Below, in pieces: positions 1 to 64,000 of a stretch of DNA of 64,000 nucleotides. The DNA comes from Stenotrophomonas raiganjensis (SeqCode). Lineage in GTDB: Bacteria > Pseudomonadota > Gammaproteobacteria > Xanthomonadales > Xanthomonadaceae. The notes beneath the pieces were generated by a model, which worked only from the letters and a program-made list of their open reading frames with translations, was not told where the DNA came from and did no database searches. The stretch covers positions 1-64,000 of the forward strand of contig NZ_JAUTXR010000173.1 in NCBI RefSeq assembly GCF_030658505.1, given 5' to 3'. Made by a program: the position numbers and the translations under genes. Position 1 is the stretch's first letter; each line of letters begins with the position of its first letter.

Positions 1-76
1 CCCTGACTGTCTGCCCCTCCACAACGACAAGGCGAACCGCCTCGTCCCTCATGCCCTGAGTGATCTGTTTTGCCAT
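1..76 (-). CDS. IS3-type transposase OrfA, N-terminal fragment cut by window edge
   Basis: The minus-strand frame starts at an ATG at 76-74, preceded by an AAGG ribosome-binding site about 8 bases upstream, and runs off the left edge. The 25 visible residues begin MAKQITQGMRDEAVRLV and continue with an acidic/valine-rich stretch. This resembles the first helix of IS3-family OrfA proteins (the RDEAVRLV...EG pattern ahead of a helix-turn-helix). OrfA binds the element's ends and is fused to OrfB by frameshifting. Only the start is visible, so the family call rests on a short match plus the IS-like end next to it. Confidence 0.5.
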   Translation of the reverse strand, partial: MAKQITQGMRDEAVRLVVVEGQTVR

Positions 77-137
77 GGGTCTACCTTGATGCTCGAAATT
101 GATCCTATCGAGTGTCCAAGTTGATTAGACCACCACA
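1..137 (-). mobile_element. Right-hand end (in window) of an IS3-like insertion sequence
   Basis: The terminus is inferred, not matched to a database. A dispersed palindromic repeat reads normally inward from about 183 to 138 and then breaks off. Compared with the intact copy at 381-433, the similarity stops where minus-strand sequence beginning TGTGGTGGTC starts. TG is the usual IS3-family terminal dinucleotide. The orfA start lies about 60 bases inside, a normal distance. The other end is outside the window. Confidence 0.45.
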
Positions 138-183
138 ACCCGTCCATGGGGGCTTGGCAGCCGCATCCATGCGGCTGACACCC
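138..183 (-). repeat. Interrupted dispersed palindromic repeat
   Basis: On the minus strand this reads as a hairpin (AGCCGCAT-GG-ATGCGGCT) followed by GCCAAGCCCCCATGGACGGG. It is the same layout as the repeat at 381-433 in the opposite orientation. The expected tail is missing because the IS-like sequence begins there. Confidence 0.5.
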
Positions 184-226
184 CGCACTCCGACACTGCC
201 CCGCCTCTGACAGATTTCCGCGATCG

Positions 227-250
227 GATAGATCCACGCCATGCGTGGAT
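227..250 (+). repeat. SMAG-like REP hairpin with degenerate head
   Basis: ATAG in place of the usual GTAG is followed by ATCCACGC-CAT-GCGTGGAT, a perfect 8-base stem. The same stem occurs at 33707-33732 and 52278-52300. Confidence 0.5.
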
Positions 251-280
251 GAATTTCTGTCAGATATCGAAATCAATCTG

Positions 281-319
281 GGGTCGGATCCGTTTTCCTG
301 TGGAAAACGGATCCGACCC
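281..319. repeat. Perfect 18-bp inverted repeat
   Basis: Bases 281-298 and 302-319 are exact reverse complements separated by a 3-base loop. The arms start GGGTCGGATCCG and end in a T-run/A-run (TTTTCC / GGAAAA). No gene overlaps it. It could form a very stable hairpin in RNA from either strand, but it has no terminal U-tract. The stretch 142-599 otherwise holds only repeats; no convincing gene was seen in either strand. Confidence 0.75.
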
Positions 320-380
320 TATGCCATTCCGACAGCTCGCAAGAATCTGTCGAAGGCGGGGTGGGTCCGGTTGCGGGAGT

Positions 381-433
381 GTCCGCGGCATGGATGCCGC
401 GGCCAAGCCCCCAGGGATGGGTTTACGGCGTCC
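381..433 (+). repeat. Dispersed palindromic repeat, intact copy
   Basis: A hairpin (CCGCGGCAT/ATGCCGCGG around a GG centre) is followed by CCAAGCCCCCAGGGATGGG and TTTACGGCG. The same design appears in inverse orientation at 138-183. Confidence 0.5.
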
Positions 434-540
434 CCGCCATCCGACACCTCCCCGCCTCCCCACGCAGAAACCCAGAGCCGCTTTGGCTTTGGCCTCTGCG
501 GGTGCAGGGTGCAACCCTGCCGAACACCCTCCGCTGCGCT

Positions 541-563
541 CGCCGGGCATGGCCCGGCGCTAC
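541..563 (-). repeat. SMAG-type REP
   Basis: On the minus strand a GTAG head (563-560) is followed by a GCGCCGGGC-CAT-GCCCGGCG hairpin. The same stem recurs at 9857-9921 and 41747-41771. Confidence 0.65.
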
Positions 564-571
564 CCGTAATG

Positions 572-597
572 AAAAAGCCGCCTTTCGGCGGCTTCTT
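572..597 (-). terminator. Rho-independent terminator of the oxygenase gene
   Basis: On the minus strand, AAGCCGCC-GAAA-GGCGGCTT is followed directly by a T-run. It lies a few bases after the TAA stop at 602-600. Confidence 0.75.
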
Positions 598-599
598 CA

Positions 600-1535
600 T
601 TACTTCAGCTTGATCTCGCGCAGGCGCTCTTCGAGGAAGCCGTGGGCGGTGATCGGCTCCGGGTACCGGCTCGGGTTCTCCGGGGTGATGCACGACGGCA
701 GCACGTCGATCAGGAAGTCCGGGTTCGGGTGCAGGAAGAACGGCACCGAGTAGCGCGGCTGGCGCGCCAGCTCGCCCGGAGGATTGACCACGCGGTGGAT
801 GGTCGACGGATACACATGGTTGGTCAGGCGCTGCAGCATGTCGCCGATGTTGACCACGATGGTGTCCGCGTCCGAGGTGAACGGCACCCACTCGCCCTCG
901 TGCGACTGCACCTCCAGGCCGGCCGCGCTGGCACCGACCAGCAGGGTGATGAAGTTGATGTCGCCATGCGCACCGGCGCGCACGTTCGGGATGTCATCGG
1001 TGGTGATCGGCGGGTAGTGGATCGGGCGCAGGATCGAGTTGCCGAAATTGGTCTTGTCGGCGAAGAAGTCCTCCGGCAGGCCGATGTGCAGGGCCAGCGC
1101 CGACAGCACGCGCGAACCAAGGTTGTCCAGCGCCTGGTACAGGCCGTAGCCGCGCTCACGGAAGCCCTCGACCTCGGTCGGCCACAGGTTCGGCGCCATC
1201 ACGTCGCGGTACTTGGAGTCGTCGCCGATTTCACGGCCGATGTGCCAGAACTCCTTCAGGTCGAAATGCTTGGAACCCTTGGCGGTCTCCACGCCGAACG
1301 GGGTGTAGCCGCGGGCGCCGCCGCTGCCGGCCACGTGGTACTTGCGCTTGACCTCTTCGGGCAGGGCAAAGAAGGCTTTGAAGGCATCGTAGGCCGCATC
1401 GATGTCGGCCTGCGGGATGCCGTGGTTGCGGATGCCCGCGAATCCCCATTGGCGGTAGGCCGCGCCCAGCTCGGCCACGAAGGCCTCGCGGTCGCTGTCG
1501 AAACGGGTGATGTCGAGGGTGGGGATCTGGCTCAC
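600..1535 (-). CDS. Isopenicillin N synthase-family 2OG-Fe(II) oxygenase
   Basis: Protein of 311 residues. Its N-terminal domain (PTLDITRF..., about residues 5-110) matches the DIOX_N region. The C-terminal double-stranded beta-helix carries the iron triad: H190 and D192 in AHGD, and H247 in TIHRVV. The 2-oxoglutarate-binding RxS pair is at R261/S263. These enzymes oxidise small metabolites using Fe(II), O2 and usually 2-oxoglutarate; the substrate cannot be read from the sequence. It is a single gene with its own terminator, convergent with nothing and divergent from the sulfatase-like gene at 1733. Confidence 0.85.
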   Translation of the reverse strand: MSQIPTLDITRFDSDREAFVAELGAAYRQWGFAGIRNHGIPQADIDAAYDAFKAFFALPEEVKRKYHVAGSGGARGYTPFGVETAKGSKHFDLKEFWHIGREIGDDSKYRDVMAPNLWPTEVEGFRERGYGLYQALDNLGSRVLSALALHIGLPEDFFADKTNFGNSILRPIHYPPITTDDIPNVRAGAHGDINFITLLVGASAAGLEVQSHEGEWVPFTSDADTIVVNIGDMLQRLTNHVYPSTIHRVVNPPGELARQPRYSVPFFLHPNPDFLIDVLPSCITPENPSRYPEPITAHGFLEERLREIKLK

Positions 1536-1732
1536 AGCGGTTCCTGGCTTGTCGTTGGGTCTGAGCGGGCCAGCGCATTCATGGCCCGCCTGAACATTGT
1601 GACAGATCGCCCGGCGAACGCGACTCGATACAAGGAAACAAACCGATACAATGCGCGGCCCGCGCGTACTTTAACGAATCCCTTACGTTGCCGCCGCGCC
1701 CTCCGCCCGTACCCTCCCGACCCGCCCGCGCC

Positions 1733-3613
1733 ATGTCCAACGCTTCAGTCGCCGCCGACCTCCCCCTCGCAGGCCCTGCCCTTCGCTGGCGGCGGCTGGC
1801 GTGGTGGTCGCTGTTCGTGGCGGGCAATGCCCTGCTGGCTGCGGCGATCACCCTGGGCAACGTGCCACTGCACGACAACCCGGGTGGCAATCAGGGGCTG
1901 GCCTATCTCGCGATCGCCCTGCCCGGCCACCTGCTCGCGTTCGGCGCATTGGCGGGCCTGCTGCCCCTGCTGCTGGGCCTGTGGCCGCGCAGCGCGCGCA
2001 CGCTGAGCATCAGCGCTGCACTGCTGCAGGGCGCGTGGCTGTGCCTGCTGCTGGTCGACGCCAAGGTCTTCACCCTGTATCGCTTCCATCTCAATGCCAT
2101 GGTCGTGAACATGGTGTTCGGCGGCGCGCTGCAGGACCAGGTTGCCCTGTCCTGGGAAACCTGGCTGCAGATCGGCCTGCTGGTGGCCGCCATCTTCACC
2201 GCCGAAGGCCTGCTGGCGTGGGCCTGCTGGAAGCTGCTGCCTGCCGCGCCGCGCCGGCGCCGGGTACTCCAGGCCTGGACGGCCGTGGTCCTGCTGATGG
2301 CCGCTGGCCAGGCGGCCACCGCTTACTACGATGCGCGTGGCGACCGCGACGTGATCGCCCAGTGGAACTACCTGCCCTGGGCGCAGCCCATCACCGCCAA
2401 GAGCTTCATGCGCAGGCTCGGCGTGGTCAGCGAGCAGCAGGCCGGCCTGCCCGATCCGCGCCATGCGCAGCTGCTGTACCCGCTGCAGCCGCTGCGCTGC
2501 CAGAGCCCGCGGCGGCCCAACGTGCTGATGGTGGTGCTGGAATCACTGCGCCACGACGCGCTCACTCCGCAGATCATGCCGAACACCTCGGCGCTGGCGC
2601 AGTCCGCGCGGGTGTATGACCATCACTTCAGCACGGGCAATGCCACCCGCTATGGCCTGTTCGGCCTGCTCTACGGCCTGCCCGGCGGCTACTGGTCGAG
2701 CATGCTTGATGAACAGCGCGGCTCGCAGCTGTTCAAGGTTCTGGGCCAGCAGGGCTACGACCTGCACCTGTACGGCAGTGCGCCGCTGTACAGCCCGGAA
2801 TTCGACCGCACGGCATTCGCCGACGTTCGCGGGCAGCTGCATCAGGGGCCTTCGGATCGGGAGTCGGAGGATCGCGACAGCAGCATTGTCGCTTCGCTGC
2901 GCAAGGACATCCGGGCCAGCCAGGCTGCGCACACGCCGTGGTTCGGGTTCGTCTTCCTCGATTCCACCCATGCGCCCTACCACATGCCCCCGGGCTACCC
3001 GCCGCTGGCGACCCCGATGTCCGGAAAAATCGACTTTCTGAAGTTCGGCCCGGACCACGATCCGACCCCCGAACTGAACCGATATCGGACGGCCGTGCAC
3101 TACGCCGACAGCCTGGTCGGCACGCTGCTGGATGATCTGCGCGCGCAGGGGCTGGAACAGGACACGATCGTGCTGGTCACCGGCGACCATGGCGAGGAAT
3201 TCAACGACCTCAAGCTGAACTACTGGGGCCACAACGGCAACTTCTCCGACTACCAGCTGCAGGTGCCGTTCGTGCTGCACTGGCCCGGCAAGGGCAATGC
3301 GCACGAAGCGCGCGTCAGTTCGCACGAGGACTGGGTGCCGACCCTGCTGCGCCATGCATTGGGCTGCGAGAACGCATTGACCGACTTCAGCACCGGCCAC
3401 GACCTGCTGGCCGAACCGGCGGGCGAGCGCGCACTGGTGGTCGAAAGCTGGTCGCAACGAGCCGTCCGCCACGGCAACGCCATCTACGTGTTCGACAAGT
3501 TCGGCAACGCGACCTCGCTGGACCTGCACTACCGCCCACTGCCGCAGCAGGCTCCGGATGCTGCGGCCGTCCGTACCGCATGGGAAGCGCTGACCCGCTT
3601 CCGCAACCGCTGA
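1733..3613 (+). CDS. Sulfatase-like inner-membrane hydrolase/transferase (YejM/PbgA-like layout)
   Basis: About 626 residues. Five hydrophobic segments fill the first ~190 residues, followed by a periplasmic sulfatase/alkaline-phosphatase fold. Visible fold motifs are E270 in the strand before SLRHDAL, the nucleophile-region Thr near 301 (TGNATRYG), D485/H486 in GDHGEE and H500 in GHNG. The layout of five transmembrane helices plus a sulfatase domain is that of the E. coli lipid A regulator YejM and of phosphoethanolamine transferases. I chose the ATG at 1733 because the in-frame ATG at 1688 adds only a proline-rich tail. It opens an operon with a glycosyltransferase, a deacetylase and galE, so a role in envelope glycan or lipid decoration is inferred. 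Confidence 0.8.
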   Translation: MSNASVAADLPLAGPALRWRRLAWWSLFVAGNALLAAAITLGNVPLHDNPGGNQGLAYLAIALPGHLLAFGALAGLLPLLLGLWPRSARTLSISAALLQGAWLCLLLVDAKVFTLYRFHLNAMVVNMVFGGALQDQVALSWETWLQIGLLVAAIFTAEGLLAWACWKLLPAAPRRRRVLQAWTAVVLLMAAGQAATAYYDARGDRDVIAQWNYLPWAQPITAKSFMRRLGVVSEQQAGLPDPRHAQLLYPLQPLRCQSPRRPNVLMVVLESLRHDALTPQIMPNTSALAQSARVYDHHFSTGNATRYGLFGLLYGLPGGYWSSMLDEQRGSQLFKVLGQQGYDLHLYGSAPLYSPEFDRTAFADVRGQLHQGPSDRESEDRDSSIVASLRKDIRASQAAHTPWFGFVFLDSTHAPYHMPPGYPPLATPMSGKIDFLKFGPDHDPTPELNRYRTAVHYADSLVGTLLDDLRAQGLEQDTIVLVTGDHGEEFNDLKLNYWGHNGNFSDYQLQVPFVLHWPGKGNAHEARVSSHEDWVPTLLRHALGCENALTDFSTGHDLLAEPAGERALVVESWSQRAVRHGNAIYVFDKFGNATSLDLHYRPLPQQAPDAAAVRTAWEALTRFRNR

Positions 3614-3631
3614 CCACAGAGGATGGTTTCC

Positions 3632-4777
3632 ATGAAACGCGCCCTGCGCATCCTGCACACCGAAGCCGCCAAAGGCATGGGAGGCCAGGAGATCTACATC
3701 TTCCGCCACATGCAGGTGATGCGTGCCCGTGGTCATGAGGTGTCGCTGCTGTGCCAGCCCGATGCGCGCCTGGCCCAGCTGGCACGTGAGGATGGCTTCA
3801 CCGTGCACACCCTGCGCATGGGCGGCCTGGCACGGCTGCTGGGTGGCATCTGGGCGGTATCGCGCCTGACCCGCCGTGAACGCTACGACGTGGTCAACAC
3901 CACCAGCCGTCGCGACGCCCTGATTGCAGCCGCTGGCGCGCGCCTGGGCGGTACCCCGCTGGTGGTGCGTTCGCGGCACTTGATGAGCCCGATCAATTCC
4001 CTGCTCACGTATACCGGCCTGCCGCACCGGATCATCACTGTCAGCGACTTCGTCAAGCGGCTGATGGTCGACCGTGGCATCGCTGCGGAACGCATCGGCA
4101 TCGTGCCGCCCATGGCGATGCCGCCACACTGGGACACCGCCGGGCCTGCCGACGCCTGGACGGAGCTGCAGGACACCCGCGCGCAGGTGCGCGCTGAACT
4201 CGGCTTCGCCGAGCGCGATATCGTGGTCGGCTGCGTGGCCGTGCTGCGCGAACCCAAGGGCCATGCCGAACTGCTGCATGCCATCGCGCCGTTGTGCAAG
4301 GCCAACCCCGACCTGCACCTGGCCGTCGTAGGCGACGGCGAGCCAGTGATGGGCCGCCTGCAGGCCCTGCGCAGCGAACTCGGCCTGGACCGGCAGGTGC
4401 ACCTGCTCGGCTTCCGCAGCGACGCCCATCGGCTGATGGCCGGTTTCGACATCTTCGCCCTGGCCACCCACAAGGAGGCGTCGGGCACGGTCTTTCTCGA
4501 AGCCGCCCAGGCGGCGCTGCCGATCATCTCGCACCGCGTCGGCGGCGTACCTGAAATGCTGGTGGAAGGCAGCAATGCCATCCTCGTCCGGCTGGGCGAC
4601 GAGGCCGCTCTCACCGGCGCGTTGCGCCTGCTGGTGGACGATCCGGAACGGCGGCGGCAGATGGGCCGTGCCGGTTGGGACTGGATCCGCAGCACCGCGC
4701 GGTTCAGTGCGGCCGGCCACGGCGAGGCCACCGAAAATTATTACCTCCAATGGCTGAAGGAGCTGGGTCATGGCTAA
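3632..4777 (+). CDS. Glycosyltransferase family 4
   Basis: A 381-residue GT-B glycosyltransferase. The N-terminal Rossmann half begins MKRALRILHTEAAKGMGGQE. The C-terminal half holds the nucleotide-sugar site with the EX7E motif (EASGTVFLE, about residues 282-290), followed by GGVPEML. It transfers a sugar from an activated nucleotide donor; donor and acceptor are unknown. The start at 3632 has AGAGG 9 bases upstream, whereas the ATG at 3623 abuts that site and is unlikely. It lies 18 bases after the sulfatase-like gene and overlaps the deacetylase by 8 bases, so the three are co-translated. Confidence 0.88.
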   Translation: MKRALRILHTEAAKGMGGQEIYIFRHMQVMRARGHEVSLLCQPDARLAQLAREDGFTVHTLRMGGLARLLGGIWAVSRLTRRERYDVVNTTSRRDALIAAAGARLGGTPLVVRSRHLMSPINSLLTYTGLPHRIITVSDFVKRLMVDRGIAAERIGIVPPMAMPPHWDTAGPADAWTELQDTRAQVRAELGFAERDIVVGCVAVLREPKGHAELLHAIAPLCKANPDLHLAVVGDGEPVMGRLQALRSELGLDRQVHLLGFRSDAHRLMAGFDIFALATHKEASGTVFLEAAQAALPIISHRVGGVPEMLVEGSNAILVRLGDEAALTGALRLLVDDPERRRQMGRAGWDWIRSTARFSAAGHGEATENYYLQWLKELGHG

Positions 4778-5627
4778 TGCCCGAACCGTACCGGTGCTGA
4801 TGCACCACCATGTCAGCAATTCGCCGGGGATGATCACCGTATCCCCGGAGAACTTCGAGAGCCAGATCGCCTGGCTCGCACGTACCGGCTGGACATCGTT
4901 GACGCTGGACCAGTACGCCGACTTCCTTGCCGGCAAGCCGGTCCCGCGCAAATCGATCGTGATCACGTTCGATGACGGCTACCTCGACAACTGGGTCTAC
5001 GCGCATCCGATCCTGCAGAAGTACGGCATGCATGCGGTGGTGTTCGTGGTTACCGGCTGGATGCACGAGGGCCCGATCCGCCCGCATGCAGGCATCGAAG
5101 GCGCCGAGCTGCCGGCCACGCCGGAACATCGCGCCTGCGAAGACCTGATCTACAAGCAGGGCCGCAGCGACGAAGTCATGATGCGCTGGAGCGAAGCGCG
5201 TGCGGCAATCGAAGCCGGCACGTTCGAGGTCCACTGCCATACCCACAGCCACACCCGTTGGCTCAAGCGCGATGACCTGGACCGTGCACAGCGCCGCGAA
5301 GGCATCAGCGGCGACCTGGCCATGGCGAAGCAGACGCTGCTGGAGAAGCTCGGCGAAGTCTCCGATACGCTGTGCTGGCCCTATGGCGACTTCGACGATG
5401 ACTACATCGAAGTGGCACGCGAACAGGGCTTCCGCTACCTGCACACCACCCACCCGTTCGGTCGCAACGTGGTCGGCGGCGATCCGGAGCGCATCTATCG
5501 CTTCGCGATCCGCAACCGGCCGGCCAGCTGGCTGCGCAAGCGCATCGCCTGGAGCTACAACCCGCTGATCGCGCCGATCTTCAACGGCTTCAAGGCCCGG
5601 CAGAAGAAGATGGTGCCGGGCCCGTAA
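4770..5627 (+). CDS. Polysaccharide deacetylase family protein (NodB homology)
   Basis: 285 residues with the carbohydrate esterase 4 motifs: the FDDG metal/catalytic motif near residues 67-70, the metal-binding HTHSH near 157-161, and WPYG near 205. Such enzymes remove N-acetyl groups from cell-envelope or extracellular polysaccharide. No signal peptide or membrane segment is evident, which suggests that it acts on a cytoplasmic lipid-linked precursor, as some LPS-sugar deacetylases do. It overlaps the end of the GT4 gene by 8 bases. Together they may add a sugar and then deacetylate it. Confidence 0.87.
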   Translation: MANARTVPVLMHHHVSNSPGMITVSPENFESQIAWLARTGWTSLTLDQYADFLAGKPVPRKSIVITFDDGYLDNWVYAHPILQKYGMHAVVFVVTGWMHEGPIRPHAGIEGAELPATPEHRACEDLIYKQGRSDEVMMRWSEARAAIEAGTFEVHCHTHSHTRWLKRDDLDRAQRREGISGDLAMAKQTLLEKLGEVSDTLCWPYGDFDDDYIEVAREQGFRYLHTTHPFGRNVVGGDPERIYRFAIRNRPASWLRKRIAWSYNPLIAPIFNGFKARQKKMVPGP

Positions 5628-5700
5628 CCGGCGCGAACGCGGCGCCCCTGCAATCGGCGGCGCCCGATTCTTGAATGGATTCCAAGGAACAGTGAAGGCA

Positions 5701-6720
5701 ATGAACGTACTGTTGACCGGTGGCGCTGGCTACATCGGCTCGCATGCATGCGTCGAGCTGCAGCAACAAGGGCACGGCGTGGTCATCGTGGATTCGCTGT
5801 GCAACAGCGACGCCAGCGTCGTTGAAGGCATCGCGCGGATCACCGGCACAGCGCCGGTGTTCGTGCAGGCCGACATCCGCGATCGAGCGCGCATCGCCGC
5901 GCTGATGCAACAGCATGCGATCGATGCGGTGCTGCACTTCGCAGCGCTCAAGTCCGTGGGTGACTCGCAGAAGGTGCCTCTGCAGTACTTCGACAGCAAC
6001 ATCAGCGGCACCATCGCCCTGCTCGGTGCGATGCAGGATGCGGGGGTGACGCTGCTGGTCTTCAGCTCCTCCGCCACCGTGTACGGCAACCAGGAGCACT
6101 GCCCGGTGGACGAGACTGCTTCAACCTGTGCCATGACGCCCTATGGCCGCACCAAGCTGGTGGTGGAGCAGCTGCTTGCCGACCTGATCGCAACGGGCCA
6201 GGACCTGCACGTGGCGACGCTGCGCTACTTCAATCCGGTGGGCGCCCACAGCAGTGCACTCATCGGCGAGCTGCCGCACGGCACGCCCAGCAACCTGATG
6301 CCCTACATCGCGCAGGTTGCGGCCGGGCTGCTGCCGGAGGTACAGGTCTTCGGCGATGACTATCCGACCCATGACGGTACCGGCGTGCGCGACTACATCC
6401 ATGTGCAGGACGTCGCCAGCGCCCACGTGCTGGCCCTGCAGTTCCTTCGCAACCAGCGGCGCAGCATCACCCTCAACCTTGGCACCGGCCAGGGCCACAG
6501 CGTGCTGGAACTGATCCGGGCGTTCGAGCAGGCCGCCAGGGTACGGATTCCGTACCGCATCGCCCCACGCCGCAGCGGCGACATCGCGGTGAGCTTTGCC
6601 GACGCGTCACTGGCCCTGCGCGAACTGGGCTGGAAGGCCCGTCACGACCTGGCGGACATGTGCCGTGACACCTGGAAATGGCAAAAGGCCATGCCGCCCC
6701 GGGCACCAGCCGAACACCGA
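5701..6720 (+). CDS. galE: UDP-glucose 4-epimerase
   Basis: 340 residues, close to the ~338 of E. coli GalE. It has the NAD-binding GGAGYIGS at residues 6-13, the SSSATVYG strand, and the short-chain dehydrogenase catalytic pair Y147 and K151 in YGRTK. It interconverts UDP-glucose and UDP-galactose (or the N-acetyl forms). The ATG at 5701 gives the standard GalE N-terminus; the in-frame ATG at 5671 would add ten unlikely residues. It ends the envelope operon and supplies a nucleotide sugar that its glycosyltransferase neighbour could use. The stop codon TGA is at 6721-6723. Confidence 0.92.
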
Positions 6721-6738
6721 TGACCGGGGCGACCTCCG

Positions 6739-7227
6739 TCAGAAGAATCGTCCGTACACGACCTGCACGATCTCACCATTGCCGGTATTGATCAGCAGTG
6801 CATCGGGGCCATAGCGCACCCACTCGAAGCCCATCGGCGGCATGTCGAGGCCGAACAGCCAGAAGTCGTTGAGGATGTAGTCGCCCACCCAGTACGGGCG
6901 CGGCAGGATCTGGCCGTAGTGCCAGCGCTGGTAGGCGTAGCCCACTGGCGGATGGTAGGGCCCGATGCGGAAGGCGTGGTCGGCATGGAAGTTGTGCCGG
7001 TAGTCCTCGCGGAATGCCGGTCGCGCATTGCCCAGTTCACGCGGGCGCTCCATCCGTGGATACCCCCAGGGCGCTCTCATCGGCTCTTCGCGTGGCGCGG
7101 ACATGTGCGGCCCACCTTCCGGGCGGCGTTCGGCGCTGGCAATCGAAACGCCGCCCAGCAACGGCAGCACCAGCAGCACGCCTGCCAGCAGGCAGCGGCT
7201 GTAGCGCAGTGAGGTGTTCATGGTCAT
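6739..7227 (-). CDS. RcnB-family periplasmic protein
   Basis: 162 residues from the ATG at 7227 (AGGG 4 bases upstream); the ATG at 7221 is an alternative. A cleavable signal peptide ends near ASAE. A low-complexity Arg/Pro-rich region follows. The C-terminus shows the RcnB pattern: RWHYGQILP, a YxLNDFW-like segment, PPxGFEWVRYG and a closing GEIVQVVYG. E. coli RcnB is a periplasmic protein that modulates Ni/Co efflux, but most homologues are uncharacterised, so a metal role is not assured. No rcnA-like efflux gene is next to it. It is convergent with galE, 15 bases apart. Confidence 0.75.
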   Translation of the reverse strand: MTMNTSLRYSRCLLAGVLLVLPLLGGVSIASAERRPEGGPHMSAPREEPMRAPWGYPRMERPRELGNARPAFREDYRHNFHADHAFRIGPYHPPVGYAYQRWHYGQILPRPYWVGDYILNDFWLFGLDMPPMGFEWVRYGPDALLINTGNGEIVQVVYGRFF

Positions 7228-7425
7228 GGTCCCTGCAACGAAGTGAAGAAGGATGGAGCGTGGTCCGCTCCGACCAGGTCCCCGGCTGCGCAGGCTGAGC
7301 AGGGCAGCGAAGGATCCTGATCCCGGGAATACGCCCGGCATCGTTCATGACGCGTCACAAAGCGCACAGCCACAGCTGAACGTAATCACGGGTCGCGATC
7401 GGTTCAGTCAGTGGCGCTGGACAGC

Positions 7426-7451
7426 GACATGGCCGCAATAGCGGCCATGTC
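7426..7451. repeat. 11-bp stem hairpin after glmM
   Basis: GACATGGCCGC-AATA-GCGGCCATGTC lies about 30 bases past the glmM stop. There is no T-run, so it is a possible mRNA-end structure but not a classical terminator. The 7228-7479 gap holds this and nothing else recognisable. Confidence 0.5.
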
Positions 7452-7479
7452 GAGGTGCCAGGTTGTACCACCGCCGGAC

Positions 7480-8840
7480 TCAGCCGGCGGCGTCACGCAC
7501 CGCAGCAGACAGGCGATCCAGCGTCTCCTGCATCAGCGTCGCATCATCCGCTTCGACCGTGACCCGCACCACCGGCTCGGTACCGGAAGGACGCAGGAAC
7601 GCCCGGCCACGACCGGCTACCGATTGCTGCGCGACGGCCAATGCGGCCTGCACGCTGTCGGCCTGCACCGTGGCCTTGGCCGAGGCATTGCCCAACCGCA
7701 CGTTGACCGTCTTCTGCGGAACCCGCTGCAGCCCCTTCAACGCCTGGCGCAGGGTCTGCCCGCTGTTGCGCAGTGCCACCAGCACCTGCAGCGCACTGAC
7801 GATGCCATCACCGGTGGTCGCACGGTCCAGGCACAGCAGATGGCCGGAGGCTTCACCGCCGAGCACGCCACCGCCTTCGATCAGCGCCTGGTGCACGTAG
7901 CGATCACCGACGTTGCTGCGCACGAACGGAATCTGCAGATCGGCAAAAGCCTTCTCCACACCGTAGTTGCTCATCAGCGTGCCGACCACCGGGCCACGCA
8001 GACGGCCTTCTTCCTTCCAGGCGCGGGCCAGGATGTACAGCAGGTCATCGCCATCGACCGGGTTGCCCTGGTCATCGGCCATCAGCACGCGGTCACCGTC
8101 ACCATCGAAGGCGATGCCCAGGTCGGCACGGGTCTCGCGGACCTTGGCCGCCAGGTTGTCGATATGGGTGGAGCCGACACCCGCATTGATGTTGACGCCG
8201 TTCGGCTCTGCACCAATGCCGATCACCTCGGCACCCAGTTCGCGGAACAGCAGCGGCGCGATCTGGTAGGTGGCGCCGTGGGCGCAGTCCAGCACCAGGC
8301 GCACCCCACGCAGGTCGAATGCGCGCGGCACGCTGGCCTTGCAGAACTCGATGTAGCGGCCAACCGCCTCGCGTGCACGCGACGCCTTGCCCAGCTTCTC
8401 CGATTCAGCAGTGGTGAACGGAACGTCCAGCGCCGCCTCCAGAGCCAGCTCGGTGGCATCGTCAAGCTTCTCGCCTTGGGCGGAGAAGAACTTGATGCCA
8501 TTGTCGTAATGCGGATTATGCGAGGCACTGATGACAATGCCGGCGTCCACGCCCAGCGTGCGGGTCAGGAACGCCACTGCCGGGGTCGGCATCGGACCGA
8601 GCAGCTGCACATCGGCACCGGCGGCGACCAGTCCGGCTTCCAATGCCGCTTCGAACATATAACCGGAAATGCGGGTGTCCTTGCCGATCACCACGATCGG
8701 CCGGCGCCCGTCCTGGCCGCGCCGGGCAACCAGGACACGGCCCAGGGCATTGCCCAGGCGCAGCACGAAATCAGCCGAGATCACGCCCTGGCCGACCCGG
8801 CCACGGATGCCATCAGTACCGAAGTACTTGCGGCCTCCCA

Positions 8841-8841
<1 letters not shown>
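7480..8841 (-). CDS. glmM: Phosphoglucosamine mutase
   Basis: 453 residues. It converts glucosamine-6-phosphate to glucosamine-1-phosphate for UDP-GlcNAc synthesis (peptidoglycan and LPS). Signature elements are [10 protein letters not shown] at the N-terminus, the phospho-serine loop ISASHNP (Ser about 107), the Mg-binding DGDGDR, and RPSGTEP at the phosphate-binding C-terminus. The ATG at 8841 shares one base with the accD stop (TGATG); a TTG at 8844 is possible but less likely. This overlap couples it to accD. Confidence 0.95.
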
Positions 8842-9716
<875 letters not shown>

Positions 9717-9856
9717 GCGGGAGGACACTTCCGTTCAGGGCGGCCCTGGGGCCGCAAAGGCGGACAGTCTAGCTCCGCTTTCCCTGCCCGTGCACCCCCT
9801 TGCCCGGCATGGGGGTGCAGGAAAAAACCATGCTGGGACGTACGTTTAGGTGTTGG

Positions 9857-9921
9857 GTAGCGCCGGACCATGCCCGGCGGATGTCCTGCCTGCCGCACCG
9901 CCGGGCATGGCCCGGCGCTAC
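9857..9921. repeat. Paired SMAG/REP hairpins facing each other
   Basis: GTAGCGCCGGACCATGCCCGGCG and its inverse CGCCGGGCATGGCCCGGCGCTAC lie 22 bases apart in the trpA-accD gap (9717-9923). Nothing else is visible in that gap. Confidence 0.75.
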
Positions 9922-9923
9922 CA

Positions 9924-10733
9924 TTACGCGTCCAGCGCCTGCCGCAGCGGGGCCAGGAAGGTCCGAGCGCGCAGGACTGCGTCTTCGGCCGAATCCGCTT
10001 CGGCCAGCACCGCCACCAGCGCACTGCCGACCACCACGCCGTCGGCCTGGCGGGCCATGGCTGCGGCACTGGCCGCGTCCTTGATGCCGAAGCCGGCCAC
10101 CACCGGCACCGCTGCGCGCGCGCGCAGCGCCTGCAGTCGCGCACTGGCGGCATCGCTGTCCAGGCGCTCGGAGGCACCGGTCACGCCGGCGAAACTGACG
10201 TAGTAGAGGTAGCCACGGGCCAACGCCAGAAGCTTGTCGGCCCGCGCCTCGCTGGTGGTCGGCGACGCCAGCAGGACCAGCGCCAGGCCGGCCGCATCGA
10301 AGGCCTGCTGCGCTTCACCGGCTTCTTCCGGCGGCAGGTCGACCAGCAGCACGCCGTCCACGCCGGCCTCCACGGCCGCCTTGGCGAAGGCCGCGTAGCC
10401 GTGGATCTCCACCGGGTTCAGGTAGCCCATCAGCACCACCGGGGTCTGCGCATCGCGTTCACGGAACTGTGCCACCGCCTGCAGCACATAGCGGCTGCCG
10501 GCCCCCCGCGCCAGCGCACGTTCGGAGCTGCGCTGGATGGTCGGGCCATCCGCCATCGGATCGGAGAACGGCACGCCCAGCTCGATCACATCGGCACCGG
10601 CATCGACCAGCGCGTGCATGACCGGCACCGTGGCCTCCAGCGAGGGGTCACCGGCGGTGACGAAGGGGATAAGTGCCTTGCGCTGCTGCTCGCGCAGGCG
10701 CTGGAAACAGGCATCGAGTCGGGATACGGGCAT
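9924..10733 (-). CDS. trpA: Tryptophan synthase alpha chain
   Basis: 269 residues (E. coli 268). It cleaves indole-3-glycerol phosphate to indole, which is channelled to TrpB. Visible are the catalytic region IPFVTAGDP, ELGVPFSDPMADGP carrying the catalytic Glu/Asp, and the phosphate-binding GxS near the C-terminus. The start at ATG 10733 has AAGGA 10 bases upstream and lies 1 base after the preceding lipoprotein's stop. Unusually, it is separated from trpB by that lipoprotein gene. Confidence 0.95.
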   Translation of the reverse strand: MPVSRLDACFQRLREQQRKALIPFVTAGDPSLEATVPVMHALVDAGADVIELGVPFSDPMADGPTIQRSSERALARGAGSRYVLQAVAQFRERDAQTPVVLMGYLNPVEIHGYAAFAKAAVEAGVDGVLLVDLPPEEAGEAQQAFDAAGLALVLLASPTTSEARADKLLALARGYLYYVSFAGVTGASERLDSDAASARLQALRARAAVPVVAGFGIKDAASAAAMARQADGVVVGSALVAVLAEADSAEDAVLRARTFLAPLRQALDA

Positions 10734-10734
10734 C

Positions 10735-11415
10735 TCAGGCACATCCTTCAATCAGTTCAATCGCATCGCTGGTCCCCCAGTACATCCGGGTGACCTTCCC
10801 TTCATAGAGTTCCAGGCGGATGCCCAGGTCCGAGCCCGGGTCCTGCCAGGTGAGGTACTCGCCCTGGTCGCCGTCATAGGCATGCGGGCTGGACACCGGC
10901 GGATTCGGAAACTGCGCCATGGCCTGTGCGCGGGTCATGCCGACGCGCAGGCCAAACGGACCGGGCTGCTCAACCGGCAGCTCCGGGTCGTCACCCGGCT
11001 TCAGATCGAAACGCACCACGCGCTCGTCATCGGTCATCATCGACACGCCGGCCGGCAGCGCCTTGCCATCGTAGTACTCGCAGTCGCCTTCGAAGAACTC
11101 CTTCGCGCCCTGCGCTTTCCAGGGACCCAGGGCCTTCAGGTCACTCATGTGCTGGCCGACCAGCACCTCGCCGGCATGATCCAGCGCCACCGAGGCCACT
11201 GCAGGCACGTCGTCGCTGTCCGCGCCTTGCGCAGACGGTGGATCGACGATCGGCGTACGCGCCATCGGGTCGAGGTCATCGTTGGCGGCCGGCTGCTGGG
11301 CCGGCTGCGTGGTGGCCTTGGCGGCCGGTGCCAGCACCGGCGGTTCCGGCGGCTGGCACGCGGCCAGGCCCAGCGCCAGCAGAAGCACGCCGCTGTTGCG
11401 CAGCAGCGCGCTCAC
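10735..11415 (-). CDS. Lipoprotein of unknown function between trpB and trpA
   Basis: 226 residues. A signal sequence with the lipobox LAAC gives a lipidated Cys at about residue 20. A Pro/Ala/Gln linker follows to residue ~75, and then a compact domain with repeated short motifs ([26 protein letters not shown]) and two late cysteines. The GTG start overlaps the trpB stop as GTGA, and the stop lies 1 base before trpA, so it is translationally embedded in the trp genes. I do not recognise a family. Its extracytoplasmic location makes a direct part in tryptophan synthesis unlikely. Hitchhiking on the operon's expression is one explanation. Confidence 0.75.
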
Positions 11416-12629
11416 AGGACCAGCCCTTCGCGCGCGGCGATGGTGTGCACGTCCTTGTCACCGCGGCCGGACAGATTGCAGAGGACGATCTGGTCGCGCG
11501 GACGCTCGCGCGCCAGCTTGATCGCCTGCGCCAGCGCATGGCTGGACTCCAGCGCCGGCAGGATGCCTTCGGTGTGGGCCAGCAGATGGAAGGCCTGCAA
11601 TGCTTCCTCGTCGGTGATGCCGAGATAGCGTGCGCGACCGGTATCGGCCAGGAACGCGTGCTCCGGGCCGACGCCCGGATAGTCCAGGCCTGCCGACACC
11701 GAATGGGTCTCGATGATCTGGCCGTCGTCATCGCACAGCACATAGGTGCGGTTGCCATGCAGCACGCCCGGACGGCCGGCTGCAATCGAGGCGGCATGGC
11801 GGCCGGTGCTGATGCCATCCCCTGCCGCTTCAGCACCGACGATCTCGACCTGGCGGTCGTTGAGGAAGGCATGGAACAGGCCGATGGCATTGCTGCCGCC
11901 GCCGACGCAGGCCGTGATCGCATCAGGCAGGCGGCCGTACTCGGCCAGCATCTGCTCGCGCGCCTCGCGGCCGACGATGGCATTGAAGTCACGGACCATG
12001 CGCGGGTACGGATCCGGGCCGGCCACGGTGCCGATGATGTAGAAGGTGTCCTGTACGTTCGTCACCCAGTCGCGCATCGCTTCGTTGAGCGCGTCCTTCA
12101 GGGTGGCCGAGCCGGAGGTGACCGGCACCACCGTCGCACCGAGCAGCTTCATGCGGTAGACGTTGATCTTCTGCCGCTCGATGTCGGTGGCGCCCATGTA
12201 CACCACGCATTCCAGCCCCAACCGCGCGGCCACCGTGGCACTGGCCACGCCATGCTGGCCGGCACCGGTCTCGGCGATGATGCGCTTCTTGCCCATCCGC
12301 GCGGCCAGCAGTGCCTGGCCGATGGTGTTGTTGATCTTGTGCGCGCCGGTGTGATTCAGGTCCTCGCGCTTGAGCAGGATCTGCGCGCCGCCGACATGAT
12401 CGCTGAGGCGCTGGGCATGGTAGATCGGGCTCGGCCGGCCTACGTAATGGGCCAGGTCGCGGTCATAGGCGGCCTGGAATTCGGGGTCTTGGCGGGCCTG
12501 GTCATAGGCCTGGGCCAGTTCCTGCAGCGGGCCGACCAGGGTCTCGGCGACAAAGCTGCCGCCGTAGCGGCCGAAGTGACCCCGGGGATCCGGGAAGGCG
12601 TGGTAGTCGGCAATGGGGGAGGCAGACAT
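11412..12629 (-). CDS. trpB: Tryptophan synthase beta chain
   Basis: 405 residues. It condenses indole with serine to tryptophan using PLP. The PLP lysine is K98 in HTGAHKINN; the phosphate loop is GGGSNA and the C-terminal serine motif is intact. It opens the trpB-lipoprotein-trpA-accD-glmM series and is divergent from a LysR regulator 96 bases away, as trpBA and trpI are in pseudomonads. Confidence 0.95.
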
Positions 12630-12690
12630 GGATACGACCGGTGGTTCAGACAGGTGGATACTCTAGCGCACGGGTCGTGACCGGAAAATG

Positions 12691-12710
12691 GATATTATCT
12701 GGCGCATATC
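12691..12710. promoter_or_regulatory. Candidate LysR operator between trpB and its regulator
   Basis: GATAT-N10-ATATC is an interrupted dyad of LysR type (T-N11-A core), 15 bases before the regulator's ATG at 12726 and about 60 bases before trpB. Its position suits autoregulation and divergent control of trpB. It was found by eye; binding is inferred. Confidence 0.4.
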
Positions 12711-12725
12711 GTCAGGAAATCTCAC

Positions 12726-13613
12726 ATGAGCCGCTCCCTGCTTCCGCCGCTCAATGCCCTGCGGGCGTTCGAGGCCACCGCCCGTCTTGGCGGCGTCGGC
12801 CGCGCCGCGCAGGACCTGCACGTCACCCACGGCGCGGTCAGCCGGCAGCTGAAGCTGCTGGAGGATCACCTGGGCCTGGCATTGTTCCAGCGTGCCGGTC
12901 GTGGCCTGCGCCTGACCGCGGCGGGCTCGCGCCTGCAGGCAGCGTGCAGCGAGGCGTTCAACGGCATCGAAGATTGCGTGCGTGAACTGCGACGGCCGGC
13001 GGCAGCGCAGGCGCTGGTGCTTGGGTGCAGTGGCAGCGTGCTGGCGCGCTGGATGATCCCGCGCCTGCCTGCACTCCAGGCCGCCCTGCCAGGCGTGCGC
13101 CTGCAGTGGTCGGCGCTGGATGGCAGTTTCACCGAAGCCCAGGCTGCTCTGGATGCCGTGCTGCTGCTGGCGCAGGGACCATGGCCCCGTGGCTGGCAGG
13201 TACGCGAACTGGCACCGGAACGGGTTGGCGTCGTGGTGGCCCCCTCGCATCCGGCGGCGCAGCGCCTGCGGCAGGCACCGCCCACGGCACTGCTGCCGGA
13301 AACATTGCTGTACACCAGCTCTCGGCCACAGGCCTGGCCCGCGTGGGCGCAAGCGCACGACCTGGATCCGTCGAAGCTGCAGCTGGGCACCGCCTTCGAG
13401 CATCTGTACTACCTGTTGGAGGCGGCGGTGGCCGGGTTGGGCCCGGCGATCGCACCGGAGCCACTGGTGGCCGAAGACCTGGCTGCGGGCAGGCTGGTCG
13501 CACCGTGGGGATTTGCCGCCACGGGCGGATTCTGGGTGCTGGCGCGGCCAGAAGGACAAGCCGATGCGCGCGTGGATGCGCTGGCCGACTGGCTGGGCCA
13601 GCAACTCCGCTGA
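12726..13613 (+). CDS. LysR-family regulator divergent from trpB (TrpI/GcvA-like)
   Basis: 295 residues. The winged helix-turn-helix lies in residues ~8-65 (LNALRAFEATARLGGVGRAA, then HGAVSRQLKLLE), followed by a linker helix and an effector-binding domain. The N-terminus resembles the GcvA/TrpI branch. In Pseudomonas, TrpI sits divergent to trpBA and activates it in response to indole-glycerol phosphate; the same geometry here suggests control of trpB. The effector is inferred, not shown. Confidence 0.8.
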   Translation: MSRSLLPPLNALRAFEATARLGGVGRAAQDLHVTHGAVSRQLKLLEDHLGLALFQRAGRGLRLTAAGSRLQAACSEAFNGIEDCVRELRRPAAAQALVLGCSGSVLARWMIPRLPALQAALPGVRLQWSALDGSFTEAQAALDAVLLLAQGPWPRGWQVRELAPERVGVVVAPSHPAAQRLRQAPPTALLPETLLYTSSRPQAWPAWAQAHDLDPSKLQLGTAFEHLYYLLEAAVAGLGPAIAPEPLVAEDLAAGRLVAPWGFAATGGFWVLARPEGQADARVDALADWLGQQLR

Positions 13614-13615
13614 CA

Positions 13616-13682
13616 ACAAAAAGGGTCGGAGGGGATCAAGTCGCAGGTGGCACAAACGACTTAATCCCCTCCGTCCCCTTTT
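13616..13682. terminator. Bidirectional terminator formed by a long inverted repeat
   Basis: The arms begin AAAAAGGGTCGGAGGGGATC and end in the near-complement CCCCTCCGTCCCCTTTTT, with A- and T-runs on the outside. It sits between the convergent LysR and telA-like genes and reads as a terminator on both strands. A related copy is at 59730-59814. Confidence 0.7.
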
Positions 13683-13683
13683 T

Positions 13684-14793
13684 TCAGGCGGCGGCCGGGG
13701 TGGCCAGGCGCTGCTGCAGATCCTCGCGCAGGCGCGACAGCTCCACTTCCGCCTGCTGCCGCTGCTGCATGCCTTCGCGGTGGATGCTGCGCACTTCTTC
13801 CACGGTCGCGATCAACTGGTCGTGCACGTGGCGCAGCGTTGCCACGTCGATCACGCCGCGCTGGTTGCTGCGCGCGGTATCCACCGAGGCCTGGCGCATC
13901 AGGTCCGCATTGCGGCGCATCAGCTCATTGGTCGCGTCGTCGATGGCGGTAGCCAGCTCGGCGGCAGTCTTCTGCTCGCCCAATGACAACTGGATCGCGA
14001 ACTGGCGCTTCCACGATGGGATGGTGATGTCGCGGACCGTGTTGAACTTCTCGATCAACTGCAGTGCATTGGCCTGGATCAGGCGGATCATCGGCAACGA
14101 CTGGTCGGCGGCATGCTGCATCAGCTGCAGGTCGGACACCCGCTTGTCGATCAGGCGGATCGCGTTCTCGATCTCACCCAGGCGGATGCGCTGCTGGGGG
14201 TCCTCACTGCCCTGCCCGGCCTGCTGCTCGGCCTGCAGTTCGGCCAGGCGCTGCTTGCCCGCAGCGGCATACAGGCCCAGTGCGTGGCGTTCTTCGCGGA
14301 CGATATCGTGCATGCGGTCGAACTCGCCCACGCGCTTGGCCATCAATGCCTGCTGCACGCCGACATCGCCCAGCAACTGTTCGATCTGCGCATTGGTGTC
14401 GCTGAACTTCTGGACCAGTTCGCCCCTGGAAGCGCGCAGCCGGTCAAGCAGGCCACCAATCAACGGCACCTTGGAGCGCTGCGCGAACCCATCAAGCTTG
14501 AGGCTGCGCGCAATGCGCACGACTTCGCCCAGCTTCTCGCCACTGGCATCGAGATCATGGTTGCGGACCTGGTCCAGCAGTTGGCTGGAGAAGGCGGCGG
14601 TGCGGTTGGCGGCATCGCGACCAAACACCTGCAGGTTGCCTGGGCGCAGGTCCTCCAGTTCACGGCTGATCTCGGCAATGCGTGGCAGATCCTCCTGAAC
14701 GAGGCCCAGTGCCCGCAGCGTACCCTCATCGATCGGCGTGGCGATGGTCGTACCGGGCACGAGGGCACCCGGGGTCTGGCTGTCCTGGGTCAT
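13684..14793 (-). CDS. TelA-family toxic anion resistance protein
   Basis: 369 residues, almost entirely helical, with the TelA (PF05816) pattern: DLRPGN in the first 60 residues, SKVPLIGGLLDRL near 120, FNTVRDITIPSWKRQFA near 250, and NADLMRQASVDTARSNQRG with a coiled-coil tail. TelA was named for tellurite resistance, but its biochemical role is unknown and homologues occur in Ter-type stress clusters. The ATG at 14793 has AAGGAG 8 bases upstream; an earlier in-frame ATG (14841) overlaps the previous gene. It is the last gene of a five-gene operon. Confidence 0.85.
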   Translation of the reverse strand: MTQDSQTPGALVPGTTIATPIDEGTLRALGLVQEDLPRIAEISRELEDLRPGNLQVFGRDAANRTAAFSSQLLDQVRNHDLDASGEKLGEVVRIARSLKLDGFAQRSKVPLIGGLLDRLRASRGELVQKFSDTNAQIEQLLGDVGVQQALMAKRVGEFDRMHDIVREERHALGLYAAAGKQRLAELQAEQQAGQGSEDPQQRIRLGEIENAIRLIDKRVSDLQLMQHAADQSLPMIRLIQANALQLIEKFNTVRDITIPSWKRQFAIQLSLGEQKTAAELATAIDDATNELMRRNADLMRQASVDTARSNQRGVIDVATLRHVHDQLIATVEEVRSIHREGMQQRQQAEVELSRLREDLQQRLATPAAA

Positions 14794-14837
14794 TGGGCAG
14801 TCTCCTTGCGGTTGGATAGGCGGCAACGACGGCCGGC

Positions 14838-15539
14838 TCACGGCAGTCTAGCCTGAGCCGCCGCCACCTCGTCATCGATCTGCGCGTGCAGCGTGGCGGC
14901 CTTCGCCGCCAGCGTGGCAGCGGCAACGGCCTGGCCCGCCAGTGCGGCCTGTCGCCAGGCCGGCAGCAGGACATCGTGGATGCGCGCGAAACGCTGCAGC
15001 AGCACGTGGTCCTGGTCCTGCAGCAGCTGCCACTGGCCAGCCTCAAGACGCCGCAGCGTCGCCAGCCGGCGAAGGTGGTCCAGCCGTTGCGACAGCGCAG
15101 CCTGGCCCGCGGCATCACACTGCGTCAGACGCGATGCAGCCAGCTCCGCCCAGGCGTCGAGCGCTGCGGCAGCCTCCGCATGCTCGACGATCGCCGAGGA
15201 CCGCAGCTGCAGGTGATGCTGCAGGCGCTGCGCCTGCTCGCTTGCCTGCAGGGCCAGCACGCCCAGTTGCGCCTGCAGTGCACGCCCTTCCGCCTCGCGG
15301 GCGACGTCGCGCCCAAGCAGGCGCCCCCACCAGCCTTCCTCGCGGCGGATCCGCGCAGGATTGCCAGCCTGCAGGGCCTGGGCGATGCGCGCCAGCGCAG
15401 CCACCAGGCCTTCACCGGCGGCCTGCGGCAGGCTCACCTCGCGCAGGGCCAACGCCTGCAACAGTGGTGCACCGTAATCGGCCAGCGTGGCGACATCGGC
15501 CGCGTCAGGCAGCGTCGGCGGCGGCAGTGGCGCGGTCAC
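14838..15539 (-). CDS. Uncharacterised helical protein between the AAA+ ATPase and TelA genes
   Basis: 233 residues, very rich in Ala, Leu, Gln and Arg, with long predicted amphipathic helices and no signal peptide, membrane segment or Cys cluster. I recognise no family. The GTG start overlaps the ATPase stop as GTGA, and TelA follows after 44 bases, so it is produced with both. A basic patch (RIRREEGWWGRLLGRD, residues ~64-79) could be a membrane- or protein-contact site. By context it is probably an adaptor of the ATPase-TelA pair; this is inference. Confidence 0.7.
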   Translation of the reverse strand: MTAPLPPPTLPDAADVATLADYGAPLLQALALREVSLPQAAGEGLVAALARIAQALQAGNPARIRREEGWWGRLLGRDVAREAEGRALQAQLGVLALQASEQAQRLQHHLQLRSSAIVEHAEAAAALDAWAELAASRLTQCDAAGQAALSQRLDHLRRLATLRRLEAGQWQLLQDQDHVLLQRFARIHDVLLPAWRQAALAGQAVAAATLAAKAATLHAQIDDEVAAAQARLP

Positions 15540-18500
15540 GGCAGCGGTGGCGGCGACGGTGTTGATGCCGGCATGTCCTCACCATCTTCATCTTCCGGCG
15601 GCAACGACTCGCCGTAGAAGTGGCGCATCAGCGCTTCATCCAGTGCACGTTCCTCCGGCGTCGAGGCACGGCGCACGCGCGCACGCTGCGCCACCGCGGC
15701 GCCTGGCGCGCCGCGCTCGACCTGCTGCCGCGCCCAACCGGCGAACGCGGCCAGCGTCTGCGACACCTGCACCTGCTGCACCTGCGACGCTGCCAGCAGT
15801 TCGACCAGCGGTGCCAGCCCGGCCTGCAGGTCTTCGGCCAGGACCGTGGCCGGCTTGCTGGGGAGCGTTTCAACGGGCACCGGCGCGGCCGGTGCAGCAC
15901 GTATTTCAGAAAGGCGATGCAGGGCCTCCAGCAACGCCGGCCACGGGGCCGGATCGGCGACCGCTTCCGGCACCGGCGCGGGAAGCTGCAGGGCGCTGGC
16001 GATGTCGGCCAACTGCGCTACCACGCGCCCGCCGACATCACTGTCGTCGGCCCCCATCGCCTTGTTGCGCAGGAAATCGCGCTTGATCTGCGCCCAGCGC
16101 TGCGCTTGCGCGTCATCCAGCACGCCGCGCAGCTCGGCCAGCTTCAGCAGGTTCTCCTCGGCACCCGTGGTCAGCAGCTGCGCCTCGCCCAGATAGTGGT
16201 CGGAGATCAGCTGCTGCAGCTCGTCTTCGTTCATCACCGGCGAGATCTTCTCGGCCAGTTTGTTCATGTTGCGGTAGCTGCCCTGCAGCCGGAATGGCGG
16301 TTCGGTACGGTAGCGATCGTCCTGCGCGGCGCTGGCAATGTACTGCTGGTTGACCCGGTAGACCACGTCGCGCACGCGCAGCATCCGCTGCAGGGTGGCA
16401 GTGATCTCGTTGATCTCCGCGCTGCTGTAGGCGTGGCCGAGACCGTTGGTCGAGACCTCCTTGCCCATCGCGCGGTCGACCAGCACGTACAGGTCGGCCA
16501 TGTCACGCGTGGCCAGTGGCGCCAGCACCGGGTTGGAGGTCAGGCCGTTCTCGATGTAGCTGAGGGTGAACGCCGCCTCCATGCCACCGAGCACGTCGCC
16601 GAGATTGTAGATGTCGGCCCGGTTGGCGAGCATGTCGGGAATCTTGAACACTTCGCCGGACTCGGTGTACGGGTTGCCGGCCATCACCACGCAGAACTTC
16701 TTGCCACGCATGTCGTAGGTGCGGGTGCGGCCGCGCCACACGCCTTCGATGCGGCGGGTACCATCGCACAGCGAAATGAATTTCTGCAGGAACTCGGGGT
16801 GGGTGTGCTGGATGTCGTCGACATACAGCATGGTGTTGTTGCCCATTTCCAGCGCCAGGTTGAGCTTCTCCAGCTCCTGCCGCGAGGTTGCGTCCGGCGC
16901 CTGCGCCGGATCCAGCGAGCGCACCTCGTGGCCCAGCGCCGGACCGTTGATCTTCATGAAGACCAGGCCGAGGCGGTGCGCCACGTATTCCATCAAGGTG
17001 GTTTTGCCATAGCCCGGTGGCGAGATCATCATCAGCAGGCCCATCAGGTCGCTGCGCTTGTTCTCGCCGACCGTGCCCATCTGCTTGGCCAGGTTATCGC
17101 CGATCACACCCAGGTAGACATCGTTGATCAGCTTGTTGCGCACGAAGGACGACAATGGCCGTGCCTTGAACTCGGAAAGGCGCAACGTTTCACGCTCGCG
17201 GCCGATGATGCCCTGGCGCAGTGCCTGGTAGGCATGGAAGGCCGGCACGAAGTGGCGCACGTGCTGCTGCAGGCGCGCCAGGAAATCGTCCAGTGACAGG
17301 GCAAGCGTGCCATTGCCGATGCGCGCGTGCTCGCCGAGCAGGCCGCTGACCTCCACCCGCAGCGCCGCGTCACTGGCACGGGTGCGCAGCTGCCGTTGCA
17401 CCAGCAGCAACGCAGCGGCTTCATCGACATAGCCGGCGTGCTGGTCATGCGCAGGCATCCGCGCCACTGCACGCAGCCACTGGCCGGCCAGTGCCCAACG
17501 CGTGGCCAGCGGATCCTGGCCGCGCTGCAGAGCACGCTCGACCGCCTCGCGCTGCCCCGCCTGCTCCAGTTGCTGCGCCAATGCCTCCAGCAGCGCCACG
17601 GCATGGCGGCTGCTGGTGAACACGGGCTCTCCCGCCGCCAGCTCTTCGCCCAGATAGGCGGCCGCAGCCTCTGCGGCATCGGCATCGAAGGGCAAGGCAT
17701 GCGACTGCGCATAGGCCAACAGCGCTTCGGCCATCTCCACGCGCAACGCCTGCCGCCCCTCATCGGAACCGAACAGTCGCGCCAGCGCTTCGGCGCCGGC
17801 CTGCCGCGACGGCCATTGCGCCACCCCCTCGCGACGTTGCTCGGCTGCCCAGAACAGCAGCGCCAGCGCGCGCACCTGCGCTGTATGGCGCAGGCTGCCC
17901 GCGGCCTGCTGCAGCGGCAGCAGCGCGCGCAGGATGAGGGCTGCATCGTGGTCATGGATGCCACGCTCGTAGCCTTCGCGATAGCGTGGTGCGGCAAACG
18001 CACGCACGCGCTGATCCAGTGCTTCCGGGTTGGCGACGTCGTGCTGCAGCGCAGCCAGATCGAGGCCGTCGCGCCCCTCCTGCGCGGCCAGCAGCAGGCT
18101 GCCGGCCAGGTACTCGCCGCGATACAGCGTGGGCGATTCCGAGTCCAGGGTGACCGGCCAGAATGGCTTCAGTGCATCCAGTTCCGGGTCATGCAGGGTC
18201 TCCAGGAAATCCGTGCCAGTGAGGTGGATCGCCAGCGTGTCACCCCGCGGCAGCAAGGTCAGATCCAGCGCCTGGGTGTTGACGCTGAAGCGATGGCGCG
18301 GGCCCAGCCGCACCACGTTGCCGCCGGCTTCGTACAGGTCACTGCGGTCGCGCAGCTGTCGCACCGCCTGGTCACGCACGCCCTTCAGCCGCGCCTCGAT
18401 GTCGTCGGCCTTGACGTTGTCATGCAACGTACGCAGGCGCTCGGCCAGCTCGCGCAGCTTGAGGATCAGCGGATCGCCGGCAAAGAACGCGTTGAGTTCA

Positions 18501-20926
18501 TCGGCGGTGGCGAAGCGCTCGGTCCGCTTGGCCAGGCCATCAAGAATGCGGTTGGCCGCATCCAGCACCGAACGCGCCTTGCGCTGCCGGTCATCCAGCA
18601 ACGCCTGCTTGTGCGTCTCGAAGGCTTCGACCAGCTCTTCGCGCTTGCTCAGGATGTCGCCGAGGAACTGTTCGTGTTCGCCGAACTGGCTCTCCAGCTC
18701 TTCCAGCTGGACCAGCAGGCGCGACAGCTGCTCGTCGGCGCGCTCCGGGTCCGTGGCCAGCGCCAGCGCGCTGGTGATCGACTGCGAGAACAGCGCGAAC
18801 TGGGCCGCGAACTGGGCTACGGCTTCTGCCGAACCCAGCGATCTGCGCCGCTGATCGGCGCGCGCTCGCGCCTGGTTGAGGCGGCCGTACAGCACCGAGA
18901 TCGACTCGACCACGTGGGTGCGGGCAGTGGCATCGTCCACCTTCAGGCCGGCCATCAGCTCGGACAGCATGTCCAGGTCGGCCGCCATGCCACGCAGTCC
19001 CTCCAGCTGCTCATCCAGCTGGCGGGCCGTCTGTGCCTGTTGCGCGGCTTCGTCCAGCGCCTGCAGCCGCGTGCCAAGCGGCGCCAGCGCTGCCTCGCCG
19101 GCGAGGAAGACACCGGTGGCGGCGCCGACACGGTCCTGTGCCTCCACCAGCTCGGCGGTCATCGCCTCGATGCGCGCGGTATCGATGTAGCGCAGCTCGC
19201 GGATGGTCAGCAGCCGCCCGCGCAATGCGGTGATTGCATTGAGGGCCTCGACGAAGGCCTGTACCTCATTCCAGTTCTGCGGCTGCAGACGGCCCAGCAG
19301 CGCCTTGTGCGCGGCCTCGGCCTCGGCCATCGCCTGCGCCGACTGCTGGCGGATCGACTGCACCTTCTCGTATTCGTCCAGCACCGATTCGCCGGTGGCG
19401 CTGATCTGCCGCAGCAGCGCCTCGGCACCATCGCAGGCCTCGTCGCCCAGCCAGTGGTGGGTGTCGAACAGGCGGCGGGTATCGGCTACCAGGCGCTGGT
19501 AGCGCTGCACCGACACATCCTGGCCGTCGATCTCGCGCGCCAGGTTGAACAGGTTGGAGATGCCGCGCACCAGCTCAGCGTTGCCGATGCGGCCCATGAA
19601 CGTGTTGCCGGGCGGACGGCTGGCGGCGAACTCGTCCGTGCTGAAGGGGGTCTGCCAGACCTGCATGGGATGGATGCGGGTCGGTTCGCTGCCCTCGGCA
19701 TGGAACAGCACCATGCGCCCGTCCTGAAGGAACGCGTAGCCGTGGCCGAACACCGGGTTCTGCAGTACACGCTGGATGGTGTTGTAGACGAACAACGCCG
19801 AACGCCCACCTTCGCGCTCGTAGAAGATGTACAGCACGTCCTCGCCGTTCGGCGACCGGATGCTGCGCTTGAACTGCATGCCGGCCATCGAGGCGTCGAA
19901 TGCCTTGTGCTCGCCGCCCTGCAGGTAATACCCCCCCGGGAAGATCACGCCGTGGTCTTCGGGCAGCTGCACGCACGCCTGCACGATCGCGTCGTTGCGT
20001 ACGATGCTGCCGGTCAGTGTGTTGTAGATCAGGCCGCGCCACTCGGTCTCTCGGTAGGGCAGCACCTTCAGCAGCACCAGCGAGCCGACCCGGGCGAATT
20101 CGAACTGGGCGTCGTCCAGCGACTGCGTGCTGTCCTCCACCGGCTCGCTGTAGATGCCCTGGCCGGTCTCGGTGTTGTTCTCCACCTTGATGGTGAGATC
20201 ACCGCCGGTGGTCTCCACGAACAGGGTGTCGAGGATGTTCAGGTGCGAATGCCGGCCACTGACCGCAAGGTCGCGGGTGGCCTTGGTCCATTCGAAATCA
20301 AACGGCGGCGGCAATGCGATGTCGCGCTCGCCGCGCGCATCCAGATAGGTCAGTTCGCCTTCGCGCGACAGCGCCCAGCGGAACACGCGCACGTCACTGC
20401 TGCGCTCGCCGATCTGGAACGAGGCCAGCAGCTTGTCGCCCACCACGATCAGCTGCAGCAGGCGTGCGTGCTTGTAGTAGGCATACAGCTCGTTGAAGTC
20501 ATGCACGAAGCCCGGCTGGTCGAGGAAGCTTCCCTTCAGCTCGAGCGCGGCGACATCGTAACCATCGCTGCCCTGCACCAGCCGGTACAGGCCGAACACA
20601 TCTTCGATGCGGGTCTGGGTCTTGAGCCCGATGAACACGTTGTAGCCGAACAGCAGGCGGTCCGGCCCCACCTGCACGATGTCACGCCCGACGCAGTTGT
20701 TCTCGCTACGGATGCGGAAGCGCCCGACCACTTCCAGTCGGCTGTCGCCGAATTCGGCCAGCCGTTGGCGATTCAGCGTTTCGGCCAGGGCCTGCAGGCG
20801 CTGGCCCTGCTCGGCCAGGCGGCGGCGCAGGACTTCATAGGCGCCGCCCTGGGCGACGGCCTGGTCGACGGTGTTGCCGCCGGCCTCCGGCGCGGTGGAT
20901 TCGGCGGACGGATGGGTCTCAGACAT
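15536..20926 (-). CDS. Giant AAA+ ATPase of the DUF3686 / 'DNA repair ATPase' family
   Basis: 1796 residues. About the first 450 form a beta-rich domain with repeated WxLSREG- and YIFYEREGG-like strands (DUF3686-type). Residues ~500-900 are mostly coiled coil, and 900-1250 are helical. A C-terminal AAA+ module follows: Walker A GYGKTT with K1308, Walker B LYVDD at ~1370, and sensor AGNP near 1416. The tail holds an Ala/Pro-rich linker and an acidic end. The family name 'DNA repair ATPase' is historical; no nuclease or helicase motif is visible. An MoxR-like remodelling activity is more consistent with the motifs. GGAAG precedes the ATG. It lies 85 bases after the flotillin gene. Confidence 0.85.
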   Translation of the reverse strand: MSETHPSAESTAPEAGGNTVDQAVAQGGAYEVLRRRLAEQGQRLQALAETLNRQRLAEFGDSRLEVVGRFRIRSENNCVGRDIVQVGPDRLLFGYNVFIGLKTQTRIEDVFGLYRLVQGSDGYDVAALELKGSFLDQPGFVHDFNELYAYYKHARLLQLIVVGDKLLASFQIGERSSDVRVFRWALSREGELTYLDARGERDIALPPPFDFEWTKATRDLAVSGRHSHLNILDTLFVETTGGDLTIKVENNTETGQGIYSEPVEDSTQSLDDAQFEFARVGSLVLLKVLPYRETEWRGLIYNTLTGSIVRNDAIVQACVQLPEDHGVIFPGGYYLQGGEHKAFDASMAGMQFKRSIRSPNGEDVLYIFYEREGGRSALFVYNTIQRVLQNPVFGHGYAFLQDGRMVLFHAEGSEPTRIHPMQVWQTPFSTDEFAASRPPGNTFMGRIGNAELVRGISNLFNLAREIDGQDVSVQRYQRLVADTRRLFDTHHWLGDEACDGAEALLRQISATGESVLDEYEKVQSIRQQSAQAMAEAEAAHKALLGRLQPQNWNEVQAFVEALNAITALRGRLLTIRELRYIDTARIEAMTAELVEAQDRVGAATGVFLAGEAALAPLGTRLQALDEAAQQAQTARQLDEQLEGLRGMAADLDMLSELMAGLKVDDATARTHVVESISVLYGRLNQARARADQRRRSLGSAEAVAQFAAQFALFSQSITSALALATDPERADEQLSRLLVQLEELESQFGEHEQFLGDILSKREELVEAFETHKQALLDDRQRKARSVLDAANRILDGLAKRTERFATADELNAFFAGDPLILKLRELAERLRTLHDNVKADDIEARLKGVRDQAVRQLRDRSDLYEAGGNVVRLGPRHRFSVNTQALDLTLLPRGDTLAIHLTGTDFLETLHDPELDALKPFWPVTLDSESPTLYRGEYLAGSLLLAAQEGRDGLDLAALQHDVANPEALDQRVRAFAAPRYREGYERGIHDHDAALILRALLPLQQAAGSLRHTAQVRALALLFWAAEQRREGVAQWPSRQAGAEALARLFGSDEGRQALRVEMAEALLAYAQSHALPFDADAAEAAAAYLGEELAAGEPVFTSSRHAVALLEALAQQLEQAGQREAVERALQRGQDPLATRWALAGQWLRAVARMPAHDQHAGYVDEAAALLLVQRQLRTRASDAALRVEVSGLLGEHARIGNGTLALSLDDFLARLQQHVRHFVPAFHAYQALRQGIIGRERETLRLSEFKARPLSSFVRNKLINDVYLGVIGDNLAKQMGTVGENKRSDLMGLLMMISPPGYGKTTLMEYVAHRLGLVFMKINGPALGHEVRSLDPAQAPDATSRQELEKLNLALEMGNNTMLYVDDIQHTHPEFLQKFISLCDGTRRIEGVWRGRTRTYDMRGKKFCVVMAGNPYTESGEVFKIPDMLANRADIYNLGDVLGGMEAAFTLSYIENGLTSNPVLAPLATRDMADLYVLVDRAMGKEVSTNGLGHAYSSAEINEITATLQRMLRVRDVVYRVNQQYIASAAQDDRYRTEPPFRLQGSYRNMNKLAEKISPVMNEDELQQLISDHYLGEAQLLTTGAEENLLKLAELRGVLDDAQAQRWAQIKRDFLRNKAMGADDSDVGGRVVAQLADIASALQLPAPVPEAVADPAPWPALLEALHRLSEIRAAPAAPVPVETLPSKPATVLAEDLQAGLAPLVELLAASQVQQVQVSQTLAAFAGWARQQVERGAPGAAVAQRARVRRASTPEERALDEALMRHFYGESLPPEDEDGEDMPASTPSPPPLP

Positions 20927-21011
20927 CAGCAGGCTTCCAGCTCACGGGCGAACGGCCGCGGATGCGGCCGGCACGGGCGGGCGATGGCCAGGCCGGCCAT
21001 CGCCCGGTGCA

Positions 21012-23030
21012 TCAACGGGCGCTGTCGACCACGGAGGCCGGCACCACCGGAACCGCTTCGGCGTCCTCGGCGATCTGCCGCGGTGCCGGTTCGGCCACGG
21101 CCACGCCCAGGTAGCGCTGCATCAGCTCCTGCACGATCGGGCTCTTGCCGGCGAAGCCTTCGATCGACTTGCCGAGCGAGACCGCCTTGACCAGGTTCTC
21201 GAACATGCCGCCGTCACCGCCGACCAGATCGATGTCGGCATTGCGCAGCGCGCTGGCGATGACGTTGGCGTTCTCGCGCGAGACTTCCTTGCCGGCCTCG
21301 ATCGAGGCCAGCGCCTGCTTCAGGCTGTTGTCCAGCATCATGCGGAACTCTTCGTGGCCGCGTGCCTGGTCGCTCAGCGAGGCGATAGCCTCGAACTTGC
21401 GCACCAGGCCTTCGGCCTCGGCCAGCAGCTTCTTCTGCACCACGCCCGCTTCTGCGTTGCCCAGCGATTCGGCGGCGGTGGCACGGGCCAGGCCCATCTT
21501 CTCCTCGCCCTGTGCCTGGGCCTGCAGCGTTTCGGCCAGCACACGGGCTTCGTTGCTGCCCTGCTTCAGGCTGGCCTCGGCCTTCGCCTCGATCACACGG
21601 GCCTCTGCGATGCCGACCTTCTCGATGGCCAGCGCCGAGGCTTCACGCACCTGCGCTTCGGCCAGGCCCGGCGCCGCCTGTTCGGCACGCAGCGCGTCGG
21701 CAAGCAGGCGCTTGGCTTCGGCCTGCTTGCCCGCTGCTTCGTGCTCGGCCTGGGCCAGCGTGGTCAGTTCAACGGCACGATGCTTGGACGCGGTTTCGCG
21801 TGCCTGTGCTTCCTTCACTTCACGCACCAGCGACTCCTGCGCCTTGGCCTCGGCTTCCAGGATCAGCACCTGCTTCTGGCGGTCGGCCTCGGAGACTTCG
21901 CGCACCTCCTTGATGCGCTCCTCTTCCTGCGCCACGGTCTTGTCGATGGAGATGCGTTCGCGGGTGATGTTGGCGACGTCCATCTTGCCCTGCTCGACCA
22001 CCTTGTCACGCTCCACGCCCTGCAGCTGCACTTCGCGATCGGTGGTGACCTGCTCCAGCTGGCGTGCGCGCTCCACGCGCTCGGCTTCGATGGCCACGGC
22101 GCGCTGGCGGTTCTGCTCTGCCACTTCCACTTCGCGCAGGCGGTTCTGGTCGCGGATCTCGATCAGCTGCTGCGCTTCGATGCGGGCATTCTCGGACAGC
22201 TGGCGCTGTTCTTCCTGCACCTTGGCGGTCTCGGCCTCCTCGCGCGCACGGATGGTCTCGATCTCGCGCTTCTGCCGCGCTTCGGCTTCGGCCTGCTGGC
22301 GTTCCAGGGCCAGCAGCGCTTCGCGCGCTTCCACGTTCTTCTTGGTGATGGCGAGCTTCTCGTTCTGCTCCAGCTCGTTGGTCACCACGTTCTGCGCGGC
22401 GGTCAATTCGGTGATCTTGCGGATGCCCTGCGCATCGAGAATGTTGAACTGGTCCAGCAACGACTTCGGGGTCTGTTCCAGGTAGTCGATCGCCACGTCC
22501 TCGAGAACGTAGCCGTTCAGATCATTGCCGATCACCGCGATGATCTCGTCGCGGAACTCCTGGCGCTTCTCGAACAGTTCAGTGAAGTCGAACTTCTTGC
22601 CGACCGTCTTCAGCGCTTCGGAGAACTTGGCGTTGAACAGCTCGTCAACCGCATGCTTGTCCGAGGCCCGGTCGGCGCCGATGGCCTTGGCCACGCGCAG
22701 CACGTCGGCCTGGGTTTCATTGACCCGCAGGTAGAAGGCCACGGCAATGTCGGCACGCATGTTGTCGCGGCAGATCAGGCCTTCCTTGCCGCGGCGGTCG
22801 ATCTGCAGGGTGATCAGGCTGATCCGCATCAGCTCGGCGCGGTACAGCACCGGGATGATCAGCGCACCGGTGAAATGCACCTTCGGCGTGGAACTCATGT
22901 CGTTGACGATCAGGGCCACGCCCTGGTCGACCTTGCGGTAGAAGGCCTTGAACAGGCCGGCCAGGCCGAGCAGTGCGACCAGCAGGACGGCTACGCCGAT
23001 CAGGAAGGGAGCCATGGTTGCCAACGTCAT
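21012..23030 (-). CDS. Flotillin-family (YqiK-like) membrane scaffold protein
   Basis: 672 residues. An N-terminal membrane anchor (residues ~7-28) is followed by an SPFH/band-7 domain to ~residue 200. Next comes a long charged coiled coil built of Glu/Ala/Arg repeats (~220-520), and then the conserved flotillin C-terminal tail. Such proteins oligomerise into membrane microdomain scaffolds. It starts at TGATG, sharing one base with the stop of the YqiJ-like gene, and has AAGGAG upstream. E. coli has the same yqiJ-yqiK pairing. Confidence 0.92.
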   Translation of the reverse strand: MTLATMAPFLIGVAVLLVALLGLAGLFKAFYRKVDQGVALIVNDMSSTPKVHFTGALIIPVLYRAELMRISLITLQIDRRGKEGLICRDNMRADIAVAFYLRVNETQADVLRVAKAIGADRASDKHAVDELFNAKFSEALKTVGKKFDFTELFEKRQEFRDEIIAVIGNDLNGYVLEDVAIDYLEQTPKSLLDQFNILDAQGIRKITELTAAQNVVTNELEQNEKLAITKKNVEAREALLALERQQAEAEARQKREIETIRAREEAETAKVQEEQRQLSENARIEAQQLIEIRDQNRLREVEVAEQNRQRAVAIEAERVERARQLEQVTTDREVQLQGVERDKVVEQGKMDVANITRERISIDKTVAQEEERIKEVREVSEADRQKQVLILEAEAKAQESLVREVKEAQARETASKHRAVELTTLAQAEHEAAGKQAEAKRLLADALRAEQAAPGLAEAQVREASALAIEKVGIAEARVIEAKAEASLKQGSNEARVLAETLQAQAQGEEKMGLARATAAESLGNAEAGVVQKKLLAEAEGLVRKFEAIASLSDQARGHEEFRMMLDNSLKQALASIEAGKEVSRENANVIASALRNADIDLVGGDGGMFENLVKAVSLGKSIEGFAGKSPIVQELMQRYLGVAVAEPAPRQIAEDAEAVPVVPASVVDSAR

Positions 23031-23704
23031 CAGTGATTCTCCTTGTTGCCCGGAAGCAGGTTGTCCTGGAAGTCGAGGGCGACCGCGTCGGCGCGGACCA
23101 CCCGGTAATGGTGTTGATCAGCCACGTGCTCGACCAGCACGATGCGCTCGCCACGCTGCAGTTCGATGTCGCTGCGCACCTGCAGCACCAGTCCGGCGCC
23201 GCCATCGTCGAAGGTGGCGTGACCGCTGCGGGCATCCACTTTCGGCGAGGCGACCACCCCGGCACGCCCCAGCAGCGAGGCCTGCGCCACCGGGCGCAGG
23301 CGCAGCAGGAACCTGCGGATGGGGCGCAGCAGCAGCGCGGTGAACGGCACCGCCGGCAACGGCGCCAGCACGGCCACGACCGCACCGATCGACCAGCGCA
23401 GCAGGTCCGGCAGCGGCAACAGCACGAACAGGTGGACGAAATAGGTGACGATCCAGGCGAAGAAGCCCAGCAGCGTCACCACAAGCATGAGTGGGACCCC
23501 GCCCAGGCCCCAGCGCGCCAGCAGCGCGGACAGCCCCTGCAGATCATGCGAGTCGCCATGCAGCGCGCCATCGGCGCCGGCATCGCCAAACCCGTCGTCG
23601 ACCAGGCCGAAGGCCGCCAGTGCCCAATACAGCACCGCCACCGCCAGCACGATGCTGTACGGCAGGGTCGGGAAACCGAACACGACGGTGAGGAATTCCT
23701 GCAT
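23030..23704 (-). CDS. YqiJ-like membrane protein with C-terminal OB fold (NfeD-related)
   Basis: 224 residues. One transmembrane helix lies near residues 12-33 and two or three more at ~65-130, followed by a soluble beta-rich domain (residues ~145-224) of NfeD/OB type. NfeD-type proteins are habitual partners of flotillins. The ATG at 23704 has AGGAAGG 6 bases upstream; longer in-frame starts upstream lack a ribosome site. It is the first gene of the cluster. The 23705-23872 gap upstream should hold the promoter, but no clear -35/-10 pair was confirmed. Confidence 0.85.
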   Translation of the reverse strand: MQEFLTVVFGFPTLPYSIVLAVAVLYWALAAFGLVDDGFGDAGADGALHGDSHDLQGLSALLARWGLGGVPLMLVVTLLGFFAWIVTYFVHLFVLLPLPDLLRWSIGAVVAVLAPLPAVPFTALLLRPIRRFLLRLRPVAQASLLGRAGVVASPKVDARSGHATFDDGGAGLVLQVRSDIELQRGERIVLVEHVADQHHYRVVRADAVALDFQDNLLPGNKENH

Positions 23705-23872
23705 CGCTTGCCTTCCTGGGCTGTGGGCGGCGACCGCCCGTTCGGGACGCGCCGGACGCGCCCCGTCGATCCCCGCGCCGGCCCTCATGGCAGGCGCGCT
23801 TGGGTCCATCCTATGTGAAGAATGCGTGCAGGCTCAAATCCGGCTGCGAATCTCGACAAATAGTGACGCAGA

Positions 23873-24529
23873 TCACTCCAGCACCGTGCAGTCCGCGCGA
23901 CGCACTTCCTCGACGAAGGTACGCATTTTGTAACCGTCCTTGATGCCCGGTTCCAGTTCGATGCCGCTGGAGACATCCACGCCCCACGGCAATGTGGCGA
24001 GCACCGCGTCGTAGACGTTTTCCGGGTTCAGGCCACCGGCCAGCAGGAACGGCCGGTGCAGGCCGGTCGGAATCCGGCCCCAGTCGAAGGCCACGCCGGT
24101 GCCGCCACCGCCGCCCGGGGCATGGCTGTCGAACAGGAAGCCGGCCGCGCTGGGGTAGCGCAGCTGCAGGGTGCGGGCATTGACCTCTTCACGGCCGCCC
24201 ATGGCGATCGCCTTCAGGTACGGCATGTTGAAGCTGCGGCAGAAGCTCTCGTCTTCCTCGCCGTGGAACTGCAGCAGGGTCGGACGTACCGTGCGCAGCA
24301 CCTCACGCACTTCTTCCTTGCTGTTGTTGCGGAACAGCGCCACCACGTCGACCATCGGCGCGATCGCCTGGCGCATTGCGCGCGCCTCGGCCGGTGCGAC
24401 CCGGCGGCTGCTCTCACGGGCAAAGATGAAACCCACTGCGTCCACGCCCAGCTCACCGGCCAGGCGGACATCGCCAGCTCGGGTCATGCCACAGAACTTG
24501 ATGCGTGTACGGTAGTAGGAGCGGCTCAT
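23873..24529 (-). CDS. trpF: Phosphoribosylanthranilate isomerase
   Basis: 218 residues. It isomerises phosphoribosylanthranilate to CdRP, the third step of tryptophan synthesis. The signature [11 protein letters not shown] (residues ~11-21, catalytic Cys), [13 protein letters not shown], and the phosphate-binding GGLNPENV and DVSSGIE loops are present. The ATG at 24529 overlaps truA by 4 bases. Its pathway partners trpB and trpA lie 11 kb further along on the same strand, beyond the flotillin cluster. Confidence 0.94.
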
Positions 24530-25296
24530 AGCGTGACCTCGGCGGGCAGATGCCAGTTGTCGGGGTACAGGGGCCCAAGGAACACCAGGCCCTGCGGCGG
24601 TGCGGTGGGACCAGCTACGGTGCGGTCTCGCCCGGCCAGCAGTTCGGCGATCCATTCCACCGGTTTTTCGCCGCTGCCCACCAGGATCAGCGATCCGACG
24701 ATATTGCGGACCATGTGATGAAGGAATGCATTGCCCTGCACGGCGACCTCGATCACCTCGCCCTGGCGGCTGACCTGCAGTGACTGCAGTTCACGCCGTG
24801 CATGCAGTGCCTGGCACTGCACCGAGCGGAACGCACTGAAGTCGTTCTCGCCGAGCAGGGCCTGGCCGGCGGCATGCATCAGGGTCTCGTCCAGCGCGCG
24901 GCGCTCCCAGCTCAGGGTCTGCCGGTCCAGCGCCGGCCGCACTTCGCGGTTGAGCAGGCGGTAGCGGTAGCGGCGTGCGCGTGCGGAGAAACGCGCGTGG
25001 AAATCATCGGCCACCGGCACGCACCAGCGCACCGCGATCGAGCGCGGCAGGCGGGTGGTGGTGCCGAGCATCCAGGCGCGCGGATCGCGCACCACGTCGG
25101 TATCGAAATGGACGACCTGGCACTGGCCGTGCACGCCGGCATCGGTGCGGCCGGCACAAACCACCTGCAGTGATGCATCGGCGACCGACGACAGGGCCTG
25201 CTCGAGGCTGGCCTGCACGCTGGGACCACCCTCGCCCAGGTTCTGCCAGCCCCGGAAATCGCTGCCGTCGTACTCGACGCCAAGCGCGTAACGCAT
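24526..25296 (-). CDS. truA: tRNA pseudouridine(38-40) synthase
   Basis: 256 residues. It makes pseudouridine at positions 38-40 of tRNA anticodon stems. The catalytic aspartate is D52 in [10 protein letters not shown]; the N-terminal [10 protein letters not shown] and the C-terminal [11 protein letters not shown] motifs are intact. It overlaps trpF by 4 bases, the usual truA-trpF coupling. Confidence 0.95.
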
Positions 25297-25328
25297 GTGC
25301 TACCTCGATGTTGCGGGTGGGGCGGCGC

Positions 25329-25691
25329 TCAGGCCGGATCGCGTTCGGACCAGACCGCCAGTTCGTTGCCACCGGGCTCGACGAACTGGAAGCGGCTGCC
25401 GCCGGGGAAAGAAAACACCGGCCGCACGATTTCACCGCCAGCATTGCGCACTGCAGCTTCGATCGGTGCCAAGTGGTCGGCATAGAGCACCAGCAGCGGC
25501 GCGCCGCTGTCACCGGCCCGCTGTGGCTGGCCGCGGAAAAAGCCGCCCTGCAGGCGGCCATCGTCGAAAGCCGTGTAGTCGCTGCCGTAGTCGACGAACG
25601 ACCAGCCGAACACCGTTTCGAAGAAAGCCCGGCTGGCGGCCGGGTCACTGGAAGCGAATTCTACGTAGTCGATGCGGCGCTCGCGGCTCAT
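25329..25691 (-). CDS. VOC-fold (glyoxalase/bleomycin-resistance) family protein
   Basis: 120 residues, one VOC domain with two beta-alpha-beta-beta-beta modules: IDYVEFASSDPAASRAFFETVFGW at the start and RFQFVEPGGNELAVW at the end, where a metal-ligand Glu is expected. Substrate unknown. The ATG at 25691 has AAGGAG 6 bases before it. It is wedged between fimV-like and truA, 26 bases downstream of the former. Confidence 0.85.
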   Translation of the reverse strand: MSRERRIDYVEFASSDPAASRAFFETVFGWSFVDYGSDYTAFDDGRLQGGFFRGQPQRAGDSGAPLLVLYADHLAPIEAAVRNAGGEIVRPVFSFPGGSRFQFVEPGGNELAVWSERDPA

Positions 25692-25717
25692 GGCACGCTC
25701 CTTGTCGGCAGGTTCGG

Positions 25718-27760
25718 TCACGGCAGGCGGGCCAGCAGTTCGCGAGCCTGGGCCTGGCTGTGCGGGTCGCCACCATCGGCGACTTCCAGCAGCAGGGTGC
25801 GCGCGGTCTGCGCATCACCCAGGTCGAGGTAGGCGATGGCCAGCTCCAGTCGCTCCTGCCCGGCGCGAGGCGACCAGCCGGTGTCGGCGCCAGCCACCGC
25901 AGCAGCCGGCGCAGCGTCTTCGTCAAGGTGCGCATCGGTGCTGGCGTGAAAATGGGCGTCGGCCAGGTCATCAACCTCATGCGCGTCAGCCGGCAGATCG
26001 AACACACCGCGGAACTGTGGCTGCTGTTCGGCATGCAGCGCATAGTCCGGCACGCCCACTTCGGCCGGTGCCCCGGCCGCAACCGGTTCGTCGTGCGCCG
26101 TCTCGATGACGGCGCCCGCGTCGCCGGGGGGCGCCGGTTCGTCCCAGTGCGGCAGATCGGCTACCGCTTCGGGCAGCACGCCCACGTGTCCGTCGTGCAG
26201 GGCGTCGGCCTGCCAGTCGTCGCGCACCGCGGAAGCGGCGGTCGGCTCGACCGGGTCTTCGGCCTGCGCCTCGGATTCGCTGGCCCAGACCGGCATCGCC
26301 GGTTCCTGGCGGCCGCCGTCGGCCAGTGCCGACGACCACGAGGACTGCTCGGCCAGGGTATCCAGCGCCGCACCTGCCGGCACCGCAGCCGCCAGCCCGG
26401 CAGCGTCGTCTTCCTCGCGCAGCGGTGGCAGCGGCGACGGCTTGCGACGACGCAGCAGCCAGGCCGCACCCGCCGCCAGCAGCAGCACCGGCAGGCCCAG
26501 CCAGTACCACGGCGTTGCCGCATCGCGGGCACCCGGCGCCTGTGCCAGGCGCTGCTGTGCGGCGGCCAGGTCGTTGTCCTTCATTGCGATCAGCGACTGC
26601 TGCTGTTCCTTCAGTTTCTCCAGGTCGGCCACGCGCTGTTTCAGCTCACCGATCTCGGCATCGCGGGTGGCGATGTCCTCCCGCGCCTGGCGCAGTTGCT
26701 CGTTGCCCAGCATGTCACCCTCGCTGCCGGCAGCGGTGCCGGTGGTTGTGCCCGCGTGCGCGGCGTCTGACGCCAGCGCCGGAGCGATCTCAAGTCGTGC
26801 CGCGTTGGCCGCAGCCGGGGAAGAGGTGTTCGGGGCCGCCGCCCTCGCGACCGGTGCGACCGTGCCTGCAGGCTGCGGGACGGTACGCGCCTGCCGCCAC
26901 TGGGCGGCGTGCTCGCGCACCAGCGCAGCGGCCTCGGCTGCATCGACGGCGGCAAGCGCATCGCTGCCCGGCATGCGCAGCACCGCACCCTGCTTGAGCA
27001 GATTGACGTTGCCACGGATGAAGGCTTCGGGATTGGCGCGCAGCAGGGCGATCATCGCGCGGTCGCGGCTGACCTGGTTGCCACGCGCCACCGCACTGGC
27101 GATCTGCGACAGGGTCTGCCCACGCTGCACGGTGACGCTGCCATCGGCGGCTGGCGCGGCACCCGATGCGGCCGCCGCACGCGGGCGTGCCGATGCCGGC
27201 GCCGGCGCCGGCGCCGCTGCACGCGAGGGCATACCGGGCGCCGCTGTAGCCGGTGCCGGTATCGGCGCCGGTTCGCGCACGATGGTATTGGAGAGCGTAC
27301 CAGCGGGCGCAACGATCTCGGGCTCAGCCACCGCCAGCGCGCTGGAGGGCGCGTCGACCAGTGCGGAGTACTCACGCACCAGTCGCCCCTGGCCCCAGTC
27401 AGCCTCGATCAGGAAACTCAGCGACGGCGTTTCCACCGGCGCCTGCGAAGTCACCCTCACCACGGCCCTTCCCTGTGCGTTGCGGGCCAGTTCGAACTGC
27501 AGTTCGCTGACCAGCCCGGTCGGCCGCTGCAGGCCGACACGCTCGAAGGTGACCGGCGACGCCAGCGCCACGCGCAGGTTCTCCAGCTCGGACGGATCGG
27601 CCGAAATCACCGGAATTTCGGCCAGCAACGGCTGGCCCGGCTTGGACAGGACACGGATGTCGCCCAAGCCCAGGGCGAACGCCGAACTGCTGGCCAGGGC
27701 CAGCAGTGCGGCGGAAAGATAGCTGAGCGGGCGCATTGCGCCCTTGGCCCGTTTATTCAT
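25718..27760 (-). CDS. fimV: FimV-like inner-membrane/periplasmic protein with LysM
   Basis: About 680 residues. A signal peptide ends at SAFA. A conserved FimV N-domain (GLGDIRVLSKPGQPLLAEIP...) is followed by an Ala/Pro linker and a LysM-like segment at ~205-263. A coiled coil, one transmembrane helix at ~418-437, an acidic cytoplasmic region and the short C-terminal FimV helical motif (~627-680) complete it. Pseudomonas FimV (~920 residues) supports type IV pili, twitching and polar hub assembly; this one is shorter. Lying between asd and truA matches the pseudomonad order asd-fimV-truA. Confidence 0.88.
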   Translation of the reverse strand: MNKRAKGAMRPLSYLSAALLALASSSAFALGLGDIRVLSKPGQPLLAEIPVISADPSELENLRVALASPVTFERVGLQRPTGLVSELQFELARNAQGRAVVRVTSQAPVETPSLSFLIEADWGQGRLVREYSALVDAPSSALAVAEPEIVAPAGTLSNTIVREPAPIPAPATAAPGMPSRAAAPAPAPASARPRAAAASGAAPAADGSVTVQRGQTLSQIASAVARGNQVSRDRAMIALLRANPEAFIRGNVNLLKQGAVLRMPGSDALAAVDAAEAAALVREHAAQWRQARTVPQPAGTVAPVARAAAPNTSSPAAANAARLEIAPALASDAAHAGTTTGTAAGSEGDMLGNEQLRQAREDIATRDAEIGELKQRVADLEKLKEQQQSLIAMKDNDLAAAQQRLAQAPGARDAATPWYWLGLPVLLLAAGAAWLLRRRKPSPLPPLREEDDAAGLAAAVPAGAALDTLAEQSSWSSALADGGRQEPAMPVWASESEAQAEDPVEPTAASAVRDDWQADALHDGHVGVLPEAVADLPHWDEPAPPGDAGAVIETAHDEPVAAGAPAEVGVPDYALHAEQQPQFRGVFDLPADAHEVDDLADAHFHASTDAHLDEDAAPAAAVAGADTGWSPRAGQERLELAIAYLDLGDAQTARTLLLEVADGGDPHSQAQARELLARLP

Positions 27761-27777
27761 GGGCGACACTATAAAGC

Positions 27778-27890
27778 GTGCGGACCAAGGTCCGCACCCA
27801 CCGATGGGGGGCCTTCGGTAGTGCCGGCTGCTGGCCGGCAGCACCACATGCCCATCATCCAAGGCAATGCCGGCCAGCGGCCGGCACTAC
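27778..27890. repeat. REP hairpins between fimV and asd
   Basis: A GTGCGGACC-AA-GGTCCGCAC palindrome at 27779-27798 is followed by a GTAG...CTAC pair at 27818-27890 with GTGCCGGC stems facing each other. The gap holds no gene. Confidence 0.65.
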
Positions 27891-27911
27891 CCGGTGAGGC
27901 GACCGCGCCGA

Positions 27912-28940
27912 TCAGCGCTGCTCGGCGGCGACCAGCTCGGCCAGCTGCACGGCATTCAACGCCGCGCCCTTGCGGACGTTATCCGACACGATCCACAGGT
28001 TCAGGCCGCGCGGGTGCGACAGGTCCTCACGGATGCGGCCGACATACACCGCATCAGTGCCCGAGGCATGGGTGACCGGAGTCGGATAACCACCGGCTTC
28101 ATGGCGGTCCACCACCTCAATGCCCGGCGACTGCTCCAGCAGCGCGCGCGCTTCGGCCACGGTGACCTTGTCGCGGGTCTCGATCGCCACCGACTCGGAG
28201 TGGCCGTAGAACACCGGCACGCGCACGGCGGTCGGGTTCACCAGGATGCTGTCGTCGCCGAGGATCTTGCGGGTCTCCCAGATCAGCTTCATCTCTTCCT
28301 TGGTGAAACCGTTGTCCTGGAAGTCATCGATGTGCGGGATCAGGTTGAACGCAATCTGCACCGGGAAACGCTGCGGATCGATTTCCTGGAAGCTGAGCAG
28401 CTGGCCGGTCTGCTTGCCGAGTTCTTCAGTGGCCGAACGGCCGCCACCAGACACCGACTGGTAGGTGGAGACGTTGATACGCTCGATGCCGTACTTGCGG
28501 TGCAACGGCGCCAGTGCGACCAGCATCTGCATGGTCGAGCAGTTGGGGTTGGCGATGATGCCGCGCGGGCGGTTGGCCACCTGTTCCGGGTTGACCTCGG
28601 ACACCACCAGCGGCACGTCGTCGTCGTAACGGAAGGCGGAGGAATTGTCGATCACCACCGCACCGGCGGCGGCGAACTTCGGTGCATATTCCTTGGACAC
28701 GCTGCCACCGGCCGAGAACAGGGCAATCTCGACGCCCGTCGGATCGAAGGTGGCCAGGTCCTGCACCGTGACCTTCTGGCCGTTGAACTCGATCTCGCCG
28801 CCGGCCGAACGCTCCGAAGCGAGAACGCTCAGGGTGCCGACCGGAAAGTCACGCTCGGCCAGGATCGACAACATGGTCTCGCCGACCGCACCGGTGGCAC
28901 CGACGACGGCGACGTGGAAACTGCGCTGTGCATTGCTCAT
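27912..28940 (-). CDS. asd: Aspartate-semialdehyde dehydrogenase
   Basis: 342 residues. It reduces aspartyl phosphate to the semialdehyde, the branch point to lysine/DAP, threonine and methionine. The NADP motif VGATGAVGE lies at the N-terminus, the catalytic C134 in NPNCST, and the substrate-binding residues near VSGGGRS. The ATG at 28940 gives the standard start; an earlier in-frame start at 28955 adds five residues. It has its own REP-containing gap before fimV. Confidence 0.95.
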   Translation of the reverse strand: MSNAQRSFHVAVVGATGAVGETMLSILAERDFPVGTLSVLASERSAGGEIEFNGQKVTVQDLATFDPTGVEIALFSAGGSVSKEYAPKFAAAGAVVIDNSSAFRYDDDVPLVVSEVNPEQVANRPRGIIANPNCSTMQMLVALAPLHRKYGIERINVSTYQSVSGGGRSATEELGKQTGQLLSFQEIDPQRFPVQIAFNLIPHIDDFQDNGFTKEEMKLIWETRKILGDDSILVNPTAVRVPVFYGHSESVAIETRDKVTVAEARALLEQSPGIEVVDRHEAGGYPTPVTHASGTDAVYVGRIREDLSHPRGLNLWIVSDNVRKGAALNAVQLAELVAAEQR

Positions 28941-28997
28941 GGGGGAAACTCTCACGAAAACGGGGAATGGGGAAAAACACGCACGACAGCTGGGTTC

Positions 28998-29033
28998 GGG
29001 GAACCTCCTCAGGCGGGGCGCGCGGAGGTTCCC
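28998..29033 (-). terminator. Hairpin directly after the 2-hydroxyacid dehydrogenase stop
   Basis: GGGAACCTCC pairs with GGAGGTTCCC across a GC-rich loop and touches the TAG stop at 29035-29033. No U-run follows, so termination efficiency is uncertain. Confidence 0.4.
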
Positions 29034-30070
29034 TATCGTTTCCCGGTTTTTTTGCCCAGAGTCACGCGCGCGGCCATCGCCGCGTCAGCGTTGATCGCGC
29101 TCGGCATGCGCGAAGGGCCGCCGTCCAGGCCGAGCCCGGCGACCAGATTATCGACGGCCAGCTGTACCATCGCCGTGCGCGTAGCCAGCGAGGCACTGCC
29201 GATGTGCGGAGTGAGCACGACGTTGCGCAGCGCCAGCAGTTCGGGGCGTACCGTCGGCTCGCCCTCGTACACATCCAGGCCGGCAGCGGCCAGGCGGCCG
29301 TTGGCCAGCGCGTCAGCCAGCGCCAGCTCGTCGACGATGCCGCCGCGGGCGATGTTCACCAGCGTCGCCGACGGCTTCATCTTCGCCAGCGCGGCGGCAT
29401 CAATCAGATGGTGTGAGGCCGGGGTATACGGCAGCACCAGCAGCAGGTGGTCGGACTGCGCCAGCAGCGTATCCAGGTCCACATAGGTGGCGCCCACTTC
29501 CGCTTCGGTCGCGGCCGGCAGCTGCGATCGGTTGTGGTACAGCACCTTCATGCCGAAACCATGCGCGCCGCGGCGGGCGATACCCTGGCCGATGCGGCCC
29601 ATGCCAAGGATGCCCAGCGTGCTGCCGTGGATGTCGGCGCCGAGCATGGTCTGGAACGACCACTGCTGCCACTGCCCCTCACGCAGCCAGCGCTCGGACT
29701 CGGTGATCCGGCGCGCGGTCGCCATCAACAGGGCGAAACCGAGATCGGCGGTGGTTTCGGTCAGGACGTCCGGCGTGTTGCTGGCGAGGATACCGGCTGC
29801 GCTGAGCGCATCGACATCCAGGTTGTTGTAGCCGACGCCGACATTGGCGATCACCTGCAGCTGCGCGGCGTCGGCCACCTGGGCCGCACCGATGCGCTCG
29901 TTGAGGGTGATGATCGCGCCGTCGACGCCGGCCAGCTGTTCGGCGATCTGGTCGGGCGACCAGGCGGTGACCGCATCGGTGCTGCGCAGCTGCACGCGAT
30001 CGCGCAGCGGCGCGATGGCCGCGTCGATCAGCGGCTGGCTCACCCACACGGTCGGCCGCGTGTCAGCCAT
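29033..30070 (-). CDS. D-2-hydroxyacid dehydrogenase (glyoxylate/hydroxypyruvate reductase type)
   Basis: 345 residues. It is NAD(P)-dependent, with [12 protein letters not shown] at the nucleotide fold, the catalytic Arg in [10 protein letters not shown], and the Glu/His pair ending in [11 protein letters not shown]. It probably reduces glyoxylate or hydroxypyruvate, but the exact substrate cannot be told. The ATG at 30070 overlaps the end of aroC by 8 bases, indicating coupled translation. Confidence 0.9.
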
Positions 30071-31166
30071 CGATCTGCCCGGGAATGCGCGGGGTGATCG
30101 TGCCGACATCGCCGCACTGCGCGCGATGGCGCAGCGCCTGGTCCATCAGCACCATCGCCACCATCGCCTCGGCGATCGGGGTGGCGCGGATGCCGACGCA
30201 GGGATCGTGGCGACCGGTGGTGACCACCTCGACCACGTTGCCGGCGGTGTCCAGCGACGGGCCCGGCAGGCGCAGGCTGGAGGTCGGCTTCAGGGCGATC
30301 GAGGCGACCACCGGCTGGCCGGTGGAGATGCCACCGAGGATGCCGCCGGCGTGATTGCTGGCGAAGCCCTGCGGGGTCAGCAGGTCACGGTGTTCGGTGC
30401 CCTTCTGCGCGGCGCTGGCGAAACCGTCGCCGATCTCAACGCCCTTCACCGCGTTGATGCTCATCAGCGCGGCGGCCAGTTCGCCATCGAGCTTGCCGTA
30501 GATCGGCTCGCCCCAGCCCGGCGGCACGTTGTCGGCGACCACGTCCACGCGCGCGCCGACCGAATCACCGGACTTGCGCAGCGCATCCATGTACGCCTCC
30601 AGCTCGGGTACCTGCGCGGCGTGCGGCCAGAAGAACGGGTTGTCTTCCACCACCGACCAGTCGAAACCGGCCGGAGTGATGTCGCCCAGCTGCGACAGGT
30701 AGCCGCGCACGGTAACGCCGAAGCGCTCGGCCAGCCACTTCTTGGCGACCACGCCGGCGGCCACGCGCATGGTGGTCTCGCGTGCCGAAGAACGCCCACC
30801 GCCACGCGGGTCGCGGATGCCGTACTTGTGCCAGTAGCTGTAGTCGGCATGGCCCGGGCGGAACTGCTGGCCGATGTTGGCGTAGTCCTTGCTGCGCTGG
30901 TCGGTGTTGCGGATCAGCAGCGCGATCGGGGTGCCGGTGGTCAGGCCCTCGTACACGCCGGACAGGATCTCGACTTCATCGGCCTCGCGGCGCGCCGAGG
31001 TGTGCCGGCTCTTGCCGGTCGCACGGCGCTGCAGGTCATGGGCGAATTCGGCCGCGTCCAGCGCCAGCCCCGGCGGGCAGCCATCGATCACGCAGCCGAT
31101 GGCCGGCCCGTGCGACTCGCCGAACGTGGTGACGGTGAACAGCTTGCCGAACGAATTGGAGCTCAC
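30063..31166 (-). CDS. aroC: Chorismate synthase
   Basis: 367 residues. It converts EPSP to chorismate with reduced FMN, the last shikimate step. [20 protein letters not shown] and [13 protein letters not shown] signatures are intact. The GTG at 31166 overlaps the prmB stop as GTGA; longer in-frame starts would run inside prmB. Chorismate feeds the nearby trp genes, though these are not co-operonic. Confidence 0.95.
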
Positions 31167-32092
31167 GGGCGCTGCGCCGCCAGTTCGGTGATGCGTGCGC
31201 TGTGCGCGATCAGTTCGCGACACTCGACCGCGAAGATGCCCATCTGGCCGACCTTGAATTCGATCCAGGCGAAGTCGACTTCCGGCAGCAGCTTGATCAG
31301 GTGCTGCTCGGACTCGCCCACTTCGCAGATCAGCAGGCCGTCCTCGCTCAGGTGCAGCGGGGCATCGCGCAGGATCTTCAGCACCAGGTCCAGGCCGTCA
31401 TCGCCGGCACGCAGGCCCATCTCCGGCTCGTAGGAGTATTCCTGCGGCAGGGCATCGGTCTCGTCGTTGGTGACGTACGGCGGGTTGGTGACGATCAGGT
31501 CGTAGTGGCGGCCGGTCAGGCCGTTGAACAGGTCCGACTTGAGCAGGGTGACGTTGTGCGCCTGCAGGCGTTCCTTGTTCTCTTCGGCCAGCGACAGCGC
31601 GTCGTCGCTCAGGTCGACGCCGTCCACTTCCCAGTTCGGGTAGTAGTGGCCCATGGCGATGGCGATGCAGCCCGAACCGGTGCACAGGTCCAGCGCACGG
31701 TGCACGTCACGACCGGCCAGCCACGGCTCGAAGCCGCATTCGATCAGTTCGGCGATCGGCGAGCGCGGCACCAGGGCACGCGTGTCGCTCTTGAAGCTCA
31801 ACCCTGCAAACCAGGCTTCCCCGGTCAGGTAGGCGGCCGGGATGCGTTCGTCGATGCGGCGCTGGAACAGCTCCAGCACGCGCAGCTTCTCGGCCTGCAG
31901 CAGGCGCGCCTGGCCGTAGGCCGGGCCGAGGTCATGCGGCAGGTGCAGGCTGTGCAGCACCAGCTGGGTGGCCTCGTCCAGTGCATTGTCGTAGCTGTGC
32001 CCGAAGGTCAGCCCGGCTTCGTTGAAACGGCTGGTGCCGTAGCGGATCAGATCGATGATCGTGTGGAGTTCGGCGGCCGTTTCAGCGGTCAT
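31163..32092 (-). CDS. prmB: 50S ribosomal protein L3 glutamine methyltransferase
   Basis: 309 residues. It methylates a glutamine of ribosomal protein L3 using SAM. The catalytic NPPY motif is at N203-Y206, the SAM loop is [13 protein letters not shown], and an N-terminal helical substrate domain is present. It heads the prmB-aroC-dehydrogenase operon, divergent from the SCO gene. Confidence 0.93.
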
Positions 32093-32214
32093 GGCGGTAC
32101 TGCGGGCAAAGTGGCCCCCGATTATAGGGGCTGGCGCCCGCGGCGGCATCCGTTGCGGCGGAAACGATCGCGCCGCAGCCGGTATGATGGAGCCCATTTC
32201 GCGCGGGAGCCCCC

Positions 32215-32865
32215 ATGTTCAATCGCAACGCCGGCATCATCCTGCTGATCGCCCTGGCGGCGGGACTCGGCCTGCTGGCCGCCCAGCAGGTGTTCGCGCC
32301 GAAGCCGCCGGCCAATGCCCCGGCCACCGAAGCGATCACCCTGTACCCGCAACCGCGCGAACTGCCCGACTTCAACCTGGCCCAGTCCGACGGCACGCGC
32401 CTGATCCCGGGCGAACTGAAGGGCCACTGGACCCTGGTATTCCTGGGCTTCACCTTCTGCCCGGACGTCTGCCCGACCACCCTGGCCGAACTGGCCGGCG
32501 CGCAGAACCAGTGGGAGGCCCTGCCCGACGGCCTGCGCCCGCGCGTGCTGTTCATTTCGGTCGATCCCGACCGCGACAGCGCCACCCGCCTCGGCGAGTA
32601 CGTACACGGCTTCCACAAGGACACCCTGGCCGCCACCGCCGACGTGCCCTCGCTGGAGCGCTTCGCCACCTCGCTGGGCTTCGTGTTCCAGAAGGTGCCG
32701 GGCAAGCACTTCGACGAGAACCCCGAGGATTACACCGTCGAGCATTCGGCCAGCCTGGCGGTGCTCGACCCGCAGGGCCGCCTTGCCGGCCTGGTGCGCC
32801 CCCCGTTCAACGCGCCGGCCATTGCCCGCGACCTGCAGAAGCTGACCGAGAAAACCGCCCCATGA
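32215..32865 (+). CDS. SCO1/SenC-family copper/thioredoxin-fold protein
   Basis: 216 residues. An N-terminal signal anchor (~6-25) is followed by a thioredoxin fold with the copper-binding CPDVC pair (C82, C86) and the third ligand H177. Such proteins help assemble the CuA centre of cytochrome c oxidase or act as periplasmic redox proteins. GGGAG precedes the ATG, and TATGAT at 32183-32188 could be a -10 box. It overlaps psd by 4 bases. Confidence 0.9.
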
Positions 32866-33704
32866 GCCTCACCACCGCCCTGACGTACGCCCTGCCCCAC
32901 CGCCTGCTGTCCTCGATGGCGCGTTCGCTGGCGTACTCGGACGATCCGCGCGTGTCGCGCTGGCTGATCGACACGGTCACCCGCAAGTTCAACGTCAACC
33001 TGGACGAAGCGGCCAACCCGGACCCGCGCAGTTACACCACCTTCAACCAGTTCTTCACCCGTGCACTGAAGCCGGGCGCGCGCGTGGCCGACGCCGATCC
33101 ACGCAGCCTGGTGATGCCGGCCGACGGCCGCATCAGCCAGCTGGGGAAGATCGAGGCCGGCCGCATCTTCCAGGCCAAGGGCCAATCGTTCACCGCCGCC
33201 GAGCTGCTGGGCTGCGACGAGGACGCCAAGCCGTACAACGACGGCCTGTACGCCACCGTGTATCTGTCGCCGCGCGACTATCACCGCGTGCACATGCCGT
33301 GGACCGGCACCCTGCGCGAGACCGTGCACGTGCCGGGTCGCCTGTTCAGCGTCGGCCCGGCCGCGGTGAACGGCGTGCCGCGCTTGTTTGCCCGCAACGA
33401 GCGCCTGGTCTGCCACTTCGACACCAGCTTTGGCCCGATGGTCAGCGTGATGGTCGGCGCACTGCTGGTGTCCGGCGTGGAAACCGTGTGGAGCGGCGAG
33501 GAGATTCCGGCCTACGGCGACCGCATCACCCGCAAGGACTACCGTGGCCAGGGCATCAGGCTGGAGCGCTTCGCCGAGATGGCGCGCTTCAACTACGGCT
33601 CCACCGTGATCGTGCTGCTGCCGCCGGGCGTGGCCGAATTCGCGCCGCAGTTGGGTGCCGAAAGCCCGGTGCAGCTGGGCCAGGCGCTGGCGAAGCTGCG
33701 CTGA
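32862..33704 (+). CDS. psd: Phosphatidylserine decarboxylase proenzyme
   Basis: 280 residues. It makes phosphatidylethanolamine at the inner membrane. The ATG overlaps the SCO stop as ATGA. The proenzyme cleaves itself before a serine, which becomes the pyruvoyl group; here S247 lies in YGST where the usual motif is [15 protein letters not shown] and the [10 protein letters not shown] active-site His region are normal. The variant first residue should still allow cleavage at Gly-Ser. Confidence 0.93.
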
Positions 33705-33706
33705 CC

Positions 33707-33832
33707 GTAGATCCACGCCATGCGTGGATGGATTCAACGGAATGACGGCCAGCGGCCGGCACTACCGGGTCTGTAGAGCCGAGCCCATGGGCGGGTGCAG
33801 GAAAAAAAACCCGCGCATGGGCTCGGCTCTAC
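33707..33832. repeat. Cluster of three REP hairpins between psd and rraB
   Basis: GTAGATCCACGC-CAT-GCGTGGAT at 33707-33729 is followed by a half-unit ending GGCCGGCACTAC near 33765. A long GTAGAGCCGAGCCCATG... hairpin at 33773-33832 then closes with CTAC. The last arm pair also carries an A8 run in its loop. They separate two convergent genes. Confidence 0.7.
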
Positions 33833-33845
33833 AGCCAGAAACGGG

Positions 33846-34193
33846 TTACTGCAGGGCCGGAGCCGGGCCCACGTCCATGCCATCGTAGTCTTCCACGCCC
33901 TTCTCCGCGGCCAGCGCCGCGAATTCCTGGTTGCGGCGGTCCAGCGAGGCCTCGTCGTGGATCTCCACGCGTTCCACGTGCAGCACGTGGAACGGCGCGT
34001 CACCCTCTTCCGGCTCCTGCTCGAACAGTTCAACGAAGCTGTAGCCCTGCGCCTGCAGGTGCTCGGCCAGTGCCTGCAACGGCTCGGCAGTGGAGTGCAC
34101 GAAGAAGTACCCCCACAGCAACGGGCCGTTGATGTCCCAGTCGGTGTTTTCGCGGAGGTTGGCGAACAGGTTGCGGGTGTCTTCGAGGTCCAT
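33846..34193 (-). CDS. rraB: RraB-family regulator of RNase E
   Basis: 115 residues, acidic, with the RraB fold motifs WxINGPLLWGYFFV and YSFVELFEQEPEE. E. coli RraB binds RNase E and alters its cleavage choice. It has no extension beyond the family core. It lies 24 bases downstream of the lytic transglycosylase on the same strand. Confidence 0.85.
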   Translation of the reverse strand: MDLEDTRNLFANLRENTDWDINGPLLWGYFFVHSTAEPLQALAEHLQAQGYSFVELFEQEPEEGDAPFHVLHVERVEIHDEASLDRRNQEFAALAAEKGVEDYDGMDVGPAPALQ

Positions 34194-34217
34194 GCGGATT
34201 CCAGGGGGTCGGGGGGA

Positions 34218-35822
34218 TTACTTGTCGCAGCCCTGCAGCTTCAGCGTCTGGCCGTGGCGCAGGCTGTAGGCCGGGGCCTTGAGGCCATTGGCGCGGGCCA
34301 GGGTCGGCACATCACACTGGAATTTCGCCGCGATGGCTCCCAGGGTCTCGCCCTTGCCCACCTTGTGGCTGCGCACCGGCTTCGGCCGCGCCGCCGGGCG
34401 CGGGCTCGCCACCGGAGCTACCGGGGGCGGCGGCACGCTGGTGGACGCTGCCGCATCGGCCACCGGCACCACGCCGCCCACGGCCACGCTGCCGGTGTAG
34501 CTGGCGGCGGTCGGGCGAACGATGGCGGCGTTCAGGTCGGCGGTGATCAGGGTCCGCGCCAGGTCGGCACGCGGGCCACTGATGCAGTTGCGCTGGTACA
34601 GGCCGGCGATGCGGGTCGTCGCGTTGATCAGCGTACCGGCCGGAATCCAGCCATCGGCTTCATAGCGCGGGTTGAGGTTGCGCAGCGCACGCATGTAACC
34701 ATCACGGGTGCCGTGGCTGCCCAGGCAGATGGTCAGTTCGTAGATGGTGGTGGACTTGGCCAGGCGCAGCGTGGCCGGCTGCGCGCTGATCTTCGGGAAC
34801 TCCACGCCGTACTGCTGCGGGTGCAGGAAGATCCACGCTGCGGCGATCACCATCGGCACGTAGTCCTTGGTCTCGCCGGGGAACTGGTTGTAGACGCTGT
34901 CGGTCCAGAAGCTCTGCCCACCGCTCTGCTTGAACACGCGCGCAGCACGGCCTTCGCCACCGTTATAGGCGGCCACCGACATTTCCACGTTGTTGTTCAG
35001 TTCGCGCAGGCGCTCGTTGAGGTAGCTGGCGCTGGCCTCGGCGGCACTGCGCGCGTCGAAGCGGGTATCGAAGCCAGTGCCGTCCGGGCCAAGGCCGAAA
35101 CGGCGGCCGGTGGCCGGCATGAACTGCATCAGGCCGGCGGCGCCGGCGCGCGAGGAGGCATGCACACGGCCGTTGGATTCCTTGGCCATGATGCCGAACA
35201 GCAGCGCCTCGGGCAGGCCGCGCTTTTCCCACTCCGGCCACATCACCGCGCGCAGGTTCTGGTAGTTCTCGTAGCTGGTCAGCAGCGCCGGGCGCATGTC
35301 GGTCAGCCAGCGGCGGATGCCGGCCTGCACCGCCGGGTTGTACTCGACCATCGTGTCGAAGGCGTGCCGCTTGTCGTTCAGCAGCGCGGCGGCGCGGGCG
35401 GCCTCCGGCACGTCGGCAGTGAGCGGGCCGATATGGTCGGGGTCGGCTTCCAGGCGGTCGCCCCCTTCGTCGGCCACGTCATCACTGGCAGCGGCATCGG
35501 CGTCGTGCTTGAGCAGGCGCTTGTAGCTGGCCAGCAGGGTCCCCATCTGGCAGCCCTTCTGCTTCACGCAGTCATTGAGGACATCTTCCATGTCCTCCAG
35601 CGCGGCGTCGGCCTCGTTGCTGCCCTTCGGGTCGGCATTGGCGACCAGCAGCAGCGCATCGCTGTAGCGCTTCTCGGCGACGGTCATGCGCTGCTGCAGC
35701 GCATCGACCTTCGCCTTGTCCCGGGCCGAAACCCGCTGCGCATGGGCGTCGGGCGCCAGGGAAACCAGGCCGGCCAGGGCCAGCAGCGGCCAACCACGGG
35801 AAATCAGGACAGGAACGGGCAT
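34218..35822 (-). CDS. Lytic transglycosylase with C-terminal LysM
   Basis: About 534 residues. A signal peptide (to ~30, PDAHAQ) and a helical domain precede the SLT domain, with its catalytic Glu in GIMAKESNGRVH, the GLMQFMPATGRRFG substrate loop and VAAYNGGEG. A C-terminal LysM near 485-532 (GETLGAIAAKF) binds glycan. It cleaves peptidoglycan to anhydro-muropeptides in the periplasm. The start at 35822 sits directly before the signal peptide; an in-frame ATG at 35870 adds 16 residues. Confidence 0.88.
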   Translation of the reverse strand: MPVPVLISRGWPLLALAGLVSLAPDAHAQRVSARDKAKVDALQQRMTVAEKRYSDALLLVANADPKGSNEADAALEDMEDVLNDCVKQKGCQMGTLLASYKRLLKHDADAAASDDVADEGGDRLEADPDHIGPLTADVPEAARAAALLNDKRHAFDTMVEYNPAVQAGIRRWLTDMRPALLTSYENYQNLRAVMWPEWEKRGLPEALLFGIMAKESNGRVHASSRAGAAGLMQFMPATGRRFGLGPDGTGFDTRFDARSAAEASASYLNERLRELNNNVEMSVAAYNGGEGRAARVFKQSGGQSFWTDSVYNQFPGETKDYVPMVIAAAWIFLHPQQYGVEFPKISAQPATLRLAKSTTIYELTICLGSHGTRDGYMRALRNLNPRYEADGWIPAGTLINATTRIAGLYQRNCISGPRADLARTLITADLNAAIVRPTAASYTGSVAVGGVVPVADAAASTSVPPPPVAPVASPRPAARPKPVRSHKVGKGETLGAIAAKFQCDVPTLARANGLKAPAYSLRHGQTLKLQGCDK

Positions 35823-35944
35823 TGATGGCACTGTGTGCGAAACAGGCAGGCAGAGTAGCGGCGCCGCCAAGGTCCGGGCAAGCCGACCTTCGGACCGTCA
35901 CCGCCGGCGGTTAACATTGGGCTATTCACCACAAGGGCTGGACC

Positions 35945-37450
35945 ATGGATCCGATTCTGCTCGGCAAAGGCATCACCGACGATATTGCCGTCACCCTGCT
36001 GCCGAAACTCGGCAACCGCCACGGCCTGGTCGCCGGCGCCACCGGTACCGGCAAGACCGTGACCCTGATGACCCTGGCCGAGGGCTTCTCGCGGCTGGGC
36101 GTGCCGGTGTTCCTGGCCGATGTGAAGGGCGATGTGTCCGGCCTGGCCGTGCCCGGCACGGGTGCCGAGAACCTGCTCAAGCGCGCGGCCGAGATCGGCG
36201 TGGCCGACTATGCGCCGGCCGCCAGCCCGACCATTTTCTGGGACCTGTACGGCAAGCTCGGCCACCCGGTGCGCACCACGGTCAGTGAGATGGGCCCGAC
36301 CCTGCTGTCGCGCATCCTCGAATTGAACGACACCCAGGCCGGGGTGCTCGATATCGTATTCAAGCTGGCCGACGACCGCGGCCTGCTGCTGCTGGACATG
36401 GACGACCTGCGCGCCCTGCTCGGCCTGGTGGCCGAGGAGCGCAAGGACATTTCCACCGAGTACGGCCTGGTCAGCGCGCAGTCGATCGCCGCGATCCAGC
36501 GTTCGGTGCTGCGCCTGGCGCAGGACGGTGGCGAGAACTTCTTCGGCGAACCGGCGCTGGAACTGGCCGACATCATGCGGGTCAACCACGACGGCCGCGG
36601 CATGATCGGCATCCTCGCCGCCGACCAGCTGGTGCTCAAGCCCAAGCTGTATTCCACCTTCCTGCTGTGGCTGCTGTCGGAACTGTTCGAGCAGCTGCCG
36701 GAAGTGGGCGACCTGGACAAGCCGAAGCTGGTCTTCATCTTCGACGAGGCCCACCTGCTGTTCGACGACGCACCGGCCTCGCTGGTGCAGCGCATCGAGC
36801 AGGTGGTGCGCCTGATCCGCTCCAAGGGCGTGGGCGTGTACTTCTGCTCGCAGTTCCCCGACGACGTACCGGGCAACATCCTCGGCCAGCTCGGCAACCG
36901 CGTGCAGCATGCGCTGCGCGCGTTCACGCCGCGCGACCAGAAAGCGGTGAAGACCGCGGCCGAAACCTTCGTGCCGAACCCGAAGCTGGACGTGGCCAAG
37001 GTACTGAGCCAGCTCGGCACCGGTGAGGCACTGGTCTCCACGCTGCAGGACAAGGGCATACCGATGCCGGTGCAGCAGACGATGATCGCGCCGCCGCGCT
37101 GCCGGATGGGGCCGATCACCGAGGCCGAGCGCGCCCAGGTGCGCGCCGGCAGCCCGGTCGGCAGCCGCTACGACACGGCGATCAACCGCGAGTCGGCCGC
37201 CGAGCTGCTGGCCCAGCGCACGCAGAAGACCGTCGAACAGGCGCAGGCGCCGGCCGCGCGTAGCCGCGAGCAGGACGAAGCGCAGGAAGGCGGTTTCGGC
37301 CAGGCCATCAAGGATGCGATCTTCGGCACCAAGCGCCGCCAGGGCATGATCGAGACCATGGCCAAGCAGACCACGCGTACCGTCGGCACCAAGCTGGGCA
37401 ACCAGATCGTGCGCGGCCTGCTGGGTGGCATTTTCGGCGGCAAGCGCTGA
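35945..37450 (+). CDS. HerA/FtsK-like P-loop ATPase, DUF853 (YjgR-like)
   Basis: 501 residues. Walker A is GATGTGKT (K37) and Walker B is FIFDEAH (D267/E268). VSEMGPTLLSRILELN and the C-terminal DUF853 region end in a Gly/Arg-rich tail. The closest named relative is E. coli YjgR, whose function is unsettled; a DNA- or protein-pumping ATPase is likely. Divergent from the lytic transglycosylase. Confidence 0.88.
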   Translation: MDPILLGKGITDDIAVTLLPKLGNRHGLVAGATGTGKTVTLMTLAEGFSRLGVPVFLADVKGDVSGLAVPGTGAENLLKRAAEIGVADYAPAASPTIFWDLYGKLGHPVRTTVSEMGPTLLSRILELNDTQAGVLDIVFKLADDRGLLLLDMDDLRALLGLVAEERKDISTEYGLVSAQSIAAIQRSVLRLAQDGGENFFGEPALELADIMRVNHDGRGMIGILAADQLVLKPKLYSTFLLWLLSELFEQLPEVGDLDKPKLVFIFDEAHLLFDDAPASLVQRIEQVVRLIRSKGVGVYFCSQFPDDVPGNILGQLGNRVQHALRAFTPRDQKAVKTAAETFVPNPKLDVAKVLSQLGTGEALVSTLQDKGIPMPVQQTMIAPPRCRMGPITEAERAQVRAGSPVGSRYDTAINRESAAELLAQRTQKTVEQAQAPAARSREQDEAQEGGFGQAIKDAIFGTKRRQGMIETMAKQTTRTVGTKLGNQIVRGLLGGIFGGKR

Positions 37451-37477
37451 TCTGATCCGCCACTGCTGGGGCCAGAG

Positions 37478-37505
37478 CCCTTTCCGTGGGAAAGGGATCC
37501 GACCC
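37478..37505. repeat. Small hairpin related to the 281-319 palindrome
   Basis: CCCTTTCC-GTG-GGAAAGGG is followed by ATCCGACCCC, the same GGATCCGACCC string that ends the perfect palindrome at 281-319. It lies in the gap before greB. Confidence 0.5.
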
Positions 37506-37539
37506 CATCCTTCCCCCGAAAAAAAAGAAGTCGTATTGC

Positions 37540-38046
37540 ATGTCCCGTTGGCGTCCCCCCGCAGAAAAAAGCACTGCCCTGATCACCGCCTCCGGCCATG
37601 CCCGGTTGAAGGCCGAACTGGATGAACTGTGGCGGTTGCGACGGCCGGAAGTGGTGAAGGCGCTGGCGGCCGCCGCTGCCGAAGGCGACCGCTCCGAAAA
37701 CGCCGAATACACCTACCGGAAGAAGCAGCTGGGCGAGATCGACCGCCGCGTGCGCTACCTGACCAAGCGACTGGAATCACTGCGCGTGGTCGATACCACG
37801 CCGACCGATCCGCAGGCGGTGTTCTTCGGTGCGTGGGTGGAACTGGAAAACGTGGACAGCGGCGACACCAGCCGCTACCGCATTGTCGGGCCGGATGAGA
37901 CCGATGCTGGCCTGGGCTGGATCAGCATCGATTCACCGCTGGCACGTGCGCTGCTGAAGAAGCGGTTGGATGATGAATTTTCGGTTGAACTGCCCGGCGG
38001 CCAGTTCACCTTTGCGGTGATCGGGGTGGAGTACGCGCCTTTGTAG
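37540..38046 (+). CDS. greB: Transcription elongation factor GreB
   Basis: 168 residues. The N-terminal coiled coil carries the acidic tip that stimulates RNA polymerase's own cleavage of backtracked RNA ([23 protein letters not shown]), and the C-terminal FKBP-like domain follows. Start at MSRWRPP; an in-frame ATG at 37486 would add a Pro/Lys tail. Its TAG stop is part of a REP head (38043-38046). Confidence 0.9.
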
Positions 38047-38072
38047 GGTCGAGCCATGTTCGACGGCTCTAC
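38043..38072. repeat. REP hairpin supplying the stop codons of two convergent genes
   Basis: GTAGGGTCGAGCC-ATGTTC-GACGGCTCTAC. The left GTAG contains the greB TAG; the right CTAC, read on the minus strand, contains the TAG of the DUF3025 gene. Confidence 0.8.
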
Positions 38073-38908
38073 AACGGCAACCGCAGCAGCGGCGGCGGGT
38101 ACTGACGGCCGGCACGCAGCGGACGGAAGTAGTCGGCATTGCGATAGAAGGCGGAATCCTGCACGTCGTGCCAGCCGGGAATACCGGCCAATGGCAGGGG
38201 CCGCAGCTGCAGTGGATCGGTTACTGCCCTGCCCTCGGCGATGGCCGCGGTCACCGCGTCAACGCAGGCAGCATCGGCATCACTCTGCACCACCACGCAC
38301 TTGCCCACCAGCAATCGCCCCGGCAGCAATGCCTGCTCCATCAGCGCATGCCCGAATACCGCAGCAATGGCGATGTCACCGCTCTGCCAGCGCGCCGGCT
38401 CGAACAATGCAGACCAGTCATGCCCGTCCCACGTGCGCAGCAATGTGCCATCGCGCACACGCACGATCACGCCGGTTTCGTCGAACTGGGTCAAGGCGGC
38501 CTGCGCGCGGTTGCGCTGGCCGGGTGGCATGGCTTCGATATGCCGGCACTGCTGCACGTTGAGCGCCTGCTTGAGCTGCAGGTGGCAGGCCCAGACCAGC
38601 GCATTGAACAGATCGTGCCAGTTGTCGGCACGGGTGGCGATGCGCCCCTGCGCGATGCGCGCTTCGTAATGCAGGCCGTCGGCCAGCAGCGCGGCGTCCT
38701 GTTCCACCAGGCGCTTGCCGGGCAACGCGAGCCGTGCATCAAGCGCAGCGATGGACGGCCATGCCGCACCGTCCAGCAGATCACGGACGTCCTGCAAGCC
38801 GGCGAACAGCGGATGTTCAAACACCTGCGGATCGACCGCCGTACGCGGTGGCGGCACGAAGCGTCGGGAACCGCCGCCGTCGCCAGCGGCGGTCGTCGTT
38901 GCGGTCAC
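38069..38908 (-). CDS. DUF3025 domain protein
   Basis: 279 residues with the conserved DUF3025 features: [26 protein letters not shown] near residues 80-105, then [13 protein letters not shown] and LTQFDETGV. No signal peptide. Function unknown. The start overlaps the rimO stop by 4 bases, so it is co-translated with rimO, convergent with greB. Confidence 0.82.
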
Positions 38909-40266
38909 AGCACCTTGAGGTCGAACGCCGGGCGGGTGTTGGCTGGCAGCGCATCGCCGTACAGGTCGTGCTCGTCGCTCTCGGTGATCTCCACCTCGAC
39001 GAACTCGCCCACGCGCAGCGGCACCTGGTCGGCGTTCTGGATATGCACCAGGCCGTCGATCTCCGGGGCATCGGCCTTCGAGCGGGCCACGGCGATGTCG
39101 CCTTCGATGGCGTCAACCAGGCACTGCTGCACGGTGCCGACCTTGGCTTCCAGGCGCGCGGCGGAAATCTGCGCCTGTCTTTCCATGAAACGGGCCAGGC
39201 GTTCCTGCTTCACCTCTTCCGGCACGGCGTCGGGCAGGTCGTTGGCGGTGGCGCCTTCAACCGGCGAATAGGCGAACGCGCCGACGCGGTCCAGCTGCGC
39301 TTCATCGAGGAACGACAGCAACTCTTCGAACTCGGCCTCGGTCTCGCCCGGGAAGCCAACGATGAAGGTGGAACGCACGGTGATGTCCGGCGCGATACGG
39401 CGCCAGTTCTGAACGCGCTCCAGGGTCTTCTCGACCGCACCGGGGCGCTTCATCAGGCGCAGGATGCGCGGGCTGGCGTGCTGGAACGGGATGTCCAGGT
39501 ACGGCAGGATGCGGTTCTCGGCCATCAGCGGCACCACCTCGTCCACGTGCGGATACGGGTAGACGTAGTGCATGCGCACCCACGCATCCAGCTCGGACAA
39601 GCCTTCGCACAGCGCCTTCAGGCGGGTCTGGTAAGCCTTGTTGCGCCACATCTTCTCGGCGTACTTCACGTCCACGCCGTAGGCCGAGGTGTCCTGCGAT
39701 ACCACCAGCAGCTCGCGTACGCCACCGCGCACCAGACGCTCGGCTTCGCGCAGCACCTCATCCACCGGGCGCGAAACCAGCTTGCCACGCATCGACGGAA
39801 TGATGCAGAAGCTGCACTTGTGGTTGCAGCCCTCGGAAATCTTCAGGTAGGCATAGTGGCGCGGGGTCAGCTTGATGCCGTAGTCGGGCACCAGGTCCAC
39901 GAACGGATCGTGCTTGGGGGGCAGCGCTTCGTGCACCGCCTCCATCACGCTCTGGTAGTCCTGCGGTCCGGACACCGCCAGCACGTTGGGATAGGCCTCG
40001 CGGATCTGCTCCGGGCGCTTGCCCAGGCAGCCGGTGACGATGACCTTGCCGTTCTGGTTCATCGCCTCGCCGATCGCGTCCAGCGACTCGGTCACCGCCG
40101 AATCGATGAAGCCACAGGTATTGACCACCACCACGTCGGCCGAATCGTAGGACGGGACGATGTCGTAACCTTCCGAGCGAAGCTGGGTGAGGATGCGCTC
40201 GGAATCGACAAGGGCCTTCGGGCAGCCAAGGCTGACGAAGCCGACTTTGGGGTTCAGCTGGGACAT
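38905..40266 (-). CDS. rimO: Ribosomal protein S12 methylthiotransferase RimO
   Basis: 453 residues. A radical SAM enzyme adds a methylthio group to an aspartate of S12. The first 4Fe-4S cluster is bound by N-terminal cysteines ([10 protein letters not shown] region). The SAM cluster is held by C147, C151 and C154 (CNHKCSFC), and a C-terminal TRAM domain follows. The start at 40266 gives the family N-terminus; longer upstream frames have no support. Confidence 0.94.
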
Positions 40267-40293
40267 GGAATCGCGGGACTCTGGGGGCCTGGG

Positions 40294-40314
40294 CCCCTGC
40301 CGGCATGGCAGGGG
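40294..40314. repeat. Hairpin in the rimO leader
   Basis: CCCCTGCC-GGCAT-GGCAGGGG lies 28 bases upstream of the rimO ATG, in the transcribed leader if the promoter is upstream. The 40267-40471 gap otherwise shows only a GC-rich stretch. Confidence 0.5.
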
Positions 40315-40471
40315 TTCCTGGGGGCCGGGGCCTGAAAGGGCGCCAGTATACCGGGGTTGGCGGCCGCGCTCTGAATGGCCAGCCGCCCGATCGCGCACAG
40401 GTGCTGACACCGCGCTAACCCGCAAAGCACCGACAATGCAGCCCTGCCCCCTGCAACGAGAGTAGATGACG

Positions 40472-41143
40472 ATGGCCGAGTGGATTACCCTGGATACGCA
40501 CCACGGCGCGGTACGGGCCTGGCAGGCACTCCCCGAAGGCCCGCCACGTGGCGGGCTGGTGGTGGTGCAGGAAATCTTCGGCGCCAACCCGCATATCCGC
40601 AGCGTGGCCGAGCGCTTCGCCGCCCAGGGCTACGCGGTGCTGGCCCCTTCGTTCTTCGACCTGGTCGATGGGCCCGAGGCCGATCCGGACGCCCTGCCCT
40701 ACGACGCCGACGGCGTGAAGCGGGGCCTGGAACGGGTCAGCGCGCTGGGCATGGAAAAGGCGCTGGAAGTCGTTCGCGCCGCCGCTACCCGGCTGGCCCC
40801 CAATGGCAAGGTCGGCACCGTCGGCTACTGCTGGGGCGGCACGGTGGCCATGCTGTCGGCCCTGCGCCTTGGCCTGCCCTCGGTGAGTTACTACGGCGCG
40901 CGCAACGTCCAGTTCCTCGATGAAACACCCAAGGCGCCGGTGATCTTCCACTTCGGCGCCCAGGACAGGAGCATCCCGCCGGAGGCCGTCCAGACCCACC
41001 GTGAAAAGCTGCCGCAGATGGCCACTTTCGTCTATCCGGCCGACCACGCCTTCAACCGCGAGGTCGGACATGCGTATGATCCAGACAGCGCCGCCCTGGC
41101 GCTGCAACGCACCCTGGACTTCTTCTCGGAGCATCTTGGATGA
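40472..41143 (+). CDS. Dienelactone hydrolase family protein
   Basis: 223 residues from ATG 40472 (GAGAG 9 bases upstream); ATG 40466 is an alternative only 3 bases from that site. An alpha/beta hydrolase with the DLH nucleophile Cys C120 in GYCWGG, an Asp in the FGAQD loop, and the His in DHAFNRE. It hydrolyses dienelactone-like or small ester substrates; the natural substrate is unknown. Its stop overlaps the HIT gene by 4 bases. Confidence 0.88.
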
Positions 41144-41562
41144 GCGAATTCGAACTCGATTCACGCCTGGCCACCGATAGCGTGCTGGTGGCGGAAGGAC
41201 CGTTGTCGCAAGTGCGGCTGATGAACGACGAACGATTCCCCTGGCTGGTGCTGGTACCGCGCCTGGCCGGGGTGACCGAGTGGATCGAGCTGGACGGCGA
41301 GCAGCAGGACAAGCTGCGCACCGAGCTCAACCGCGCCTGCAAGGCCCTGAAGGGCTCCGATGGCGTGGAGAAAATCAACATCGGCGCACTGGGCAACATC
41401 GTGCGCCAGTTGCATTTCCACGTGATCGGCCGCCACGACGGCGACCCGGCCTGGCCGGGCCCGGTCTGGGGCAGCGGGCCTGCGCATCGCTACGAGCCGT
41501 CCGCACTGGACCAGCATGTCGCCTACTGGAAGGAACGGCTAGGATATCCGGCCCACCCCTGA
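41140..41562 (+). CDS. HIT-family hydrolase
   Basis: 140 residues. The triad region reads QLHFHVI, with H92 and the catalytic H94 present and the first His of the usual HxHxH replaced by Gln. HIT proteins hydrolyse nucleotide phosphoramidates or dinucleoside phosphates. It overlaps the DLH gene, and a 55-residue membrane protein starts 15 bases later. Confidence 0.85.
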   Translation: MSEFELDSRLATDSVLVAEGPLSQVRLMNDERFPWLVLVPRLAGVTEWIELDGEQQDKLRTELNRACKALKGSDGVEKINIGALGNIVRQLHFHVIGRHDGDPAWPGPVWGSGPAHRYEPSALDQHVAYWKERLGYPAHP

Positions 41563-41577
41563 GCCCTTGCCGACCCG

Positions 41578-41745
41578 ATGCGATTCAACCTTGTTGCCGC
41601 CATCCTGCTGATCCTGATCGGCCTGTTCATGCTCGCCAGCAACCTCGGCTGGACGCACCTGAACCTGTCCAAGCTGCTGCTGACCTGGTGGCCGGTGGCG
41701 CTGGTGGGTGTTGGCATTGCGATGCTGTTCGGCCGCGGCAAATAG
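41578..41745 (+). CDS. Small two-helix membrane protein (LiaI/DUF5668-like)
   Basis: 55 residues. Two transmembrane helices lie at ~4-20 (LVAAILLILIGLFMLASNLGW) and ~33-50 (LTWWPVALVGVGIAMLFG), joined by a short polar loop. The helix-loop-WWP-helix pattern resembles the small LiaI/LiaF-type DUF5668 domain of stress-response proteins, but at this length that is tentative. It follows the HIT gene directly and is probably in its operon. Confidence 0.6.
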   Translation: MRFNLVAAILLILIGLFMLASNLGWTHLNLSKLLLTWWPVALVGVGIAMLFGRGK

Positions 41746-41746
41746 G

Positions 41747-41818
41747 GTAGCGCCGGGCCATGCCCGGCGAACGCACCGCGCGGCCCATGCGAAAACGCCG
41801 GGCATTGCCCGGCGCTTT
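41747..41818. repeat. REP followed by terminator-like hairpin
   Basis: GTAGCGCCGGGC-CAT-GCCCGGCG at 41747-41769 is followed at 41792-41818 by AAACGCCGGGC-ATT-GCCCGGCGCTTT, which has short A and T flanks. They separate convergent genes and may end both. Confidence 0.6.
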
Positions 41819-41844
41819 CGTCATGCATGCGATGACGCGGGCGA

Positions 41845-42417
41845 TCAGGTCCGCGGCAGGGTCACGCCGGTCTGGCCCTGGTACTTGCCGCCGCGATCAC
41901 GGTACGACGTCTCGCAGACGTCATCGGCCGCGGCCTGGAAGAACAGCATCTGCGCTACGCCTTCGTTGGCGTAGATGCGCGCCGGCAGCGGCGTGGTGTT
42001 GCTGAACTCCAGGGTGACGTGGCCTTCCCACTCCGGCTCCAGCGGGGTCACGTTGACGATGATGCCGCAGCGCGCGTAAGTGCTCTTGCCCAGGCACACC
42101 ACCAGGGTATCGCGCGGAATCCGGAAGTACTCGACGGTACGCGCCAGCGCGAAACTGTTCGGCGGGATGATGCATTCATCGCCGACGATATCCACGAAAC
42201 TGCCCGGATCGAAGTGCTTGGGATCGACGATCGTCGAGTTGATGTTGGTGAACACCTTGAACTCGCGCGAGCAGCGCACGTCATAGCCGTAGCTGGAGGT
42301 GCCGTAGCTGACGATGCGTTCGCCGTTGGCCTGCTTGACCTGCCCGGCCTCGAACGGCTCGATCATGCCGTGCTGCTCGGACATGCGGCGGATCCAACGG
42401 TCACTCTTGATGCTCAT
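41845..42417 (-). CDS. dcd: dCTP deaminase
   Basis: 190 residues (E. coli 193). It deaminates dCTP to dUTP for dTMP synthesis. The trimer-forming fold is marked by [10 protein letters not shown], the active-site [13 protein letters not shown] strand and the C-terminal GKYQGQTG. The start at [11 protein letters not shown] matches the family; an in-frame ATG at 42471 is unlikely. Confidence 0.94.
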
Positions 42418-42496
42418 GCTTTGTCCTGGGGGTACGAGGGGGCGCGAGGATTCTAGCAGGGGGCCGGGCACCGCCGGCGCCGCCCTGCCCTGCCAC

Positions 42497-43351
42497 TTAC
42501 AGCAGCGACGACAGGATCGGGATCGAGGCCCGCGGGCGCTTGCCTACTTCTTCGATCAGGCGCTGTGCGGCATGGCGGTAGGCCTGGGCCGGCACCGAAT
42601 CGGGTTGCGCCACGGTGATCGGCGTGCCTGCATCGCCCTGTTCGCGGATGCCGATCTGCAGCGGCAGCGAGCCCAGCAGCGGCACGCCGTACTGCGCGGC
42701 CATGCGCTCACCGCCGCCTTCGCCAAACAGGTGCTCGACATGCCCGCAGCTGCTGCAGGTATGCACCGCCATGTTCTCGACGATACCCAGCACCGGCACC
42801 TCGACCTTCTCGAACATCTTCAGCGCTTTTTTCGCATCCAGCGTGGCGATGTCCTGCGGGGTGGTGACGATCACCGCACCAGCCAGCGGAATCTTCTGGG
42901 TCAGGGTCAGCTGGATGTCACCGGTGCCCGGCGGCAGATCGATCAGCAGGAAGTCGAGGTCATCCCACAGGGTGTCGTTGAACAGCTGGGTCATCGCCGA
43001 GGTGGCCATCGGCCCACGCCAGATCATCGGCGTGTCTTCTTCGATCAGGTAGCCGATCGACATGGTGTCCACACCGAACGCACGTAGCGGCTCGATGCTC
43101 TTGTTGTCCGGGCTTTCCGGGCGGCCGGACAGGCCCAGCATGGCCGGCACGCTGGGGCCATAGATGTCCGCATCCAGCACACCAACACGGGCGCCCAGCT
43201 GCTGCAGCGCCACAGCCAGGTTCACCGAAGTGGTGGACTTGCCGACGCCGCCCTTGCCCGAACCAACCGCGATCACATTGCGGATGCGGGCATGCGGCGT
43301 AAGTCCCTTCTGGACCTGGCTTGCATGAGGACGGCGGGGAGAACTGTTCAC
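42497..43351 (-). CDS. mrp: Mrp/ApbC-type iron-sulfur cluster carrier ATPase
   Basis: About 284 residues from GTG 43351; a GTG at 43444 would add 31. The deviant Walker A is GKGGVGKST, the switch I region is DADIYGPS, and the Fe-S-binding CSSC lies near residue 185. It carries Fe-S clusters to target apoproteins. No ATG exists near the N-terminus, and no strong ribosome site decides the start. The N-terminal DUF59 domain of longer relatives is absent. Confidence 0.85.
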
Positions 43352-43449
43352 AACGAGCACCGGCGGGGTCAGGGGGAATAACCCAGCATCATACAAGCTG
43401 GACGCAACCTGACTGAAATTCAGGATCGCTACAGATTCGTGCACAGATT

Positions 43450-43472
43450 GTTAAGTTCATGTTACGTTCGAT
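43450..43472 (+). promoter_or_regulatory. Motif shared with the second TonB receptor gene
   Basis: GTTAAG-N4-TGTTA-N-GTTC-N-AT occurs 94 bases before this receptor's ATG and again at 46824-46846, 80 bases before the next. Spacing between all blocks is identical. Confidence 0.5.
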
Positions 43473-43565
43473 CCGCACTGTTTTGGGCTGCGGAGCTGGC
43501 ATTTGCAGTCCGCGCGATGGCGCATGCGCAGTGCCGTTTTTGTTTTTGCTCTCCATTGGAACTAC

Positions 43566-46361
43566 ATGAAATACGTAAGCAACACCGCACGTCGCAACAC
43601 GCTCGCCGTCGCCCTGATTTCCGCTCTGATGGCCGCCGCACCGGCAATGGCCCAGGACAAGGCGACCAACCTGGACAAGATCACCGTCACCGGTTCGCTG
43701 ATCCCGCAGACCCAGGTCGAGACCCAGACCCCGGTGATGTCCATCACCGCCGAAGACATCCAGACCCGCGGCTTCAGCAGTGTCGCTGAAGTGCTGCAGC
43801 AGTCCTCGCTGACCACCGGCGGCCTGCAGGGCGGCCAGACCTCGGGTTCGTTCACCCAGGGCGCCGAAGCCGCCGGCATGTTCGGCCTGAATCCGGGCTA
43901 CACCAAGTACCTGATCAACGGCCGCCCGATGCTCTCGTATCCGGCGCTGTACAACGGTAGCGAAACCTTCAACAACATCAGCGGCATTCCGATCGACATC
44001 GTCGAACGCATCGAAGTGCTGCCGGGTGGCCAGTCCTCGCTGTACGGTTCGGACGCGATCGCCGGCGTGGTCAACATCATCCTCAAGGAGCGCATGGACG
44101 GCGGCACCATGACCGTCCGTGGCGGCACGTACACCGAAGGCGGCGGCAGCAACATCCGCTTCAGCGCTGCCAAGGGCATCAACGCGTTCGACGACCGCTT
44201 CCACGCACTGTTCAACGTGCAGATCGAGAACGGCAGCCCGATCTGGGGCTACCAGCGCGAGATCACCCGCCAGAACAACCCGGTCGGCTACACCGCCCAG
44301 GTGCCGTCGAACGACTTCGCGGTCATCACCAACGCTGACAACAAGCTGCTGATGATGGACCCGAGCCGTTGCGCCAACGTCGCTGGGCTGTATGAAGGCA
44401 CCACCGTGGTCGGCCAGCGCCCGTCGGGCGAGTCCTGCGGTTCGGTGTACAGCGCCGGCTACAAGACCCTGAAGAACGGCAAGAACAGCGGCCAGTTCTA
44501 CTCGTCGATGACCTTCGACGTGAACGACAACTTCCAGCTGTTTGCCGATGTGCTGTACAGCAAGGAAAAGACCGAGTTCACCTCGGGCTCGAGCGCCCTG
44601 TGGTGGGGCACCAAGTCGAGCCTGGGCAGCTTCTACGACCAGGGCCTTGGCAAGGTCGTGAATCTGCAGCGCGCCTTCGCGCCGGAGGAAATCGGCCCGG
44701 GCCACTACAACAACATCATGAACTCCGACGAAAGCCGTGCCTACCAGGTTACCCTGGGCGGCAAGGGCATGGTCGGCGACTGGGACTACAGCGCCAGCTT
44801 CACCCGTGGTGAGTACCGCCTGGACCAGAATCGCTTCGTGCGCTGGAAAGACAAGATCGATGGCTTCTTCGTCGACAACGTGCTGGGCACCTCGCTGGGC
44901 ACCACCGCTGATGGCTTCGATATCTACAACCCGAACTACGCGGCCTTCTACTCGCCGATCACCCCGGACCAGTTCGCCAGCTTCACCGGCTACGGTACCC
45001 ACCGCAGCAAGACCTGGCAGAACCTGGGTCGCGTGCAGGTGACCAACGGCTCGCTGTTCAGCCTGCCGGGCGGCGACGCCGGCCTGGCCGTCGTGCTGGA
45101 AGGTGGCAGCGAAGGTTGGGACTACTCGCCGGATCAGGCCTTCAGCGCTCCGAACAGCAACGTGTGGGGCACCACCGCTGTCGCCGGCGCCGGCCACCGC
45201 AGCAACTACGCGGTCACCAGCGAACTGCGCATGCCGCTGCATGACACACTGACCGTCAGCGCGTCGGGTCGCTATGACGCCTTCAAGATCGCCGACAAGA
45301 CCGTCGACAAGGCCACCTACAGCATCGGCCTGGAATTCCGTCCGATCGAAAGCCTGCTGCTGCGCGGCAAGTACGGTACCGCCTTCCGCGCACCGACCCT
45401 GTCCGATGCCTTCCAGGGCATGAGCGGTTCGTACGCGTCCGGCCAGAACGACTACTACCGCTGCAGCCAGATGGGTTATGGCCTGCGTGATGAGAAGTGC
45501 TCGTTCTACAAGAACACCTCGGTGTACAGCGAAAAGTCCGGCAACCCGGACCTGAAGCCGATCACCGCCGACGTCTGGAGCGCAGGCGTGGTGTGGGCCC
45601 CGGTCAGCAACTTCTCGCTGTCGGCCGACTACTACAACTGGAAGATCAAGAACGAGGTCAAGACCCTCAGCAGCGACCAGCTGCTGCTGGCCGAGTACCA
45701 GTGCCACAACGGCCTGCCGAACAACACCTCGGCCAGCTGCGGCGACGTGACCAACTGGGTGTCCCGTGACAAGGGCGGAAATCTGGAGCGCGTGTACACG
45801 CCGAAGCTCAACGTTGCCAGCCAGAACCTGGAAGCGGTGACCGTAGCGGCCAAGTACCAGCAGGATATCGGCCGCTTCGGCTCGCTGATGTTCTCCGGCA
45901 ACTACACCAACATGCTGAAGCGTGAAGTGCAGCCGATGCCGGGTGCCGCCAAGCTGGATCTGCTGAGCGATCCGTACAACATGTGGTACTACGACAACTT
46001 CGCCAAGGTTCGCGGCGATCTGTCGGTGGCCTGGAACATCGCCAAGTTCACCACCACCGTGTACGCCAACTACGTCGGCAGCACCCCGAACTACCTGGCC
46101 TATACCGGCCGCAGCTACGGCTATGTCCACTCCTCCGGCGCCAAGGCCGGCAAGTGGGGTTCGTACACCACGTACAACCTGAGCATGAACTACCAGGCAC
46201 AGGACGATCTGGTCCTGTCGCTGATGGTCAACAACGTGTTCAACAAGCTGCCGGAAGGCCAGCGCTACAACTACCCGGGCAACGAATCGACCCCGTTCAA
46301 CGACGGCTTCTACAGCGTCTACGGCCGCCAGATCTCGGCCCAGGTCAAGTACAACTTCTGA
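43566..46361 (+). CDS. TonB-dependent outer-membrane receptor 1
   Basis: 931 residues. A signal peptide ends at AMAQ. A TonB-box-like DKITVTGS, a plug domain (~45-160, with SVAEVLQQ and RIEVLPGGQSSLYGSDAIAGVVNI) and a 22-strand barrel follow, ending in the YNF terminal strand. There is no STN signalling domain. It imports an unknown ligand using TonB energy. A strong terminator follows at 46395. Confidence 0.92.
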   Translation: MKYVSNTARRNTLAVALISALMAAAPAMAQDKATNLDKITVTGSLIPQTQVETQTPVMSITAEDIQTRGFSSVAEVLQQSSLTTGGLQGGQTSGSFTQGAEAAGMFGLNPGYTKYLINGRPMLSYPALYNGSETFNNISGIPIDIVERIEVLPGGQSSLYGSDAIAGVVNIILKERMDGGTMTVRGGTYTEGGGSNIRFSAAKGINAFDDRFHALFNVQIENGSPIWGYQREITRQNNPVGYTAQVPSNDFAVITNADNKLLMMDPSRCANVAGLYEGTTVVGQRPSGESCGSVYSAGYKTLKNGKNSGQFYSSMTFDVNDNFQLFADVLYSKEKTEFTSGSSALWWGTKSSLGSFYDQGLGKVVNLQRAFAPEEIGPGHYNNIMNSDESRAYQVTLGGKGMVGDWDYSASFTRGEYRLDQNRFVRWKDKIDGFFVDNVLGTSLGTTADGFDIYNPNYAAFYSPITPDQFASFTGYGTHRSKTWQNLGRVQVTNGSLFSLPGGDAGLAVVLEGGSEGWDYSPDQAFSAPNSNVWGTTAVAGAGHRSNYAVTSELRMPLHDTLTVSASGRYDAFKIADKTVDKATYSIGLEFRPIESLLLRGKYGTAFRAPTLSDAFQGMSGSYASGQNDYYRCSQMGYGLRDEKCSFYKNTSVYSEKSGNPDLKPITADVWSAGVVWAPVSNFSLSADYYNWKIKNEVKTLSSDQLLLAEYQCHNGLPNNTSASCGDVTNWVSRDKGGNLERVYTPKLNVASQNLEAVTVAAKYQQDIGRFGSLMFSGNYTNMLKREVQPMPGAAKLDLLSDPYNMWYYDNFAKVRGDLSVAWNIAKFTTTVYANYVGSTPNYLAYTGRSYGYVHSSGAKAGKWGSYTTYNLSMNYQAQDDLVLSLMVNNVFNKLPEGQRYNYPGNESTPFNDGFYSVYGRQISAQVKYNF

Positions 46362-46394
46362 TCCCGTCGTTTTCCGGACTTCGTGTCTGGACCA

Positions 46395-46422
46395 GGCCCC
46401 GCTTCGGCGGGGCCTTTTTTTT
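46395..46422 (+). terminator. Terminator of receptor 1
   Basis: GGCCCCGC-TTC-GGCGGGGCC is followed by eight T. It lies 34 bases after the receptor stop. The rest of the 46362-46925 gap holds an AT-rich stretch near 46725-46845 with the shared motif, and no gene. Confidence 0.85.
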
Positions 46423-46823
46423 GGTCGCTCTCCCACCGCGGAGCTGGAGACACCCGATTCGTGGTGGAACCTCCTGGCAGACGCTTTCCCAGCGCCCTGC
46501 GCCAGGAGCAACCGGCATCTGCAGGTGGCGCCTCAAGCAGGGGCCAACGGCCCACCACGCGCTTGCGCCGCCGCGATCAGTGCCCGAGGAATCGGCTGAA
46601 TGAACCGTTATGCCAGCCATTCCGCCGCCCCGCTGGAAAGCACCTGTTCCGGACTACTGAAAGGCCTGTTTGCGCAAAGTGACCCGACTCCCCACATTCA
46701 GCTACGCGTCATCCAGCCTTTACCTGCAAATCACAAGTGATACTAAGTGACTGTAATTATTGCACTTTCATGTACTTTTGGAGTGACTTCAGAGACATTG
46801 CGTGACATTGGCATGCATTTCTC

Positions 46824-46846
46824 GTTAAGACCGTGTTAGGTTCCAT
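46824..46846 (+). promoter_or_regulatory. Second copy of the receptor-upstream motif
   Basis: GTTAAG-N4-TGTTA-N-GTTC-N-AT, the same blocks and spacing as at 43450-43472, inside an AT-rich stretch that is unusual for this chromosome. Confidence 0.5.
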
Positions 46847-46925
46847 GAACAACGCCCGTTATCTGAACTCAGATGTAACGAACGGACGGAACGGCACGCT
46901 TCACTTCAATAGGGGATCCATCACG

Positions 46926-49913
46926 ATGACGTACAACCGCTCACCTGGCCGCCACCCGCTGACCAGCGCCCTGCTCGTCGGCCTGCTGGCCGCGACTTCG
47001 GCGCCCGCCTTCGCGCAGGAAGCCTCCTCCAACCCGGTCGATCTGGACCGCGTCAGCGTGACCGGCTCGCGCATTGCGCGTACGGGCTTCGTGACCTCTT
47101 CGCCGGTTACCGCCATCACCGCAGAAGAAATCCGCCAGACCGGCGCGCTGACCATCAGCGACCTGATGAACAAGATGCCGCAGCTGGCACCGTCGTTCAC
47201 GCTGGGCAACTCCACCCGCTACATCGGTACCGCTGGCCTGGGCCTGATGGACCTGCGTGGCATGGGCTACGACCGCACCCTGGTGCTGGTCAATGGCCGC
47301 CGCCATGTCGGCGCCAACCCGGGCAGCACCTCTGTTGACGTCAACACCATTCCGGTGGAGTGGATCGAACGCGTTGAAGTGATCACCGGTGGTGCCTCGG
47401 CCATCTACGGCGCGGACGCCGTGGCCGGCGTGGTCAACTTCATCATGAAGAAGAACTACGAAGGTTTTGAAGCCCGCGCCCAGAAGGGCATCGCGGGTGA
47501 AGGCGGCTTCAACCGCGGCTTCGTGTCGGCCACGGCGGGCACCAACTTCGCCGACGGCCGCGGCAATGTCGCCGTCGCCGTCGAGTACAGCGAGCAGGGT
47601 CGTTTCGGCCGTGGCGACCGTTCGATCGGTCAGCGCTATGACGTGACTGTGCCCAATCCGAACTTCGACAGGACCAAGCCGCCGAGCGAGAGCAACCCGC
47701 AGACCGTCCTGGCGCGTCCGGGTGGCAACTACTCCACCTCCTACGGCGGCACCTTCGACCTGGGCGGCAAGTTTGATTTCACCAAGCCGGGCACCTACAA
47801 ATACCGCTACCACTTCAATCCGGACGGCAGTTTCAGCCGCAACCGCTTCGATGGCCCGGTGGTCAGCCCGAGCACCTGCGTCAACTGTGATTTCGCCGAT
47901 CTGAACGCCGTTGCCGACCTGCAGCCGAAGTTCGACCGCGTCAGCGTCAACACCGTCGCCCACTTCGACCTGACCGACAAGCACCGCCTGTTCTTCGAAG
48001 GCAAGTACACCAAGACCGAATCCACCTTCTTCGGCCAGCCCGCTTTCGACAGCACCCTGCGCATCCGTCGTGACAACGCCTTCATCAGCCCGGAACTGGG
48101 CGCGCTGATGGACGCCAACGGTGTCAACCAGTTGCAGATGGCCCGCTTCAACGTCGATGCCGGCCGCCGTGGTGAAGAGGTCAAGCGTGAGACCAAGCGC
48201 TTCGTCCTGGGCATCGAAGGCATGTTCGGCGACAACTGGAGCTATGAGGCTTCGGGCAACTATGGCGAGACCGAGATCAACCGCGTCAACGTCAACAACC
48301 GCATCAACGAACGCTGGCAGGCCGGCCTGGATGCCGTCCGCGATCCGAGTGGCAAGATCGTCTGTCGTGTCGACCTCGACCCGAATGCCACCAACATCAA
48401 TGCAGGTGGCCGCAAGTACAACCGCGACCTGATCGGCTCGGGCTGCATTCCGTTCAGTGTTCTGGGCAACGGTGCGGTGTCGCAGGAAGCGGCCGACTGG
48501 TTCAACACCCGTTCGCACTACTTCGGCAAGCTTCAGCAGACCGTGTTCAGCGCATCGGTCAACAACAACGCGCTGTTCTCGCTGCCGGCCGGTGACGTCG
48601 GTATCGCGGCCGGCGTGGAATACCGCAAGGAAAAGAGCCTGGAGCGCACCGATCCGCTGGCGGCCTCCGGCGCGACCTTCCTCAATGCCATCAACGGTGG
48701 CGGCGGCTCGTACAACGTCAAGGAAGTGTTCGCCGAAACCAACATCCCGCTGCTGGCTGACATTCCGGGCATCCGCCGCCTGTCGCTGGACCTGGCCGGC
48801 CGCTATTCGGACTACAACACCATCGGTTCGACCAAGACCTGGAACGTCGGCCTGGATTGGGAAGTGATCCCGTCCTTGCGCGTCCGCGGTACCCTGGCCA
48901 AGGCCATCCGCGCTCCCAACATCGGTGAACTGTACGACGAGCAGTCGCAGAACTTCGCCACCATCAACGATCCCTGCAACACCAACGCCACCAACTCCAA
49001 CCGTCCGGCCACCGCTGGCGATCCGGCACTGCGCGCTGCCAATTGCGCTGCGCTGGGTATTCCGGCCAACTGGGTTGACTCCTACAGCGCCAACCGTCCT
49101 GGCCTGAGCGGCGGTAACCCGGACCTGAAGCCGGAACGCGCCGAGTCCACCTCGATCGGCTTCGTCTGGCAGCCGGAGTTCTTCGAAGGCTTCGGCATGT
49201 CGGTCGACTACTGGCGCATCACCCTGAAGGATGCGATCGGCTCGGTCACCGCGCAGACGCTGGCCACGCGCTGCGTCGACTCGCCGGGGGGCATCAACAA
49301 CGCCTTCTGCGACAAGATCAAGCGCGCCCCGATCGGCGGCGCAACCGGGGCCAACGGCGCCGAGTTCCCGGCGTACAGCATCTACGACTGGACCGCACTG
49401 GCCGAGAACCTGGCCAAGAGCCGTCGTACCGGTATCGACCTGGAAATGAACTATGACTTCGGCATGTTCGGTGGCCACACCAACCTGCGCCTGGTCGGTA
49501 CCCGCCTGCTGGAATCGCGTGAATGGGAGTTCCAGGACTTCCCGAGCGACTACAAGGAACGCTCGAACTACGTGACCAATCCGCGCTGGCGCGGTCAGTT
49601 CACTGCCAAGTACACGCTGGGCAACTTCCGCGCCAGCTGGGACATGGTGTACATCCATCGCAACCTGCGCGTGTTCCCGGAGAGCTACAACAGCAACCCG
49701 GGTTCGCAGAGCCCGATCTGGAACCCGTCGTACACCTACCACAACATGCAGATCGGCTACAAAATGGCTGATTCCGGTGTCGAGGTGTACCTGGGCGTGG
49801 ACAACGTGTTCGACAAGGATCCGCCGGTCAACTACTTCGGTGCGGACCTCGGCTCGGCCTACTACGACAACGTTGGTCGCTTCATGTATATGGGCGTCAA
49901 CTACAAGTTCTGA
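46926..49913 (+). CDS. TonB-dependent outer-membrane receptor 2
   Basis: 995 residues. A signal peptide ends at AFAQ. The plug (DRVSVTGSRIARTG..., then VEVITGGASAIYGADAVAGVVNFI) and a long barrel closing in YKF follow. The plug resembles that of receptor 1, but the proteins differ in length and loops. The ATG at 46926 is chosen for the signal peptide; an in-frame ATG at 46833 is too far out. Two M13 peptidases downstream suggest a peptide ligand; that is inference. Confidence 0.92.
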   Translation: MTYNRSPGRHPLTSALLVGLLAATSAPAFAQEASSNPVDLDRVSVTGSRIARTGFVTSSPVTAITAEEIRQTGALTISDLMNKMPQLAPSFTLGNSTRYIGTAGLGLMDLRGMGYDRTLVLVNGRRHVGANPGSTSVDVNTIPVEWIERVEVITGGASAIYGADAVAGVVNFIMKKNYEGFEARAQKGIAGEGGFNRGFVSATAGTNFADGRGNVAVAVEYSEQGRFGRGDRSIGQRYDVTVPNPNFDRTKPPSESNPQTVLARPGGNYSTSYGGTFDLGGKFDFTKPGTYKYRYHFNPDGSFSRNRFDGPVVSPSTCVNCDFADLNAVADLQPKFDRVSVNTVAHFDLTDKHRLFFEGKYTKTESTFFGQPAFDSTLRIRRDNAFISPELGALMDANGVNQLQMARFNVDAGRRGEEVKRETKRFVLGIEGMFGDNWSYEASGNYGETEINRVNVNNRINERWQAGLDAVRDPSGKIVCRVDLDPNATNINAGGRKYNRDLIGSGCIPFSVLGNGAVSQEAADWFNTRSHYFGKLQQTVFSASVNNNALFSLPAGDVGIAAGVEYRKEKSLERTDPLAASGATFLNAINGGGGSYNVKEVFAETNIPLLADIPGIRRLSLDLAGRYSDYNTIGSTKTWNVGLDWEVIPSLRVRGTLAKAIRAPNIGELYDEQSQNFATINDPCNTNATNSNRPATAGDPALRAANCAALGIPANWVDSYSANRPGLSGGNPDLKPERAESTSIGFVWQPEFFEGFGMSVDYWRITLKDAIGSVTAQTLATRCVDSPGGINNAFCDKIKRAPIGGATGANGAEFPAYSIYDWTALAENLAKSRRTGIDLEMNYDFGMFGGHTNLRLVGTRLLESREWEFQDFPSDYKERSNYVTNPRWRGQFTAKYTLGNFRASWDMVYIHRNLRVFPESYNSNPGSQSPIWNPSYTYHNMQIGYKMADSGVEVYLGVDNVFDKDPPVNYFGADLGSAYYDNVGRFMYMGVNYKF

Positions 49914-49936
49914 TCCGTCCGGACTTGATGCAATCC

Positions 49937-49968
49937 GCAGACCCGGCTTTTGCCGGGTCTGCTTTTTT
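49937..49968 (+). terminator. Terminator of receptor 2
   Basis: GCAGACCCGGC-TTTT-GCCGGGTCTGC with six T after it, 24 bases past the receptor stop. Confidence 0.85.
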
Positions 49969-50100
49969 GTACCCGCAATGCCCCCCTTGCGCCCGGCCAT
50001 GACCTTCGACACCCTTGCAGGGCAGGCCGGCGGCGTATCGTTCGGCCCACGGCCGTCCCCGCGGCCCTTCCCTGACTCACTCGGCCTGGAGGCCATCAAA

Positions 50101-52203
50101 GTGACCCGTACTCCCAAGATCGTGCTGCTGACCCTGGCCGTTTCGGCCGCACTGGTTGGCTGCGGCAAGACTGAAGCCCCGGCCAAGGACGCCACCGCCT
50201 CCACGCCGGCTGCGGCCGAAGCCACCCACTACACCCTGGACGAGAGCAAGCTGCCGGCCTACAACGCCTTCCAGCCGAGCGACCTGGACACCAGCAAGGA
50301 CGCCTGCGGCGCCTTCGGCGACTACGTCAACAGCAAGTGGCTGGCCGCCAATGAAATTCCGGGCGACCGCACCAGCTGGGGCGCCTTCACCATCCTCGAC
50401 GAGCGCTCGGTGGCCGTGCAGCACCAGCTGGCCGAACAGGTGGCGCAGGTCAAGAACCCGAACCACATCGAGAAGATCGTCGGCGACCTGTGGGCCACCG
50501 GCATGGACGAAGCCAAGATCAATGCCCAGGGCATCGAGCCGCTGAAGGCCGACCTGACCGCGATCGACGGCCTGCAGGACAAGGCAGCCATCGCCAACTA
50601 CCTGCGCAGCAGCGCCGCCAAGGGCGACAACATCCTGTTCGGCTTCGGCGCCGAAGCCGACTTCAAGAATTCGGCCGTGAACATGGCCTACGCCAGCCAG
50701 GGCGGCCTGGGCCTGCCGGACAGCACCTATTACACCGACGCCAAGAACGCCGACAAGCTGAAGGCCTACCAGGCGCACGTCGCCAAGGTGCTGGAGCTGT
50801 CCGGCATCGCCGCTGCCGACGCGGCCAAGCAGGCCGAGGACGTGGTCAAGTTCGAAACCCGCCTGGCCAAGGCTTCCAAGTCGCGCGTCGAACTGTCGCG
50901 CAACGTCGAGCTGTACTACAACCCGGTCACCCTGGCCGACGCCGACAAGCTGACCCCGAACTTCAGCTGGACCGAGTTCTTCAAGTCGCAGGGCGTGGCC
51001 GCGCCGGAGAAGTTCTCGCTGGCGATGCCGGCGTTCCATGAGGAAGTGAGCAAGGCGCTGGGCGACACCGATCCGTCGGTGTGGCGCGCCTACCTGCGCT
51101 TCCACACCGTGGACAGCGCCTCGCCTTACCTGGCCGACGCCTTCGTGCAGGAGAACTACGAGTTCTACGGCAAGACCCTCAACGGCCAGAAGGAACAGAA
51201 GCCGCGCTGGAAGCGCGTGCTGGGCACCATCGAGAACGATGCCGGTGAAGCCTTCGGCCAGCTGTACGTGAAGGTGGCCTTCTCGCCGGAAGCCAAGGCG
51301 AAGATGGAAGAGCTGGTGAAGAACCTGGCCGCGTCGCTGAAGGAACGCATCCAGGGCCTGAGCTGGATGAGCGAGGAAACCAAGGCCAAGGCCATCGCCA
51401 AGTGGGAAACCTTCACCCCGAAGATCGGTTACCCGGACAAGTGGCGTGACTGGGCGGGCCTGCAGACCCAGCGTGACAGCTACCTGGGCAACGTGCGCGC
51501 CGCCAACGAGTTCAACTACAAGTTCAACCTGTCCAAGATCGGCAAGCCGGTGGACAAGACCGAGTGGGGCATGACCCCGCAGACGGTCAACGCCTACTAC
51601 AACCCGCTGCAGAACGAGATCGTGTTCCCGGCCGCCATCCTGCAGCCGCCGTTCTTCGATCCGAAGGCCGACGACGCACTGAACTACGGCGGCATCGGCG
51701 CGGTGATCGGCCACGAAATGACCCACGGCTACGACGACCAGGGCGCACGCTTCGGGCCGACCGGCAACATGGAAGACTGGTGGACCGCCGCTGACAAGAA
51801 GAACTTCGAGGGCCTCACCGGCAAGCTGGTCAAGCAGTTCGACCAGTACAAGGTCGACGGCCAGGCCGTGAACGGTCACCTGACCCTGGGCGAGAACATC
51901 GCCGACCTGGGTGGCCTGGCCACTGCCTACGACGCCCTGCAGAAGGCCACCGCCGGCAAGGAAGACCCGAAGGTCGACGGCTTCACCCGCGACCAGCGTT
52001 TCTTCTTCAACTGGGCCACCGTGTGGCGCACCAAGTACACCCCGGAAAACGCCAAGGTGCGCCTGGCAACCGATCCGCACGCTCCGGCGCAGTTCCGCGC
52101 CATGGGTGCGCCATCGAACCTGCCGACCTTCGCCGCCGCATTCCAGTGCAAGGCCGGTTCGCCGATGGCCCGCACCGGCGAACAGCAGGTGGTGATCTGG
52201 TAA
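50101..52203 (+). CDS. M13-family zinc metallopeptidase lipoprotein (PepO/neprilysin-like)
   Basis: 700 residues from a GTG at 50101, with GGAGG 8 bases before it. The lipobox LVGC puts a lipidated Cys near residue 20. Zinc site: HEMTH (H538, E539, H542) and the third ligand E598 in ENIADLGG. The substrate motif NAYY and a C-terminal Cys are present. It cleaves short peptides outside the cytoplasm. All catalytic residues are intact, unlike its paralogue downstream. A terminator follows at 52231. Confidence 0.92.
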   Translation: MTRTPKIVLLTLAVSAALVGCGKTEAPAKDATASTPAAAEATHYTLDESKLPAYNAFQPSDLDTSKDACGAFGDYVNSKWLAANEIPGDRTSWGAFTILDERSVAVQHQLAEQVAQVKNPNHIEKIVGDLWATGMDEAKINAQGIEPLKADLTAIDGLQDKAAIANYLRSSAAKGDNILFGFGAEADFKNSAVNMAYASQGGLGLPDSTYYTDAKNADKLKAYQAHVAKVLELSGIAAADAAKQAEDVVKFETRLAKASKSRVELSRNVELYYNPVTLADADKLTPNFSWTEFFKSQGVAAPEKFSLAMPAFHEEVSKALGDTDPSVWRAYLRFHTVDSASPYLADAFVQENYEFYGKTLNGQKEQKPRWKRVLGTIENDAGEAFGQLYVKVAFSPEAKAKMEELVKNLAASLKERIQGLSWMSEETKAKAIAKWETFTPKIGYPDKWRDWAGLQTQRDSYLGNVRAANEFNYKFNLSKIGKPVDKTEWGMTPQTVNAYYNPLQNEIVFPAAILQPPFFDPKADDALNYGGIGAVIGHEMTHGYDDQGARFGPTGNMEDWWTAADKKNFEGLTGKLVKQFDQYKVDGQAVNGHLTLGENIADLGGLATAYDALQKATAGKEDPKVDGFTRDQRFFFNWATVWRTKYTPENAKVRLATDPHAPAQFRAMGAPSNLPTFAAAFQCKAGSPMARTGEQQVVIW

Positions 52204-52230
52204 GTCCTGGCCGACGCCATGACAGACCTG

Positions 52231-52263
52231 CAGAGGCCCGGGATTTCCCGGGCCTCTGTTTTT
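52231..52263 (+). terminator. Terminator after the M13 lipoprotein gene
   Basis: CAGAGGCCCGGGA-TT-TCCCGGGCCTCTG followed by five T. Confidence 0.8.
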
Positions 52264-52277
52264 CCGGTGTGCCTTTC

Positions 52278-52300
52278 ATCCACGCATGGCGTGGATCTAC
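52278..52300 (-). repeat. REP hairpin
   Basis: On the minus strand a GTAG head (52300-52297) is followed by ATCCACGC-CAT-GCGTGGAT. Same stem as at 33707. Confidence 0.6.
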
Positions 52301-52425
52301 TGATCCCGGCGCTCTCCGGCAGCTGCCGACCTTGGCCGGCACATGCACCGTCACGCGTGCATCCCGCGCCCATGCCCGGCTTGCTATAGTGCGCGCGCCC
52401 TCAATCCATCACGGATTCGTTCCAC

Positions 52426-54432
52426 ATGCCCAACTTCCGTCCGCTTGCCATCGCCCTGGGTATCAGCCTGGCGACCCTGGTCCCGACCCACGATGCGTTC
52501 GCCGCCAAGAAGAAGGCCGCCCGCGCCCCCGCTGTCAGCGCCCAGTGCAGCAATTTCTACGATGCCACCAACGCAGGCTGGCTGAAGGCCAATCCGGTAC
52601 CGCAGGGCGGAGCCACTACCGCGCTCGGCCAGCTGGTCGAGCGCAGCCGCCAGCAGCAGCGTGAACTGCTCGACGCGGCGATGAAGTCGCCGCAGGGCAA
52701 CGTGCAGAAACTGCTGGGCGACTTCTGGGCCAGTGGCCTGGACGAAGCCGCCGTGGAAGCGGACGGCTCCAACCCGATCGCACCGCTGCTGACCCGCATC
52801 AACGCCATCAAGAAGGCCAAGGATGTGCCGGCATCGATCGCCGCGCTGCACCAGGTCGGTATCCCGGTGGCCTTCAACTTCGGCCCGGATGTCGATCTCA
52901 AGGCGCTGGACCGCCATATCGGCTACTTCATGCAGGGCGGCATGGGCCTGCCGGATCCGGCGTTCTATACCCGCACCGATGCCGACACCGTGGCCCTGAT
53001 GGGCCGCTACCGCAACTACGTCAAGCAGATCCTGGCGCTGACCGGCACCCCGGCGGCCAAGCTGGATGCCGAGTCGCAGGCGGTGATCGCGCTGGAAACC
53101 GAGCTGGCACGCAATGCGCAGTCTCTGGCCGGCATCAACAACCCGTTCAACAACTACGCGCCGATCTCCACCAAGGAGCTCAACAGCCGCTACCGCAACC
53201 TGCAGCTGGATGCTTTCCTGAAAGCACAGGGCGTGGATGACGACCTGGTCTCGCTGGCCGATCCGGGCCTGTTCAAGCAGCTCGACGGCATGGTCACCAG
53301 GCTCAAGCCGGACCAGTGGAAGGCCTACCTGCGCTGGCGCGTGGGCGACTCGATGGCGCCGTACCTGTCCAAGGCCTACCGCGACGCCGAGTTCGAGTAC
53401 CGCGGCCGCGTGCTGCGTGGCGAGACCCTGCCGCCGCAGCGCTGGGAAGACGTGCTGGATGCCATCAACGTGGCTGCGGGCCCGATGGTCGGGCGTGAGT
53501 ATGCTGCGCGCTACCTGTCTGCCGAAGACCGCCGCCAGGCGGCGTGGATCGTCGACAAGGTGCGCGAAGTGCAGATCGAGGCCGTCAAGAACAGCAGCTG
53601 GATGAGCGCCGAGGCCAAGACCGAAGCGCAGGCCAAGCTGGCCGCGCTGAAGATCGAGATCGGCACCCCGCTGCGCGATCTCGACTACACCGTGCAGCCG
53701 ATGGGCCGTGGCTCGTTCGGCGGCAACATGCTGATCGCTTCGACCTGGCGTCATCGCGAAGAAATGCGCCGCATCGGCAAGGGTAACGCCGACCGCCGCT
53801 GGGACGTGCTGCCGCAGCAGCCGTCGCTGGCCTACGACCTGGCGCAGAACCGCCTGATCGTCACTGCCGCGATCCTGCAGGGCCCGGTGTTCAACGCCAA
53901 GGCCGACGCTGCAGACAAGTTCGGCAGCTTCGGCGGCCTGGTCGGGCATGAGCTGACCCGTGCGATCGACGCCAAGGGCGCGCTGGTCGACGCCAAGGGC
54001 GAGCTGCGCAGCTGGTGGACGCCGGCCGACAAGACTGCCTGGACCCTGCTCGGAAACCGTGTGGCCGCGCAGTACAGCGCCTACGACTTCCCGGGCGTAA
54101 AGGGTGCCAAGGTCAACGGCACGCTCACCCAGGAAGAGAACCTGGCCGACATCGCCGGTCTGGAACTGGCCTGGGCAGCCTATGCTGCGCAGGAGCCGAA
54201 GGCCAAGCAGGCACAGCAGCAGGGATTCTTCCGCGCCTGGTCGGCGCTGTGGGCGCAGCAGCTGTCGCCGAACGAGGCCGTCCGTCGCCTGACCGCCGAC
54301 ATCCGCGCGCCGGGCATGTGGCGCAGCAATGGCACGCTGGCCAACCTGCCGGCGTTCGGCGCCACGTTCAGCTGCAAGGCCGGCCAGCCGATGCAGCGCA
54401 GCGAAGCCGAGCAGATCAAGGTCTGGCGCTGA
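52426..54432 (+). CDS. M13-family paralogue with degenerate zinc motif (probable pseudoenzyme)
   Basis: 668 residues. A signal peptide ends near AFAAKK and is not lipidated. The M13 fold is recognisable throughout, but the metal motif is HELTR: H508 and E509 are kept while the second zinc histidine is R512. E571 (ENLADIAG) is kept, and the NAYY substrate motif is also lost (AYDLAQNR). Without the second His, zinc hydrolysis is unlikely. It may bind peptides, chaperone or regulate the intact M13 lipoprotein next to it. The frame is open and full length, so it is not a decaying pseudogene. Confidence 0.85.
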   Translation: MPNFRPLAIALGISLATLVPTHDAFAAKKKAARAPAVSAQCSNFYDATNAGWLKANPVPQGGATTALGQLVERSRQQQRELLDAAMKSPQGNVQKLLGDFWASGLDEAAVEADGSNPIAPLLTRINAIKKAKDVPASIAALHQVGIPVAFNFGPDVDLKALDRHIGYFMQGGMGLPDPAFYTRTDADTVALMGRYRNYVKQILALTGTPAAKLDAESQAVIALETELARNAQSLAGINNPFNNYAPISTKELNSRYRNLQLDAFLKAQGVDDDLVSLADPGLFKQLDGMVTRLKPDQWKAYLRWRVGDSMAPYLSKAYRDAEFEYRGRVLRGETLPPQRWEDVLDAINVAAGPMVGREYAARYLSAEDRRQAAWIVDKVREVQIEAVKNSSWMSAEAKTEAQAKLAALKIEIGTPLRDLDYTVQPMGRGSFGGNMLIASTWRHREEMRRIGKGNADRRWDVLPQQPSLAYDLAQNRLIVTAAILQGPVFNAKADAADKFGSFGGLVGHELTRAIDAKGALVDAKGELRSWWTPADKTAWTLLGNRVAAQYSAYDFPGVKGAKVNGTLTQEENLADIAGLELAWAAYAAQEPKAKQAQQQGFFRAWSALWAQQLSPNEAVRRLTADIRAPGMWRSNGTLANLPAFGATFSCKAGQPMQRSEAEQIKVWR

Positions 54433-54453
54433 TCGTGCCGCTGTAGCGGCAAC

Positions 54454-54485
54454 AGCAAAAGGGCGCCTTCGGGCGCCCTTTTGCT
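54454..54485 (+). terminator. Terminator after the M13 paralogue
   Basis: AGCAAAAGGGCGCC-TTC-GGGCGCCCTTTTGCT; the T-run is inside the right arm. The IS begins 7 bases later. Confidence 0.8.
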
Positions 54486-54544
54486 TGTGCCTGACCCGTC
54501 CTGAATTGGATTGACACCTTTTCCCTCTGGAAAAGGAATGTTCA

Positions 54545-55057
54545 ATGAAATCAACAATCAGGCGCAGCCAGTGGGACTATTCGCTTGCCTTCAAGTTGTC
54601 GGTAGTCGACCAGGTTGAGCGCGGGGAGTGGACCTGCAAAAAGGCCCAGGCGCGGTATGGGATCCAAGGTCGGAACACGGTGCTTGCCTTGCTTCGTGGG
54701 TATGGTCGGCAAGACTGGTCCGCTGGGGCATCATTTCCTCCCATGAGCACTCTCCCCAAAGCAGGAGCGCCCAAGCTGCTTACTCCGGGACAACAGATCA
54801 AGGCCCTGCAGGTCCAGTTGTGGGAAGCAAACGAGAAGGCACAGCCTTTCGAGGCCATCCTGGATGTCCTCAAAGAGGACTACGGGGTAAAAATCGTAAG
54901 AGAGCCTTCCGGCAAATCCTCACGCAAGGGCGCCTCCAAGGCGAAAGCGTGGCGAGGGCTTGCCGTCATTTCAGCATCAGTCGGCAGGCCTACTATCAGG
55001 CCGGGTACCGCCATCAGCGGCGAGACGCTGCCGATGCCACGACACTGGCGCTGGTGA
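54545..55057 (+). CDS. IS3-family OrfA (helix-turn-helix)
   Basis: The frame is open for 170 residues. The real OrfA part is the first ~115: QWDYSLAFKLSVVDQVERG, a helix-turn-helix (KKAQARYGIQGRNTVLALLR) and a leucine-zipper-like helix ending VLKEDYGVKIV. The remainder is read-through past the point where OrfB begins in the -1 frame. OrfA normally joins OrfB by programmed -1 frameshifting. Confidence 0.75.
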   Translation: MKSTIRRSQWDYSLAFKLSVVDQVERGEWTCKKAQARYGIQGRNTVLALLRGYGRQDWSAGASFPPMSTLPKAGAPKLLTPGQQIKALQVQLWEANEKAQPFEAILDVLKEDYGVKIVREPSGKSSRKGASKAKAWRGLAVISASVGRPTIRPGTAISGETLPMPRHWRW

Positions 55058-55785
55058 GCGGCTGCCGGCTGCCGCCCGCCGCAGCCACGGCTGGGTACGC
55101 GCAAGCTGCACCATCTGGTTGAGCCGAAGCTGCAGGCGGCGGGAATCGCCCTGGGGCGCGATCGTCTATTTGAGGTGCTTCGAGAAGCACCGTTGCTGGT
55201 GCCGCAGCGTCGCGCATATCACAAGACCTCCAACAGTCATCATCGCTTCCGGAGGCACCCGAACCTGCTTAAACCGGGTAAGGGATGCGAGAGGCCAACC
55301 GGCAGCGAACAGGTATGGGTAGCGGATATCACCTACCTGCCAACTGATGGAAATTTCGTTTACCTGAGCTTGGTTACAGATGCCTGGTCACGCAAGATCG
55401 TGGGCTGGAGCGTGAATGAGACGCTGCAGACGGAACACACTGCGCAAGCACTGGAAATGGCCCTGAAAGCGCGGGAAACGAGGCAGCGTCTGATCCATCA
55501 CTCCGATCGGGGCATCCAGTACTGCTCGGACAACTACCAGAAGATCCACGCCAAACATGGCCTGACCTGCTCCATGACCGACGGCTACGACTGCTATCAG
55601 AATGCGCTGGCCGAGCGGATCAACGGGATACTCAAGGCCGAATTTCTACTCCATCGCCCACGGGACGTGAGGCAGGCGCGGCAGATGGTGACTGAGGCCG
55701 TGGAGATCTACAACGTCCAGTGCCCCACCTGTCCCTTAAAATGCGGACGCCCGATGCAATGCATCGGGCGTCCTTGGCTGCTTGA
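54925..55785 (+). pseudogene. IS3-family OrfB transposase, frameshifted
   Basis: The integrase-like transposase is split over three pieces. Its start (LQGESVARACRHFSISRQAYYQ) is in the -1 frame relative to OrfA. Between ~55054 and 55085 the reading moves to another frame (PRLGTRKLHHLVEPKL, then the DDE domain). One base is missing near 55721, after which PHLSLKMRTPDAMHRASLAA continues to a TGA at 55785. The DDE residues are present: D in WVADITYL, D in HHSDRGIQY, E in NALAERINGILKAEF. Two lesions make the copy non-autonomous unless they are sequencing errors. Confidence 0.8.
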
Positions 55786-55851
55786 CGGCGGCAGGATCAT
55801 CCACCCCATAGGTGTCAACCTATGGCAGGACGGGGCAGCCAGTCACTCCCC

Positions 55852-55880
55852 AAAAAAGGACCCCGGCAATGTCGGGGTCC
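55852..55880 (-). terminator. Terminator of the Oar-like receptor
   Basis: On the minus strand GGACCCCG...CGGGGTCC forms an 8-bp stem and is followed by six T (A-run at 55852-55857). It lies 36 bases after the receptor's stop, just outside the IS. Confidence 0.8.
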
Positions 55881-55916
55881 AATTCATCTCATGGAGAGGT
55901 CGACACGTGACTATGA

Positions 55917-58900
55917 TCAGAAGTCGTAGGACGCACTGACACGGACCGAACGCGGTGCGCTGAAGAACGTACCCATGCCGTAGGTGTTGGACACGGTGTA
56001 GGGGGCATCCTCATATACCGCATCGGTCTGCACGGCACGACGCTGATTGAACACATTGAAGACATCCAGACCGAAAGCCAGCTTGTGATCGGCAAACGCA
56101 GGGCGATACATCACGCCCAGATCCACGCGCGTGGTCCACGGCGTACGGCCGGCATCACCCGGACGCGAAGGCGTGCCAGCACAGTAGTGATAGGCCGCAT
56201 CGTAACCCAGAGGATCGCTTTCGTCGGTGCCGTAGTAGCCCAGGCAGCTCTTCGGCATGCCGGACATGATCCGCAGCGTCGCCGAGGCCGACCACTCGTC
56301 ATTGAACATGTACGCGCCGTAGCCCTTCAGCTGGTGGCGTCGGTCGTTGGCGAGGTAACCGCCCGCGTATTCCATCAACGCCCCGGCATCCCAGTCCTGC
56401 GTCTTGGAAACATCATCCTGTCCGATGTCAGATTTCACCTGGCCTTCGGTATTGCCGAAGTTGCGCGACCAGGTGTAGTCCAGGCGTCCATACCACTTGT
56501 CACTCAGCGGGTGCTCGATGAACAGGTCCACAGCAATGTAATCGCGCTTGGCCTTCTTGTTCCCGAAACCCCAGTCTGCCGAACTCATCCGTACCGGTGT
56601 ATAGCCCGTGCCATCGGCATGCTTGAGCATGATGGTGTTCGTCTTGCCGGGATTGAAGATCACGCAACCCGGGATCACCAGATCGCTAGAATCAACGCCC
56701 ATCGCGTCCAGCTTGTCGATGATGCGGTCCGAGTCACAGGTGTCGTCGATGGCCGACTGCAGGCGACGATAGGTGAACTTGGCACCGGAGTTCCAGCGCT
56801 CACCCAGCGTCTTCTCGAAACCAAGAATGAGTTCGTCCTGGTACTGCGACTTCAGGTCTGTTGGAGCCACCGACAGCGGATCCGGGGTCTGGCCATACTC
56901 GTTGTTTGACGACACCGGACCCGGGCCAAGCGCGGTGAGGCCCGTCGGAACACCGTTCTCATCGATGCCGTTGTAGGCAAAGTACTCGCGGGTAAAGGTC
57001 GATGCCGAAGCACCGCGAATGGCCACACTGTTCGGAAGTGCCAGGTAGTAGCGGCCGAGATTGGCGAACAACTTCAGCGACGAATCGCCGAACACGTCCC
57101 AGCTTGCACCAAGGCGCGGGGCCCATTGATCGCCACTCTCCACATAAGGCTTGGCATCACTGTTGTAGTTGGTGAACTTGTCGTTGCGGACGCCGATGGT
57201 CAGCAACCAGTTCGGCGTGACTTGCCAGCGATCCTCCAGGTAGTAGGCCTTCTGCTTGACTGACATGCTGGTGGTCGTCGAGAGGATGTACTTCTGCACG
57301 AAGTAGCCATCACCCGGCGGTGGCGCGATGTCGAAGCGCGGGCTCGGCGATTCGCCGGGTTCGACACGGCCATAGATCCACGCATAGCCGGGGCCCGTGA
57401 CCTTCTGGCCTTCGTTGTGCCCCTGGTAATACATGTTGTCGATACCACCGGTCAGCTCGTGGTCACCGATGCGATACTGCAGATCCAGTCGCAAGCCGCG
57501 AGTCTTGCTGCCCGCATCTGCAGCCTTTTCATAGAGCTCAGGCTGGCTGTTGCGGATCGGACGCCCGCCCGTGATGGCCGGGTCCTGGTTACCCGGAGCA
57601 CTGAGATAGGGGATGCCGGACGAGGCCGGGTTGGATTCCAGGTTGATCTGCTTGCTGCGTCCCCAGACCGCGCTGAGGGTCAGGTCATCAGTCAGGTAGC
57701 CGGTGTACTTGAAAATATCGAAATCGTCCTTGACCTTCGTGGTGTTCGGGAAGGTACCGGTGCGATCGCCTTCGGTCAGGTCGTCGTACTCGAACGACCG
57801 GTAGTAGCCACCAGTGCGATCGGTGTTCTGCACACGGGTGTACTCAAGGGTATTGCTGTCGTTGATGTTCCAGTCGATCTTGCCGTAGAACTTCGGCGTG
57901 TCGATCGTGTAGTGGTTGCGAACCTGTTGCGAAGCCGCCGCACTGTTCGTCGACACGCCTTCCGTACGGTCCTTCTCGGCGGCCAGATGGATGAACAGGC
58001 GATCCTCGATCAACGGGCCACTGGCATAACCGCTGTAGGTGGTGCGAGTCGCGGCATCGTCCTTGCGGTAGCGATAAAGGCTGCCACGTAGCGAGTCCTT
58101 GGTATAGGCATAGCCTGCAGGCAACTCCCGGTCCGGATACATCACCGTCGCTGCGGAGGCGGCCAACGAGTCAGGTGCCCACGTAGCCTGCACACCAAAA
58201 TGCCATTCGTTGGTACCGCGCTTGCCCAGCTGATTGATCACGCCACCGGTGGAGCGACCATAGCCGGCACCGTAGCCGCCCATGTAGGTTTCCTGCTGGT
58301 CGATCGAGCCATAGGGAAGGCTGACACCTCCGAGGTTGCTGAGCGGGTTGGAGGCGTTGAAGCCATTGAGGTAGTAGGCGTTCTCGGTAACGCTGGAGCC
58401 ACCGAACGACAGCACCGACCGCGAACCATTGGTGAATGATCCACTGCCGGACACCACGCCCGGCGCCAGCAGCGCGATCGCTTCGGCGCTGCGCCCCAAC
58501 GGCAGCACGTCCAGCTGCTCGGAGGTGATCACCGACTTGGAGACCGTATTGCTGACGTCGATCTTCGGTACGTTGGCCGCAACCACGTTCACAGTGCCCA
58601 GCGTAGTCGCTCCGGCCGCACCGCCGCCAAACGACACCTCGGTACCGCCACCGACCCTCAGCAGTACGTTCTCGCGACGCTCGACGGTCTGGCCATCGCG
58701 CTGCTGGGTGATGGTGTACTTGCCTACCGGCAACGAGCCGAGGTTGTAGCGCCCACTGCTGTCGACTGTCGCCGAGCGGGTCAGGCCGGTGTCGCTCTGC
58801 ACGACAATGGTGGCGCCGGCGGGGGCGTTGCCGAACAGCGAACCGGTGGTGCTCTGCGCTGCGGCGGCGCCAATGAATGAGGTCAGGACGACTGCGAGGG

Positions 58901-58940
58901 CGGTGCGCTTCAACCGTGCGACGTTGGTGCGGCTGGTCAT
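55917..58940 (-). CDS. Oar-like TonB-dependent receptor with N-terminal carboxypeptidase-regulatory domain
   Basis: 1007 residues. A signal peptide ends at AAAQ. An Ig-like regulatory fold (~30-100; GATIVVQSDTGLTRSATVDSSGRYNLG) is followed by a plug and a barrel ending in SYDF. This layout is that of Oar/OmpA-related receptors of myxobacteria and xanthomonads, often tied to large or protein-derived ligands. AAGGAA precedes the ATG. It is not in the same orientation as the two other receptors and has no M13 gene attached. Confidence 0.9.
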   Translation of the reverse strand: MTSRTNVARLKRTALAVVLTSFIGAAAAQSTTGSLFGNAPAGATIVVQSDTGLTRSATVDSSGRYNLGSLPVGKYTITQQRDGQTVERRENVLLRVGGGTEVSFGGGAAGATTLGTVNVVAANVPKIDVSNTVSKSVITSEQLDVLPLGRSAEAIALLAPGVVSGSGSFTNGSRSVLSFGGSSVTENAYYLNGFNASNPLSNLGGVSLPYGSIDQQETYMGGYGAGYGRSTGGVINQLGKRGTNEWHFGVQATWAPDSLAASAATVMYPDRELPAGYAYTKDSLRGSLYRYRKDDAATRTTYSGYASGPLIEDRLFIHLAAEKDRTEGVSTNSAAASQQVRNHYTIDTPKFYGKIDWNINDSNTLEYTRVQNTDRTGGYYRSFEYDDLTEGDRTGTFPNTTKVKDDFDIFKYTGYLTDDLTLSAVWGRSKQINLESNPASSGIPYLSAPGNQDPAITGGRPIRNSQPELYEKAADAGSKTRGLRLDLQYRIGDHELTGGIDNMYYQGHNEGQKVTGPGYAWIYGRVEPGESPSPRFDIAPPPGDGYFVQKYILSTTTSMSVKQKAYYLEDRWQVTPNWLLTIGVRNDKFTNYNSDAKPYVESGDQWAPRLGASWDVFGDSSLKLFANLGRYYLALPNSVAIRGASASTFTREYFAYNGIDENGVPTGLTALGPGPVSSNNEYGQTPDPLSVAPTDLKSQYQDELILGFEKTLGERWNSGAKFTYRRLQSAIDDTCDSDRIIDKLDAMGVDSSDLVIPGCVIFNPGKTNTIMLKHADGTGYTPVRMSSADWGFGNKKAKRDYIAVDLFIEHPLSDKWYGRLDYTWSRNFGNTEGQVKSDIGQDDVSKTQDWDAGALMEYAGGYLANDRRHQLKGYGAYMFNDEWSASATLRIMSGMPKSCLGYYGTDESDPLGYDAAYHYCAGTPSRPGDAGRTPWTTRVDLGVMYRPAFADHKLAFGLDVFNVFNQRRAVQTDAVYEDAPYTVSNTYGMGTFFSAPRSVRVSASYDF

Positions 58941-59076
58941 GAAGTTTCCTTGAGTCAGTGAGATCAAGCGTCTGTGGCAACTGCGCTGCAGCGATGCGAA
59001 AGCTTCACGACAGCTGAACCCGATCTTAATTTCATCGATTGAGAATCCGCAACGGCAGATGAACGGATGTAACCAT

Positions 59077-59106
59077 TTGATCTTAAAAGACAAATTTCGA
59101 TACAAT
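59077..59106 (+). promoter_or_regulatory. Candidate sigma-70 promoter for the PhnB-like gene
   Basis: TTGATC (59077-59082), 18 bases, TACAAT (59101-59106), within an AT-rich part of the 58941-59255 divergent gap. It would give a leader of about 145 bases. A loose resemblance to the receptor motif is visible on the minus strand near 59065-59092. Confidence 0.4.
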
Positions 59107-59255
59107 CGTGAAAACACCGAAATTTTACTTACCTTTCAGTCACTTGCGGTCGCTTCAGCCCTACTTGACACATCGCTATCCGCCCGGCGGCAGGAGATGC
59201 CGGATTAACGCTCGGCGTGCTATCGCTGCGGCTTCGTCCAATGCGGAGCCCCGAC

Positions 59256-59750
59256 ATGGAACACAAGAACACCATCTGTGTCTGGTACGACAGCGGCGCG
59301 CTCGAGGCCGCCACCTTCTATGCCAGCCTCCTGCCCGACAGCGCAGTCACTGCCGTCCACCATGCCCCCGGTGATTACCCAGACGGCAAGGAGGGCAACG
59401 TTCTGACGGTCGAGTTCACCGTCTGTGGCATTCCCTGCGTCGGCCTCAACGGCGGCAGCGCGTTCAAGCACAGCGAAGCGTTCTCCTTCCAGATCCAGAC
59501 CGAGGACCAGGCCGAGACTGATCGCCTGTGGAATGCGATCGTCGGCAATGGTGGGCAGGAGAGCCAATGTGGCTGGTGCAAGGACCGCTGGGGCATCTCC
59601 TGGCAGATCAGCCCACGCATGCTGATCGAAGCGGTGACCAGCAAGGACAAGGCGCTGGCCAAGCGTGCCTTCAACGCGATGATGCCGATGAAGAAGATCG
59701 ACATCGCGACCATCGAAGCGGCAATCAAGAAAGGCGACGGAGGGAATTAG
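59256..59750 (+). CDS. PhnB-like VOC family protein
   Basis: 164 residues with one VOC domain of the 3-demethylubiquinone-9 methyltransferase-like (PF06983) type: CVWYDSGALEAATFYASLLP, FTVCGIPCVGLNGG, and GGQESQCGWCKDRWGISWQ. Metal and substrate are unknown. The ATG at 59256 has GGAG 8 bases upstream. The last seven codons (KKGDGGN) and the stop lie in a repeat arm. Confidence 0.85.
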   Translation: MEHKNTICVWYDSGALEAATFYASLLPDSAVTAVHHAPGDYPDGKEGNVLTVEFTVCGIPCVGLNGGSAFKHSEAFSFQIQTEDQAETDRLWNAIVGNGGQESQCGWCKDRWGISWQISPRMLIEAVTSKDKALAKRAFNAMMPMKKIDIATIEAAIKKGDGGN

Positions 59751-59814
59751 GTCGTTTCTCCCCATTGCCGCTCGCCCCATGCAAACTGCGACTTGATCCC
59801 CTCCGTCCCCTTTT
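59730..59814. repeat. Inverted repeat overlapping the 3' end of the PhnB-like gene
   Basis: The left arm (AAAGGCGACGGAGGGAATTA) and the right arm (GATCCCCTCCGTCCCCTTTT) are near-complementary across a 45-base spacer. It is the same family as 13616-13682. The left arm encodes the protein's C-terminus. Confidence 0.65.
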
Positions 59815-59826
59815 CCTGAGGTGCTG

Positions 59827-61410
59827 ATGTCCTGGGATGCGATCATCATCGGTGCTGGCCACAACGGGCTGGTCTGCGCGGCCTATCTGGCGCGCGCTGG
59901 CAGGCGGGTAGTGGTACTGGAACGTCGTGGCGTACTCGGCGGCGCTGCCGTCACTGAGGAGTTCCATCCTGGTTTCCGCAACTCGGTGGCGTCGTACACG
60001 GTGTCGCTGCTGCAGCCGAAGGTGATCGACGACCTGCAGTTGCACGCGCATGGGCTGCACATCGTTGCGCGCCCCGCAAACAACTTCCTGCCATTGCCGG
60101 ACGGCCGCTACCTGTTGTCGGCGCCCGGCCGCACCCAGGCCGAGGTGGCGAAGTTTTCCGAGCGGGATGCACAACGCCTGCCCGCATACGAAGCACGCCT
60201 GGAGGTGTTCGCCGACGTACTGCGTGCGTGGGCGCTGCGCGCGCCGCCGGACATCGGCGTTGCCGGTGGCTGGCGTGCGCTTCCCGCACTGTGGCAGATG
60301 GGGAAACTCGGCCGCGAACTGGCAGCGCTGGATGCTTCGCTGCGCCAGGAACTGCTGGACCTGTTCACGCTTTCAGCGGCTGAGTACCTGGACCGCTGGT
60401 TCGAGAGCGCGCCGATCAAGGCGCTGTTCGGTTTCGATGGCATCGTCGGCAACTATGCCAGCCCCTACACCCCCGGAAGCGCCTACGTGCTGCTGCACCA
60501 CGTGTTCGGCCAGTGCAATGGCGTGAAGGGTGCCTGGGGCCATGCAATCGGTGGCATGGGCGCGATCAGCCAGGCGATTGCCGCTTCGGCGCGCGAAGCC
60601 GGGGCCGGACTGCGCGTGGATGCCGGCGTGCAGCGGGTGCTCGTCGAGGGCGGCCAGGCGGTCGGCGTACTGTTGACCAACGGCGAAACCCTGCGCGCAC
60701 GCGCGGTGATCGCCAACGTCAACCCCAAGCTGCTGTACGAGCAGTTGCTGGAACCGGCACAGGTACCGGCGGCGACGCGCGAGCGGATGGCACACTGGCG
60801 CTGCGGCTCCGGAACGTTCCGGATGAACCTCGCGCTGTCGCGGCTGCCGGACTTCCGCGCCCTGCCCGGCCCCGGCGAGCATCTCAGCGCCGGCATCATC
60901 ATGGCGCCCAGCCTCGACTACATGGACCGCGCTTGGCTGGATGCGCGTCGCGATGGCTGGTCACGCGAACCGATCGTGGAAATGCTCATTCCCAGCACGC
61001 TGGACGATTCACTGGCGCCGCCGGGGAAGCACGTCGCCAGCCTGTTCTGCCAGCACGTGGCGCCGGTGCTGCCCGACGGGCGTCACTGGGATGATCATCG
61101 TGAAGCAGTGGCCGATCTGATGATCGCCACCGTTGAACGGTATGCGCCCGGATTTGCTGACAGCGTGCTGGGCCGCCAGGCCCTGTCACCGCTGGATCTG
61201 GAGCGCACCTTCGGCCTGGTCGGCGGCGACATCTTCCACGGCGCACTGAGTGCCAACCAATTGTTCTCGGCGCGGCCGATGATTGGCCAGGCCGGCTATC
61301 GCGGCGCAGTGCCCGGCCTGTACCTGTGTGGTGCGGGCACCCATCCCGGTGGCGGTGTCACCGGTGCGCCCGGGCACAACGCCGCGCAGGTGGTGTTGCA
61401 GGACCTGTAG
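59827..61410 (+). CDS. FAD-dependent oxidoreductase of the phytoene desaturase/PYROXD2 type
   Basis: 527 residues. The dinucleotide-binding motif GAGHNG lies at residues ~9-14, and LERRGVLGGAAVTEE follows. The C-terminal FAD motif ends in LYLCGAGTHPGGGVTGAPGHNAA, the PYROXD2/CrtI-like signature. The substrate is unknown; there is no carotenoid gene in the window. The start has GAGG 5 bases upstream. Its TAG stop is the head of a REP (61407-61410). Confidence 0.85.
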   Translation: MSWDAIIIGAGHNGLVCAAYLARAGRRVVVLERRGVLGGAAVTEEFHPGFRNSVASYTVSLLQPKVIDDLQLHAHGLHIVARPANNFLPLPDGRYLLSAPGRTQAEVAKFSERDAQRLPAYEARLEVFADVLRAWALRAPPDIGVAGGWRALPALWQMGKLGRELAALDASLRQELLDLFTLSAAEYLDRWFESAPIKALFGFDGIVGNYASPYTPGSAYVLLHHVFGQCNGVKGAWGHAIGGMGAISQAIAASAREAGAGLRVDAGVQRVLVEGGQAVGVLLTNGETLRARAVIANVNPKLLYEQLLEPAQVPAATRERMAHWRCGSGTFRMNLALSRLPDFRALPGPGEHLSAGIIMAPSLDYMDRAWLDARRDGWSREPIVEMLIPSTLDDSLAPPGKHVASLFCQHVAPVLPDGRHWDDHREAVADLMIATVERYAPGFADSVLGRQALSPLDLERTFGLVGGDIFHGALSANQLFSARPMIGQAGYRGAVPGLYLCGAGTHPGGGVTGAPGHNAAQVVLQDL

Positions 61411-61524
61411 AGCCACGCCATGCCTGGAGGCGCATGTCCTCGCGGCTTTCATGACCTGCTGTTGGTAGGTGCCGACCAAGGTTGGCACCTACAGCGTCAA
61501 ATGATCCTTCGGATCATTTGACGC
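61407..61524. repeat. REPs and a palindrome overlapping the rhomboid stop
   Basis: A GTAG head at 61407 with a decayed stem, then GTAGGTGCCGACC-AA-GGTTGGCACCTAC at 61465-61492. Next comes GCGTCAAATGATCC-TTC-GGATCATTTGACGC at 61494-61524, which covers the last codons and the TGA of the rhomboid gene. Confidence 0.75.
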
Positions 61525-62188
61525 TGCGCAGATGGTTCGGGCGGTTCGGTGGGCCGGGCGGGCGGCGCTTGTTGAACGGCGGCTGCCCGCGCCAGTAGCG
61601 GATCAGCAGCCAGCCGAACAGCATGCCCCCCAGGTGTGCGAAGTGGGCCACACCCGGCTGCCAGCCGGTCATGCCCAGCACCAGTTCGCCCACGCCGAAC
61701 AGGATCACGAAGGTACGCGCCTTCATCGGTATCGGCGGGAACAGCAGCATCACCCGCTGGTTGGGGAACAGCATGCCGTAGGCCAGCAACAGGCCGAACA
61801 CACCGCCGGAGGCCCCCAGCACCGTGGCCGGGTTGTCCAGCAGGGTACCGACCAGCAGCTGGCAGACACCGGCACCGGCCACGCAGACCAGGTAATAGAG
61901 CAGGAAGCGCTTTTCGCCCCAGGTCTGCTCCAGCCGCGCGCCGAACATGAAGACCGCCAGCATGTTGAAGAACAGGTGGCCGAAGCTGCCGTGCAGGAAG
62001 CCATAGGTCAGCAGCTGCCACGGTTGGAAGTTGCCACCCGGCGAGAACGCATCGAAGCCCTGCTGCAGGGGTTGCAGCATGAACGGCTCGAAGGTCTGCA
62101 TGCCAAGCAGGAACGGCTGCTGCAGCAGGAACAGGATCGCGTTGGCGATCAGCAGGGCCTTGGTGACGGTTGGCAGTCGCGGGAACAT
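61514..62188 (-). CDS. Rhomboid-family intramembrane serine protease
   Basis: 224 residues with six predicted transmembrane helices. The catalytic Ser is S127 in GASGG, the catalytic His is H185 in HLGGMLFG, and the HGSFGHLFFNM motif sits in helix 2. It cleaves transmembrane substrates in the inner membrane; targets unknown. Its 3' end lies in a perfect palindrome. Confidence 0.9.
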   Translation of the reverse strand: MFPRLPTVTKALLIANAILFLLQQPFLLGMQTFEPFMLQPLQQGFDAFSPGGNFQPWQLLTYGFLHGSFGHLFFNMLAVFMFGARLEQTWGEKRFLLYYLVCVAGAGVCQLLVGTLLDNPATVLGASGGVFGLLLAYGMLFPNQRVMLLFPPIPMKARTFVILFGVGELVLGMTGWQPGVAHFAHLGGMLFGWLLIRYWRGQPPFNKRRPPGPPNRPNHLRSVK

Positions 62189-62281
62189 GGGAGTACCGGC
62201 ATGGAACGGCCCCCATCATAGCCGCAGCACCGTGTCTTGTTGGCGACCGGCAGGCGCGGCCCGTTCAGTCGCCAGCGGCGC

Positions 62282-62620
62282 TCAGCCCGGACCCCACACA
62301 GCGGCATCCAGCGCCGCCGCCGGATCAGTCCCGGGCATCCGCACCCGGCCGTTCTCCACCCGCACGCCCTCGGCACGCAGCCGCTGCGACTGCTCGCGCC
62401 AGCCGGCCGATCCCTCTTCCATGGCGATGCGTCCGTCCGACCGCAGCACACGGTGCCAAGGCAGGTCCGGGTCATCATTCTGGCCGAGGATGCGCGCGGT
62501 CAGGCGCGCACGCCCGGGCAGGCCAGCCCGCATCGCCACCTGTCCATAGCCCAGCACCTGCCCTGCCGGGATTGCGCGGATCACCGCCAGGATGCGTGCA
62601 CGCGCCTGCTCCGGCGTCAG
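62282..62620 (-). CDS. Alkyltransferase-like protein (Atl), MGMT family
   Basis: 112 residues if the CTG at 62620 is the start. The fold matches the MGMT C-terminal domain, but the active site reads PWHRV (W55) where MGMT has PCHRV, the known Atl substitution. Atl proteins bind O6-alkylguanine without transferring the group and hand it to nucleotide excision repair. Start options: CTG 62620, overlapping the EamA stop as CTGA; GTG 62584, which would cut into the first helix; or an ATG about 100 bases further upstream inside EamA. Confidence 0.75.
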   Translation of the reverse strand: MTPEQARARILAVIRAIPAGQVLGYGQVAMRAGLPGRARLTARILGQNDDPDLPWHRVLRSDGRIAMEEGSAGWREQSQRLRAEGVRVENGRVRMPGTDPAAALDAAVWGPG

Positions 62621-63537
62621 CGCCGCAGGCGGGTCACCAGCAGTACGCCGATCAGCACCAGCACGGTGCCGGCGATCTGCGCCGGCCCCATCGGTTCGTC
62701 GAGCAGCCATAGGCTCATCACGATGGTGGAAACAGGGCCCAGCATACCGACCTGCGCGGCCAGCGACGAACCCACGCGCTGCACCGCCAGCATGATCGCC
62801 AGCACCGGCAGCACCGTGCACACGGTGGCATTGAGCAGCGACAGCCACTGCACCGGTGCCGGCGCCTGCCACAGCAGCGGCAGCGGATGGGTCACCGCGA
62901 AGTGCAGCAGCACCAGCACGCTGGCCACGCAGCTGGCGTAGGCGGTCAGCCGCACTGCGCCGATGCGCGCCACCACCTGGCCGCTGCCGAACAGGTACAG
63001 CGCGTAGCTGAGCGCACTGCCCAGCACCAGCAGGCTGCCGACGATGATCTGCCCGCCCTCGCGCTGCAGATCGTGGCCGAAGGCCAGCAGCACGCCCAGA
63101 TAGCTCAGCACCAGCGCGCCGATCTGCCAGCGGCCCGGTCGCTGGCGCGCCAACAGCACGTTGATCAGCAGCACCAGGGTCGGGTTCAAGTACAGGATCA
63201 AGCGCTCCAGCGTCACGCTTATGTACTGCAGGCCCTGGAAATCGAGCAGGCTGGACAGGTAGTAGCCGGTGAAGCCCAGCCACAGCACGCGGGCGCGGTC
63301 GGCCCATGACAGCGCTTCGGCACGGCGTGACGCCCACAGTGCCATCAGCGCGAACAGCGGCAGCGCCATCAGCATGCGCAGTGCGAGCAGCGTGGTGGCG
63401 TCCACGCCATGGCGCAGGCCCAGCTTGACGATGATGGCCTTGCCAGAGGCGGCGATGGCGCCGATCGCGGCCAGGCCGATGCCTCCCAGTGCGATGCGTG
63501 GGGAAGCGGTAGCGATGCGGGAAACGGGGCTGGACAT
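62617..63537 (-). CDS. EamA/DMT-superfamily transporter
   Basis: 306 residues with ten predicted transmembrane helices in two EamA repeats (ALRMLMALPLFALMAL in the first, GPVSTIVMSLWLLDEPMG in the second). It exports or imports small metabolites; the substrate cannot be told. The ATG at 63537 gives the usual short N-terminus; a longer in-frame stretch upstream overlaps a REP. It ends at the CTGA overlap with the Atl gene. Confidence 0.88.
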   Translation of the reverse strand: MSSPVSRIATASPRIALGGIGLAAIGAIAASGKAIIVKLGLRHGVDATTLLALRMLMALPLFALMALWASRRAEALSWADRARVLWLGFTGYYLSSLLDFQGLQYISVTLERLILYLNPTLVLLINVLLARQRPGRWQIGALVLSYLGVLLAFGHDLQREGGQIIVGSLLVLGSALSYALYLFGSGQVVARIGAVRLTAYASCVASVLVLLHFAVTHPLPLLWQAPAPVQWLSLLNATVCTVLPVLAIMLAVQRVGSSLAAQVGMLGPVSTIVMSLWLLDEPMGPAQIAGTVLVLIGVLLVTRLRR

Positions 63538-63616
63538 CAGGACGACGGCGGGCCGCGCGGGGCGGCCCGGGAAGGCGTGGGGGCCGTCATTGTCGCATGG
63601 AGGCGCCCGCTGACCT

Positions 63617-63685
63617 GTAGAGCCGAGCCCGCGCTCGGCTTCGCCGACCCTGGGCGAAAAGCAGCCGAGCATGGCTCGGCTCTAC
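63617..63685. repeat. REP pair between the EamA gene and gor
   Basis: GTAGAGCCGAGC...GCTCGGC and GCCGAGC-AT-GGCTCGGCTCTAC face each other across a short spacer. Confidence 0.75.
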
Positions 63686-63696
63686 AACGGCGCGGC

Positions 63697-64000
63697 TCAG
63701 CGCATCAGCACCACTTCCTCGGCCGAGGTCGGATGGATCGCCACGGTGTCGTCGAACTGGGCCTTGGTCGCGCCCATCTTCACCGCCACCGCGAAGCCCT
63801 GCAGGATCTCGTCCGCGGCTTCGCCGAGCAGGTGGATACCTACCACCCGCTCTTCCGGGCCCGCGCAGACCATCTTGAACAGGCTGCGCTGGGTGCCATT
63901 GGCCAGCGCCTGCAGCATCGGGCGGAAGCGGCTGTGGTACACGCTCACCTGGTCGAAACGCGCACGTGCCTCTTCCTCGCTCATGCCCACCGCGCCCAGC
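63697..64000 (-). CDS. gor: Glutathione-disulfide reductase, C-terminal part
   Basis: The visible ~100 residues belong to the dimerisation domain of glutathione reductase: a GxVGMSEEEAR entry, VYHSRFRPM, FKMVCAGPEERVVGIHLLG, and the His-Glu active-site end HPTSAEEVV (the catalytic His is in AIHPTSAEE). It reduces GSSG with NADPH. The frame continues beyond the right edge, so the FAD domain and redox Cys pair are not seen. Confidence 0.9.
   Translation of the reverse strand, partial: LGAVGMSEEEARARFDQVSVYHSRFRPMLQALANGTQRSLFKMVCAGPEERVVGIHLLGEAADEILQGFAVAVKMGATKAQFDDTVAIHPTSAEEVVLMR

Follow-up and report, generated by a model that had tools for sequence, protein, structure and literature searches.

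The five-gene cluster in this stretch of Stenotrophomonas DNA (the window, 64,000 nucleotides in all) raises the questions of how a flotillin and a giant ATPase came to lie between trpF and trpB, and what they might do there with their neighbors. In the open reading frame list of the window, the interval between trpF (positions 23873 to 24547, minus strand; PRAI, 142 bits) and the lysR-trpB pair is filled by five genes, all on the minus strand, from 13684 to 23704. All five reading frames reported by the first-pass annotation were present, and the junctions, from first gene to last, are a 1-base overlap, an 85-base gap, a 4-base overlap and a 44-base gap, consistent with the starts we chose. 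For the YqiJ-like gene we took the ATG that its relatives share (a start at 23809 would give the longest ORF), and for telA the ATG at which relatives align, with an alternative GTG at 14841 possible. The placement between trpF and trpB was also borne out, with the qualification that a lysR-type regulator gene (12726 to 13613, plus strand; LysR_substrate and HTH_1), convergent with the cluster, separates it from trpB (11412 to 12629, minus strand; PALP, 149 bits). Order and strand of all five genes are kept in 54/54 genus carriers that could be tested, counting the window itself, and the arrangement is therefore not due to chance.

We examined the first three genes, here called the core, in the window and in wider samples comprising 149 family genomes, 20 family loci fetched from the 35 carriers outside the genus, and 80 named loci. 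Gene 1 of the operon (23030 to 23704, minus strand) encodes a YqiJ/YuaF-like small membrane protein of OB-fold type with 224 residues. It scored 11.8 bits with Pfam YqiJ_N (cut-off 23); by position and by a profile built here it matches its counterpart in other operons, three of which likewise lack a Pfam match, and that profile placed such a gene beside the ATPase gene in 20/20 fetched family loci and 72/80 named loci. The second gene (21012 to 23030, minus strand; 672 residues) encodes a flotillin-type SPFH/Band_7 and coiled-coil protein, with Band_7 at 34.2 bits, above the cut-off of 23.6; a separate hmmscan gave no family. It adjoins the ATPase gene in 20/20 family and 76/80 named loci. 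The third product (15536 to 20926, minus strand; 1796 residues) combines DUF3686 (643 bits), DUF7902 (by profile) and an AAA+ ATPase domain (AAA_5, 4e-7). Its motifs are Walker A (PPGYGKTT, residue 1303), Walker B (LYVDD, 1367), sensor-1 (AGNPYT, 1416) and a putative arginine finger (NRAD, 1435), and residues K1308, T1309, D1370, D1371, N1418 and R1436 are invariant in 8 homologues. The earlier calls for the flotillin and the ATPase stood, as did that of a TelA-like product for the fifth gene, which matches PF05816.

The fourth gene (14838 to 15539, minus strand; 233 residues), previously described as an unknown helical protein, was identified by profile, hhalign and phmmer as encoding a homologue of KlaA (KilA). 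Its family profile matched five plasmid KlaA sequences, four with E values of 2.6e-30 to 2.8e-25 and the fifth at 1.2e-7, hhalign of the two families gave 98.4%, and the window protein by itself matched KlaA in phmmer at 1.1e-14, with a shuffle control run alongside. The protein has predicted long helices at 77-140 and 143-205 (AlphaFold pLDDT 88.3). No Pfam or NCBIfam family passed its cut-off for this protein, and NCBIfam held nothing useful for KlaA either. The best PDB likenesses of the model were in the generic helical-bundle range, and no PspA or ESCRT-III structure was among the matches listed. The fifth product (13684 to 14793, minus strand; 369 residues) is a TelA/KlaB homologue, with PF05816 at 240 bits and a match of 45.8% over 98% to the RK2-type KlaB of pUZ8002. 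When the KlaA homologue was aligned directly to TelA, hhalign gave weak results (Prob 5.2, 56 and 66%), and PF05816 was passed neither by the window's KlaA homologue nor by that of locus L215. The link between the two is convincing only through KlaA, because KlaA passes PF05816 in 3/3 cases tested and reaches 92% with TelA in hhalign; the available text of PMC5696584 already reports KlaA-KlaB homology. KlaA precedes KlaB/TelA in 54/54 carriers, and, judged by sequence, genes four and five are a klaA-klaB pair of the plasmid kilA/FiwB type. The gene that follows telA is the convergent lysR, and a search of the window's own genome with KlaC of pUZ8002, run without a positive control, gave no match at E<=1. 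TelA also occurs in 84 phage records, with no evident relevance here.

Between the convergent telA and lysR genes lies a long inverted repeat (13616 to 13682, unstranded) that had been taken for the boundary of an insertion. This was not upheld: placed where two genes converge, the repeat folds into a long hairpin (-44.5 kcal/mol for the telA strand), and a diverged copy of it recurs elsewhere in the window, at about 59733-59810. The folding and the second copy suggest that it is probably a bidirectional terminator; the hairpin is absent from the list of a consensus terminator scanner. At the other end, the cluster leader (23705 to 23872, minus strand) contains, in variants, a TTCACATAGGAT-like block, noticed by eye in the 14 printed upstream sequences out of 54 extracted, which may be the -10 region of a promoter. 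A sigma-70 consensus scan found no site within the leader and a single promoter-like site inside the ATPase gene, with equally many in shuffles. A sigma-54 promoter as in the bac operon was rejected, a sigma-54-like site being found in 1/54 carrier leaders.

Has the cluster, as the first-pass annotation put it, been inserted into a site where trpF and trpB normally lie close together? In the genus, trpB was detected in 87/91 genomes and the ATPase in 56/91; with 35/91 lacking the latter, the cluster is dispensable. Every testable carrier (54/54) holds all five genes at the trpF-trpB site, and none of the 29 empty sites examined contains any cluster gene. The trpF-trpB gap is 1.0-1.22 kb and contains lysR in 20/29 same-contig empty sites of the genus, and trpF starts within the 1.5-kb flank in 16/24 trpB loci of other genera, which supports the normal closeness of the two genes. 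Because of that closeness, the cluster is an insertion relative to other genera, and to this extent the claim held; the cluster is not a recent lodger, since it occupies one site genus-wide and has diverged in step with its flanks (Spearman 0.94 between ATPase and flank distances). Presence and absence are patchy at this single site: on a tree built from the flanks of 82 genomes, the state changes at least 15 times. These comparisons of sequences indicate that the cluster is old at the trpF-trpB site and not a fresh insertion. The idea of a recent mobile insertion with the inverted repeat as its end was rejected, given the second copy of the hairpin and gene divergence that follows the flanks. 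An ancestral order, with the same five genes between trpF and trpB in every xanthomonad, was also rejected: in 20/20 fetched family loci (of 35 carriers outside the genus) the core lies away from trp, with neither trpF nor trpB in the surrounding 19-kb stretch, and most family genomes lack the cluster.

We also considered whether the five genes belong together. Core genes are usually found together, not apart. The core is without KlaA-TelA in 11/20 family loci and 73/80 named loci, and TelA is separate from the ATPase in three family genomes (G090, G100 and G138), as would be expected if the flotillin/AAA+ machine and klaAB were independent modules sharing a promoter by chance in one transcription unit. 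We regard this as unlikely, because TelA, present in 15/149 family genomes, is confined to the 36 ATPase carriers (15/36 versus 0/113) and adjoins the ATPase, by coordinates, in 12 of the 15; 9 family loci that differ in make-up have the pair beside the ATPase; and the junctions in the window are tight. Within the genus, TelA is present in 55/91 genomes and in 0/35 without the ATPase (Fisher 2e-24).

PspA (PF04012), one of the core's usual partners, was found in 0/91 genus genomes, including all 35 without the ATPase, and had no match anywhere in the window's own genome; the same model does recognize two PspA proteins from relatives in the family, at 159 and 186 bits. No PspA, DUF2170 or PLD gene lies in the trpF-trpB interval of any of the 54 carriers, and the relatives fetched include a full operon form with all three. 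A simple replacement of PspA by KlaA-TelA is disfavored because PspA is present as well in 8/9 of the family loci outside the genus that carry TelA, and because the 35 ATPase-free genus genomes lack PspA too.

Given these gene identities, their fixed order and co-occurrence, and no PspA found in the genus, we see about an even chance that the cluster derives from a YqiJ-flotillin-DUF3686/AAA+ envelope machine, does without PspA and has gained a plasmid-type klaA-klaB (telA) pair, and that it remodels the inner membrane with ATP, with KlaA and TelA in place of PspA as its coiled-coil partners. In the mechanism that we infer, the YqiJ-like protein and flotillin would form a scaffold in an inner-membrane patch on which the giant AAA+ protein docks; its use of ATP would drive the assembly, disassembly or recycling of long coiled-coil proteins at that membrane. 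Its client would be PspA in relatives and the paralogous KlaA and TelA here, and the outcome would be ATP-driven membrane repair or remodeling under envelope stress. The same machine could account for the varied effects of the plasmid pair, for example on tellurite tolerance and conjugation. Counted against this reading were the many cores without KlaA-TelA, the dispensability of the cluster and the generic helical-bundle likeness of the KlaA model. A variant that we hold to be doubtful is that an AAA+ disassembly machine, anchored by flotillin, acts on KlaA and KlaB/TelA as its substrates and forms with them an ESCRT-like membrane remodeling system independent of PspA. Plasmid kilA/FiwB would then be a version that has no machine of its own and draws on, or jams, membrane machinery of the host; if true, this would jointly explain lethality, tellurite tolerance and the conjugation block.

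The first-pass annotation had also suggested a link to stress or phage response. An envelope-stress role is plausible by analogy with the family of the cluster, and the phage or defense link was not supported, nothing convincing having emerged from PADLOC, INPHARED and IMG/VR. Searches of PADLOC-DB with all five proteins (E<=0.1) gave only weak matches, to LmuB (6.9e-4, ATPase residues 513-859) and Csx19 (0.025), and neither INPHARED nor IMG/VR yielded a match to the ATPase. These weak matches also weigh against a system directed at conjugation or phages, in the form of a chromosomal, FiwB-like barrier that would act on membrane secretion or injection channels and be powered by the AAA+ protein; so does an inspection of the ORFs listed for the 20 family loci, in which no obvious defense island was noticed. 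Such a barrier would suit the patchy occurrence at one site and the identity of KlaABC with FiwB, an inhibitor of IncW plasmid transfer; however, FiwB requires KlaC (both from the available text of PMC5696584), for which the uncontrolled search above found no match, and we consider this reading quite improbable. The same klaC search result counts against a chromosomal toxic-anion (tellurite) tolerance determinant, in which KlaA-TelA would do what they do on the plasmid, with the flotillin/ATPase part limited to aiding expression or membrane placement. TelA is KlaB-like, klaB carries a tellurium resistance annotation on pUZ8002, and kilA is among the tellurite determinants covered in the accessible part of PMC5437285, but the core mostly occurs without klaAB, which means that its general function is not tellurite tolerance, and we give this explanation little credence.

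What klaA and klaB do is an unsolved question; for tellurite determinants, kilA among them, that part of PMC5437285 describes the mechanism as unknown. Pairing with a flotillin/AAA+ operon offers a candidate engine and site of action, and the puzzle of RK2 kilA (klaABC) gains a testable partner in a flotillin/ATPase membrane-stress machine. The genus is also a natural case of a flotillin-AAA+ machine in cells without recognizable PspA, so that the two are separable by simple deletions.

The first-pass annotation knew of no system with this make-up, yet both halves have precedents. Among the open-licence papers searched, none joining klaAB/TelA to a YqiJ-flotillin-AAA+ operon was found among the matches listed, and DUF3686 was found in no paper. 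The core is described in Ravi 2024 (PMC11237479), whose available text presents a PSP-associated DUF2170(CesT/Tir)-PspA-YqiJ-flotillin-AAA+(-PLD) operon with an abbreviated YqiJ-flotillin-AAA+ form, and proposes ATP-dependent, ESCRT-like membrane roles. That operon shares with ours the YqiJ-like protein, flotillin and DUF3686/AAA+ protein, if, as the described coiled coil and beta-propeller lead us to infer, its AAA+ protein is the DUF3686 one; the DUF number does not appear in the available text. Unlike its full form, the cluster interval lacks DUF2170, PspA and PLD and has gained klaA-klaB; the available main text makes no mention of TelA. The bacABCDEF operon of Pseudomonas aeruginosa (available text of PMC10948618) is a six-gene operon headed by DUF2170 and PspA genes. 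Several Pseudomonas loci read DUF2170-PspA-YqiJ-flotillin-ATPase-PLD, and by analogy bacC-F are probably the same genes as YqiJ-flotillin-ATPase-PLD. As described there, bac differs in having a sigma-54-like site and no klaAB. With the klaABC/kilA/FiwB operon of the IncP plasmid RK2 and its relatives (PMC5696584, as far as its available text goes; loci L292-L295), the cluster shares adjacent, homologous KlaA and KlaB/TelA in the same order; it differs in being chromosomal, in being joined to a flotillin-AAA+ operon and in the klaC result. The core operon and the klaA-klaB pair were known before; what is probably new here is their union in one five-gene operon without a recognizable PspA.

The first-pass annotation had described five same-strand genes with overlaps or short gaps, and the ORF listing and profile search bore this out. 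The genes encode a YqiJ-like protein (23030-23704), flotillin (21012-23030), a 1796-residue DUF3686/AAA+ ATPase (15536-20926), a helical protein that is a KlaA homologue (14838-15539), and TelA (13684-14793). The cluster is flanked by trpF on one side and by a convergent lysR, then trpB, on the other, and its genes are close to the flanks in G+C content (0.654-0.728 versus 0.669-0.714). The window ATPase matches that of S. maltophilia EA1 (locus L212) at 95%, which identifies the genus as Stenotrophomonas. The hairpin between telA and lysR has a diverged second copy at 59733-59810. Between trpB and trpA, the gene at 10735-11415, with a lipoprotein-like start by eye, gave no Pfam match and varies strongly among genus relatives (32-100% identity where found).

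We examined the trpF-trpB site in 91 genomes of the genus, of which 56 carry the ATPase, 87 trpB, and 87 trpF. In all 54 carriers with these three genes on one contig, window included, trpF and trpB flank the ATPase and share its strand, in the order trpF-YqiJ-flotillin-ATPase-KlaA-TelA-lysR-trpB; contig breaks or an undetected gene kept carriers G173 and G175 out of this comparison. Flotillin was covered to just 48% in genome G181, where the ATPase match was split into two pieces. By profile search, PspA, DUF2170, and PLD were absent from the trpF-trpB stretch in all 54. Among the 35 ATPase-free genomes, trpF and trpB are <4 kb apart in 29 (1.0-1.22 kb in 20 of them), and every one of these empty sites contains lysR and none of the five cluster genes; of the other six, two have trpF and trpB on different contigs, one has them 204 kb apart, and in three neither gene was found. 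A flank-gene tree of 54 carriers and 28 genomes with an empty site (82 in all) required at least 15 presence changes, with 14 forced by starred branches and a shuffled mean of 23.5; gain and loss are indistinguishable from this tree, and the flanks may recombine with the cluster. Distances among the five cluster proteins follow flank distances (Spearman 0.89-0.94). The simplest reading would be one old insertion at this site, followed by many losses. The trpF-lysR site may be a variable spot. In four genomes the empty site holds a different cassette (L142 3145-5754 in G071; the same interval in L143, L144, and L145 from G124, G170, and G177), with a 618-aa protein in all four, PG_binding_1/NlpC_P60 in L142; for three of them the ORF list also shows a lipoprotein-like product (229-253 aa). 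We take this cassette to be reminiscent of antibacterial effector-immunity pairs.

The gene beside telA had been called an unknown helical protein. It is indeed predicted to form two long helices (AlphaFold, pLDDT 88), but profiles, hhalign, and controls identify it as a KlaA homologue. Among plasmids, the window TelA best matched klaB of the RK2-type plasmid pUZ8002 (45.8% over 98%); the gene just before it, annotated "toxic anion resistance protein," is KlaA by position, and the gene at the matching place in plasmid locus L293 is named KlaA. The helical-family profile matched the KlaA proteins from five plasmids with E-values of 2.6e-30, 2.3e-27, 1.3e-26, 2.8e-25, and 1.2e-7 in a database of these five sequences, and hhalign gave 98.4% over 187 columns. 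Real KlaA scored 78-94 bits in four of the five cases and 20 in the fifth; in control sets of shuffled (2000) and reversed (5) KlaA sequences, the top score was 12.7 bits. Conversely, a profile of plasmid KlaA only, searched against 20,344 ORFs of 110 loci, matched just the helical family and TelA at E<=1, recovering 17 of 18 helical-family ORFs. Of these 17, 11 have E-values below 1e-6 and the weakest has 0.11; the ORF missed is the one in L180. As a single query, the window protein matched RK2-type KlaA at 1.1e-14. KlaA was above the Pfam TelA cut-off in all three tested, and the window homologue falls short of it. KlaA and TelA are themselves paralogues; KlaA-KlaB homology already appears in an excerpt of a published profile comparison (PMC5696584). 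We are highly confident of the identity of the cluster's parts. In Lysobacter xinjiangensis, a second KlaA-like gene (L215 4623-5378) lies in the same region, upstream of DUF2170.

In the xanthomonad family, DUF3686 is present in 36 of 149 genomes, window genome counted. Neither trpF nor trpB was within the fetched stretch at any of 20 loci, taken from the 35 other carriers; all 20 have the YqiJ-like, flotillin, and ATPase genes together, with DUF2170 and PspA in 15, a PLD protein in 11, and KlaA and TelA in 9. A genome-contig scan yielded at least 540 ATPase relatives. Among the best 80 of these, flotillin was found in 76, the YqiJ-like gene in 72 (the exceptions being contig ends or short contigs), DUF2170 and PspA in 49, PLD in 27, and KlaA and TelA in 7, all among the 11 xanthomonad-family loci and in none of the 69 others, which include some short contigs. 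The ATPase also occurs in 4 of 229 class-sample genomes (window genome counted) and on 12 plasmid-collection records, several chromosome-sized; one of the 12, pQBR103, has YjfI, PspA, SPFH, and ATPase genes.

A small gene of 80-90 aa lies in or near the operon (L170 8430-8687, L175 8209-8469, and similar) in 11 of the 20 family loci and 13 of the 80 best-matching loci; that of L170 gave EF-hand hits below threshold. The scan of 110 loci placed the PspA-flotillin-AAA+ operon within or next to an olefin hydrocarbon cluster at 12, of which 11 have a Lysobacter-like make-up. Six of the 12 (L163, L165, L166, L181, L225, L229) have oleA upstream of the operon and oleBCD downstream of it; in L162, L164, L168, L179, L253, and L255, ole genes are on one side only. 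OleC and OleD of L163 exceed NCBIfam cut-offs. A functional link to membrane hydrocarbons is possible; our literature search found no paper combining oleABCD and flotillin.

TelA was detected in 55 of the 91 genus genomes, every one an ATPase carrier, with a further match under the family cut-off in two; the sole carrier lacking it, G173, has its ATPase at a contig end. In the family, all 15 TelA-bearing genomes of 149 are among the 36 ATPase carriers, and TelA adjoins the ATPase by coordinates in 12, lying elsewhere in G090, G100, and G138. Fisher values for this association were 2e-24 (genus) and 4e-11 (family), from related genomes that are not independent draws. An excerpt of Ravi et al. 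(PMC11237479) suggests that abbreviated operons might rely on PspA encoded elsewhere. PF04012 matched nothing in the window genome or any of the 91 genus genomes, and two PspA proteins from relatives in the family score 159 and 186 bits with this model; the genus has no recognisable PspA available to serve the abbreviated operon from elsewhere. Outside the genus, 8 of the 9 family loci with TelA keep PspA, which counts against a simple replacement of PspA.

The P-loop lysine and threonine, Walker B aspartates, sensor asparagine, and putative arginine finger of the ATPase are kept in eight homologues, with roles that we presume from AAA+ proteins in general. Flotillin and YqiJ/YuaF proteins serve as scaffolds of membrane domains, as is generally known and as an excerpt of PMC11237479 describes. 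Such a scaffold might recruit the ATPase, which would then remodel its coiled-coil partners on the inner membrane; these would be PspA in relatives and KlaA/TelA here. We propose this mechanism tentatively, and regard the explanation as a whole, identities and mechanism together, as evenly balanced. Tellurite tolerance and a FiwB-like conjugation block are both live rivals as the role of the cluster. Nothing here supports the phage-response role also proposed in the first-pass annotation, and the ATPase was not found in phages of INPHARED or IMG/VR.

Ravi et al. (PMC11237479) had already described both the core of three genes and the full operon, and klaABC is in print as kilA/FiwB. Judged by gene order, the P. 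aeruginosa bac operon (PMC10948618) is probably the same operon. Our literature search did not find klaA-klaB joined to the flotillin-AAA+ operon in print. Nor did it find an account of this union occurring, to date, in xanthomonad genomes only, or of its retention where the genus has no recognisable PspA.
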